A stretch of DNA of 40,661 bases from Planctomycetia bacterium (GTDB taxonomy: Bacteria; Planctomycetota; Planctomycetia; Gemmatales; HRBIN36): contig JAEUIE010000042.1 in NCBI GenBank assembly GCA_016795155.1, positions 1 through 40,661 of the forward strand, in the 5' to 3' direction. The notes under the pieces are model-generated. The model ran no database searches and was not told where the DNA came from. It saw only the letters and a list, made by a program, of their open reading frames with translations. Made by a program: the position numbers and the translations under genes. Shown piece after piece: positions 1-40,661 of this stretch; position 1 is the stretch's first letter, and each line of letters starts with the position of its first letter.

Positions 1-117
1 TCCATCAGTTGGCTACATCAATTTCGACGCTTACGGGTTCGCTATGAACGACGCGATGACATCCACGAAGCGTTCATGCTACTCGGGTGCATCGTCATCT
101 GCGGCTATTTCCTCTAA
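1..117 (+). CDS. IS5-family transposase, C-terminal fragment
   Basis: Frame 1 is open from the first base to a TAA at 115-117, giving 38 residues. The end resembles the C-termini of IS5-family DDE transposases: an Arg-rich stretch with RRLRVRYERRDD, then a short hydrophobic tail with LLGCIVICGYFL. The DDE catalytic residues lie upstream, outside the window. The transposase would cut and join the element's ends. The gene is partial because of the contig edge, so whether the full copy is intact cannot be judged. An identical 37-residue tail is at 40546-40659 on the other strand. Confidence 0.8.
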   Translation, partial: SISWLHQFRRLRVRYERRDDIHEAFMLLGCIVICGYFL

Positions 118-139
118 TGTTCTTTTTGTTAGATGCTCT
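1..139 (+). mobile_element. IS5-family insertion sequence, 3' end fragment
   Basis: Bases 2-139 are the exact reverse complement of 40524-40661 at the other end of the window. The pairing rule is position p with 40663-p, and identity stops between 139 and 140. The repeat contains the end of a transposase gene followed by about 22 bases of element end (GATGCTCT side). Two copies of one element in opposite orientation, both cut at the window edge, indicate an IS present in several genomic copies. No target duplication can be checked because the other end of each copy lies outside the window. Confidence 0.85.
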
Positions 140-171
140 AACTCATTATCAAGTCAGGATACAAAGTGAAA

Positions 172-194
172 CATCCCGGAATGATTCCGGGATG
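172..194 (-). terminator. hairpin terminator downstream of clpX
   Basis: An 11-bp perfect hairpin (CATCCCGGAAT, one base, ATTCCGGGATG) lies 22 bases past the clpX stop. Read on the minus strand it is followed by TTTCACTTTG, a poor U-tract, so it may terminate weakly or mainly protect the mRNA 3' end. It separates clpX from the IS fragment. Confidence 0.6.
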
Positions 195-215
195 CTCTTA
201 CATCACAATTTACGG

Positions 216-1511
216 TTAAGCACTCATTTTCTCCGGCATTTTGGGAATCATGTCGAAAAGCGATTTCTTACGCAATACCACATCTTCGTTGACGATATAC
301 TTGCCTTTATGCTCGCGGTCAGGCAGATCAAACATGGCATCGTTCATGATATCTTCAATAATGCTTCGTAGACCTCGTGCTCCGGTATCTTTCTGCTTGG
401 CCAGTTGTGCGATGGCTCGCAAGGCACCATCGGTGAACTCCAGTTCAGCGCCTTCCATGTCGAACAGCTTCTGATATTGCCGGGATAATGCGTTTCGTGG
501 TTCGGTGATAATTCGAACCAGTGCATCCACATCCAGAGGATCAAGCGGCGCCAGTACGGGCAGTCGTCCAACAAATTCAGGAATGATCCCGAACTCCACC
601 AGATCATCACTGGTGACATTGTTCAGCAACTCACCAAGATCGCGTTCCTTGACCTGGTTCTCTGCTGCAAAGCCGATGGTCTTTTTACCAATGCGGCGAG
701 CAATGATGTTATCCAGGCCAACAAACGTGCCACCACAGATAAACAGAATGTTCGATGTATCGATTTGAATGTATTGCTGTTCAGGGTGCTTGCGACCACC
801 TTGTGGAGGCACATTGCTGATGGTGCCTTCGATCATTTTCAGCATCGACTGCTGCACACCTTCCCCTGACACATCTCTGGTGATGCTTACGTTGTGATGC
901 GTTTTGGCTACCTTGTCAATTTCATCAATGTAAATGATGCCACGCTGTGCAGCTTCAATATCGAAATCGGCGTTGTGGAGCAGTTTGAGAAGCAGGTTTT
1001 CAACATCCTCTCCCACATAGCCAGCTTCGGTTAATGTCGTTGCATCGCCGATGGCAAATGGTACATCGAGAATACGGGCCAGTGTTTTGGCCAGAAGTGT
1101 CTTTCCAGAACCAGTTGGCCCGATCAGCAAAATATTGCTTTTGTCAATTTCGACATCACCTCGATCAGCATCCAGCAAGGACAACCGTTTGTAGTGGTTA
1201 TGGACAGCGACTGAAAGTACTCGTTTGGCTCGAGTTTGACCAATCACATACTGATCCAGTTTTTCTTTGATGGTTCGTGGTGTTGGGATATCTGCCATTT
1301 TGCCCTTAGGAGCACCACGCCGTCTCTTTTCCTGATCAATAATCGATTGACAGAGCTCCACGCATTCGCCACAGATGTAAACCTCTGCTGGTCCTTCCAC
1401 CAGAGGCCCTACATCACGATGGCTTTTCCTGCAGAAAGAGCAGTATGCATTGCGATTCTTGGTGGAGCCACTGGCTCGTCTACTGCTGTTACCAATATCT
1501 TTTGTCGCCAT
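216..1511 (-). CDS. clpX: ATP-dependent Clp protease ATP-binding subunit ClpX
   Basis: ClpX is the AAA+ unfoldase that recognises substrates, unfolds them with ATP and feeds them to the ClpP peptidase in the cytoplasm. With start ATG 1511 the protein is 431 residues, a normal length. It has the N-terminal zinc domain (C24-x2-C27 and C47-x2-C50), Walker A GPTGSGKT at 131-138, pore loop GYVG at 164-167, Walker B IIYIDEID at 192-199 and the ClpP-docking IGF tripeptide at 279-281. The IGF loop implies a ClpP partner, but clpP is not beside it here. A GAGG sequence 7 bases before ATG 1511 favours that start over the in-frame TTG at 1517. A 16-base palindrome shared with csrA lies about 136 bases upstream. 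Confidence 0.97.
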
Positions 1512-1646
1512 GCCCAATCCTCAGGTCTTTCCAGAATCACAAATCGAGGAGCATCCATACCGCTCGGCAAGAGGGGTTACCCATCAGGCAGCCAATTCTA
1601 TCCCCCTGTCTGCAAACAGGCAAACACGACTTGAGCAAAGTTTGTC

Positions 1647-1662
1647 GTACAGTAGTGTACAA
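1647..1662. promoter_or_regulatory. 16-base palindromic site upstream of clpX (copy 1)
   Basis: On the minus strand this reads TTGTACACTACTGTAC: inverted arms GTACA and TGTAC around CTAC. The same 16 bases occur upstream of csrA at 22538-22553. Here the site lies between clpX and the preceding minus-strand gene, 136-151 bases before the clpX start. A repressor or activator site is an inference; the regulator is unknown. Confidence 0.4.
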
Positions 1663-1713
1663 CTCACTGGCTCATCCCTAGAGCCGTTGCGAACGGACAA
1701 GTCATCGCATTCA

Positions 1714-2265
1714 TCAAGGCGAAGATTCTTGTGTCGGGGTTTCTCCCTTCTTGACTTCCTCCGGTTCAGTCGTCACGGGCTTGACCGGTTTACGGATTTT
1801 TTCCGCCAGCAATGCCTTGACTTTTTTGAACTCATCGTCGGTCATTTCGCCTTCTTCTACCGCCTGTCGAAATGACGTCAACTGATCATGTGCCGTGAGA
1901 GCAATCGTTCCAGCCTGTTTTTCTCGTGATTTTTTCAACCAGGCAATCAGAATAGCTCCGATCGCCAGGATGCCAATCAGCCAGAGGGCAGGTTCCAGAA
2001 TGGCTCCGATCTGGTGTTGCCCGGCTGGTGGCTTTAACGGCACTCCCTGATTAGCACCGGGTGGAGGATTAAACGGCAACTCTGGCTGCTTCGCAGGTGC
2101 TGTCTCTTTCTTTTCGGGTTGCAGTTGTTTCGCAGCAGCATCCTCTTTGTCCTGGCTTACCGATGTTTTTTCTTCGAGCTTTGCTGCGGGTAGTGTCTTT
2201 CCGTCACTTGGTTTTTCCAAGGGTGGATTTTTCTTGTTATCCGGCGGTTGACAAGTGTGTGACAT
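1714..2265 (-). CDS. proline/lysine-rich membrane protein with SHOCT-like C-terminus
   Basis: No precise function recognised. From ATG 2265 the protein has 183 residues. A hydrophilic N-terminal half rich in Lys, Pro and Gln is followed by one membrane span (around 89-106, ILEPALWLIGILAIGAIL) and a charged C-terminal part. That part contains a segment (EEGEMTDDEFKKVKALLAEK) resembling the short SHOCT helix-turn motif. The frame stays open up to a GTG at 2376, but the extra 37 residues look non-protein-like, so the shorter start is preferred. Neither start has a clear ribosome binding site. It lies about 200 bases upstream of clpX on the same strand. SHOCT-like segments are often oligomerisation modules; that role here is inference. 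Confidence 0.65.
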   Translation of the reverse strand: MSHTCQPPDNKKNPPLEKPSDGKTLPAAKLEEKTSVSQDKEDAAAKQLQPEKKETAPAKQPELPFNPPPGANQGVPLKPPAGQHQIGAILEPALWLIGILAIGAILIAWLKKSREKQAGTIALTAHDQLTSFRQAVEEGEMTDDEFKKVKALLAEKIRKPVKPVTTEPEEVKKGETPTQESSP

Positions 2266-2409
2266 GGATAGTTTACAGCAGTAAGGGTGAGTGTTTACTT
2301 TACCATGAATGGCAGGGCTTAGGCAAGTCAGGTAATATTCCCAATTAGATGGAAACGATCTGCTTTTTACCCTCACGAAGGCTCATACATTGAATAAGAA
2401 CAAGGATAC

Positions 2410-3588
2410 ATGATCGATATGCGAACCGCTCATTTTGATTGCTTCAGTGGCATCAGTGGCGACATGACACTCGCTGCACTTATCAGTGCTGGTGTACCTA
2501 TTGAAGTACTACGGGAAGGACTGGCATCTCTTCAGCTTCCTATTGAACTTGAAGTTGAAGAAGTAATTCGCGGCTGTTTCGCTGCTACATATGTTCAAGT
2601 CAAAGCACTTCAGGAACAACCGCAGCGATTTTTGAAAGACATTCAAACGATTATTCATGCGGGTAAGCTTACACCTGGTGCACGTGATCTGGCCCTTGCA
2701 ATCTTTCAAAAACTGGGAGAAGCAGAAGCTGCTGCACATGGTATGAACCTAGATCAGGTTCACTTCCATGAAGTGGGTGCATTGGACAGCATTGCGGACA
2801 TTGTCGGCAGTGCCATTGGCCTGGATTATCTGCAGTTGGATCATGTAACTGCACGATCAGTACCAACGGGACATGGCACTGTCAAGGCAGCACATGGCCT
2901 GATGCCCATCCCCACACCTGCAACTGCCACATTGCTGAAAGGTGTGCCTTTAGCCTCATCCACTATCAAAGGAGAATTAACAACTCCGACTGGTGCAGCC
3001 ATCCTCTCCACGATTGTAAACGAATGGTGTGAAAGCCCGTTGATGACAATTCACTCCATCGGTTACGGCGCTGGAACAAAGGATTTTGCTGAACAACCCA
3101 ACATCTTGCGATTGTTCCTGGGTCATCATGCATCCCAGGATTCGAGAGCATCCATGCTGCAGGATGAGGTCTGGATGCTGGAAACAAATGTCGATGATGT
3201 TGCTGGCGAGATTATCGCTTATTGCACGGAAAGGTTACTTCAGGCTGGCGCGCTGGATGTATTCACCATTCCGATTCATATGAAGAAACAACGACCAGGC
3301 GTCATGGTTTGCGTCATCACCATTGACATCAAGATGTCACAGTTGGAGGAAATTCTGTTTCAGGAATTACATACGCTGGGAATACGAAGAACAAAATATC
3401 AAAGGCATAAATTGTCCAGGCAGGAAAAAACAATCAAGACGCCCTGGGGTGATTTACTTGCGAAAGAAATAGTACTTGCTAAGGGGGAAAAACTCCTGAC
3501 TCCAGAGTTTGAGGTTTGTGCCCAAATCGCACGAACTCACCAAATTCCGTTGTGGAAAGTCTATCAGGCCATCGAGAAACATCATTGA
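2410..3588 (+). CDS. larC: nickel-pincer cofactor biosynthesis protein LarC
   Basis: LarC inserts nickel into the pyridinium dithiocarboxylate precursor to make the nickel-pincer nucleotide cofactor of lactate racemase and related enzymes. The 392-residue product begins with the family signature HFDCFSGISGDM and keeps later conserved blocks such as HFHEVGALDSIADIVG and GYGAGTKDF. In Lactiplantibacillus plantarum larC is split and joined by programmed frameshifting; here it is one continuous frame. Two starts are possible, ATG 2410 and ATG 2419. An AAGGA lies 3 bases before the first, too close, and 12 before the second. larB, larE and larA are not in this window, so the client enzyme is unknown. 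Confidence 0.93.
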   Translation: MIDMRTAHFDCFSGISGDMTLAALISAGVPIEVLREGLASLQLPIELEVEEVIRGCFAATYVQVKALQEQPQRFLKDIQTIIHAGKLTPGARDLALAIFQKLGEAEAAAHGMNLDQVHFHEVGALDSIADIVGSAIGLDYLQLDHVTARSVPTGHGTVKAAHGLMPIPTPATATLLKGVPLASSTIKGELTTPTGAAILSTIVNEWCESPLMTIHSIGYGAGTKDFAEQPNILRLFLGHHASQDSRASMLQDEVWMLETNVDDVAGEIIAYCTERLLQAGALDVFTIPIHMKKQRPGVMVCVITIDIKMSQLEEILFQELHTLGIRRTKYQRHKLSRQEKTIKTPWGDLLAKEIVLAKGEKLLTPEFEVCAQIARTHQIPLWKVYQAIEKHH

Positions 3589-3667
3589 AACACCGGCCAT
3601 TCTCTAAAAACATGAATTCAGATACTGCAGGAACTGTGACTATTCATCTAATTTTCTTCAGCAAAAT

Positions 3668-3696
3668 TTGACAGTTATTCCAATGTGACATACCGT
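3668..3696 (+). promoter_or_regulatory. candidate sigma-70-like promoter for the flp genes
   Basis: TTGACA at 3668-3673 is followed, after 17 bases, by TACCGT at 3691-3696, a poor -10. It is about 93 bases upstream of the first pilin gene and is the best match in the 200-base gap after larC. The -10 mismatch makes this tentative. Confidence 0.3.
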
Positions 3697-3788
3697 TTTG
3701 ATGTTAACGATCTGCTGAAGCAATGTGCGACCCGACTTGCTGAAGTAGTGAGTGAAGTGTTCAGTCAACTTTCAGTAGGAGAGGAATC

Positions 3789-3962
3789 ATGTCAACCATC
3801 TGCCGAAGCATCGTCAACTTCCTGAAAAATGAAGATGGCCCCACTGCTGTGGAATATGCTGTCATGTTGGCCCTGATTATCGTACTCTGTATTGTGGTGA
3901 TTCGACAGGTGGGCACCAGTGCATCAAGTACCTTCAGCACTGCCGACTCTGCCATCAGCTAA
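3789..3962 (+). CDS. flp: Flp-type type IVb pilin 1
   Basis: Structural subunit of Tad/Flp adhesive pili. The 57-residue prepilin has a short charged leader ending in EDG, then PTAVEY. This is the Flp pattern in which the prepilin peptidase cuts after Gly17 and leaves Glu and Tyr as mature residues 5 and 6. One hydrophobic helix follows, with an unusual Cys (VLCIVV), and a Ser/Thr-rich tail. AGGAGAGGA sits just before the ATG, a strong ribosome binding site. It is first of three tandem pilin genes sharing an identical 31-residue core. Its N-terminus (MSTICRSIVNFL) differs from the MKK starts of the next two. Confidence 0.92.
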   Translation: MSTICRSIVNFLKNEDGPTAVEYAVMLALIIVLCIVVIRQVGTSASSTFSTADSAIS

Positions 3963-4037
3963 CGACAAAACACTCGCCCAAGACGCCCATCAAGAATTCG
4001 CCTAATCCTTTTATATGGTGTTGTTCAGGAGAAAGTC

Positions 4038-4217
4038 ATGAAGAAGTATCTGTCCGCGATCAGCCGTTTCATCAAGAATGAAGACGGCCCCACTGCAGTG
4101 GAATACGCTGTGATGCTGGCTTTGATCATCGTGCTCTGCATCGTGGTCATCCGCCAGGTTGGAACGAGTTCATCGGCTACCTTCAGCCGTTCCGACTCAG
4201 CCATCTCCACGAGCTAG
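4038..4217 (+). CDS. flp: Flp-type type IVb pilin 2
   Basis: Second tandem pilin, 59 residues. It has an MKK leader, the EDG/PTAVEY processing site after residue 17, the same hydrophobic core with the internal Cys as its neighbours, and a tail (SSSATFSRSDSAISTS) two residues longer than the others. AGGAG precedes the ATG. It starts 75 bases after the stop of pilin 1, with no terminator between them, so the pilins are probably co-transcribed. The product would be matured by the peptidase encoded at 4689 and assembled into the pilus shaft or act as a minor variant. Which of the three is the major subunit cannot be told from sequence. Confidence 0.92.
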   Translation: MKKYLSAISRFIKNEDGPTAVEYAVMLALIIVLCIVVIRQVGTSSSATFSRSDSAISTS

Positions 4218-4339
4218 TTATAAACTGTTTCGCCCCCGAGCGGGAGCAGATGGATTCGGGGAAAGTCCACTGTTACTTACTTAAGCATTTTCCCCGTGTC
4301 CTGTGAGTTAATCTCACGTTTTTCACCAAGGAGTTTTTC

Positions 4340-4513
4340 ATGAAGAAGTGTCTCAACGCCATCAAGCGATTCATTAAGAACGAAGATGGTCCAACCGCTG
4401 TTGAATACGCAGTCATGCTGGCTCTGATCATCGTGCTTTGCATCGTGGTCATCCGCCAGGTAGGTACCAGCGCAAGCCGTACCTTCAGCACTGCTGATTC
4501 CGCTATCTCCTAG
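4340..4513 (+). CDS. flp: Flp-type type IVb pilin 3
   Basis: Third tandem pilin, 57 residues. It has the MKK leader, the EDG/PTAVEY processing site, the shared core and a tail nearly identical to pilin 1 (SASRTFSTADSAIS versus SASSTFSTADSAIS). AAGGAG precedes the ATG. The gap from pilin 2 is 122 bases. A strong intrinsic terminator 18 bases after the stop closes the pilin transcript, so the pilins can be made in large excess over the assembly proteins encoded downstream. Synonymous differences from pilin 2 are scattered while the protein core is unchanged, which suggests purifying selection on the core. Confidence 0.92.
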   Translation: MKKCLNAIKRFIKNEDGPTAVEYAVMLALIIVLCIVVIRQVGTSASRTFSTADSAIS

Positions 4514-4531
4514 TGCCCAGCTGGGAAACAC

Positions 4532-4577
4532 GAACAAGCAGCTTTTCACTCTGGTGGAAAGCTGCTTGTTCTGTTTT
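4532..4577 (+). terminator. intrinsic terminator after the flp pilin genes
   Basis: A 14-bp perfect stem (GAACAAGCAGCTTT at 4532-4545 pairing with 4558-4571) with a 12-base loop is followed by TGTTTT. This is the clearest classical terminator in the left half of the window and separates the pilins from the prepilin peptidase gene. Confidence 0.9.
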
Positions 4578-4688
4578 AACAGTCCCAGATTCTTCTCTCA
4601 AAATAATAGCCAAAAATTATTGGCAACCACTCGTTCTGTGACCTAGCATTCTGCTACAATCAGGTATCTTTTCGCCCAAGATCCACTT

Positions 4689-5393
4689 ATGAACACTTTT
4701 TCCATGTTTGCATCTTTTCCTGCAGAGAAAACCTGGCTCATTATCATGCTCTCAGTAGCCATGATCGTGATGGCCGTCGTGGACTTCAAATATCTGAAGA
4801 TTCACAACGTACTTACTTTTCCAGTAATATTTGCTGGCTGGCTGTTTGCCCTGGTAAATGGCTTCATGAATGGCGCTGATATTGAGATGTATCTGCCTAC
4901 CCATTGGCTCGGAATGAACAAATTGATCATGTTTGAGCTTCACGGAGGAATCGGCGGTGCTGTCCAAGGATTATGGCATTCACTGGGACTTTCATTCCTC
5001 GGTCTTGGATTATTGGTTTGGTTATACGCAATTGGTGGGGTTGGCGCAGGTGATGTTAAGATGCAGATGGGTTTTGGTGCCTGGGTCGCCCCCATCTACG
5101 GATGGGAAGCAGGGTTGGACATTGTTATCTGGGGATGGATCTTTGGGGTAATTGTCGGCGGCGTTATTTCGTCTATCATGATTTGGTGGAGTGGATCATA
5201 TAAGCAAAATGCCAAGAATTTAACTAATATTGTCTCGGATTGGGTGAACGCTAAGGGAATTGGTGAAATTCACGATAAAGCCATGGCGCGAAAGCCGTCA
5301 TTGCAACTTCTTCCTTACGGCGTGCCACTTTGTATTGGATACTTGGCTTATGTTGCCTGGGACTGGTATCAATCCATGCCTGTAGCATCGTAA
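4689..5393 (+). CDS. prepilin peptidase of the Tad/Flp system (TadV/CpaA-like)
   Basis: A24-family aspartic membrane protease that removes the leader from Flp prepilins at the inner membrane. The 234-residue protein has about six hydrophobic segments and both catalytic aspartates. D32 is in VVDFKYLKIHN, just after the first span, and D122 is in GVGAGDVKM, the G-x-G-D signature. It lacks the N-terminal methyltransferase domain of PilD, as expected for TadV/CpaA. The length exceeds typical short TadV (about 150-170) because of a loop around 60-85 and an extended C-terminus. It lies downstream of its likely substrates (three pilins) and upstream of cpaB. No clear ribosome binding site is seen before the ATG. 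Confidence 0.9.
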   Translation: MNTFSMFASFPAEKTWLIIMLSVAMIVMAVVDFKYLKIHNVLTFPVIFAGWLFALVNGFMNGADIEMYLPTHWLGMNKLIMFELHGGIGGAVQGLWHSLGLSFLGLGLLVWLYAIGGVGAGDVKMQMGFGAWVAPIYGWEAGLDIVIWGWIFGVIVGGVISSIMIWWSGSYKQNAKNLTNIVSDWVNAKGIGEIHDKAMARKPSLQLLPYGVPLCIGYLAYVAWDWYQSMPVAS

Positions 5394-5691
5394 GTCGTTT
5401 AACTGTCGTCAGATCGAACTGATTGACAATAATCAAAAAAAATAAATCACTCGAAGGAGGAGCTTACCTAAGCCAGCTAAATTAAACACATTCGCCATAG
5501 ACCGTTTCTTCGCGTTCTTCCCTACAGGCGCAAAAGTTGAAGATGGTCATGCTGAATAGTCGAAAGATACGGCTAGAGGTATTGGCGTCTGCGTAGTTCG
5601 ATAGAACTTGGGATCAAGTTCTGTCGTCTAAGGCTTAGGTAGGTATTACCTCACTTCATCTAGATTGACACAAACGAGGAGGTTCCTGGCC
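5394..5691 (+). other. 298-base untranslated leader upstream of cpaB, with paired elements
   Basis: No gene seen. The stretch holds an AAGGAGG (5453-5459) with no start codon at a usable distance. TACCTAAGCC at 5465-5474 is perfectly complementary to GGCTTAGGTA at 5632-5641. A 12-bp hairpin (with one G-T pair) spans 5599-5625 around the tetraloop GGAT. Together they could fold into a leader RNA closing on itself just upstream of the cpaB ribosome binding site. No known riboswitch class was matched with confidence. Confidence 0.4.
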
Positions 5692-6717
5692 ATGCAATCG
5701 AAGACGCCCTTACTGATGGTGACAGCACTGGTCTGCGGACTAGGCGCTGCATTTGGTACTTGGAAACTGGTCTCTGGTGCACAAAGTGCTCCAGCAGAAG
5801 ATGAGAAAGTAAAGGTCTTGGTTCCCGTGGCTGAAGTAGCTCCTTACCATCTGTTTCAGGATGCACAGCGCTTCACCGAGATGGAGTGGCCCAAAAGCCG
5901 TCTCCGGGAAGAACTGAGTGATACCATTACCAGTTTTGATCAGGTCAAAAACAAAACATCACGACATTACAAACTCCGCCCCAATGAACCCATTTACAAA
6001 AACGATATTTGCGAGAGCATGGACACCGATGTCACTGAACGATTGAAGAACGGCGAAGTGGCTCATGCTGTTCAGGTGACTGCTGAACGCGCTGGTGGTG
6101 GATTCATCAATGTAGGAGACCGTGTTGATATTTCTGCGACGGTTCTACCTGGCAATGGTGAAACACAAATCAAGACCTTGTATCTGCTGGAAGATATCGA
6201 GGTTCTAGCGGTTGATAACAGATCTCAGAAGGAAAATAACACGATGGCGACACCGCCTACACGTTTCCTGCTGAGATTGACCAGACCCCAGGCGCTGACT
6301 CTCAAATACTTCCAGGATACAGCTAAGATCGACTTCGATAAGCGCAAGCACGGCGATCAGAGCCGCGTTGGTGAAAGCTTCTATTTCAACGGGAACAAGA
6401 AACCATCTGCAACACCTGGCTACCAGGATGACATTCCTGATGCTACAACCACGGTCAATCTCGAAGAGCGTAAACTGCCAGACCCGGTCGAAGAAACGGC
6501 TGTCAGAGTCACCGGAAAGAAACCTGAAATACCAACTGCAGGTACTGGAGAACTCTGGGAAGACATTATCAAGATGAAACGGCACAGCGTCACCATCAAT
6601 GATTCTGGCACACCAAGGGTTCAGCAAACTAATGAAAAGTATAGAGAAACGGAAAAAGTGAAGAAGGATTCAACAAAAGGGAATGAAGAAGGGAAAAAAG
6701 ATCCCTCCGGGCAGTAA
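5692..6717 (+). CDS. cpaB: Flp pilus assembly protein CpaB (RcpC)
   Basis: Periplasmic or inner-membrane protein of the Tad pilus machine, thought to link the secretin to the inner-membrane complex. The start at ATG 5692 is fixed by GAGGAGG nine bases upstream. The 341-residue product begins with a short N-terminal membrane anchor (LLMVTALVCGLGAAFGTWKL). A SAF-type domain follows (about 41-110), then the RcpC/CpaB beta-rich domain (about 115-230) with GGFINVGDRVDISAT. The last 100 residues are hydrophilic and charged, ending in a Lys/Glu-rich tail, longer than in proteobacterial CpaB. The secretin gene follows after 131 bases on the same strand. Confidence 0.9.
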   Translation: MQSKTPLLMVTALVCGLGAAFGTWKLVSGAQSAPAEDEKVKVLVPVAEVAPYHLFQDAQRFTEMEWPKSRLREELSDTITSFDQVKNKTSRHYKLRPNEPIYKNDICESMDTDVTERLKNGEVAHAVQVTAERAGGGFINVGDRVDISATVLPGNGETQIKTLYLLEDIEVLAVDNRSQKENNTMATPPTRFLLRLTRPQALTLKYFQDTAKIDFDKRKHGDQSRVGESFYFNGNKKPSATPGYQDDIPDATTTVNLEERKLPDPVEETAVRVTGKKPEIPTAGTGELWEDIIKMKRHSVTINDSGTPRVQQTNEKYRETEKVKKDSTKGNEEGKKDPSGQ

Positions 6718-6848
6718 TGCCTGAAGGGTTGAGGGGACATAAACGGCAGTAATGAACTGGTCAGGGATGACCAGAAACAGCTGCCTGACACGGGAACTCG
6801 GCACGCCAGGCATCGGGCGCGTGCTTGCACTCAAGGAGGGGTGAAGGG

Positions 6849-8837
6849 ATGCACTCTTTCGCTACTTGGACTGTTCGACATCGCCGGCTGCTGGGTGCGG
6901 GACTTGTCGCCGTCGCCACGCTTGCTGGTTCAACTACTGCCAGTATGGCCCAGGGATTGGGTGCAGCTGGGTACGGCCAGAATTTCCAGGGCCAGCCTCC
7001 ACCGCCAAGCGGACAGGCGCAACCAGCTCCTGCTTCACTGGCGGTCAGCTCTTCCGTCTCATCGGAAAAAGCTGATTTCACTATACAAATCAACGAAGTC
7101 TTCAGCTTGCGGCATGAAGAAGGTGGACTCATCAAGGATGTCCTCGCTTCTCGCCCTGGTATTATTCAGGTTGAAGTCGATCCTGATAACGCCAGCATTC
7201 TAAAAGTCAAAGGCGTGAATGTTGGTGTTACCCAACTTACGATCAGCGCCCGTGACAAGGATAACAAGTCGCTGACTCCAACAATTAAAACCATTCAAGT
7301 CAATCCAGACATCAGCTACATCCGCAGCAAGGTAGCTGAAACATTTCCCACGGCTAATCTCAAGATTATCGCAGGTGGGCCTCCGGGTTCGCTCATCGTT
7401 ACTGGCACGGTTGATTCCGTTGAAGATATTGAGCCTATTCGAACCTTCGTCAATGGCATAGCTGCGCAGTATCGTGGAGGCGCAGTCCAAGGATCAACCG
7501 ATCTGGTTACCTATGCTGTACGTGTTTCAGGTCCACAGGTGGTTCAACTCGATGTCTGCCTGGCATCAGTTGATCGCAGGGAAATCCGTCGCTTGGGCGT
7601 CGATTTCTTCCAGCGAAGTGGAACCAACTTCCTGGGTACTTCGATCGGCGGTGCAGGTGGCACCACCCTGCAGTTAGGCACTGAAGGTATTGGTCAGGTT
7701 GGCTCTTCCGGCGCTAACTTTGTCTTCCGCTCACAGCAGGGCGCCAATGCATTCATTGGCTTCATCAATGCGTTGCGTGAAGAAAATGTTGGTAAAGTGA
7801 TGGCTAACCCATCCTTGACAGCACTTAGTGGTCGCCCTGCCCGCTTCATCGTGGGTGGTGAAGAACCATTCGGTACTGCTGGCGCTGCTGGCCTGGGTGG
7901 TGGCGGTGGTGGTGGTGCTGGTATCCAGTTCCGTCCAACCGGTACTGTAGTCAGCTTCCTGCCCGTGGTTCTGGGCGATGGCCGCATCCGTCTGACGGTT
8001 GCTGCAGAAAACACTATCAAGACTGGTGACGCGAATCAGGCAGGTATTATTGCACCGATTCTGGCAACTCAATCGGTTGGCACCACTCTCGAACTGGAAA
8101 ATGGCCAGTCGCTTGTGATCGGTGGATTAACTGAAAGTACCTCAACAGGTACAACTCAGAAATATCCCATCCTGGGTGATCTGCCGTTCATAGGTGTTGC
8201 GTTCCGCAATGTCAACTTCCGAGAAACTGAAAAAGAGTTCGTGATCATTGTGAAGGTCAACCTGGTGGAAGGCCTTGACTCTGCCCAGCGCTGTGCACTG
8301 CGACTGCCTGGTCAGGAATCACGCTCCCCAACCGATTTCGAGTTGTTCCTGGAAGGAATTCTGGAAGCACCTCGCGGACCACGCGATGTATTCCCGAACC
8401 GCACCTATGTGCCTGCCTTCAAGAATGACGCTCCATTTGGTGCTCGTTCAGGTGAATGCTCACTACCTGGCCCAGCATGTAGCGGCAAACTGGATTGCAA
8501 TCTCTTCCACAAACATCGCAATCATGGTGATTGTGCACCTGCTAATTGTGCACCAACCACGGCAGTGCCTGCGGCGACGGCACACCCACCTGCTGCTATG
8601 GAAGTGCCTTCCACCACGGTAACTCCAGCCAGTATGCCTGCGGTGAATACCACCATAGTGCCTACTACTCAGGAAGTGCCAGTGGAAGTGAAGCCAGTGG
8701 AAAAAGTAGACACCACCGTGCCAGTAGTACCCGTGGTGCCTGCTTCAGAAACACCGGCTCCGGTAGTACCAGCGGGCGAAACACCTAAACCTGTTGAACT
8801 GCCTGTACCTCCAGTACCACCAAGTGATCCGAAGTAA
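6849..8837 (+). CDS. Tad/Flp pilus outer-membrane secretin (RcpA/CpaC-like)
   Basis: Forms the ring-shaped outer-membrane channel through which the Flp pilus emerges. The start at ATG 6849 is chosen because AAGGAGG lies ten bases upstream and a signal peptide ending in ASMAQG follows. The 662-residue protein contains a pilus-secretin N-domain (about 45-125), a BON-like segment (about 130-205) and the secretin domain (about 215-460). The secretin domain includes LVIGGLTES and KYPILGDLPFIGVAF, typical of the type II/III secretin superfamily. It has a Gly-rich insert (LGGGGGGGAG) and an extra ~170-residue C-terminal extension, with a Cys cluster around 540-570 and then a Pro/Val/Glu-rich tail. 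A strong terminator follows. Confidence 0.92.
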   Translation: MHSFATWTVRHRRLLGAGLVAVATLAGSTTASMAQGLGAAGYGQNFQGQPPPPSGQAQPAPASLAVSSSVSSEKADFTIQINEVFSLRHEEGGLIKDVLASRPGIIQVEVDPDNASILKVKGVNVGVTQLTISARDKDNKSLTPTIKTIQVNPDISYIRSKVAETFPTANLKIIAGGPPGSLIVTGTVDSVEDIEPIRTFVNGIAAQYRGGAVQGSTDLVTYAVRVSGPQVVQLDVCLASVDRREIRRLGVDFFQRSGTNFLGTSIGGAGGTTLQLGTEGIGQVGSSGANFVFRSQQGANAFIGFINALREENVGKVMANPSLTALSGRPARFIVGGEEPFGTAGAAGLGGGGGGGAGIQFRPTGTVVSFLPVVLGDGRIRLTVAAENTIKTGDANQAGIIAPILATQSVGTTLELENGQSLVIGGLTESTSTGTTQKYPILGDLPFIGVAFRNVNFRETEKEFVIIVKVNLVEGLDSAQRCALRLPGQESRSPTDFELFLEGILEAPRGPRDVFPNRTYVPAFKNDAPFGARSGECSLPGPACSGKLDCNLFHKHRNHGDCAPANCAPTTAVPAATAHPPAAMEVPSTTVTPASMPAVNTTIVPTTQEVPVEVKPVEKVDTTVPVVPVVPASETPAPVVPAGETPKPVELPVPPVPPSDPK

Positions 8838-8869
8838 CGGCAGTCACTTCACAATTAAGGCAAGGTAAG

Positions 8870-8898
8870 GGCGTTGAGATTGATCTCAACGCCTTTTT
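8870..8898 (+). terminator. intrinsic terminator after the secretin gene
   Basis: GGCGTTGAGA pairs perfectly with TCTCAACGCC around the loop TTGA, and TTTTT follows. It ends the cpaB-secretin transcript 32 bases past the stop, just before the convergent SYLF gene. Confidence 0.9.
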
Positions 8899-8921
8899 AC
8901 ATCATCCATTGATGATAGGAG

Positions 8922-9617
8922 TTATTTTGCAGGTGGAGGGAGTGGGCTTAGCTGGATAATCTGATTCCGCAAATCGTTGGCTGCAGCAGGGAATGTCGGT
9001 AGTTGTCCATTCAAAATAACTTCTGTTGGCGGTACTGGATTGCCATAAAAGGCTGAATTAGCTGAATGATCAATTTTTACTTTGGAACCATCCAGAGCAA
9101 CACCGGCAAACAATCCTCGACTTCTTGACCAGGACAGAATCTCTGTCCGAAATGAGGTATCTGTTCCAGCAGCAATGGTTCTTCCCACGGGTCCAGCTGA
9201 AACACTCGCATCAGCACCGAGCGTTAGTTGACGACCTCTTAAGATATTTTCGACTCCACGCCTGGTTTTAAACATCAGCACCAGGTCAGTTGCCTGTACA
9301 CCAATCTGACCACCGATACTACCACCTGTTATGGTCAGCAAAACCGGGAAACCCCAAAGTCCCTGTTCATTTCGAGTAAGAATCACTCCTTTGCCATGTC
9401 TGCCCCCAACTACAAAGCCCGCCTTGACCACATTGGGGAAAATCATGATGGCTTGTGCTTCCTGAATGAGGGAAGTGGGAATCCCTTTATCTGGCACTCG
9501 CATGATCTCAGCCAGTACCGTGCCAGCTTCCTTTACCTGTTCCTGTTCCCGTATTTGCGCACATACCTGAGTAGAAAAGCAGGTTGCGATCAGGCAGGTT
9601 GTTAACATCCATTTCAT
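8922..9617 (-). CDS. secreted SYLF-domain (YSC84-like) protein
   Basis: SYLF proteins bind lipid; in eukaryotes the domain binds phosphoinositides, and the bacterial role is poorly known. The 231-residue product has a signal peptide (cut near VCAQ, about residue 21). The rest is nearly all SYLF domain, with GFVVGGRHGKGVILTRN, a Gly-rich GGSIGGQIG stretch and the central TDLVLMFKT block, ending with a short Pro tail. GGGAG is located before the ATG. It is a single-gene unit convergent with the secretin and divergent from the LTxxQ gene. Export to the periplasm follows from the signal peptide. Substrate is unknown. Confidence 0.9.
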   Translation of the reverse strand: MKWMLTTCLIATCFSTQVCAQIREQEQVKEAGTVLAEIMRVPDKGIPTSLIQEAQAIMIFPNVVKAGFVVGGRHGKGVILTRNEQGLWGFPVLLTITGGSIGGQIGVQATDLVLMFKTRRGVENILRGRQLTLGADASVSAGPVGRTIAAGTDTSFRTEILSWSRSRGLFAGVALDGSKVKIDHSANSAFYGNPVPPTEVILNGQLPTFPAAANDLRNQIIQLSPLPPPAK

Positions 9618-9833
9618 TGTGTGTCTCCCTGTACGTCCTTGAGGATACTCACCAAATTATACCTATTTATCGCATATTAAGGAAATACCATGTTTCTCAA
9701 CTTAACTTAAGCTTGAATGAAGTAGGGTATTTCCTGGCATTCTCCTCTATTTTTCATCAAAATAGCGTGACAAATTGCTCTGGGGTGCGTTTACTGTTGG
9801 TGTACGAGTTGAATTCCCTTTTTGGAGCAAGTC

Positions 9834-10520
9834 ATGAAATTGCGATGTGCATTGTGTTCACTGGTTTGTGCAGGCTTGATGGTCGGTGTTTCCCTGGCTC
9901 AGCCACCAGGTGGAGGCCGACAGGGCGGAATGATGGGCGGAAACTTGACTGCGTTAGCCAAAGCTAAAGATGTGGCCGCTGACCTGAAACTCACAGAAGA
10001 CCAGACAAAGAAACTGGATGAACTTGACAAGAAGATGTCAGAAAAGCGCCGTTCTGCCATGCAAGATAATCAAGGCGATCGCGAAGGCATGATGGCTGCC
10101 ATGCAGGAAATTGCCAAGGAAACCGAAAAGGGCCTTGGAGAAGCTATCAGTGCAGATCAACTCAAACGTTTGAAACAACTGCAATTGCAGGCCTCCATCA
10201 AGAATGGTGGATTGATGATGGCATTAGGTAATCCTGATGTCTCGAAGGCTCTGAAATTCAACGAAGAACAGCAGGAACAACTGCGTGGCTTCCGCGAAGA
10301 CATGCAAAGCACCATGCGTGAAATGTTCCAGAATGCTGGCGAAGGCGACCGGGCTGAAATGCAGAAGAAGATGCAGGAATTCCGAGCCAGTATGGACAAG
10401 AAAGTCGCAAAACTCCTGACTGATGATCAGCAGAAAACCCTCAAAGACCTGCAGGGCGAGCCATTCAAGGGTGAGTTCCCTGCCATGGGTATGGGTGGCG
10501 GTCGTGGAAAGAGAAAGTAA
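9834..10520 (+). CDS. secreted Spy/CpxP-like LTxxQ-motif protein
   Basis: From ATG 9834 (GGAG six bases upstream) the product has 228 residues. A signal peptide (cut near SLAQ) precedes a Gly/Met-rich linker and a long charged helical region. LKLTEDQTKKLDEL early in that region is the LTxxQ motif of the Spy/CpxP/Zra periplasmic family, and a second similar helix-start (LKFNEEQQEQLRGF) follows. Family members are small periplasmic chaperones or envelope-stress sensors. The membership is fairly clear, but the function in planctomycetes is inferred. The C-terminus is Gly/Met-rich and basic (GMGGGRGKRK). A terminator follows directly. Confidence 0.75.
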   Translation: MKLRCALCSLVCAGLMVGVSLAQPPGGGRQGGMMGGNLTALAKAKDVAADLKLTEDQTKKLDELDKKMSEKRRSAMQDNQGDREGMMAAMQEIAKETEKGLGEAISADQLKRLKQLQLQASIKNGGLMMALGNPDVSKALKFNEEQQEQLRGFREDMQSTMREMFQNAGEGDRAEMQKKMQEFRASMDKKVAKLLTDDQQKTLKDLQGEPFKGEFPAMGMGGGRGKRK

Positions 10521-10543
10521 CCGTCAAATGCGATGAATTTCAG

Positions 10544-10581
10544 AAAAGCCGTGGATAATCTCCTCGGCTTTTATTGTTTTT
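10544..10581 (+). terminator. intrinsic terminator after the LTxxQ gene
   Basis: AAAAGCCG-T-GG pairs with CC-T-CGGCTTTT around a 7-base loop, followed by ATTGTTTTT. It lies 24 bases past the stop. Its presence argues against starting the next gene at the in-frame ATG 10533, which would put the terminator inside the coding region. Confidence 0.75.
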
Positions 10582-10649
10582 GCTGGAAGTTATTACTCGA
10601 ATCGTTCACAATAGCTTTACCCACCTGTTATTCTCTCCCGTGTGACTTT

Positions 10650-12245
10650 ATGTGTTGTTATGTAATCTTTATTAGTCTGTTGACTTTACCAATTCCCCCC
10701 GTTGCAAACGCACATGCCCTTGATCTGTTACCAATGTCTCGACTGGCTATTGCAAAACTTCAACCAGGTCTATGTTCGTTAACATATCGCATCACCACAC
10801 AGTCTGAAGAATGCCAGAAACTGTTCGACCAGGGGCTGGGCTACTTCTACTCCTACGTCTGGACCGAAGCTGCCAGGTGTTTTGAAACTGCAGCCAGGCA
10901 TGATCCACAATGTGCGATGGCATGGTGGGGATTAAGCAGAGCTTTGCAGCAATGGCCCAAACGCTCTGGTCAAGCTGACGATGCATTGAAGAAAGCATAC
11001 GAGTTGCGAGAGTTCGCCAGTTACTCCGAAAAGCAATTGATCATGGCCCGTGCAGTGGAAAAAGACATTGCCAAGGGTGCATCTCCCACCGATGCCGCAG
11101 CAAGAAAGCAGTCCGCACAAAAGATACTCGATGAACTCCTCATGCTGCATCCCGATGATGAGGAAGCATGGATGATGCGTGGATTGTCAGCTGCCAATGG
11201 CGCGTTTTTTGGCGGCAACTCAGCTTCTGCACCCTACTATCTGGCTCTGGTAAAGCTCAATCCATTGCATCCTGGCGCTAATCATGAGTTGCTGCATCAC
11301 TATGAGCACAGCAAACGGCCTGCTCTGGGTTGGGTACATTCTGAAAAATACATCGAGTCTTCACCTGGAATTCCTCACTCCTGGCACATGCAGGGACACC
11401 TTTCCACCCGCATAGGCCGTTGGGAACATGCTGCTGAACGTGCACTTAAGTCCATCGAAATTCAACGAAATCATAACCAGACCTGGAAAGTCAAACCTCG
11501 TGATGATCATCAATGGTCGCATCATCTTGAAACCTGTCTTGAGATCCTGGTACATCAAGGCAGGTATCGCGAAGCTCGTGCCGTCTATGATGAAATGAAA
11601 AGTCTGCAGTTCAGTAAGCTCGAAGTTTTCGCCCGTTTTCACCTCGCTGTGAGAGAGTATGCAGCATTGCAAAAACTGATTGATGATGCCCGTTCCAAAG
11701 ACAAGAAAGCTCATGCGTACCTTGCAGCACTTTTGTATTTGAATCAGGGAATTCCTGCCAAAGCTCAGACGGAAATAGAAACTCTGGAAGAATCCTTGAA
11801 AAAGAACAGCAGTGATAAAAAACTACAAAATAGAGTCAGGGAAACACGTGGACTCTACCTCTGCCAGACAGGCCAATCGGAACAAGGCCTTGGCATGCTG
11901 AAGAAAGCAGCTGTCGCTTCGCAAAGTAACTACGAACAACATGCCTGGGGGCATGGCGCCTACTTCATGGAAATCTGGGGACAGGCAGCACTTGCCGCAG
12001 GAAACCATGCCGAAGCAGAGGAAGCATTTCTGGAAGCCTTGGCTCATGATCCTGGCAGCTTCTACGGCGCTGCAGGCTTGATGGTTCTCTGCGAAAGAAC
12101 AGGGAAACTCGATGATGCTGCCCAATATCGAACTATGGCCGAGAAAGCCTGGCAACATGCTGAAGTGATAGAGTTCAATCGAGCGCTGGCACAGATTCGT
12201 TCCGTGAGAACAGGGAACGTAGTTTCTTCCAGCGCAGGTCGTTAA
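10650..12245 (+). CDS. TPR-repeat protein, probably exported
   Basis: A tetratricopeptide-repeat protein of unknown partner. The frame is open from 10533, but a terminator occupies its beginning. ATG 10650 gives 531 residues with a signal-like start (MCCYVIFISLLTLP...NAHA), and ATG 10734 is a further option. No start has a good ribosome binding site. Repeat helices are seen throughout, for example WTEAARCFETAARHDPQCAM and, near the C-terminus, AEEAFLEALAHDPGSFYGAA. The repeats resemble a planctomycete family in which the first lines read FDQGLxYFYSYxWTEA. The downstream gene begins 12 bases after the stop, so the two are likely co-translated. Protein-protein scaffolding in the periplasm is inference. 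Confidence 0.75.
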   Translation: MCCYVIFISLLTLPIPPVANAHALDLLPMSRLAIAKLQPGLCSLTYRITTQSEECQKLFDQGLGYFYSYVWTEAARCFETAARHDPQCAMAWWGLSRALQQWPKRSGQADDALKKAYELREFASYSEKQLIMARAVEKDIAKGASPTDAAARKQSAQKILDELLMLHPDDEEAWMMRGLSAANGAFFGGNSASAPYYLALVKLNPLHPGANHELLHHYEHSKRPALGWVHSEKYIESSPGIPHSWHMQGHLSTRIGRWEHAAERALKSIEIQRNHNQTWKVKPRDDHQWSHHLETCLEILVHQGRYREARAVYDEMKSLQFSKLEVFARFHLAVREYAALQKLIDDARSKDKKAHAYLAALLYLNQGIPAKAQTEIETLEESLKKNSSDKKLQNRVRETRGLYLCQTGQSEQGLGMLKKAAVASQSNYEQHAWGHGAYFMEIWGQAALAAGNHAEAEEAFLEALAHDPGSFYGAAGLMVLCERTGKLDDAAQYRTMAEKAWQHAEVIEFNRALAQIRSVRTGNVVSSSAGR

Positions 12246-12256
12246 CAGGATAAGCT

Positions 12257-12784
12257 ATGCCGATCTTGATGTTGCTTTTGATGACTTTGCCTGTTGCTGA
12301 TCTGGTATCAGGCCCACAACCCGGGCGTAAATTGGGTCCGTACACATTTTTGCTCTCGACCGGTGCGCATCGAGGGACATCACATTGTTACGTGTGTGAA
12401 ACAGGGAATGATCCTGCAGTTATAATCCTGGCACGCTCCAATTCAGTTCCATTGGGCAAGTTTATCAATCAACTTGAAAAACAGATGGACAAACCTTCAA
12501 AACCTGAGTTGCGTGCCTGGGTCACCTTTGTAGGCATGGACCAGCCCAAGAAGGAACCTGAATTGATCAAATGGAGCAAACAGACAGGCATCCGAAAAAT
12601 ACCTGTTGGTATTTTCGAAGGGTCTTCGGGACCTCCTGGGTATAAGCTGCACGCAGAAGCAGACTTGACCATACTGCTGGTTCGTCAGGGCAAAGTAGTT
12701 CACAACTTCGCGTTTGGTGCTGGGAAATTTTCAGAAACTCAAGGCAAAGAAATTCTCTCTAGAATACCGGATATCCTGAAGTAA
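12257..12784 (+). CDS. small exported protein, possibly thioredoxin-fold
   Basis: Not firmly recognised. The 175-residue product starts with a short hydrophobic leader (MPILMLLLMTLPVADLVSG). It then has a CYVC pair at about residues 43-46, a region with beta-alpha-beta character (PAVIILARS, LRAWVTFVGM) and a late block LTILLVRQGKVVHNFAFGAG that resembles the closing strands of a thioredoxin fold. A true active-site WCxxC is absent, so any redox role is doubtful. AGGA lies six bases before the ATG and the gene follows the TPR gene by 11 bases, so an operon is likely. Confidence 0.65.
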   Translation: MPILMLLLMTLPVADLVSGPQPGRKLGPYTFLLSTGAHRGTSHCYVCETGNDPAVIILARSNSVPLGKFINQLEKQMDKPSKPELRAWVTFVGMDQPKKEPELIKWSKQTGIRKIPVGIFEGSSGPPGYKLHAEADLTILLVRQGKVVHNFAFGAGKFSETQGKEILSRIPDILK

Positions 12785-12800
12785 CCACGGAAGATTCGTC

Positions 12801-13481
12801 ATGGCGTCTCGATCCAAAACCAAGACCGCTACTCGAAAACCGAAAAGAATTAAATCGATCATCCAGGCTCGAAAAGTAAAACCTGCCAAGAAAGTGGCGT
12901 CGAAGGCCAAACCAAAGAAGTCCATTCGATATCGTTCGCCTCTGGCTAAGAAGCCTGAACTCCCAAAAACAGTACGTTTTAAAAAAACACGTTACCCTCA
13001 TGATGGCCAGGGTATTCAGTTTCGTATTCCAACATCCTGGAAGGAAACATGGGGAAGTGAAGACAATGGACTGTTCTATCCACCTATTCCAGGCTTGAGT
13101 GGCCCAAGCCCGATTGGTGGGAGACTGTTTGTTCGTTTTCGATTGGAACCGGTCGGACATGCCAATGATGCAGCGGCATTCAGCCTGCTATTATCACATC
13201 GTACTGATCCATCACAAACAGTTGTTCAACTGGATTCCGGAGCTTACATGTTGCACTTCCAGTCCAGGCATCAGTCCGAAGGATTTCACGCCATTGATTA
13301 TTACTGGTTCCTGGCCATGCCCTTCCCGCCTCGTCGCGTTGGCCTGGCCTGCTTCATGTTCAGCGGTGTTGCAGAGTTATTCGACGGCCCCAAGGCGCCA
13401 GAAGCCCAAATTGTTGCCATGCTGGAAAAAGAGATACCTCAAGCAATATTTGACCAGGAACGATTACCCGTCGAAAAGTAA
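12801..13481 (+). CDS. hypothetical protein with a very basic, histone-tail-like N-terminus
   Basis: No known family assigned. Of the first ~66 residues more than a third are Lys or Arg, mixed with Ala, Pro, Ser and Thr, like histone H1 or AlgP-type tails. Residues from about 67 to 226 look globular. They begin with IQFRIPTSWKETWG and continue with strands (GGRLFVRFRLEP, DYYWFLAMPF) and a final amphipathic helix, reminiscent of DUF1795/LpqN-type folds (inference). There is no signal peptide. GGAAG lies seven bases before the ATG and 16 bases separate it from the preceding gene. The tail could bind nucleic acid or polyanions. Confidence 0.7.
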   Translation: MASRSKTKTATRKPKRIKSIIQARKVKPAKKVASKAKPKKSIRYRSPLAKKPELPKTVRFKKTRYPHDGQGIQFRIPTSWKETWGSEDNGLFYPPIPGLSGPSPIGGRLFVRFRLEPVGHANDAAAFSLLLSHRTDPSQTVVQLDSGAYMLHFQSRHQSEGFHAIDYYWFLAMPFPPRRVGLACFMFSGVAELFDGPKAPEAQIVAMLEKEIPQAIFDQERLPVEK

Positions 13482-13482
13482 C

Positions 13483-13971
13483 TTAACCCTGTCGCAAGGG
13501 TGAAAGCCCAAAACGCTGTCGAAGACGGTTGGCTTCAGTCCAACCAGCATCGTGTGTTTCGAGAAAATCAATCAGGTTGCCAGTCGTAGTGCCTAAATAC
13601 TTCGCAGCAGTACTGACCTGTGCCTTGCATTGATCGAGTACATCCAGCACCAGTCCCCAGGTAGGCCAGTAGCGTTCATCTTTCTTACCAATATGAAGAT
13701 TAACACTGGAAACTGATTCTTCGGGTTGTGTCTCTCGAAGCTGTAGCCAGAATCGTTCCCGTAAACGCCGCAGTGCCTTGGCTTTGTTCTGATGTTGTGA
13801 CCGACTTTCCTCTGCAATCACCAGAATTCCGCTGGGTGTATGCCTGAGTCTTACCGCTGAACTGGTCTTGTTACGCTTCTGCCCACCTGGGCCGCTGGCA
13901 CGATAGGTGTCTACTTCACACTGGCTTAACAACTGAGCATCATTCAGGCTGGTCCACACCAAACGTGACAT
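13483..13971 (-). CDS. class I release-factor-like protein with GGQ motif
   Basis: GGQ-domain proteins hydrolyse the ester bond of peptidyl-tRNA on the ribosome. From ATG 13971 the product has 162 residues, far shorter than RF1/RF2. It keeps the catalytic [10 protein letters not shown] segment (about residues 28-37) followed by the usual basic helices ([20 protein letters not shown]). The stop-codon recognition domain is missing, as in ArfB/YaeJ and PrfH-type rescue factors. The C-terminal 70 residues do not match the ArfB basic tail and end in a compact domain (FGLSPLRQG). Its start lies 32 bases inside the end of the upstream kinase gene, so translation is probably coupled. A ribosome-rescue role is inferred. 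Confidence 0.85.
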
Positions 13972-16690
13972 ACTCGTATTTTCCAAACTGGAATGCTGAC
14001 TTCTTAGTAGTATCAAATCGCTTCATGAAAAGCTTGAAATCATCTCGATTGCGCAGCGGCGCGATGTCTGGATCAATCACCAAATGGAGAATACGTGGAG
14101 TAGTAAAATAATTTTTCTGAAACAATTCTTCCAGCAATGCCAGGCTTCTCTTGGCATACTTATCCTTACTTTCCGAGTCTGCATGTTGATACGCCTGGGC
14201 ATACCCACAAGCGACATTGTATACAGCATCAAGATCATCCTGTGCCTTGGTTGTTTTCAGGAAATCTTCAGCCGATCGTTCGTAGCCTTTGATAGCACCA
14301 TCTCTTGCCCGCATAACAAGCATCATGGAACGCTGCCGGGTACTGCTGTTCTTGAGGTATTTCAACTGTGGCAGTTCCCTGATCATTTGATCCTGCAGAT
14401 TAAAGGAACGCTCAATGGTTTTCTTGGATTCAACCAGTTTCTGCTGACGGTCCTGAACGTCTCCTAATGTCTGCAGAGCGTTCATCTGCAGCATCCGCAC
14501 GGGATACATTTTTGGCCTTTGTGACAGCATCGTGTCAAGCAAGGCAACACCCCGACGCAATTCATTCTCACCCGCTTCATGATTACCACTGCGAACCATG
14601 GCATAACCATTGATAATGACATACTTGGCATGCAGTGTTTCATATTGATCCCGATCCTGCACCGATGGAGCAGACTCAGTTTCAAGCTTGGCTAAAACAG
14701 GCTGTATCTCCTCAAGTAACTTGCGTACTTCCTTCTGATTATTCAGGTTGAGATAGTAATTGGCTGCATCTACCAAAGGAGAAAGATAGGCTAACTGGTT
14801 GGCATACGGCTTAGAATCAGCTTGGTAAATTTCTTTACCCAGGTTACGAGCCTTTTCAATGTAATAGGATGCCGTTTTAGGATTGGAGTTCAGGTAATAG
14901 TAACTCAAATTGAGATAGGATCGCACTTGTGTGATCTTAAATTCCACATTCTCTGGGAACGCCTGTGCCAAGGCTTCTGCATGCTTGGCAGCTTTTTCAT
15001 GCATGTTGAAACTGGTTGTCATTTCTCCCTGCATCATGACAGCGCTAGCCAGGAAACTTTCAGTCTTGATCAAATCATGCTTATAATCAAGGTTCTCAGG
15101 GAAGTCAGTGCACAGAGCATCCTGCAAAGCCTTGGTCTTCTTCAAGACTTCCTGAGCATTGACGGAATCACCGAGCAGCAGGTAGACTCCAGCCATTCGA
15201 TAATACACGCGGGCTGCTTCACGCCTCAGCAACGGGTCTTCACTTTCCTGCTCAAGAAAAGACTGATAAAAGGCAACTGCTTCTTCCAGTAACTTTTTCC
15301 GTTCTTCCTGTAATTCAGGCCTGCGGGCCCAGTTTTCGGAAGCAGTTCTGGTCAGCAGTTTTTCAACAGCTTCTACTGCCTTTTCCAAACGTTTCTGAGC
15401 TTTCTTTTGCTCACTTTCCGCCTTCTTCATTGCGACCATGGCACGATCACGCTCTGTTTGAGCATTATCACGCTCTATCTGTAGCCGGGCGTTGCCAATG
15501 GCAATCAAAGCGATGATGGTGCCGACAGCGAGCAGCGCAGTGAGAACCAGACCCGCCAGCGTAGGTCGTCGTTTCGCCGCTTTCCATGTTCTTTCCCACC
15601 AGGCAACTGGTCTTGCCTGTATTGGCTCATCTTGAAGAAAACGCTGCAAATCTGCATCAAGCTCTGCGACAGTGCCGTATCGCTTTTTAGCATCTTTCGA
15701 CAAGCACTTCAGGCAGATCGTTTCAATATCCTTAGGCAGTCTTGGCATCAGCCTGGTAGGTGCAACTGGCTCATCATTCAATACCTGAACAATAGTGTCC
15801 CAAGAAGTGCTGGCACGAAAAGGCGGACGGCCAGTCAACAGTTCATACAGAATGGCGCCCAACGCATAGACATCCACAGTTGGACCGACTTGAGTGTTAT
15901 CTCCTGCCGCCTGCTCTGGAGCCATGTAACTCGGCGAACCCATTACAGTACCAGCCTGAGTCTTCGCACCTGTCCACGTACGCGCATCATCTAACTGCTT
16001 GGCTAATCCAAAGTCTGTAACCTTGAGTGTTACCAGCGATTGACCAACCGTTCCTTCATTCACTTCCTTAACCGAATCGAGAACAACCGTGTTTCCCCTG
16101 CCTGGTGTGGTTCGCACAGGCTTTTGCGTGCTGTCTACGGTGGAAGGTTGACCATCAACATCCTGAACCAGAATATTGCCAGGCTTCAGATCGCGATGGA
16201 GCACACCACGTGCATGGGCATGTGCCACTGCCTCCGCCAACATACTGGTTACACGGGCAGCTTCACGTGCAGGCAGTGGTCTTCCCTGCATACGCTTATC
16301 GAGACTGCCACCCGCAACATACTCCATGGAAAACCAGGGGTTGCCCTGACATTCGCCTGTTTCAATCACCTGCACGATATGGGGATGCTGCAATTGAGCA
16401 ATGGCTTCCGCTTCTGTCTTAAATCGCAATAGATCTGAACTGCTGGCATGATTTCCAGCCAGGATCATCTTCAATGCAACTAAACGATTCAAACTCTGCT
16501 GCCGGGCGAGATACACTACGCCCATCCCGCCACGCCCGATCTCCTTCACCATCTCGTAACCAGGGATAATCTCTGGTTTGACAACACCGGCTTCAGTGCC
16601 TGCCGAAAGCACAGTACGTTCAGCATCACCAGTCGAGATTTCTGGCCGATACGCAGTTGTCGGGAATGATGCAGCCTGAGAAGAATCCAT
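13940..16690 (-). CDS. Ser/Thr protein kinase with membrane span and C-terminal TPR region
   Basis: Hanks-type kinase that phosphorylates Ser/Thr on unknown targets. The 916-residue product has the kinase domain at about 45-352. Within it are the glycine loop [11 protein letters not shown]74 in [14 protein letters not shown] at 165-172, DFG at 226-228 and APE at 257-259, all intact. The segment between HRD and DFG carries an extra ~35 residues. One membrane span (about 378-398) follows, then a coiled coil rich in Gln/Glu/Lys (about 401-445) and roughly 450 residues of TPR-like helices. The kinase is inside and the TPR part most likely outside the cytoplasmic membrane. The release-factor-like gene overlaps its end. 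The metallo-hydrolase gene is divergent. Confidence 0.93.
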
Positions 16691-16812
16691 ATTTCTACGA
16701 TATCGTTGTGAAAACGCTGAATCCAGATGAATTCAACTGATAGTTCATTCGTCTTCACCGAACTCCCATTTCTGCTTCTTGCTCCTTGCTCATAGCTTCT
16801 TAAAGTATTCAT

Positions 16813-17607
16813 ATGCTCAAGCGAAAATATTTATTGTCTGATCCACGTGTTATTGAGTTGAATTACCAGGCTCGTCGCAAGCTCGGAGTGAATGTTTATC
16901 TGGTAGATGGCAAATCGGCATTTTCCCTCATTGATGTTGGTTATCTGGATACTATCGTTGAAATCATTGACCTGCTGAGGGAACTCGATTTCAAGCTTTC
17001 TGATTGCAAGTATCTCATTGCCACGCATGCCGATGCCGATCATGTGCAGGGATTGGCCAAGGCAAGTGAGTTGTTACCCGGTGCCAAAGTTGTTGCTCAT
17101 CCATTGGCAGCTCCGCTGATTGAAAATGGCGACGTGATTGAGACGTTTGCGAAGATTTCCGCCCAGCAAATCGACCTTGAAATGCCACCATGCAAGGTTG
17201 ATCTACAGGTGAATGAAGGTGACACGCTTGATATAGGCGATGTGACTTTACACGTATGGCATACTCCTGGTCACACAGAAGGACAGCTATCCTTCAAATG
17301 TGGCAACGTTTTATTTTCCGGCGACAATATCTATCGTGATGGTGGTGTAGGTGTTATCGACGCTCATCATGGCTCGCATCTACCGCATTTCATCAGCAGC
17401 CTGGAACGTATCCGCGATGATGATGCCCGCGTCCTGCTTCCCAGTCATGGACCACCATTTGTCCGCGACAATGCCATGATTCAGAAGACTATCGATCGCT
17501 TGGTAGGCTACCAGACTCTACCAGATTTCGGGACTTGTGCAGTACATTGGCCTTTGCTGGAACAATGGGAACGGGATGTTGCATCCGGGAAAATACCCAA
17601 ACTGTAA
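16813..17607 (+). CDS. metallo-beta-lactamase-fold hydrolase
   Basis: Two-metal hydrolase of the MBL superfamily; substrate unknown. The 264-residue protein keeps the fold's motifs in order: LIATHADADHVQG (H72, D74, D76, H77), then HTPGHTEGQLSF, FSGDNIYRDGG and PSHGPPF. The usual HxHxDH is HxDxDH here, so one metal ligand is changed, as in some uncharacterised MBL subgroups. There is no signal peptide, so it is cytoplasmic. The gene is divergent from the kinase-TPR gene with a 122-base shared upstream region. A degenerate small frame and a second kinase follow on the same strand. Confidence 0.88.
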   Translation: MLKRKYLLSDPRVIELNYQARRKLGVNVYLVDGKSAFSLIDVGYLDTIVEIIDLLRELDFKLSDCKYLIATHADADHVQGLAKASELLPGAKVVAHPLAAPLIENGDVIETFAKISAQQIDLEMPPCKVDLQVNEGDTLDIGDVTLHVWHTPGHTEGQLSFKCGNVLFSGDNIYRDGGVGVIDAHHGSHLPHFISSLERIRDDDARVLLPSHGPPFVRDNAMIQKTIDRLVGYQTLPDFGTCAVHWPLLEQWERDVASGKIPKL

Positions 17608-17686
17608 ACCAACGAATAAACCAGCCTGTTATAAACAGCTGGGCATTCAAGAAATCATTGATAAGCCACCTGGCACTGATTCATTG

Positions 17687-17834
17687 ATGAAAGAGTTGCT
17701 GAGATTAAGCAAGAAAAGGTGATGAATTCTCTAAAGAATTATCTGTTGAGGAACTGCATGCTGAGTTGATTGATCTAAGATTAATGCAATACTGCGAACC
17801 TGCATTATTCCGCTTAAAGCAGGACATGGAATGA
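17687..17834 (+). pseudogene. small frameshifted reading frame overlapping the start of the second kinase
   Basis: In one frame ATG 17687 encodes MKELLRLSKKR and stops at TGA 17720-17722. One base further (+1), the frame 17709-17834 encodes a helical, charged continuation (GDEFSKELSVEELHAELIDL, then RLMQYCEPALFRLKQDME). Its TGA overlaps the kinase start as ATGA. Skipping one A in the run 17714-17717 joins them into a 48-residue protein. The ATGA overlap and protein-like composition suggest a real coupled gene broken by a one-base change, a sequencing error, or +1 frameshifting at AGG-TGA. No ribosome binding site is evident before ATG 17687. No family recognised. Confidence 0.35.
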
Positions 17835-19723
17835 ATCAGCCACATCAACCACCATCGCTTCAATCAATCGAACCAACCGTTCGCAAGGACGTTACTTTTT
17901 CACAATCTGGATCAGATAAAGCCACCCTGGCTGCGCCATCTTTCGCCGAACCCATACCGGATGTCATAACCAGGAATCTTGAGGCAGGTGATATTGTCCA
18001 GGATTTCGAACTGTTGCGTGAGTTAGGACGTGGCGGGTTTGCCACCGTTTTCCTGGCCAGGCAGTTGTCACTTGGCCGACAGGTTGCACTCAAAGTCAGC
18101 CCACAGCGCGGCCGCGAAGCACAGACCATGGCAAGCCTGGAACATGATCATATCGTCCAGGTGTTTTCTGAGAGTATTGATGGACTGCGAAAGAAACGTC
18201 TGCTCTGTATGCAGTATATCGCTGGTACGACCCTGGCGGAAGTAATGCAGAAACTGCCCGCCAGCATACGAACTGGTGGAAGAGGAAACGATTTTCTGAC
18301 CGTTCTCGATCAGGTTTGTCATCATCGAGATGAGTTCAAGCCTAGTCTGCTTCAGGAACGTCAATCCCTGGCTTCGGGAGATTTCTTCGAAGCAGTCTGT
18401 TGGCTAGGCAGCCGATTATGTGCTGCACTGGAATTTGCTCATGAAAAAGGAGTCCTGCACCGGGATATCAAGCCGGCTAACATTCTGCTCAATAATTATG
18501 GCAGGCCGTTCCTGGCCGATTTCAATCTCGCTTGCCAGGCGGACCAGGCTGAAGATGTCATCGTTGGTGGCACCCTGCCCTATATGTCACCGGAACATCT
18601 GAAGGCATTTCTTTCCCAGGAAGACGATGACTGGAATAAGGTCAATGAGCAGAGCGATATTTACTCACTGGGGATGGTACTTTATGAATTGGCAACCGGG
18701 GTCAAGCCATATCCATCATTGCGGGAACTTGGCCCGGGTCTGGAACTCTATGAGCAGCGTTTGATTCCGATTGACCAACTGCGGACATCCACGCCACCCA
18801 TACCAGCCTCGCTTGATTTGATTTTACGCAAGTGCCTGGCACCTGATCCGACTCAGCGATTCAGAACAGCATCTGCATTAAGGCAGGCACTGGATGCATG
18901 TCGAATCCATCTGCGTTCAATCCAGCAGTTGCCCGCCATTCCACACAGTACACGTCTCCTGCATCATTATCCATTTATTTCCCTGGTGCTAATTTCCACA
19001 GTTACCAATATCCTGGGTAGTATTGTAAACACATCATACAACCTGATTCATGTAGTTGATAAACTGTCGCCTCTGCAACAGAAGGCATTTCACTGGGTGA
19101 TCCTGATTTACAATGGCTTAGCCTATCCACTGCTGGTTGGATTCACCATTTATCTTTTGCGAAAGCGATATCTTGACTGGCAACAGGTACAGCAGGGACG
19201 GATGTATACGGCTGAGCAGTTTACAACGCTCAGGAAACGTTTTAATTTCCTTGCTACCTGGTCGATTTTGGGCAGTGCCTTAGGCTGGCTTCCAGGTGGG
19301 ATTATTTTTCCCGCCGCCATCCACTTCGGCTCGGAACCATTAAGCCTGGAAACTTTTATTCACTTTGTTATTTCCTTCACGCTCTCCGGAATGATTGCTG
19401 TGACCTACTGCTATCTCGGCACACAATATCTGGTGCTTCGTGAATTACTTCCAGATTTATGTGCAGTGTCGAGTGAGCAGCGGTTGAAAAATGAATTGAA
19501 ACCCATACCGGGCAGATTGGCTTTCTTTCAGATGCTTGCGGGCATCATACCACTTTCCGGTGCCCTCATGGTCGTAATGATCGGCTACTCAAGCTACGGC
19601 GACAATTGGTTTCGTCTGCTGGTGTGTATGCTGATTGTTCTCGGCATGATCGGCTTTGTCCTGTCATTGCAGGTATCTCAGTATCTTCAACGAGTTCTCA
19701 GTGCACTTCTGAAACCTGAGTAA
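17831..19723 (+). CDS. Ser/Thr protein kinase fused to a six-span membrane domain, DFN in place of DFG
   Basis: The 630-residue product has a Pro/Gln-rich N-terminus of about 55 residues, then a kinase domain (about 59-360). The domain has LGRGGFATV at 65-73, K88 in VALKVS, HRDIKPAN at 210-217 and SPE at 253-255. The metal-binding DFG is DFN (230-232) and a ~45-residue insert precedes the catalytic loop. Six hydrophobic segments from about 381 to 620 form a polytopic membrane domain instead of the usual single span. The aspartate is kept, so activity is possible. The membrane part may sense a ligand or membrane state (inference). The start is fixed by the ATGA overlap with the small upstream frame. 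Confidence 0.9.
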   Translation: MNQPHQPPSLQSIEPTVRKDVTFSQSGSDKATLAAPSFAEPIPDVITRNLEAGDIVQDFELLRELGRGGFATVFLARQLSLGRQVALKVSPQRGREAQTMASLEHDHIVQVFSESIDGLRKKRLLCMQYIAGTTLAEVMQKLPASIRTGGRGNDFLTVLDQVCHHRDEFKPSLLQERQSLASGDFFEAVCWLGSRLCAALEFAHEKGVLHRDIKPANILLNNYGRPFLADFNLACQADQAEDVIVGGTLPYMSPEHLKAFLSQEDDDWNKVNEQSDIYSLGMVLYELATGVKPYPSLRELGPGLELYEQRLIPIDQLRTSTPPIPASLDLILRKCLAPDPTQRFRTASALRQALDACRIHLRSIQQLPAIPHSTRLLHHYPFISLVLISTVTNILGSIVNTSYNLIHVVDKLSPLQQKAFHWVILIYNGLAYPLLVGFTIYLLRKRYLDWQQVQQGRMYTAEQFTTLRKRFNFLATWSILGSALGWLPGGIIFPAAIHFGSEPLSLETFIHFVISFTLSGMIAVTYCYLGTQYLVLRELLPDLCAVSSEQRLKNELKPIPGRLAFFQMLAGIIPLSGALMVVMIGYSSYGDNWFRLLVCMLIVLGMIGFVLSLQVSQYLQRVLSALLKPE

Positions 19724-19732
19724 TCGCAGAGT

Positions 19733-20815
19733 TTATAACACTCTGCTTCGATGTCTCAGCCAGTGATCCACCAGAACCAGAGCCATCATGGCTTCACCCA
19801 TGGGTACAAATCGAGGAAGCAGACAAGGATCATGACGACCTTTTACGCGGACTGTTGTTGGCTCACCTTCTCTAGTAATTGTTTTTTGCTCCTGCGGTAT
19901 ACTGCTGGTAGGCTTCACAGTAACTCGAAGTATTATCGGCTCACCACTGCTGATACCACCCAGCATTCCACCATGGCGATTGGTTGATGTGCCAATCTTC
20001 TCCTGCTTTTTGATGAATGCATCGTTATTAGTACTACCACGTTGTAGGGCAGCAGCAGTGCCAATGCCATATTCAAACGCCATTACTGCTGGCAATGACA
20101 AGATGGCTTTGGCCAAGTCGGCTTTGAGCTTATCAAAAACTGGTTCACCCCACCCAGCAGGTACTCCTTGTGCAACCAGAGTGCAGGCTCCGCCGATGCT
20201 ATCCTGTTCCTTGCGAACTTTTTCGATGAGGCTCATCATCATCGCTGCTGAAGCGGCATCAGGGCAGCGTACAGGAGTTGCTTCAACCTGTTCGAGTGTG
20301 ACCTGTTCAGGTTCTGGGACAGAAGCAACAATATCTCCAATTTGCGAAACATAACCAACGATGAAAACCCCTTGCGTAGCTAGCAGTTTTTTGGCTACTG
20401 ATCCTGCAGCAACGCGACAAAGCGTTTCACGAGCGCTGGAACGCCCGCCTCCACGATGATCACGAAAGCCGAACTTGGCATCGAAAGTGTAGTCAGCGTG
20501 ACCTGGTCTGTACAAATGCTTGAGTGCCTCGTAGTCGGAACTATGCTGATCTTTGTTTCGAAAGATCAAACCAATCGGTGTGCCATCGGTTTTTCCTTCA
20601 AACACACCTGAAACGATTTCAGGTATATCCTCTTCCTGACGCTGAGTAACCAGTTTGGATTGTCCCGGACGACGTCGTTGCAAATCAGGGATCAGGTCAT
20701 CTACCTCCAAGGGCAGTCCAGCCGGACATCCATCGATAATGCAGAGATAAGCTGGTCCATGGCTGACACCAGCAGTCGTCACACGAAACAGTTCGCCAAA
20801 AGTGTTGGCTGGCAT
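19733..20815 (-). CDS. aroC: chorismate synthase
   Basis: Converts 5-enolpyruvylshikimate-3-phosphate to chorismate with reduced FMN, the last shikimate-pathway step. From ATG 20815 (AGGTGG just upstream) the product has 360 residues, the usual length. It contains YRPGHADYTFDAKFGFRDHR and then GGGRSSARET, the strongest signatures, and GGMLGGISSGEPI near the C-terminal side. The first signature, normally GESHG, reads GVSHG; the catalytic His19 is kept but the Glu is Val17. An in-frame start at 20854 is possible but has no ribosome binding site. The esterase gene ends 65 bases upstream on the same strand. aroB is 15 kb away. Confidence 0.96.
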   Translation of the reverse strand: MPANTFGELFRVTTAGVSHGPAYLCIIDGCPAGLPLEVDDLIPDLQRRRPGQSKLVTQRQEEDIPEIVSGVFEGKTDGTPIGLIFRNKDQHSSDYEALKHLYRPGHADYTFDAKFGFRDHRGGGRSSARETLCRVAAGSVAKKLLATQGVFIVGYVSQIGDIVASVPEPEQVTLEQVEATPVRCPDAASAAMMMSLIEKVRKEQDSIGGACTLVAQGVPAGWGEPVFDKLKADLAKAILSLPAVMAFEYGIGTAAALQRGSTNNDAFIKKQEKIGTSTNRHGGMLGGISSGEPIILRVTVKPTSSIPQEQKTITREGEPTTVRVKGRHDPCLLPRFVPMGEAMMALVLVDHWLRHRSRVL

Positions 20816-20880
20816 GCATTCCACCTGATTGAGTATCATTGAAATGATATTCAATTCAATCAGAATAAGTAACCTGAGGA

Positions 20881-22008
20881 TCAGGGCGCATAGGGCCTAA
20901 GCTGATCATTCAACCATTGCAATACTATCGGAATCATTTTCTGAGCTGTGCCTACATCATGCGTTCCACGGGGGATTGAATGAGAATCTACCTGTAAGCC
21001 TCGATTCTGGGCAAGATACATGAAACTTTCAGACTGAGCATCGAGGTTAAAGTTATCTCGGCCTGCCAACGTAATGAGTATCTTGAACTGTCCAGGTTTT
21101 ATCTTGTAGCGATCAATCAACTCAATCGGGTTATTCTCGCTTGCCAATTGGATAGCAGCATTGCCTCTTCCAAATGCCGGCAAGAGAATATCCTTCATGT
21201 GAATCTTGAGTGGACCATATTGTCCAATGACCTCTCGCGGATTGTCCACCCGATCCCGCCAGGCCCAATTGTCTGGTTGAAAATCTGCCTGGTAATTTCC
21301 CGAACGATCCATCCACCGTAAGTTCAGTGCTGGCATTAGCCCTACCAAAAGTCCATATTGCTCTGGATGCCTGAGACCAATGCAGAATGCTCCTACCCCG
21401 CCCATGGAAGCGCCAGCCATCACGTGGGAATTAGGATCAGGATTTATTGCGAAATTCTTCGTCAGGAAGTGCCACAAATCATGCTCAATCCATGATTGAT
21501 ACTTACCGCGTGGACCATCAATGTAAAAGCTGCCTGCATCCCAGGGATTTGGATCGCCAGTGAAACTGCCATCAGGTGCTGCAACGATCATCGGAGGTAA
21601 ACAACCCTGAACGATGGCATCATCCAGAGGCTTCACTACCCAATCCAGAAAAGCACGTTCATCCTGGAGGATACCATGAAGTACGACCATCACGGGATAC
21701 TGCTTTTCCGGACAGTAGCCGGGAGGCAGATAAATATAAAGATCTCGCTTATCGCACAATGAACGAGAAAAGATGCGCCGGTCTCGACCATGATTCTGTG
21801 AAAAATCGAGCACTTTCCCCTGTATGCGCAAACACGGAACAATGGCCGGATTGCTCGGCAATGATCCATGACAACAGGCATATATCTGTATAGGTGCAGA
21901 CGCTAACTGATCTGATGAACTGGCAGTGCTTTCATATCCCAGGATGATACCTGTGATCAGGCAAACGGTGAGCATCCAAGGTGCTGATTTCATCCCAACG
22001 CGAATCAT
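20881..22008 (-). CDS. exported esterase, enterochelin-esterase/feruloyl-esterase-like alpha/beta hydrolase
   Basis: Predicted serine esterase. From ATG 22008 (AAGGA nine bases upstream) the product has 375 residues. An N-terminal hydrophobic leader (around 12-28) is followed by a beta-rich stretch, then the putative-esterase fold. The fold has DLYIYLPPGY, VVLHG (oxyanion side) and GASMGG around residue 180 with the nucleophilic serine. A candidate acid is in LITLAGRDNFN and the late His is in RGTHDVGTA. Several Cys lie in the region before the domain (YACCHG, VPCLRI, SLCDKR). Export to the periplasm is likely. The natural substrate cannot be read from sequence. A second esterase of the same broad family is at 34601. 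Confidence 0.87.
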   Translation of the reverse strand: MIRVGMKSAPWMLTVCLITGIILGYESTASSSDQLASAPIQIYACCHGSLPSNPAIVPCLRIQGKVLDFSQNHGRDRRIFSRSLCDKRDLYIYLPPGYCPEKQYPVMVVLHGILQDERAFLDWVVKPLDDAIVQGCLPPMIVAAPDGSFTGDPNPWDAGSFYIDGPRGKYQSWIEHDLWHFLTKNFAINPDPNSHVMAGASMGGVGAFCIGLRHPEQYGLLVGLMPALNLRWMDRSGNYQADFQPDNWAWRDRVDNPREVIGQYGPLKIHMKDILLPAFGRGNAAIQLASENNPIELIDRYKIKPGQFKILITLAGRDNFNLDAQSESFMYLAQNRGLQVDSHSIPRGTHDVGTAQKMIPIVLQWLNDQLRPYAP

Positions 22009-22153
22009 GACCGCATCCTTGCGTACCAACAGCGTGAGGCACAACGTAGGTGTCCTGTTTACGCTGATCGACCATAAGCCAATAATGCATCATGAAGAAG
22101 TCTTCGTATTAGACGATGTCGAAGCGATTCAGTTCAGACCGTAGGAGTTAGAC

Positions 22154-22366
22154 CTAATTAACACCCACAGCGATACCGCCACGAGCTTTCAGCACCGCGG
22201 GAATACCACTGGGTGGCGTACCCTGAAGCTCTTCACGTACGATGTGCACTTGAGCAGGTGCTTCAATGCCCAAGCGTACTTGACCGTTTTTGAGGGAAAC
22301 AACACTTACAACAATGTTGTCGTCAATGACTATTCGCTGACCAGGCCGTCGGGTGAGAACAAGCAT
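22154..22366 (-). CDS. csrA: carbon storage regulator CsrA
   Basis: Small RNA-binding dimer that binds GGA motifs in mRNA leaders and controls translation and stability. From ATG 22366 the protein has 70 residues: MLVLTRRPGQRIVI, then RLGIEAPAQVHIVREEL with the RNA-binding IVREE. A 22-residue tail (GTPPSGIPAVLKARGGIAVG...) is longer than in E. coli CsrA (61 residues). AAGGAAG lies seven bases before the ATG. That GGA in the ribosome binding site could be a CsrA target (inference). No fliW or flagellar gene is adjacent. The 328-base upstream gap carries the palindrome shared with clpX. Confidence 0.96.
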   Translation of the reverse strand: MLVLTRRPGQRIVIDDNIVVSVVSLKNGQVRLGIEAPAQVHIVREELQGTPPSGIPAVLKARGGIAVGVN

Positions 22367-22694
22367 GATTGCACTTCCTTGCACAAGAGACTGGTAATGT
22401 TTGCTGATATGAATCTAGCAGCAACAAGAGTGCCAAGGCATCCATGAATTGGCATATTAGTTGTTTTTGTAGCAATCGCTGGGAGAACGGCTAGGGATGC
22501 CTCATTACTCCCATGGTGAACATGAAATAGTTTCAATTTGTACACTACTGTACATGAGAAACTCTTACAAGCATGTTGCACCTTGCTACAATCGATTGCT
22601 GCAATTCAAGTCTGTTGCTTGCAGTTACCGATATATATTATTCGCATTTGACACTGGTTTTGTTTCGCTGACCGTAAAGTTATTGTGAATTCCT
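22367..22694. other. 328-base non-coding region upstream of csrA
   Basis: No gene seen on either strand. It holds the csrA ribosome binding site, a weak 5-bp inverted pair (GCCAA at 22429-22433 with TTGGC at 22448-22452) and the 16-base palindrome at 22538-22553. The part near 22640-22694 is A+T-rich. The length suggests a long csrA leader or a complex promoter, but no convincing -10/-35 pair was identified on the minus strand. Confidence 0.4.
22538..22553. promoter_or_regulatory. 16-base palindromic site upstream of csrA (copy 2)
   Basis: Reads TTGTACACTACTGTAC on the plus strand, identical to the site upstream of clpX (there on the minus strand). It extends one further base to a perfect TGTACA-CTAC-TGTACA arrangement. 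It lies 172-187 bases before the csrA start and inside a non-coding region. No known consensus fits; see the finding on this site. Confidence 0.4.
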
Positions 22695-23192
22695 TTATTT
22701 TTCATTTTTTCGCTTGGTGGCACTCACTAGATTTCGTGCAAATGTAGTAACTGATTCCAATTGCGTTTCTGTGATTTCATCATGACCGTATGCCTGGGAT
22801 TCGATCTGAATCCACTGTTCCTGCAAGTTTACTGATTCAACCTCGCTAAGATGATCTACATCTTTCCACGATGAAGTTAGCTCTTCTGCTGTCAGAGAAT
22901 TCCATGAAGTATTGATCTGATTAGCCAGATAGCCTCTCAGAGCTGTGTACATAGACTGAAATCGAACCCTGGTTGAAATACTGTTATCACTCACATTATT
23001 TAGTGCGGTCTCTAATGGATCAATAATGGCAGATGATTGTTTTTTCAACCGATAGATCAACCAGACCATCATTATCAGAAATAGAGTTAGCCCAAAGCCC
23101 CAAAACACCCAATTCATATCAGTAGTGGGAATCGGTTCTGGAACAGGAAAATCACGCAGATCAATACCAGAGTTTATAACTGCGAAACTCAT
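22695..23192 (-). CDS. single-span membrane protein, DUF4381-like
   Basis: The 165-residue product has an N-terminal segment LRDFPVPEPIPTTDMNW, then one membrane span (about 29-47, FWGFGLTLFLIMMVWLIYRL), then a helical cytoplasmic domain with SMYTALRGYLANQ and LTAEELTSSW. The order (LRD-x-PxP, span, helical domain) resembles DUF4381 proteins, which accompany MoxR ATPases and BatA/BatB von Willebrand proteins in aerotolerance operons. No such partner is in this window, so the assignment is tentative. pckA ends 32 bases upstream of its start on the same strand, so the two may be co-transcribed. Confidence 0.6.
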   Translation of the reverse strand: MSFAVINSGIDLRDFPVPEPIPTTDMNWVFWGFGLTLFLIMMVWLIYRLKKQSSAIIDPLETALNNVSDNSISTRVRFQSMYTALRGYLANQINTSWNSLTAEELTSSWKDVDHLSEVESVNLQEQWIQIESQAYGHDEITETQLESVTTFARNLVSATKRKNEK

Positions 23193-23224
23193 CTGTGCTT
23201 AGTTGTTTCCTGGCACGAGAGATG

Positions 23225-24811
23225 TTATGAGACAGCAGGGCCTGCTGCCTTCACTTCAGGACTGGCAACGCTGGCGTACTGTTCAAAGTTTTTATTAAAC
23301 AAACCTGCCAGCTTACGTGCGGTCGCATCATAGCCTGCCTGGTCTTTCCACGTATTCCTGGGAATCAGGATTTCTGGAGGCACGTTTGGACAAGTTGTTA
23401 CGACATGCAAGCCAAAAACAGGATCACGTTCCGTCGGTGCATTGACCAGTTCACCTGCATGAATGGCATCGATAATCGACCGTGTGTAAGCAAGTTTCAT
23501 GCGTTTACCAGTGCCATAGCTGCCTCCGCTCCAGCCGGTATTGACCAGCCATACATTCACATGATTCTTCTGCATCTTGTCGGCAAGCAATTCAGCATAC
23601 TTGGCAGGATGCCAGACAAGAAATGGCCCGCCAAAGCATGGAGAAAAGGTAGCTGTTGGATCCTTCACACCCACTTCAGTACCTGCCACCTTGGCGGTGT
23701 AACCACTGATAAAATGATACATCGCCTGCTGAGGAGTCAGTTTGCTCACGGGAGGCAGCACGCCAAATGCATCTGCAGTAAGAAAAATAATGTCGGTAGG
23801 GTGACCAGCCATACAGGGTATCTTTGCATTCTTGATAAACTCTATTGGATACGCACCGCGGGTATTTTCCGTGAAGCTGGCGTCATTGAAATCCGGTTCG
23901 CGGTCATCCTCCAGAACAACATTTTCCAGGACTGCACCAAAATGCAATGCCTGGAAGATATCGGGTTCAGATGCAGGTGCCAGGTTGATGGTCTTGGCAT
24001 AACAACCACCTTCAATGTTGAATACTCCGTGATCCGACCAGCAATGCTCATCATCACCAATCAAGACTCGCTTGGGATCAGCAGACAGCGTCGTTTTGCC
24101 TGTACCAGATAATCCAAACAATAATGACGATTTGCTGGAGTAACGATCAGCAGTAGCAGAGCAATGCATGGAAAGCACGCCACGCTTTGGCATCAGGTAA
24201 TTCATGATGGTGAATACACCTTTTTTCATTTCCCCTGCATATTCCGTCCCCAGTATCACCATCTCTTTATCTTCGAAACTCAAATCGATGCTTGTCTTAC
24301 TGGTCATGCCAGCAGTCAGCCTGTTTGCAGGAAATTCACCAGCATTGTAAATGGTGAAATCCGGTGTGCCGTAACTTGCCAGTTCTTCTTTCGTTGGCCT
24401 GATCAACATCGTATGCATGAACAAAGCATGGTAAGGCCTGGCACAGATGACACGTACTTTCAGACGATAAGCAGGATCCCAACCTGCGAAGCCATCCACG
24501 CAATACAACCGTGGCCTGGTGTTGAGGAAATCCTTGGCTCGTTCGCGATTGATCGCAAAACTGTGAGGCTCCATGGGAACATTGACTTGCCCCCACCAGA
24601 TATCGTGTTCACTGGGGCTGTGTTTTACAATGCGTTTATCTTTGGGTGAACGTCCGGTTTTTTCACCCGAATAGGCTACTAGAGCGCCAGCACCCGAAAT
24701 TCTCGCGCCCGGATCAAAACGAATGGCCTCCTCATATAAGGTTGCTGGAGGAAGATTACGACCAATAAACGGTGCATCAATATCGTGCGCATCTAGTGAA
24801 AAAGTGCTCAT
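23225..24811 (-). CDS. pckA: phosphoenolpyruvate carboxykinase (ATP)
   Basis: Decarboxylates and phosphorylates oxaloacetate to PEP with ATP, the entry step of gluconeogenesis. From ATG 24811 the product has 528 residues, as usual. It shows YSGEKTGRSPKDKRIV, the kinase-1a P-loop GLSGTGKTTLS, the kinase-2 block LIGDDEHCWSDHGVFNIEGG, and WLVNTGWSGGSYGTGKRMKL, all typical of the ATP-dependent class. A GTG at 24826 is in frame and would add five residues. Neither start has a ribosome binding site, so the start is uncertain. The nearest same-strand neighbour upstream is scpA, with a 102-base gap. Confidence 0.97.
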   Translation of the reverse strand: MSTFSLDAHDIDAPFIGRNLPPATLYEEAIRFDPGARISGAGALVAYSGEKTGRSPKDKRIVKHSPSEHDIWWGQVNVPMEPHSFAINRERAKDFLNTRPRLYCVDGFAGWDPAYRLKVRVICARPYHALFMHTMLIRPTKEELASYGTPDFTIYNAGEFPANRLTAGMTSKTSIDLSFEDKEMVILGTEYAGEMKKGVFTIMNYLMPKRGVLSMHCSATADRYSSKSSLLFGLSGTGKTTLSADPKRVLIGDDEHCWSDHGVFNIEGGCYAKTINLAPASEPDIFQALHFGAVLENVVLEDDREPDFNDASFTENTRGAYPIEFIKNAKIPCMAGHPTDIIFLTADAFGVLPPVSKLTPQQAMYHFISGYTAKVAGTEVGVKDPTATFSPCFGGPFLVWHPAKYAELLADKMQKNHVNVWLVNTGWSGGSYGTGKRMKLAYTRSIIDAIHAGELVNAPTERDPVFGLHVVTTCPNVPPEILIPRNTWKDQAGYDATARKLAGLFNKNFEQYASVASPEVKAAGPAVS

Positions 24812-24913
24812 ACGGGAGAAACCCACATTGTGAAAGTGGCTGGTATTCTAGAGTCTGATAGGGGGGGATGTCAGCATTAATTTTGAAGGAAACCATCGGA
24901 TTCAATAGTATCG

Positions 24914-25687
24914 TCAGGCTGCAAGCACTGATTCTTCGATCAATCTTACCTTGATGGAACCGAATGGTTCAACCTGTTCAACTGCTACTCGACGCATTTT
25001 GATCAGTTCCAGTAATGCGAGAAACAGGCTGATCAGGCGTGGACGTGTGTGTGGATAAGTAAATAGATTTTCAAATTCTATTGCTTCATTAGTCGAGCGC
25101 AGGTGATCCAGCATTTCATCCATTCGAACATGTAAGGGCGTTTCATCTACTGCAATGGCGTTCTGTTGATGTGATAACGTTGCTCTTAATAAACGATCAA
25201 ATGCACTAACCAGATCCCATAATTCCACCTGTTGCACGGGTTGTTGTGAAGGCTCAAGTTCCTGGTGTGGCTTTTCGTAACTGCCTCGAGGCCAATACGA
25301 AGCTTGATGAGCTTCAAGTCGTTCCAACTGCTCACTGGCCTCACGAAAGCGTCGATAGGCAACCAGTTGTTTCACCAGTTCTGCGCGAGGATCTGTTTTC
25401 CCAGCAGATTCTGCTTCATCTTCGGAATACTCGTTGCTTCCCGGCAACAATAATCTGCTTTTGATTTCCATGAGTGTGCTGGCCATCACCAGAAAATCTC
25501 CCACATCCTCCAGGTTAATACTCTGGATTACTTCGAGATATTGCAGAAAAGAACGGGTGATGGTCGCAATAGGGATGTCCAGGATATCGACTTCGTGTTT
25601 TTTCACCAGGAACAAGAGCAGATCGAGCGGGCCACGGTAGATGGGCAATACCACTCGATAATCAGAATTGTGAAGAGAGACTGTCAT
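24914..25687 (-). CDS. scpA: segregation and condensation protein A
   Basis: ScpA is the kleisin that links the two SMC heads and, with ScpB, forms the bacterial condensin that organises the chromosome. From ATG 25687 the product has 257 residues. The N-terminal helical domain contains YRGPLDLLLFLVKKHEVDILD and MASTLMEIKSRLLLP, which are diagnostic. The middle is a variable acidic linker, and the C-terminal winged helix contains RLISLFLALLELIKM. No clear ribosome binding site is seen. scpB and smc are not in the window. The lipid-kinase gene starts 70 bases away on the other strand. Confidence 0.95.
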   Translation of the reverse strand: MTVSLHNSDYRVVLPIYRGPLDLLLFLVKKHEVDILDIPIATITRSFLQYLEVIQSINLEDVGDFLVMASTLMEIKSRLLLPGSNEYSEDEAESAGKTDPRAELVKQLVAYRRFREASEQLERLEAHQASYWPRGSYEKPHQELEPSQQPVQQVELWDLVSAFDRLLRATLSHQQNAIAVDETPLHVRMDEMLDHLRSTNEAIEFENLFTYPHTRPRLISLFLALLELIKMRRVAVEQVEPFGSIKVRLIEESVLAA

Positions 25688-25757
25688 TTGCCAACCAATC
25701 TGATAACGTGAACCCACTTGTACTTGGCCTTGGCCAGCCTGTCAATTGAGTTTCCGT

Positions 25758-26675
25758 ATGTCTGGAAAACCTCGTTTCTGCATTATCTACAATCCGAAGG
25801 CTGGTCGGTTAGACACTCATCATCGCTGGCAGCGAATCCAGAAGTTACTAGGGCAGGATGCAGTTTTTCATCCAACACGGTATGCAGGTCATGGTACCGA
25901 ACTGGCACAGCAAGCAGCCGAGTCAGGCTACTCCATCGTCGTGGCTGCAGGTGGTGACGGAACGGTTCATGAGGTCATGAATGGCATCGTTTGTTCACAG
26001 CGAAGTGAGGTTACTTTTGGTGTATTACCTTTAGGATCCGGCAATGATTATGCCAGAAATCTGAAAATACCTCTTGAGGTGAACGGGATGGTCGAGATTC
26101 TGAAGGCCAATCAGTCCCGTCCTGTAGATATTGGTGAAGTGATGATTGATGGAAAACAACAAAGATATTTTTGTAACACGCTGGGTATTGGACTGGGAGG
26201 CGCAATTACCTCTGAAGCAAAGAAAATCAGATGGTTGCACGGTGTACCTTTGTATGGGTGGGCTTCTTTGAAGACTATTTGGAAACACTACGAACAAGTG
26301 GAAGTACATATAACCGAAGGCAATCATCAATGGGATATTTTCATGCTTTATATGGTTTTAGCCATTGGCAAAGCTGAAGGAGGTGGTTTTCTGGTGGCAC
26401 CTTATGCTGAACTCGATGATGGATGGTTTGACATGGTGTATGTTACTCAACTATCGCGTCTCGGTGCCATACTAGTGCTTCCAAGGCTGATCTGGAAATC
26501 CACCCGACAAGGCTGCGCTGCCATTCAGGAACGTAGAACCACAGGTATTACGTTGCATAGCAACAAGCCAGTACCTGTTCATGCGGATGGCGAAATGCTG
26601 GCTTATCCGGAACGTGGAGCAACGGAATGCATAGTCAAACTGTTACCTGGACGTTTGAAAGTAATTCAGGGTTAG
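25758..26675 (+). CDS. diacylglycerol-kinase-family lipid kinase
   Basis: DAGK catalytic-domain protein, expected to phosphorylate a lipid hydroxyl (diacylglycerol, sphingosine or similar) at the membrane with ATP. The 305-residue product has the N-terminal IIYNPKAG, the nucleotide-binding VVAAGGDGTVHEVMNG and VLPLGSGNDYARNL in the usual order and spacing. The C-terminal beta-domain (VHADGE) completes the YegS/DgkB-like fold. ATG 25758 is preferred to an in-frame TTG at 25746. Its TAG stop overlaps the TAA of the convergent phosphatase gene by two bases. The exact lipid cannot be inferred. Confidence 0.92.
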   Translation: MSGKPRFCIIYNPKAGRLDTHHRWQRIQKLLGQDAVFHPTRYAGHGTELAQQAAESGYSIVVAAGGDGTVHEVMNGIVCSQRSEVTFGVLPLGSGNDYARNLKIPLEVNGMVEILKANQSRPVDIGEVMIDGKQQRYFCNTLGIGLGGAITSEAKKIRWLHGVPLYGWASLKTIWKHYEQVEVHITEGNHQWDIFMLYMVLAIGKAEGGGFLVAPYAELDDGWFDMVYVTQLSRLGAILVLPRLIWKSTRQGCAAIQERRTTGITLHSNKPVPVHADGEMLAYPERGATECIVKLLPGRLKVIQG

Positions 26676-27328
26676 CGGCTCGCTTTTCGTTTCAAAGTCC
26701 AGGATCGAATGTACTCGAGTAGAGGATCGTATTGTGTAGTATCAGTATAGCCACATTCATGCATCCCTGCGAGTGCTTGTTCCTTGCTCCAACCTTCGTG
26801 TTCCATTCGATACAAGGCAATCATGACTCCCGTCCGATGCACACCTGCCAGACAGTGGACTAAGATGGGACGAGGATAATTTACTGGGTCATTCAAAACA
26901 TCAAGAAACTGCTGTACCGCTTGATCGATTAACTCATAAGCATCGCCAGGTGAAACTGGTTTCCGGTGTTCCGAAGACCCCAATGGAATTGCAACAAACT
27001 GAGTAAAATTCTTGAAACAGAGATGTTCTTCTTGATCTACACTCTTCCCTGGATGTACTGCAGTTGAACCGCGCAGATTTACTACTGTACCAATATTGTA
27101 CTCATAGATGACCCGTTCCAAAGCCCTCGGAGAAAGCTGCCCGGAACGATACATGACCCCAGCTTTAACTGTATGCAGATTTCGATAGCTGCAATTTTTG
27201 TAGACGGCATAACCACTGATGCTGCCAATAACTACGACGAGCAAGACAATACTGAACAGCCAGCGCCAAGGTATTAATCTGAAACGCATCGGCTTCCCTG
27301 CCGCAGTTGGATTAACCATCAACGACAT
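26672..27328 (-). CDS. membrane-anchored Cys-X5-Arg protein phosphatase (dual-specificity/tyrosine type)
   Basis: The 218-residue product has an N-terminal membrane anchor (about 23-42) and then a phosphatase domain. The domain carries an upstream VVNLRG block and the catalytic VHCLAGVHRTG (Cys-x5-Arg) with its Cys-thiolate loop. This is the arrangement of atypical dual-specificity (Siw14/PFA-DSP-like) phosphatases, which act on phosphotyrosine, phosphoserine or inositol pyrophosphates. The anchor would place the catalytic domain on one face of the membrane. Later in-frame starts exist at 27319 and 27289, the last with GGGAAG upstream, so the N-terminus is not certain. The kinase at 27356-29179 ends 27 bases upstream on the same strand, suggesting a kinase-phosphatase pair. 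Confidence 0.88.
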   Translation of the reverse strand: MSLMVNPTAAGKPMRFRLIPWRWLFSIVLLVVVIGSISGYAVYKNCSYRNLHTVKAGVMYRSGQLSPRALERVIYEYNIGTVVNLRGSTAVHPGKSVDQEEHLCFKNFTQFVAIPLGSSEHRKPVSPGDAYELIDQAVQQFLDVLNDPVNYPRPILVHCLAGVHRTGVMIALYRMEHEGWSKEQALAGMHECGYTDTTQYDPLLEYIRSWTLKRKASR

Positions 27329-27355
27329 TACCGAAATAGCAGGAAAGTGGAAAGC

Positions 27356-29179
27356 TCAATTCAACCGCTCAACCTGATAGAGAACTACGTCCCTGCCTCC
27401 GGTTGGACTCTTTCTGCTGGTATCACCTTCGTAACTGATCTTGGCTTGCCATCGCCCATCAGTGCTCTGAATCGTTTGGCTTTGTGTCGCTTTCGCAAAG
27501 CTGCCCTGAACAGATTGTCCTGTGTCATTTCTGATCAGACAGACAAACTGATTCTTCGGTTCTTTATTTAAACTGAATTTCAACTGTGCACCAGCCAATT
27601 CAAATGAACCATCTCTGATAAGGATCATTGAATCAGGTTCCATCATCAGCGTAGCATTCTGTGCCAGCTTCATGCCACGCTCCAGGGTCAGAATTCCTTT
27701 TGGAGCAAGTGTTGCGTCGGCCTCCAGTTCAAGTCTGCCCCGCAAAATGCCACTTGGTGCAATGGTGCTGCCCTTGCCAATCTGCATGGCTGGTTCGTCC
27801 AGTTGACGGCTGGTACGATGAACTGGTGGTGGAGAATTGTTGATCACCACTGATGATACTGGTTCAGATTTCCCGTTCGGCCACAGTAAAAACACAAGAC
27901 AAGCGCCAATTCCGCCTACACCTGCCCATATCCATGGTGGTAATTGTTTCTTCGCCTGCAACGGACTGTGTTCTTTTGTCTTATCCACCATGATGGTGAC
28001 AGATTTGCCACGTGTCTTGGTGGCTACCGAAGAACTGGTGCCAATTTTGGCAGTGGAATTCCCAGCCATGGCTTTGTTGATCGTGAGTGCATCCCGCAGT
28101 GGAATCTCATCATCAGCAGGAGGAGGCACGGGCTGATTAAGCCAGGGCTGTAGCGCATCAACCACTTCCTTGGGTTGCTGGAACCTTTGCTTGGGATCCT
28201 TATGCATCAGTTTTCTGAAAACATCACACAAGGCTGGATCAAGATCAGGACGCAGTTCCCGGAGAGGAACAGGATCTTTCGATTGATGCATCAACAACTT
28301 GGTATGTGTAGGAATTTCCCGTCCATACGGGGGCTGCCCGGTAAACAAGTAGTAGGCTGTACAGCCTAGCGCATACAAATCAGCTCGCACATCAACATCA
28401 CTGCAATCAATGGCCTGTTCAGGAGCAAGATAATCAGCAGTCCCGATAATCGAGTTACCCTCGTGACGACGGGTAAAGTCATCACCTCGATTGTCAAAGA
28501 ATCGGGCCAGGCCGTAGTCGAGAACTTTGATTGTGCCGTCCCTGGCCAGAAGCAGGTTGGCTGGCTTGATGTCCCGGTGCACCAGACCCATCTCGTGGCC
28601 ATGCTGTAAACCTTCTGCCGCCTGTGCCAGGTAATTGACTGCACGGGAAACAGGCAATGCGCCCCGTAGTGCTACTAGTGCCTGCAAGCTCACGCCATCC
28701 ACAAATTCCATGACGATATAGTGCATTCCCTCGTGGGAATCGATGTCATATGCCTGCACAATGTTTGGATGATTGAGTGTGGCAATGGCCCGTGCTTCGC
28801 GATCGAATCGTTCACGGGCTGCTTCGTCATTAGCTAGTCGAACAGGCAAAACCTTGATAGCTACCATGCGCTGCATGCGGCGGTGTTCGCAGAGATACAC
28901 CTTACCCATGCCGCCTTCGCCAATCATATCGAGCAGGCGATACTTACCTGCAATAAAGAACCCGCGCCATTTGCCTTGCAGCAGCAGACGAACTTGGAAA
29001 CGAGTCAGCAATCCCATGTTGATGAAAGCCTGAGCAACATCTTTGGGATCAGCATTCTCTGGATCATCCAGCGACGAAATGGCTTCATCCAGTTTTGATT
29101 CTTCAATCAACTGGCTTTTTCGAAGCAAAGTCAAGAATGCTTCGCTACTGCTACTCGGCTGCGTTGACATCGCGTTCAC
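27356..29179 (-). CDS. Ser/Thr protein kinase of planctomycete type with an extracytoplasmic domain
   Basis: The 607-residue product begins with a ~75-residue helical extension (ending MGLLTRFQVRLLLQGKWRGF) found ahead of many planctomycete kinases. The kinase domain (about 80-346) has IGEGGMGKVY, K109 in VAIKVL, HRDIKPAN at 201-208, DYG in place of DFG (221-223) and APEQ. A Pro- and Ser-rich linker leads to one span (about 416-434). The outer 170 residues contain short repeated strands (APSGIL, LEADATLAPKGIL, LAQNATLMMEPDS) suggesting a beta-rich sensor. The GTG at 29179 has GAGG five bases upstream; ATG 29170 is the alternative. The phosphatase gene follows directly. Confidence 0.93.
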   Translation of the reverse strand: MNAMSTQPSSSSEAFLTLLRKSQLIEESKLDEAISSLDDPENADPKDVAQAFINMGLLTRFQVRLLLQGKWRGFFIAGKYRLLDMIGEGGMGKVYLCEHRRMQRMVAIKVLPVRLANDEAARERFDREARAIATLNHPNIVQAYDIDSHEGMHYIVMEFVDGVSLQALVALRGALPVSRAVNYLAQAAEGLQHGHEMGLVHRDIKPANLLLARDGTIKVLDYGLARFFDNRGDDFTRRHEGNSIIGTADYLAPEQAIDCSDVDVRADLYALGCTAYYLFTGQPPYGREIPTHTKLLMHQSKDPVPLRELRPDLDPALCDVFRKLMHKDPKQRFQQPKEVVDALQPWLNQPVPPPADDEIPLRDALTINKAMAGNSTAKIGTSSSVATKTRGKSVTIMVDKTKEHSPLQAKKQLPPWIWAGVGGIGACLVFLLWPNGKSEPVSSVVINNSPPPVHRTSRQLDEPAMQIGKGSTIAPSGILRGRLELEADATLAPKGILTLERGMKLAQNATLMMEPDSMILIRDGSFELAGAQLKFSLNKEPKNQFVCLIRNDTGQSVQGSFAKATQSQTIQSTDGRWQAKISYEGDTSRKSPTGGRDVVLYQVERLN

Positions 29180-29236
29180 AACACCCTCGTCGTGAGGAAC
29201 CAGAGTTCCAAGGTAGAAACAATTGTGTGGTCTGTT

Positions 29237-29266
29237 TTGACAAAAAACAAGCGGTTGTTGTAAAAT
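29237..29266 (+). promoter_or_regulatory. promoter-like sequence with no gene downstream
   Basis: TTGACA at 29237-29242, 18 bases, then TAAAAT at 29261-29266: a near-consensus sigma-70 promoter on the plus strand. The next plus-strand gene is nagA, about 590 bases on, and the intervening gene lies on the minus strand. It could drive an antisense or small RNA, or be chance in A+T-rich DNA. Confidence 0.3.
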
Positions 29267-29376
29267 ATGTCGAATGTAAGGCTTAGGTAGAGACCTTAGG
29301 CAAGATAGTGAAAAATTATGATCCGTTTACTTCATTTTTCAACGTCGAATCAGAACATTCCAATAATAGCGTGATT

Positions 29377-29769
29377 TTATTCGCTTGAAACGATAGCATC
29401 TGCTTCGATTTCTACAAGCATAGCCGGATCGATCAATCTGCTGACTTCGATCATGCTGGTTACCGGACGGATCGTAGCAAATATTTCACCATGTGCCCTG
29501 CCAATGGCTTCCCACTGATGGATATCCGTAACAAACATTCGCGTACGTACAACATCCTTTAAGGTTGCACCTGCCAAGGCCAATGCTTTTTCAAGATTCA
29601 ATAGCACCTGCTTGGTTTGCAAGTACGGATCACCGGCACCAATGATTTCGCCTTTTGGACCAGTTGCTGTCGTTCCACTGACAAATACCTGTAAACCAAC
29701 TCTAACTGTTCTGCTGTACCCTACCACTGGCTCCCAGGGAGTACCTGTTGAGAAATTCTGTCGGTTCAT
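29377..29769 (-). CDS. RidA-family (YjgF/YER057c/UK114) protein lacking the catalytic arginine
   Basis: Small trimer-forming Rid protein, 130 residues, with [31 protein letters not shown] and the C-terminal [10 protein letters not shown] block. Imine deaminases of the Rid1-3 groups carry an Arg in the motif PARS; here the matching segment is PVTS, so Thr104 stands in its place while E120 is kept. Rid groups without that Arg do not hydrolyse 2-aminoacrylate, so a different role is expected. GAGGA lies upstream of the ATG. The gene is divergent from nagA (84 bases) and alone on its strand until the kinase, 197 bases further. Confidence 0.9.
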
Positions 29770-29853
29770 GACGTATCCTCAGGCAGTTGGCTCTTGCAGG
29801 GAAACACACTGTCAGTCTATCATTCAGCAACATTATCACCATGAAAGTCAGAC

Positions 29854-31002
29854 ATGATTCTGCACGCTCGCCATTACCAAACTCTTGATGCCATTGAGAT
29901 TCATATTGAAAACGATGTCATCACAGCTGTCATCCCGAAACCAGAAATGACAGTGAACGAGATTGTCGCACCAGCTTACTTTGATTTACAGATCAATGGG
30001 GCCCGGGGCATCAGTTTTACTGATGCTTCCCTGACAATGGAATCTGTCGAATTGGTGGCAGCGACACTTCGCGCACACGGCGTATCTGCCTTTTGCCCAA
30101 CAGTCCTCACTGCCAGTGATGAAACCATAGCTGCATCTTTGAGCGAACTTCGAAATGCTGTAGATACCAGCCGTAGCCTGGCTCGTGCGATGCCTTGTTT
30201 TCACCTGGAAGGTCCATTTATTTCTGCTGAGGACGGCCCTCGCGGAGCTCATCCGCGAAATCATGTCCAACAGGCTAACTGGGAATTATTTCAACGCTGG
30301 CAGGATGCCGCTGATGGTCGCATCAAACTGGTAACTCTAGCACCCGAAGTCGCAGGTGCCTTGTCTTTGATTGAAAAACTGGTTAAGCAGAACATCATTG
30401 TTTCCATCGGTCACAGTGCTGGCCCAGTTACAGCCATCCGCGATGCTGTTCATGCTGGTGCCCGATTAAGCACACACCTTGGCAACGGATGTGCAAGAAT
30501 GTTGCCCAGGCATGAGAATATCCTCTGGGAGCAACTTGCCTGCGATTCATTGCATGCAAGTTTAATAACAGATGGACACCATCTGCCTTGGAACGTGGTG
30601 AAATGCTTCGAACGATCCAAACAACTTGAGAAACTGATCATCACGTGTGATGCCAGTCCGCTGGCTGGATTGCCTGCTGGGGTTTATTCATTATGGGATA
30701 GTTCTCTCCAGATTACTCCTGACAGGAAAATCGTACTAACTGAACAAGGCGTACTGGCTGGTTCATGGGATTTTACTGCAGCATGTGTCGAGAAATACAT
30801 GCATAACATGCAACATCCATTTCACCATGTACATCCATTGGCATGCGACCATCCACGAAGGTTATTGAATCTTCCTGTCCCTTCCCTTGAAGTTGACCAA
30901 CCAGCAGATTTGGTATTCCTTGTTCAAGATTTACAGGGTAACTGGAAACACACACGCAGCATCATACAGGGGAAAGTCATTCCTTACCCAATACCAGTTT
31001 AG
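29854..31002 (+). CDS. nagA: N-acetylglucosamine-6-phosphate deacetylase
   Basis: Removes acetate from GlcNAc-6-phosphate in amino-sugar and peptidoglycan recycling. The 382-residue amidohydrolase shows FDLQING at the first metal site. This is Gln/Asn in place of HxH, as in E. coli NagA, which works with one metal. It also has FHLEGPFI with the metal Glu, SIGHSAG, STHLGNGCARM, ITDGHHLP and CDASPLAG with the catalytic Asp. nagB is not in the window. Its last 26 bases overlap the end of the convergent mutY gene. No strong ribosome binding site is seen. Confidence 0.93.
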   Translation: MILHARHYQTLDAIEIHIENDVITAVIPKPEMTVNEIVAPAYFDLQINGARGISFTDASLTMESVELVAATLRAHGVSAFCPTVLTASDETIAASLSELRNAVDTSRSLARAMPCFHLEGPFISAEDGPRGAHPRNHVQQANWELFQRWQDAADGRIKLVTLAPEVAGALSLIEKLVKQNIIVSIGHSAGPVTAIRDAVHAGARLSTHLGNGCARMLPRHENILWEQLACDSLHASLITDGHHLPWNVVKCFERSKQLEKLIITCDASPLAGLPAGVYSLWDSSLQITPDRKIVLTEQGVLAGSWDFTAACVEKYMHNMQHPFHHVHPLACDHPRRLLNLPVPSLEVDQPADLVFLVQDLQGNWKHTRSIIQGKVIPYPIPV

Positions 31003-32071
31003 CAATGCGGCGTTGAGGCACACTTAATGGATATTCATGAAGTTGCTCAGGCAAGATCCACTTCAACTGTTGATACTCCCTTTGATGACTTTTACCGCTT
31101 TTCCATAAGGCTTTGACGACATTCAGTGTTACCCGATATCGTGTAATACTGTACTGAATCGTGTTGAACAACATTGGCTTCTCGACACTGTATCCAGTTA
31201 GCTTCTGGCATTGCTTATTCACTTTACTAAGACTGTGATCTGTTGAGTCCATGATCTGAGTAGGGAATTCCCACATGTTCGCCCAACGACTGGAATGAGT
31301 TGGTCGTTGTGCCAATAGTAACTGTTTACCTTTGGTGACGATTAATGCTCTCTGATACTCACTACTGATTAACGGCTTTTCGTTTCGGACTGGCAACTGA
31401 TTGGCAAACTCGCGACCTTGACAATAGAACTTCAGTGGGCATAAAAGACAGCTTGGTCTACCCGTCGTACATATTGTCTGCCCTAATTCCATCCATGCCT
31501 GGTTAAAATCACCAACATGAATTTGCGGCAGTATTGCCTCAGCTGTTGACCAAAGCCAGCTTTGTGTTTCCTTGCTTTGTAAAATCTTCTTCCAGGTAAA
31601 TAAACGACAGATCACACGGGCAACATTGGCATCAACGATGGGTAATCGTTTGTCAAATGCCTGACTTAGTACAGCATTGACGGTGTAACGACCAAAACCA
31701 GGCAAAGTAGACAACTCTTCTTCATTCTGCGGAATTATTCCATCATGTTTTTCAACGATGATGCATGCAGCCTGATGCAAATGCCTGGCCCGCCGATAAT
31801 AGCCCATCCCTTCCCAATACTTCAGCACTTCCTGTTCACTTGCCTCAGCCAAAGCAAAAACTGTGGGGAACCGTTGCATAAACCGTTGAAAGAAGGGAAT
31901 GACAGTAGTCACCTGCGTTTGCTGCAGCATGATCTCGCTGACCCAGATGGCGTAGGGTGAGCGCGTATCTCGCCAGGGAAGTTGTCGTCGATTGATTTGA
32001 TACCAGTTGAGTAATGCTCGACGAATCTTCCTTAATAACTGCGTTGGCAATGGAATGCTTGAATGTTTCAT
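30977..32071 (-). CDS. mutY: A/G-specific adenine glycosylase
   Basis: Base-excision repair enzyme that removes adenine mispaired with 8-oxoguanine. The 364-residue product has the catalytic Glu46 in WVSEIMLQQTQV. The helix-hairpin-helix LPGFGRYT is at 123-130 and the catalytic Asp147 is in VDANVARV. The [4Fe-4S] cluster cysteines C201-x6-C208-x2-C211-x5-C217 are intact. A C-terminal NUDIX-like domain (about 240-364, LLLAQRPTHSSRWANMWEFP) recognises 8-oxoG. It is downstream of the FHA gene but separated from it by a strong terminator, so it has its own promoter. Its end overlaps the convergent nagA. Confidence 0.96.
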   Translation of the reverse strand: MKHSSIPLPTQLLRKIRRALLNWYQINRRQLPWRDTRSPYAIWVSEIMLQQTQVTTVIPFFQRFMQRFPTVFALAEASEQEVLKYWEGMGYYRRARHLHQAACIIVEKHDGIIPQNEEELSTLPGFGRYTVNAVLSQAFDKRLPIVDANVARVICRLFTWKKILQSKETQSWLWSTAEAILPQIHVGDFNQAWMELGQTICTTGRPSCLLCPLKFYCQGREFANQLPVRNEKPLISSEYQRALIVTKGKQLLLAQRPTHSSRWANMWEFPTQIMDSTDHSLSKVNKQCQKLTGYSVEKPMLFNTIQYSITRYRVTLNVVKALWKSGKSHQREYQQLKWILPEQLHEYPLSVPQRRIAKLVLGKE

Positions 32072-32096
32072 CGTTCAGTTATTGAACCTGTAAACC

Positions 32097-32124
32097 AAAA
32101 AAACCCCGAATGCAATTCGGGGTT
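32097..32124 (-). terminator. intrinsic terminator after the FHA gene
   Basis: On the minus strand, AACCCCGAAT pairs perfectly with ATTCGGGGTT around a 3-base loop and runs into a seven-T tract (bases 32097-32103 as A on the plus strand). It lies 20 bases past the FHA stop and 26 before the mutY start. Confidence 0.92.
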
Positions 32125-32143
32125 CATTTGCAAAGTAGGGAAC

Positions 32144-32821
32144 CTACCGAGGCCGACGCATGTATTTTTCCAGAATGGCCTGCGCTGCGGTTGAAGTGTT
32201 CGCTGAGTTTGAAACACTCTTGGCTGCGTCTGATTTCTTTCTCTCATTCGTCCTCCTCTGCTCATCTGTCAATGCTGGCTGATCTTCTGCGGTTGTTGGA
32301 TCAAGTGAAAGCCCAGCAACCGTGCTTCCCATAGGAATCGAATCGGAAGGGATTGAACCACTGGGAGCATCTGCAAAATTAAAAAGCATTTCAGCAATGT
32401 CATCTTCTGCGGCACTTGCCTTTTTCGTTTTCTGAACTGAGCTCGCCATGGCTTTTCCACTCGAACTCTCAATCACCGTCTTTTCCGCTGAAGGCACAAT
32501 GGTAGGTGCAGCAGCCATCACTGCAGTTGCCTGCAGTTTGATCTTGAATGTCAATGGACCAAACTTGACTACATCGCCATCTCGAAGAAAAGTCTCGCCT
32601 TCCACTTTCTGATCATTCACGAACGAACCGTTGGTACTCCCGTAATCCCTGAACAATACCTGTTCACCCTGCAGAATAAATGAACAATGCTTCTTACTGA
32701 TCATGGGGCTGGCTGGTCGCAGATGACAACCAGGGTCTCGACCAACCGTAAACTCAGGTAACCTGATCGGAATTTCCTTACCCGCAGTTGTTCCAGTTAC
32801 CACGATTAGGCTGAATTTCAT
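32144..32821 (-). CDS. FHA-domain protein
   Basis: FHA domains bind phosphothreonine and so read Ser/Thr-kinase output. From ATG 32821 the product has 225 residues. The FHA domain occupies about 1-95 with the expected binding residues: G27-R28 in TVGRDPG, S42 and H45 in SKKHC, and N64 in GSTNGSFVN. The remaining 130 residues are low-complexity, rich in Ala, Ser, Thr and Asp, ending in a short basic helix (QAILEKYMRRPR). The tail holds several Thr and could itself be phosphorylated. GGGAG lies 11 bases upstream. An in-frame GTG at 32845 is less likely. It is a plausible receiver for the window's three kinases, though not adjacent to any. Confidence 0.92.
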   Translation of the reverse strand: MKFSLIVVTGTTAGKEIPIRLPEFTVGRDPGCHLRPASPMISKKHCSFILQGEQVLFRDYGSTNGSFVNDQKVEGETFLRDGDVVKFGPLTFKIKLQATAVMAAAPTIVPSAEKTVIESSSGKAMASSVQKTKKASAAEDDIAEMLFNFADAPSGSIPSDSIPMGSTVAGLSLDPTTAEDQPALTDEQRRTNERKKSDAAKSVSNSANTSTAAQAILEKYMRRPR

Positions 32822-33052
32822 AAGTACGTTAACTCCCAGACGCACTAATCGCTGATGAACGCAATCTACTGCAACTTCATCGTTTCTTCAATCATGTAAG
32901 TTCCCACAACTTGGTGATAATTGCAAGTGCCATCTATTGTGGTAAAGCAATTTCTTTTCGTTTTCAGAATATAACAAAAAGATGCTTGGAATCAATCAAT
33001 TCAGCAGATAAAGTGATGCTCTTTACAAATCTCAAGTTGAGAGCCAATTTCC

Positions 33053-34567
33053 ATGCGTCGTGTAGCAATTTTCTGGCCTGGTGATTATCGCCCAACCCCC
33101 AATCAATGGGCGCTTTCACAGATAACAGCCATCACTGAACAACTCACAGCCGCACTGAAAAAATTGGGACGTAAACCGTATCTGGTAAAGGGATTTCTCA
33201 CCAAGCCATCAGAGTCGATTACCAGGTTAGGGCCTATTGACGACCCGATGATTGGTACGTTCGTGCATTGGACCTATGGCCCACACACTTGCGATGGTGT
33301 TGCAGGCAAAAACAATCCACTACTACTGGCCAGCAATTTCTCAGGCACCTGGCCTGGCCTGGTTGCCTTGCTCAATACATCAGCCTGCCTGGAAAGTATC
33401 AGCCGACCGCATAGCCGCATCTGGACCAGTCAAAAAGACTGGACCAAGGACAAGCTGTTTATGGAACGACTCGATGAATGGTGCAGTACGGGACAGATTC
33501 AATACTCCACCAGTGAATTACACCATATCGCTCCGATTTCTCAGAATGCGACAGCATTAGCTGATCGGGTATATCAGCAGATTCAAAAGAAACGGATTCT
33601 CGCCCTGATGCTGGGCGATACTTCCATGGGAATGATCAATGGTTATTTCGGCCCACGTATCCTCGCCAAGCTCGGATTCGCTGAGCACAAAGTAGATCAA
33701 TCGTGGATCAGTGTGCGAATGAAGTCGGTACAAGATGATCGCGTTGAACAAGCGTTCAAATTTGTCAGGAACAAGGGGGTTCAATTCCACTGGCGGGAAA
33801 AGGATGCAGAAGATTTCACGGAAGATGCCACGAGACAACAACTCCGCATGTACCTGGCAGTTTTGGATCTGGTAGAAGAATTTGAAGCAGACTGTGTTGG
33901 CTGGCAATATCAGTTAGGATTGCTCTACTCCCTGCCACCCAGCGATTTCTGCGAAGGGCTGATGAACTCGGCATGCCGCCCGGAATCGGATGGCCATCCC
34001 CTCATTACCAGTACCGAGGCAGACCAAGGCAACCTGCTACCTATGGAAATGATGAAACGGCTACTTCAGCAGAAAGGGCTGCATGATGCCGTCATGTTCC
34101 ATGATGTCCGCTGGGGAGCAACTCATGCAGGCAGGTTCCTGTGGATTTTGCTGAACTCAGGCAGTTGTGGAGCCTATGCGTTTAACCATGATCCAGATTC
34201 ACTGGAAGGCGTACACAGCTACAGGCAACCTGCTGGCTATTTCCCATTTCCTGGCGGAACATTTGCAGGTGCCAGTCTGCCTGGCAAACTGACCTGGGCC
34301 AGGGCCTACCTTCGTGGCAATGAACCCTGGATGGACGTTGGGACGGGAGAAAGTGTTGAACTGCCTGAAAAAGTGCGTGAACAATGGTGGAAGGGAACGA
34401 CCCGCCAATGGCCCTTCATGGCTGCTGACCTGCATTGTTCAACCGAAACCTTAATGGCCCACTACATGTCCAACCATATTGCAGTTGCCTATGGCGACAT
34501 CTTCGAAGAAATGCTGGCACTCAGCATCAAACTAGGCTACAAAGTCAGAGTCATGCGGAAAAACTGA
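33053..34567 (+). CDS. L-fucose/L-arabinose isomerase-superfamily protein
   Basis: The 504-residue product resembles the ketol isomerase superfamily. An N-terminal alpha/beta domain has VAIFWPGDYRPTPNQ and a loop THWTYGPH-like (FVHWTYGPHTCDG). A middle domain has LALMLGDTSMGMINGYFGP. In the C-terminal region ADCVGWQYQLGLL, ITSTEADQGNLLPMEMM and MFHDVRWG carry candidate acidic and His metal ligands. Fucose isomerases use Mn2+ and Glu/Asp/His ligands, but the exact sugar and even activity are unproven here because the ligand spacing is only roughly matched. There is no signal peptide. An esterase gene follows after 33 bases. Confidence 0.75.
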   Translation: MRRVAIFWPGDYRPTPNQWALSQITAITEQLTAALKKLGRKPYLVKGFLTKPSESITRLGPIDDPMIGTFVHWTYGPHTCDGVAGKNNPLLLASNFSGTWPGLVALLNTSACLESISRPHSRIWTSQKDWTKDKLFMERLDEWCSTGQIQYSTSELHHIAPISQNATALADRVYQQIQKKRILALMLGDTSMGMINGYFGPRILAKLGFAEHKVDQSWISVRMKSVQDDRVEQAFKFVRNKGVQFHWREKDAEDFTEDATRQQLRMYLAVLDLVEEFEADCVGWQYQLGLLYSLPPSDFCEGLMNSACRPESDGHPLITSTEADQGNLLPMEMMKRLLQQKGLHDAVMFHDVRWGATHAGRFLWILLNSGSCGAYAFNHDPDSLEGVHSYRQPAGYFPFPGGTFAGASLPGKLTWARAYLRGNEPWMDVGTGESVELPEKVREQWWKGTTRQWPFMAADLHCSTETLMAHYMSNHIAVAYGDIFEEMLALSIKLGYKVRVMRKN

Positions 34568-34600
34568 TTCATCTGGATTCACCATCACGGGTACAGAGTT

Positions 34601-35551
34601 ATGGCAAAACGATATCTACTGTCTCTCTTTCTCAGTTTTGTTGTTCTTGCAACCATTGCTTTGCTGGGCAATGCACAAGAGAAGAAACAGTCTGCACTAC
34701 CGCGGCCATCCGTTGATTCTATCTATCAACTGGGACAGGATTCTCAGCGTAAAAGCGATGTTCCTCATGGCTCGCTTAGCGAAAAGAAAACTTACCGCAG
34801 CAATATCTTCAAGCCCACGGATCGCGATTACTGGGTGTATATTCCTGCTAATGCTGACAAGAGCAAACCGCACCGTGTCATGGTGTTTCAGGACGGAAAC
34901 AATTACGCCAATCCCAACGGCCCCGTCCGTATCACCAATGTCTTTGACAATCTGATGCATCGCAAGGAACTTCCGCCCATCGTTGGCATTTTCATCATGC
35001 CCGGTGTTCCTCTTGATAATGATGGCAATCGAGTTACTGATCGAATTAAAACCAATGCACAGCGAAGCCTCGAGTACGACACCTTGTCAGCTAAATATGC
35101 AGATTTCCTGGAAAAGGAAATGCTGCCCAAAGTTGAAAAAGAGTATGAGATTAAGTTGACAACCAAGCCGGAAGAACGGGCCATTTGTGGAATCAGTTCG
35201 GGTGGGATTTGTGCATTCACCGTTGCATGGGAACGACCTGATCTGTTTCGAAAGGTGCTCAGCCACGTAGGAAGTTTTACCAACATTCGTGAGGGACATC
35301 TTTACCCTGACCTCATACGGAAAAGCCAGGGATCACCCAAGCCAATTCGAGTTTTCCTGCAAGGCGGATTGAATGATCTGGACAATCGTGCAGGGAATTG
35401 GCCGTTGGCCAACCAGGAAATGGCTGCTGCTCTCAAATTCGCCAAATACGATTATCGGTTTGAATTTGGCACAGGCGGACATTCGCTGGCCCACGGCGCT
35501 GCCATCATGCCTGAATCTCTGAAATGGCTCTGGCGGGAAGATTCCCGGTAA
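34601..35551 (+). CDS. exported esterase, enterochelin-esterase-like alpha/beta hydrolase
   Basis: The 316-residue product has a signal peptide (MAKRYLLSLFLSF, cut near GNAQ). Its esterase domain has DYWVYIPANAD, VMVFQDGNNY (oxyanion side), the nucleophile in AICGISSGGICAF and a late catalytic His in GTGGHSLAHG. The acid is probably in LNDLDN. This is the Fes/esterase-D type arrangement acting on esters in the periplasm. It lies 33 bases after the isomerase-like gene and 21 before aroB, all on the plus strand. The first two may work together on a sugar ester (inference). Confidence 0.87.
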   Translation: MAKRYLLSLFLSFVVLATIALLGNAQEKKQSALPRPSVDSIYQLGQDSQRKSDVPHGSLSEKKTYRSNIFKPTDRDYWVYIPANADKSKPHRVMVFQDGNNYANPNGPVRITNVFDNLMHRKELPPIVGIFIMPGVPLDNDGNRVTDRIKTNAQRSLEYDTLSAKYADFLEKEMLPKVEKEYEIKLTTKPEERAICGISSGGICAFTVAWERPDLFRKVLSHVGSFTNIREGHLYPDLIRKSQGSPKPIRVFLQGGLNDLDNRAGNWPLANQEMAAALKFAKYDYRFEFGTGGHSLAHGAAIMPESLKWLWREDSR

Positions 35552-35572
35552 TTTCAACTTTGCTGGTCGATC

Positions 35573-36676
35573 ATGTCCATCGTTCACGTTCATCTGGGAC
35601 CTCGCAGTTACAACATACACATTGGATGTAATCTGGAAGAAAATCTTGCCCAGTACTTCCCTGCAGGCTCGCGAAGTGCAAAAGTTTGCTTAATCACCGA
35701 TCAGAATTCCAAGGTTCATGCACAACTGGTTGCATCGTTGCTTGAAAAAAATGGCGTCATCACGAGACTTGTTTGCCTGCCTGCCGGGGAAGATCAGAAA
35801 TGTCTCGCGACGCTTTCCCGCCTGTACGATGAATTGGTCGAATTCAAAGCAGATCGCCAAACGATCGTTGCAGCAGTTGGTGGTGGTGTAATCGGCGACT
35901 TGGCTGGGTTCGCAGCTGCTACTTTCAATCGTGGCATTCGACTTCTCATGATACCAACTACCCTGCTGGCTATGGTGGACAGCAGCGTGGGCGGCAAAGT
36001 TGGAATCAATCATCCAAAAGGCAAGAATCTGATCGGCGCCTTTCATCAGCCTATGGGTGTGGTAATTCACCTCCCTTTTCTGCAAACACTACCTGATAGA
36101 GAGTTTTGCAGTGGGTTGGCTGAAGTCGTGAAATATGGCATGATTATGGATGAAGCATTCTTCCGATGGCTGACTCATGCTGGTACCGATTGGCGGAATA
36201 CCACGATTGTGGAGCACATAGTGGAAACCAGTTGCAGACATAAGGCAACGGTAGTTCAGGAAGATGAGTATGAGACAAACGGTTTACGTGCCATCTTGAA
36301 TTTTGGTCACACGTTTGCCCACGCAATCGAAACCGTTGCCGGCTATGGCACACTGCTTCATGGCGAAGCTGTTGCAATCGGAATGGTGGCAGCCTGCAGA
36401 ACTGCTGTTCGCATGAACTGGTTTTCAGAGCGAGAAATAGATGAGTGCCTGATACCCCTTCTTCAGAGTATGCACCTGCCGATCAGATTGCAGAACAACT
36501 GGTCTGTTGATTCGTTATTATCGACCATGAAACATGATAAGAAAAATATACATGGTCAATTACGGCTGGTGCTGCCCAGATGGATCGGGAAGGTAGAATC
36601 TGGAGTGGAGGTTGATGAAGGCCTCGTCAGGGAAGTGTTGGCAACCAGATTGGCAGGCCCCCATGAACTGGGATGA
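35573..36676 (+). CDS. aroB: 3-dehydroquinate synthase
   Basis: Second step of the shikimate pathway: converts DAHP to 3-dehydroquinate using NAD and a divalent metal. The 367-residue product shows VAAVGGGVIGDLAGFAAATF with the NAD-binding glycines. It then has TTLLAMVDSSVGGKVGIN, the metal ligands Glu in LAEVVKYG, His in FGHTFAHAIE and His in LLHGEAVAIGM, in family order. Its last 14 bases overlap the start of dprA. The gene heads a tight aroB-dprA-amidohydrolase run and belongs to the same pathway as aroC at 19733. Confidence 0.97.
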   Translation: MSIVHVHLGPRSYNIHIGCNLEENLAQYFPAGSRSAKVCLITDQNSKVHAQLVASLLEKNGVITRLVCLPAGEDQKCLATLSRLYDELVEFKADRQTIVAAVGGGVIGDLAGFAAATFNRGIRLLMIPTTLLAMVDSSVGGKVGINHPKGKNLIGAFHQPMGVVIHLPFLQTLPDREFCSGLAEVVKYGMIMDEAFFRWLTHAGTDWRNTTIVEHIVETSCRHKATVVQEDEYETNGLRAILNFGHTFAHAIETVAGYGTLLHGEAVAIGMVAACRTAVRMNWFSEREIDECLIPLLQSMHLPIRLQNNWSVDSLLSTMKHDKKNIHGQLRLVLPRWIGKVESGVEVDEGLVREVLATRLAGPHELG

Positions 36677-37805
36677 GGAAACCCTGGCCCGATTGAAACT
36701 GCACCTGCTGCCAGGTCTTGGCCCTAAGACACTGGCTGCACTGCTTGATCGTTTCAAGACAGCTCAATATATCCTGCAAACACCTACCGATGAATTGATG
36801 ACTGTTACTCACATTGGCCAGAAAACTGCTGAACAACTTACCTCAGCTATTTCCAGAATAGATATTCAGAAGGAATTGAATCTGGTTAAACAGCACCACG
36901 CAACACTTCTGCATCTGGATCATCCTGATTATCCTGCGTTGTTAAAAAGTATTCCTACTGCTCCGTTCTTTCTGTTTTGTCGTGGTGCGTTCACTGCAGC
37001 GGATAGCCAATCGGTAGCAATCGTGGGATCGCGCCACTGTACCGCCTACGGAAAACGAATTGCCACCAGGCTCGCCACAGGATTAGCAAAGGCAGGATGG
37101 ACGATTGTCAGTGGATTAGCCCGAGGTATTGATGGAATTGCCCACACCGCAGCCTTGGAAGCGGGCGGACGAACCGTTGCCGTCCTGGCAGGTGGCCTGG
37201 CTAAAATCTATCCTCCGGAACATAAAGACCTGGCTGAGCGTGTTATCGAGCGTGGAGTTCTTATCAGCGAAATGCCGATGGGAATGTCTCCCATGCCCGA
37301 CTTGTTCCCACGCCGCAATCGTATCATCAGTGGCTTGAGCCGGGCGGTAATTATTGTGGAAGCAGCCACTCGGAGCGGAGCATTGATAACGGCGCGACTG
37401 GCTGGAGAGCAAGGCCGCGAAGTACTGGCTGTACCGGGCCTCATCGACAGCGAAGCCAGTGAAGGCCCTCATCAACTCATCCGCCAGGGTGCCACTTTGA
37501 TTCGTTCCGTAGATGATGTCCTGGAAGCATTGAATGCATTGCCTGCCATTGAGGATGACACCATCGAGACTGCTGCTTCATCACAAACTGAAACAGTGAC
37601 CAAGAAGAAACCTGATGATCCGCCAGCTAATCTTTCCTCCATACAGTTGCAGCTTTGGAATGCGATGGGAAGCGAAAGTGCCCTGGTAGATGAACTGGTT
37701 GCACAAACCTCGCTCGGCATTTCCGATATCAACAGTTCCCTCCTCATGATGGAACTATCAGGGCATATTCGGCGATTACCTGGTAATCGCTTTGCCAGGA
37801 AATGA
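36663..37805 (+). CDS. dprA: DNA-processing protein DprA
   Basis: Binds incoming single-stranded DNA during natural transformation and loads RecA. From ATG 36663 the product has 380 residues. A helix-hairpin-helix (LLPGLGPKTLAALLDRF) is followed by the Rossmann-like DprA core: VAIVGSRHCTAYGKR, VSGLARGIDGIAHTAAL, FPRRNRIISGLSRAV and EAATRSGALITARLA. A C-terminal winged-helix DML1-like domain (about 325-380) closes the protein. The start overlaps aroB by 14 bases, so translation is probably coupled. An earlier in-frame ATG at 36612 would lengthen the overlap and is unlikely. The Tad-type pilus is the only appendage seen here, and no other competence gene is present. Confidence 0.95.
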   Translation: MNWDEETLARLKLHLLPGLGPKTLAALLDRFKTAQYILQTPTDELMTVTHIGQKTAEQLTSAISRIDIQKELNLVKQHHATLLHLDHPDYPALLKSIPTAPFFLFCRGAFTAADSQSVAIVGSRHCTAYGKRIATRLATGLAKAGWTIVSGLARGIDGIAHTAALEAGGRTVAVLAGGLAKIYPPEHKDLAERVIERGVLISEMPMGMSPMPDLFPRRNRIISGLSRAVIIVEAATRSGALITARLAGEQGREVLAVPGLIDSEASEGPHQLIRQGATLIRSVDDVLEALNALPAIEDDTIETAASSQTETVTKKKPDDPPANLSSIQLQLWNAMGSESALVDELVAQTSLGISDINSSLLMMELSGHIRRLPGNRFARK

Positions 37806-37808
37806 CCC

Positions 37809-38942
37809 ATGACCATCTACCGAGCAGACTGGGTCTTCACAGGGTTAAGTGAACCTATTCGACATGGTGTTGTTGAGGTGGAAGGTGATCGAATAGTTCG
37901 TATCGCTCCCTGGAATCATGAACACATCGATGTTGATTTTGGTCAGTCACTCATTATTCCTGGCCTGATCAATGCCCATACTCATCTTGATCTTGGTGAA
38001 CTCCACAACCAACTTGCACCACCTGCCCAATTCACAGACTGGCTGAAACAGGTCATTTCGTATCGAATGTCCAGCAAGCATGAAAATTGGGATGCAGCCA
38101 TCCGTGCAGGCATCAGCCAAAGCCTGCAATCGGGAACTATGCATCTTGGCGATATCAGCGTGGGCGGACGCAGCGCTTCACTTCTTCAACAAGCTTCTTG
38201 TCGGGCTCAAGTCTATTTCGAACTTATCGGCTTGACTGACGAACGCACGGATCAGGCCTTGCTACAAGCCGATGCATGGCTCGCTTCCAGGCATGATAAT
38301 ATCATTCATGCACTTAGCCCGCACGCCCCATATTCGGTTTCACGCAGGCTGCTCACAACTCTGCGCGACAAATATCCTCATGTGCCTGTTGCCATACATG
38401 TTGCAGAAACCCGCGAAGAGTTGCAATTACTGGAAACTCATCAAGGCCCATTTAAGGAGTTCTTGCAATCCATCAACGCCTGGCAACCTGATAATCTCTT
38501 TCGGTCTATTGATGAGGTCATCGACGTCCTGAACGGCTTCGATCAGGCATATCTCATTCATGGCAACTACCTGAATCGTGAACAATGGCAGAAGTTGGGA
38601 AATGGCATTACGGTTGTTTATTGCCCGCGCACCCATGCCTACTTTGGGCATGACACTCATCCCTATCTCGACATGTTCGCTGACGGAGTCAAGATAGCAT
38701 TGGGAACCGACAGCCTGGCTTCCAATCCTGATCTAAGCGTTCTGAATGAGTGTCGATTTCTCTGGAAACGGGATAAAAGCAGACTCAATGGTAACACTTT
38801 GCTGAACCTGGTCAGCAAGCCCTTTATTCCTGGTTCACTGTCTCATTTTGTGGTGTTTCTTCATAACAATTGCTCGACTGATCCCTGGGAATTGCTTTGG
38901 GGGTATGATTCTGAACTAAAAAGACTATTACCATCAACATGA
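37809..38942 (+). CDS. amidohydrolase, MTA/SAH or aminodeoxyfutalosine deaminase-like
   Basis: The 377-residue protein has the metal-dependent amidohydrolase motifs NAHTHLDL (HxH), IHVAETREE (His and catalytic Glu), LIHGNYL (His) and LGTDSLASN (Asp). These fit the cytosine/adenosine deaminase-like subgroup that contains methylthioadenosine/SAH deaminase, chlorohydrolases and aminodeoxyfutalosine deaminase (MqnX). Which purine derivative is used cannot be read from sequence. A futalosine menaquinone pathway would need mqnA/B/C/D, absent here. The gene starts three bases after dprA and ends the operon; the next strong terminator is 305 bases further on. Confidence 0.85.
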   Translation: MTIYRADWVFTGLSEPIRHGVVEVEGDRIVRIAPWNHEHIDVDFGQSLIIPGLINAHTHLDLGELHNQLAPPAQFTDWLKQVISYRMSSKHENWDAAIRAGISQSLQSGTMHLGDISVGGRSASLLQQASCRAQVYFELIGLTDERTDQALLQADAWLASRHDNIIHALSPHAPYSVSRRLLTTLRDKYPHVPVAIHVAETREELQLLETHQGPFKEFLQSINAWQPDNLFRSIDEVIDVLNGFDQAYLIHGNYLNREQWQKLGNGITVVYCPRTHAYFGHDTHPYLDMFADGVKIALGTDSLASNPDLSVLNECRFLWKRDKSRLNGNTLLNLVSKPFIPGSLSHFVVFLHNNCSTDPWELLWGYDSELKRLLPST

Positions 38943-39066
38943 CGTAACTTATTACCCACAAACAAGTAGTAGCTACACCCTTCTAAATTAATCAACATTT
39001 TCTGCATTATTTCTCAAGTAACCTGTCACAATCGCAAGGCAGCCCGCTCTAGGCTTACAGATGAGG

Positions 39067-39310
39067 GATGGCTTGACTACCAACTTCTCTGTTTCGAGTG
39101 TGGGCGGCATAGCAAGTAGTCAAGCCATCTTTCATATCTACCCGAACAACTGTTGAGTTCGTCCAGATCAACAGGTGATTGACCAGGGCGAGTGCCCAGC
39201 TTGAACTGGTCAAAAAGGTGTCGAGGTAACACTCGGCATCGCCTAATAATTCGTCTGGGTCGTTAGCGGATGGGGCGGACAGGCTAACGACTCAGGCGAA
39301 TTACTTTTTT
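39067..39310 (+). ncRNA. candidate structured non-coding RNA (five consecutive hairpins)
   Basis: Hairpin 1: 14-bp perfect stem 39067-39080 with 39116-39129. Hairpin 2: CTGTTGA 39150-39156 with 39168-39174. Hairpin 3: TTGACCAG 39179-39186 with 39206-39213, plus an inner GGC/GCC. Hairpin 4: GGTGTCGAG 39217-39225 with 39232-39240, two G-T pairs. Hairpin 5: the 21-bp terminator stem 39247-39303 followed by T6. Such dense pairing is not expected by chance. No match to RNase P RNA, tmRNA, SRP RNA or 6S RNA signatures was seen. It may be an independent RNA or the structured 3' UTR of the aroB-dprA-amidohydrolase transcript. Confidence 0.45.
39247..39310 (+). terminator. long-stem intrinsic terminator
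   Basis: TAATTCGTCTGGGTCGTTAG plus C (39247-39267) pairs along all 21 positions with 39283-39303, two of the pairs being G-T, around a 15-base loop, followed by C and TTTTTT. This is the longest stem in the window and would end any plus-strand transcript before tRNA-Pro. Confidence 0.88.
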
Positions 39311-39408
39311 GGCATACCGATTTAGCCAGCCTTCGAATTTCATATCTCAATCGCCATACCAATAAATAGTTGACCGCGAACCTGCAGCCGTTAGGATGTA
39401 GCATTGAC

Positions 39409-39483
39409 CGGGCTGTAGCGCAGTTTGGCTAGCGCGCTTGGTTCGGGACCAAGAGGTCGCGGGTTCAAATCCCGCCAGCCCGA
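39409..39483 (+). tRNA. tRNA-Pro (anticodon CGG)
   Basis: A complete cloverleaf can be drawn. The acceptor stem is CGGGCTG (39409-39415) with CAGCCCG (39476-39482) and discriminator A 39483. The anticodon stem is CTTGG/CCAAG with the loop TTCGGGA, giving anticodon CGG at 39444-39446, which reads CCG proline codons. The T arm is GCGGG-TTCAAAT-CCCGC. CCA is not encoded. It sits between a strong terminator and the G+C-rich hydrolase gene. tRNA 3' ends are common integration sites, but no second copy of this one's 3' end is visible in the window. Confidence 0.97.
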
Positions 39484-39547
39484 TTGGCTTCGCCAATAGA
39501 GCAGTAGTGCAGTAGTAGAACTCATGCTCCACTGCTGTCTACTGCTC
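39483..39547. repeat. two hairpins just downstream of tRNA-Pro
   Basis: ATTGGC-TTC-GCCAAT at 39483-39497 abuts the tRNA 3' end. A second inverted repeat follows: GAGCAGTAG (39499-39507) with CTACTGCTC (39539-39547), plus an inner GCAGT/ACTGC pair. A GTTCTACT at 39552-39559 could compete for AGTAGAAC inside the loop. There is no T-run, so these are more likely RNA-processing or remnant structures than a classical terminator. Confidence 0.5.
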
Positions 39548-39601
39548 AACTGTTCTACTCTCCAATTCTGATTTGATCAGTTGGCCCAGGCTTCTTTCGC
39601 C

Positions 39602-40447
39602 TTACGGCTTGGCGTTGAGAAAGTCGTTCACCATCGGCACGATGATGGGCATCTTTTGCATCAGCGTGACATGGGTGGCATCGGGCACGATGGCCAACCG
39701 CGATGCGGGGCGAGGCTTGATGTCGCCGTGGATTTCGCCACCCTTGAGGCGGTACATCTCCCCAACGTGTTCGAGTCGGATGCCGTCGGCGTCGCCGTGG
39801 ATGAAGAACATCGGTGCCGTGGTGGCCTTCAGCTTGTCGGCAGTGATGCTGTCCCCTTTGGAAGCTGAGGCGACCATCCGTTTGATGAACGTCGGAAAGG
39901 CGTCCGGCGTCGGGCTCAGCTTCTTGTATTCGGTTTCGAGGGGCGAGCCGATGAAGAGTTCCGCTGTGAGTTTCGCTAACGCCTCTTGCCCTTCCTTGAC
40001 CACGCCGTCGCGACGGAAGTAGGACGAGATGACGACCACCTTCCGCACCTTGTCCGGATGGCGGATCGCACACTGCATCGCCACGCCACCACCCATGCTG
40101 TAGCCGAGGATGTCCGCCTTGGCGATCTTGAGATGATCGAGCAGGGTTGCCACATCGTCAGCCAGGTTCGCCGTGCTGATGTCGCGGTCGATGTCCCCCG
40201 TGCGGCCGTGGCCCTGCATTTCGATGGCGATCACCTTCCGAGTCTTGGCGAGTTCGCCGATCCAACCTGTCCAATTGTTGGTGATGGTCATGAACGAGCC
40301 GTGAAGCAGTACGACTGGGTCGCCACTGCCGTGGACTTCGTAGTACATTTTGAGCCCGTTGACCGGGGCGTAGCCTGTCGTGGGTTGTTGCTGTGCGGAG
40401 GCGAGGGCGGGTAGGAGGAGTGTCAGGAGGAAAGCTGTTGTTTTCAT
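39602..40447 (-). CDS. exported alpha/beta hydrolase, G+C-rich and probably acquired
   Basis: The 281-residue product has a signal peptide ([19 protein letters not shown]) and an alpha/beta-hydrolase fold. VVLLHGSFM forms the oxyanion region, LGYSMGGG holds the nucleophile, the acid is in FIHGDADGI and the His in PDATHVTLM. Activity on small esters or similar substrates is expected; the substrate is unknown. The codons are strongly G/C-ending, unlike the neighbours: in the sample 39661-39720, 40 of 60 bases are G or C. It lies between tRNA-Pro and an IS copy that ends 77 bases before its start, a setting typical of imported DNA. GGGAG precedes the ATG by about 12 bases. Confidence 0.9.
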
Positions 40448-40523
40448 GGTTGGTGTAACTCCCGTTTCGCCGAAACGACACCGTTTGGCTACGTTTTACT
40501 GTGAATGCCGCGGATCGATTCTA

Positions 40524-40661
40524 AGAGCATCTAACAAAAAGAACATTAGAGGAAATAGCCGCAGATGACGATGCACCCGAGTAGCATGAACGCTTCGTGG
40601 ATGTCATCGCGTCGTTCATAGCGAACCCGTAAGCGTCGAAATTGATGTAGCCAACTGATGG
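40524..40661 (-). mobile_element. IS5-family insertion sequence, 3' end fragment (second copy)
   Basis: Exact reverse complement of bases 2-139. The element end (AGAGCATC as read on the plus strand) faces the interior of the window, and the rest of the element runs off the right edge. No mismatch was seen over 138 bases, which indicates recent copies or one collapsed repeat. The flanking base differs from the left copy from the first position after the repeat. Confidence 0.85.
40546..40659 (-). CDS. IS5-family transposase, C-terminal fragment (second copy)
   Basis: Thirty-seven codons plus TAA, identical to codons 2-38 of the fragment at 1-117, with the upstream part lost at the contig edge. 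It contains the same RRLRVRYERRDD segment and GCIVICGYFL end. It is transcribed toward the hydrolase gene, which lies on the same strand, so read-through from the IS could influence that gene's expression (inference). Confidence 0.8.
   Translation of the reverse strand: MSWLHQFRRLRVRYERRDDIHEAFMLLGCIVICGYFL

Follow-up and report, generated by a model that had tools for sequence, protein, structure and literature searches.

Long-stem intrinsic (Rho-independent) terminators have a stem with a U tract immediately behind it, on one strand, and lie after a gene of that strand. A single terminator hairpin suffices for stopping transcription, and a 21-bp stem with a 15-nt loop is long for such an element. 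Bacterial 3' UTR-derived small RNAs are likewise structured 3' portions of mRNAs and end at the terminator of the upstream mRNA; for instance, a small RNA is processed from the sodF 3' UTR in Streptomyces (PMC3919588). At the DNA level, REP/BIME elements are long palindromes, present in many copies in intergenic DNA near gene ends, with GTAG and CGTC super-families and with families described in Planctomycetes (PMC3733652). Finally, the CsrA decoys CsrB, CsrC and RsmZ combine a chain of hairpins with a terminator and carry GGA in most of their loops.

The hairpin chain analysed here can be compared with each of these systems. The window, that is, the whole stretch of DNA that was analysed, is 40,661 bp long and represents one entire contig of the 5.28-Mb genome assembly of an uncultured planctomycete. 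The chain sits in a gap of about 250 bases between an amidohydrolase gene and a tRNA-Pro gene, both on the + strand, in the following arrangement:

35573-36676, + strand: aroB (3-dehydroquinate synthase; Pfam DHQ_synthase and DHQS_C), first gene of the presumed operon
36612-37805, + strand: dprA (DNA recombination-mediator protein A; Pfam DNA_processg_A and DprA_WH)
37809-38942, + strand: amidohydrolase gene (Pfam Amidohydro_1), last protein gene 5' of the hairpins
38943-39055, + strand: AT-rich, unstructured spacer (fold z +1.1), for which the scan gave neither a sigma-70-like promoter nor a terminator
39050-39245, + strand: possible weak outer helix around H1-H4, TAGGC (39050-39054) with GCCTA (39241-39245)
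39061-39135, + strand: H1, 20-bp stem (18 Watson-Crick and 2 G-U pairs), 35-nt loop
39150-39174, + strand: H2, 7-bp stem, 11-nt loop
39179-39213, + strand: H3, 8-bp stem; apical region of 19 nt that may contain an inner stem of 5 bp
39217-39240, + strand: H4, 9-bp stem (7 Watson-Crick and 2 G-U pairs), 6-nt loop
39247-39303, + strand: H5, 21-bp stem (19 Watson-Crick and 2 G-U pairs), 15-nt loop; presumed intrinsic terminator stem
39304-39310, + strand: CTTTTTT, forming the presumed terminator's U tract
39370-39397, + strand: promoter-like site TTGACC-16-TAGGAT preceding the tRNA gene (consensus scan, near chance level)
39409-39483, + strand: tRNA-Pro (CGG), next gene 3' of the chain and sole Rfam-scoring feature of the region

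The five hairpins follow one another at 39061-39303, with 3 to 14 nt between neighbours; their stems measure 20, 7, 8, 9 and 21 bp, and CTTTTTT comes immediately after the last. The original prediction had proposed stems of 14, 7, 8, 9 and 21 bp with a T6 tract at the end of the chain; the tract (TTTTTT after a C, 3' of the H5 stem) and the last four stems agree with our analysis, but the first stem has 20 bp, the 14 bp being limited to its perfect Watson-Crick portion, which two G-U pairs extend. The mean pair probability of all five stems is at least 0.92 at 37 C in every context tried and at least 0.88 at 65 C; that of the outer helix TAGGC/GCCTA is flank-dependent and varies from 0.34 to 0.74. 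The hairpin region is non-coding, as was claimed, with no open reading frame above 53 aa; a small one in H1 (31 aa, 39061-39156) was rejected because coding signs are absent.

The + strand fold of the 271-nt region reaches -120.8 kcal/mol, compared with -79.9 kcal/mol for shuffled sequences (z -7.8), and none of 200 shuffles folded as well. Since H2-H4 on their own give a fold z of -3.9, the two long stems do not account for all the structure. The 117 nt 5' of the chain are unstructured (z +1.1), and structure sets in sharply at about 39056, past the AT-rich spacer. Among 648 segments of the window, the chain has the lowest fold z (-7.6). The assertion that nothing of this density occurs elsewhere in the window is thus nearly right, but two segments come close, one on the - strand in a coding region (33376, z -7.1) and one in the Flp-pilin terminator region (4376-4750, z -6.1). 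A survey of 270-nt hairpin chains by summed stem energy, covering 2.74 Mb or 52% of the genome, also placed the chain first (-90.4, at 51% GC); the next chains (-89.5, -89.3 and -89.0) are wholly or partly coding, and the next non-coding one reaches -85.5. By composition-corrected whole-fold energy, the chain ranked about 20th of 10,892 segments in a 0.44-Mb sample, where most of the higher-ranked regions that were folded proved to be coding segments or lone long hairpins. The chain is extreme in its genome, not unique. A chance accumulation of inverted sequence would be consistent with the close scores of those coding chains, but the shuffles and the top rank in 2.74 Mb despite 51% GC make it the least probable of all the explanations considered. 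As a separate observation, three near-identical short pilin-like reading frames lie in tandem at 3790-4575, 5' of a prepilin-peptidase-like gene, and these Flp-pilin-like genes are followed by a terminator-like hairpin (4532-4571) with an 18-bp stem and a 4-nt loop.

The two strands of the chain are not equivalent. The - strand folds at -99.6 kcal/mol, against -120.8 kcal/mol for the + strand, and the U6 after H5 is present on the + strand only. In a DNA palindrome, G-U and A-C mismatches are expected in equal numbers and, indeed, the 538 other tail-less palindromes of the same genome show no bias (529:532). The interior non-Watson-Crick pairs of the five stems are six G-U, of which H1 and H5 together hold four and H4 two, and no A-C, a bias with a one-sided probability of 1 in 64. 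This evidence is weakened because the stem definition allowed G-U and because one A-C pair lies just outside H5; the earlier argument that G-T pairs favour RNA over DNA palindromes is borne out, with the six-to-none bias modestly favouring a + strand RNA.

The same data bear on a reading of the hairpins as DNA palindromes in an intergenic gap, either REP-like or belonging to a decayed mobile element, with an incidental RNA structure. Like REP/BIME elements, the chain has long palindromes in intergenic DNA near a gene end, and long perfect palindromes are frequent between planctomycete genes: 61 hairpins of at least 18 bp were counted in 506 kb of relatives, leaving aside the stretch that immediately follows the homologous gene. 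Furthermore, H1, which ranks among the longest palindromes in the 1.15 Mb of genome surveyed, has no T tail, and a transposase fragment lies at the contig end, 1.3 kb away. On the other hand, the chain is unrepeated: no second copy of any stem was found in the genome, where the longest other matches are of 15-27 nt with chance E-values, and H1-H5 show no repeat-like resemblance to one another. The irregularities of the stems are G-U and not A-C, a U tract ends the chain, and H2-H4 are ordinary short stems of RNA type. Palindromic DNA is, in our estimate, an unlikely origin of the chain, and a repeat or mobile element was rejected as a candidate because of the single copy in the genome. The transposase fragment (40540-40661), read on the - strand, resembles a DDE transposase C-terminus (DDE_Tnp_1, E 0.004, under the curated cut-off), and an insertion sequence is the probable site of the contig break.

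In agreement with the original prediction of a 21-bp terminator, H5 looks like an intrinsic terminator, presumed as such from its stem and from the U-rich tract that starts within 0-2 nt of it. It departs from common intrinsic terminators in the size of its stem and loop and in the four hairpins that precede it; no other T-tailed hairpin in the surveyed 2.74 Mb of the genome is as long. Among stems of at least 15 bp, 11 of 125 are T-tailed in this genome (background 3.0%) and 8 of 100 in relatives (background 1.9%), the latter including a 21-bp stem with TTTTTT in locus L134. H5 has precedent, since long T-tailed stems are known at 4532-4571 and in other planctomycetes. T-tailed hairpins after genes of this genome are mildly enriched in the sense orientation (39 sense vs 24 antisense).

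The genes preceding the chain are likely to form an operon, because dprA and the amidohydrolase gene are separated by 3 nt and aroB overlaps the listed start of dprA, whose real start may be later, in view of this overlap. The amidohydrolase stop codon lies 118 nt 5' of H1 on the same strand, and neither the promoter/terminator scan nor folding found a hairpin terminator between the two, so operon transcripts should enter the chain and end at H5. Our preferred reading, to which we give about an even chance, is that the aroB-dprA-amidohydrolase transcript has the chain as its structured 3' end, on the + strand, and is terminated by a long-stem intrinsic terminator; this reading is placed above a free small RNA and above incidental palindromes. 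The original prediction had left the choice between a free RNA and a long structured 3' UTR. The latter is the better supported, by the same-strand gene and the absence of an intervening terminator, and the former is weakened by the lack of a sigma-70-like promoter match in the spacer.

According to this 3' UTR reading, RNA polymerase would leave the amidohydrolase gene, cross the unstructured spacer and transcribe the hairpin chain, to be released at H5, where the 21-bp stem precedes U6. H1 and H5 could shield the 3' end against exonucleases and, once the mRNA is degraded, a resistant piece of about 250 nt would perhaps persist as a separate RNA. What is shown is the fold with its statistical significance and location, plus the U tract; transcription, release at H5, a common transcript with the operon and stabilisation are inferred. 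The predicted promoter-like site suggests that the tRNA-Pro gene 3' of the chain is transcribed separately. A leader of a downstream gene was rejected as an explanation, as only this tRNA follows on the + strand. The arrangement resembles that of 3' UTR-derived small RNAs, with a predicted 3' end common to the upstream mRNA and the chain, though the latter is longer and more structured than is typical of them. The mild sense enrichment, the lack of a conserved counterpart in relatives and the stem and loop of H5, long for a terminator, count against the 3' UTR reading; moreover, since one terminator hairpin suffices, H1-H4 are unexplained by termination.

A rival reading is a separate orphan small RNA, roughly 250 nt long, which would have its own promoter in 38943-39060 and the H5 terminator and would act via loops or protein binding. 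In its favour, H2-H4 are significant alone and unnecessary for termination, structure sets in sharply at about 39056, past the spacer, and the weak outer helix would close H1-H4 as one domain. However, no sigma-70-like promoter with 9 of 12 matches was found 5' of H1, although promoters of this lineage may differ from the sigma-70 consensus, Hfq was not found in the genome, and no homologue was detected in any genome searched. We hold this small RNA to be possible, on a tentative basis. Its stronger version, a free-standing multi-hairpin noncoding RNA of about 250 nt that would belong to an undescribed class confined to this uncultured genus, be transcribed from a promoter of its own and act in trans, appears doubtful.

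A decoy RNA for CsrA, of the CsrB/RsmZ type, was also considered. The host encodes two csrA genes, one in the window (22154-22384, - strand; Pfam CsrA, 76 bits) and one on contig C27, and the chain shares with these RNAs the layout of several hairpins with a terminator, including two GGA in the H5 loop. Unlike CsrB, CsrC and RsmZ, it has only three GGA in the whole RNA, the third being in the H1 stem, and among the five loops that of H5 alone carries the motif, which makes a decoy role very improbable.

Searches for related sequences gave no homologue. Rfam matched no family at gathering score, the tRNA alone scoring, in line with the earlier remark that no known abundant RNA was recognisable; a permissive search returned sub-threshold chance matches only, e.g. 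microRNA models on H1. At the nucleotide level, nothing or chance matches only came from the chain's own genome, from 60 relatives, from 398 genomes of the class and from phages and plasmids, and the exact H1 and H5 patterns gave no match in viral contigs. Sequence and covariance-model searches detected no homologue of the chain among 7 genomes of its family, 102 of its order and up to 398 of its class. The model, built from the single chain sequence, had no match in the family; its best matches (L156 and L134), obtained with the order and with 80 amidohydrolase loci, were discarded as lone long hairpins with a T-rich tail, unrelated to the chain.

Among all collections searched, the chain was found in one genome only, and the proposal of a new structured RNA, in the sense of a class, is not supported: no homologous region was found in relatives, an outcome that the original prediction had named as refuting. 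The genomes found by a search with the adjacent protein were planctomycetes, mainly Gemmataceae and metagenome-assembled Gemmatales, and the amidohydrolase is 36-40% identical over the alignment in the nearest relatives searched; an alignment-based protein search gave 80 planctomycete-type amidohydrolase loci, all at most 45% identical. Since the family members searched belong to other genera at 36-40% protein identity, absence in the family is expected for most non-coding sequence. Missing homologues count weakly, because the genomes searched include no close relative and an orphan offers no alignment in which stem covariation could show. The chain is an orphan element, a good candidate rather than a new class. 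It is a clean structured-RNA candidate in a lineage with little RNA work as far as our searches showed and, if transcribed, would either reveal how very long stems serve the organism in ending or stabilising mRNAs or provide an orphan small RNA. One unconserved locus does not settle larger questions.

The search 3' of the homologous gene found no conserved counterpart in relatives, some of which have single hairpins of 22-31 bp directly after the amidohydrolase gene; a conserved hairpin at this position was dropped as a candidate because such long hairpins are widespread elsewhere in the same loci. Planctomycete intergenic regions frequently carry near-perfect hairpins of 22-31 bp right past a stop codon, as seen after the amidohydrolase gene in L095, L112, L085, L111, L086, L146, L098 and L078. 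Some of these hairpins have recurring cores, e.g. CAGGCTTTCCAGCCTG, and they look like REP-type repeats. The genome of the chain itself contains, at L191:8329-8419 and L170:661-923, two copies of a paired-hairpin repeat (GCCATGCTCACC... and CCATGCCCGCC...), the end of the L170 copy being overlapped by a group II intron match.

Two further observations concern the flanks of the chain. At 38780-38942, the amidohydrolase is short of about 10-20 C-terminal residues and of one internal stretch present in relatives, and the 3' end of its gene may have been remodelled beside the hairpins. Right past tRNA-Pro, at 39560-40450, an alpha/beta hydrolase gene (- strand) lies in DNA with 60-62% G+C, up from about 48%, and this DNA beside the tRNA gene was possibly acquired.
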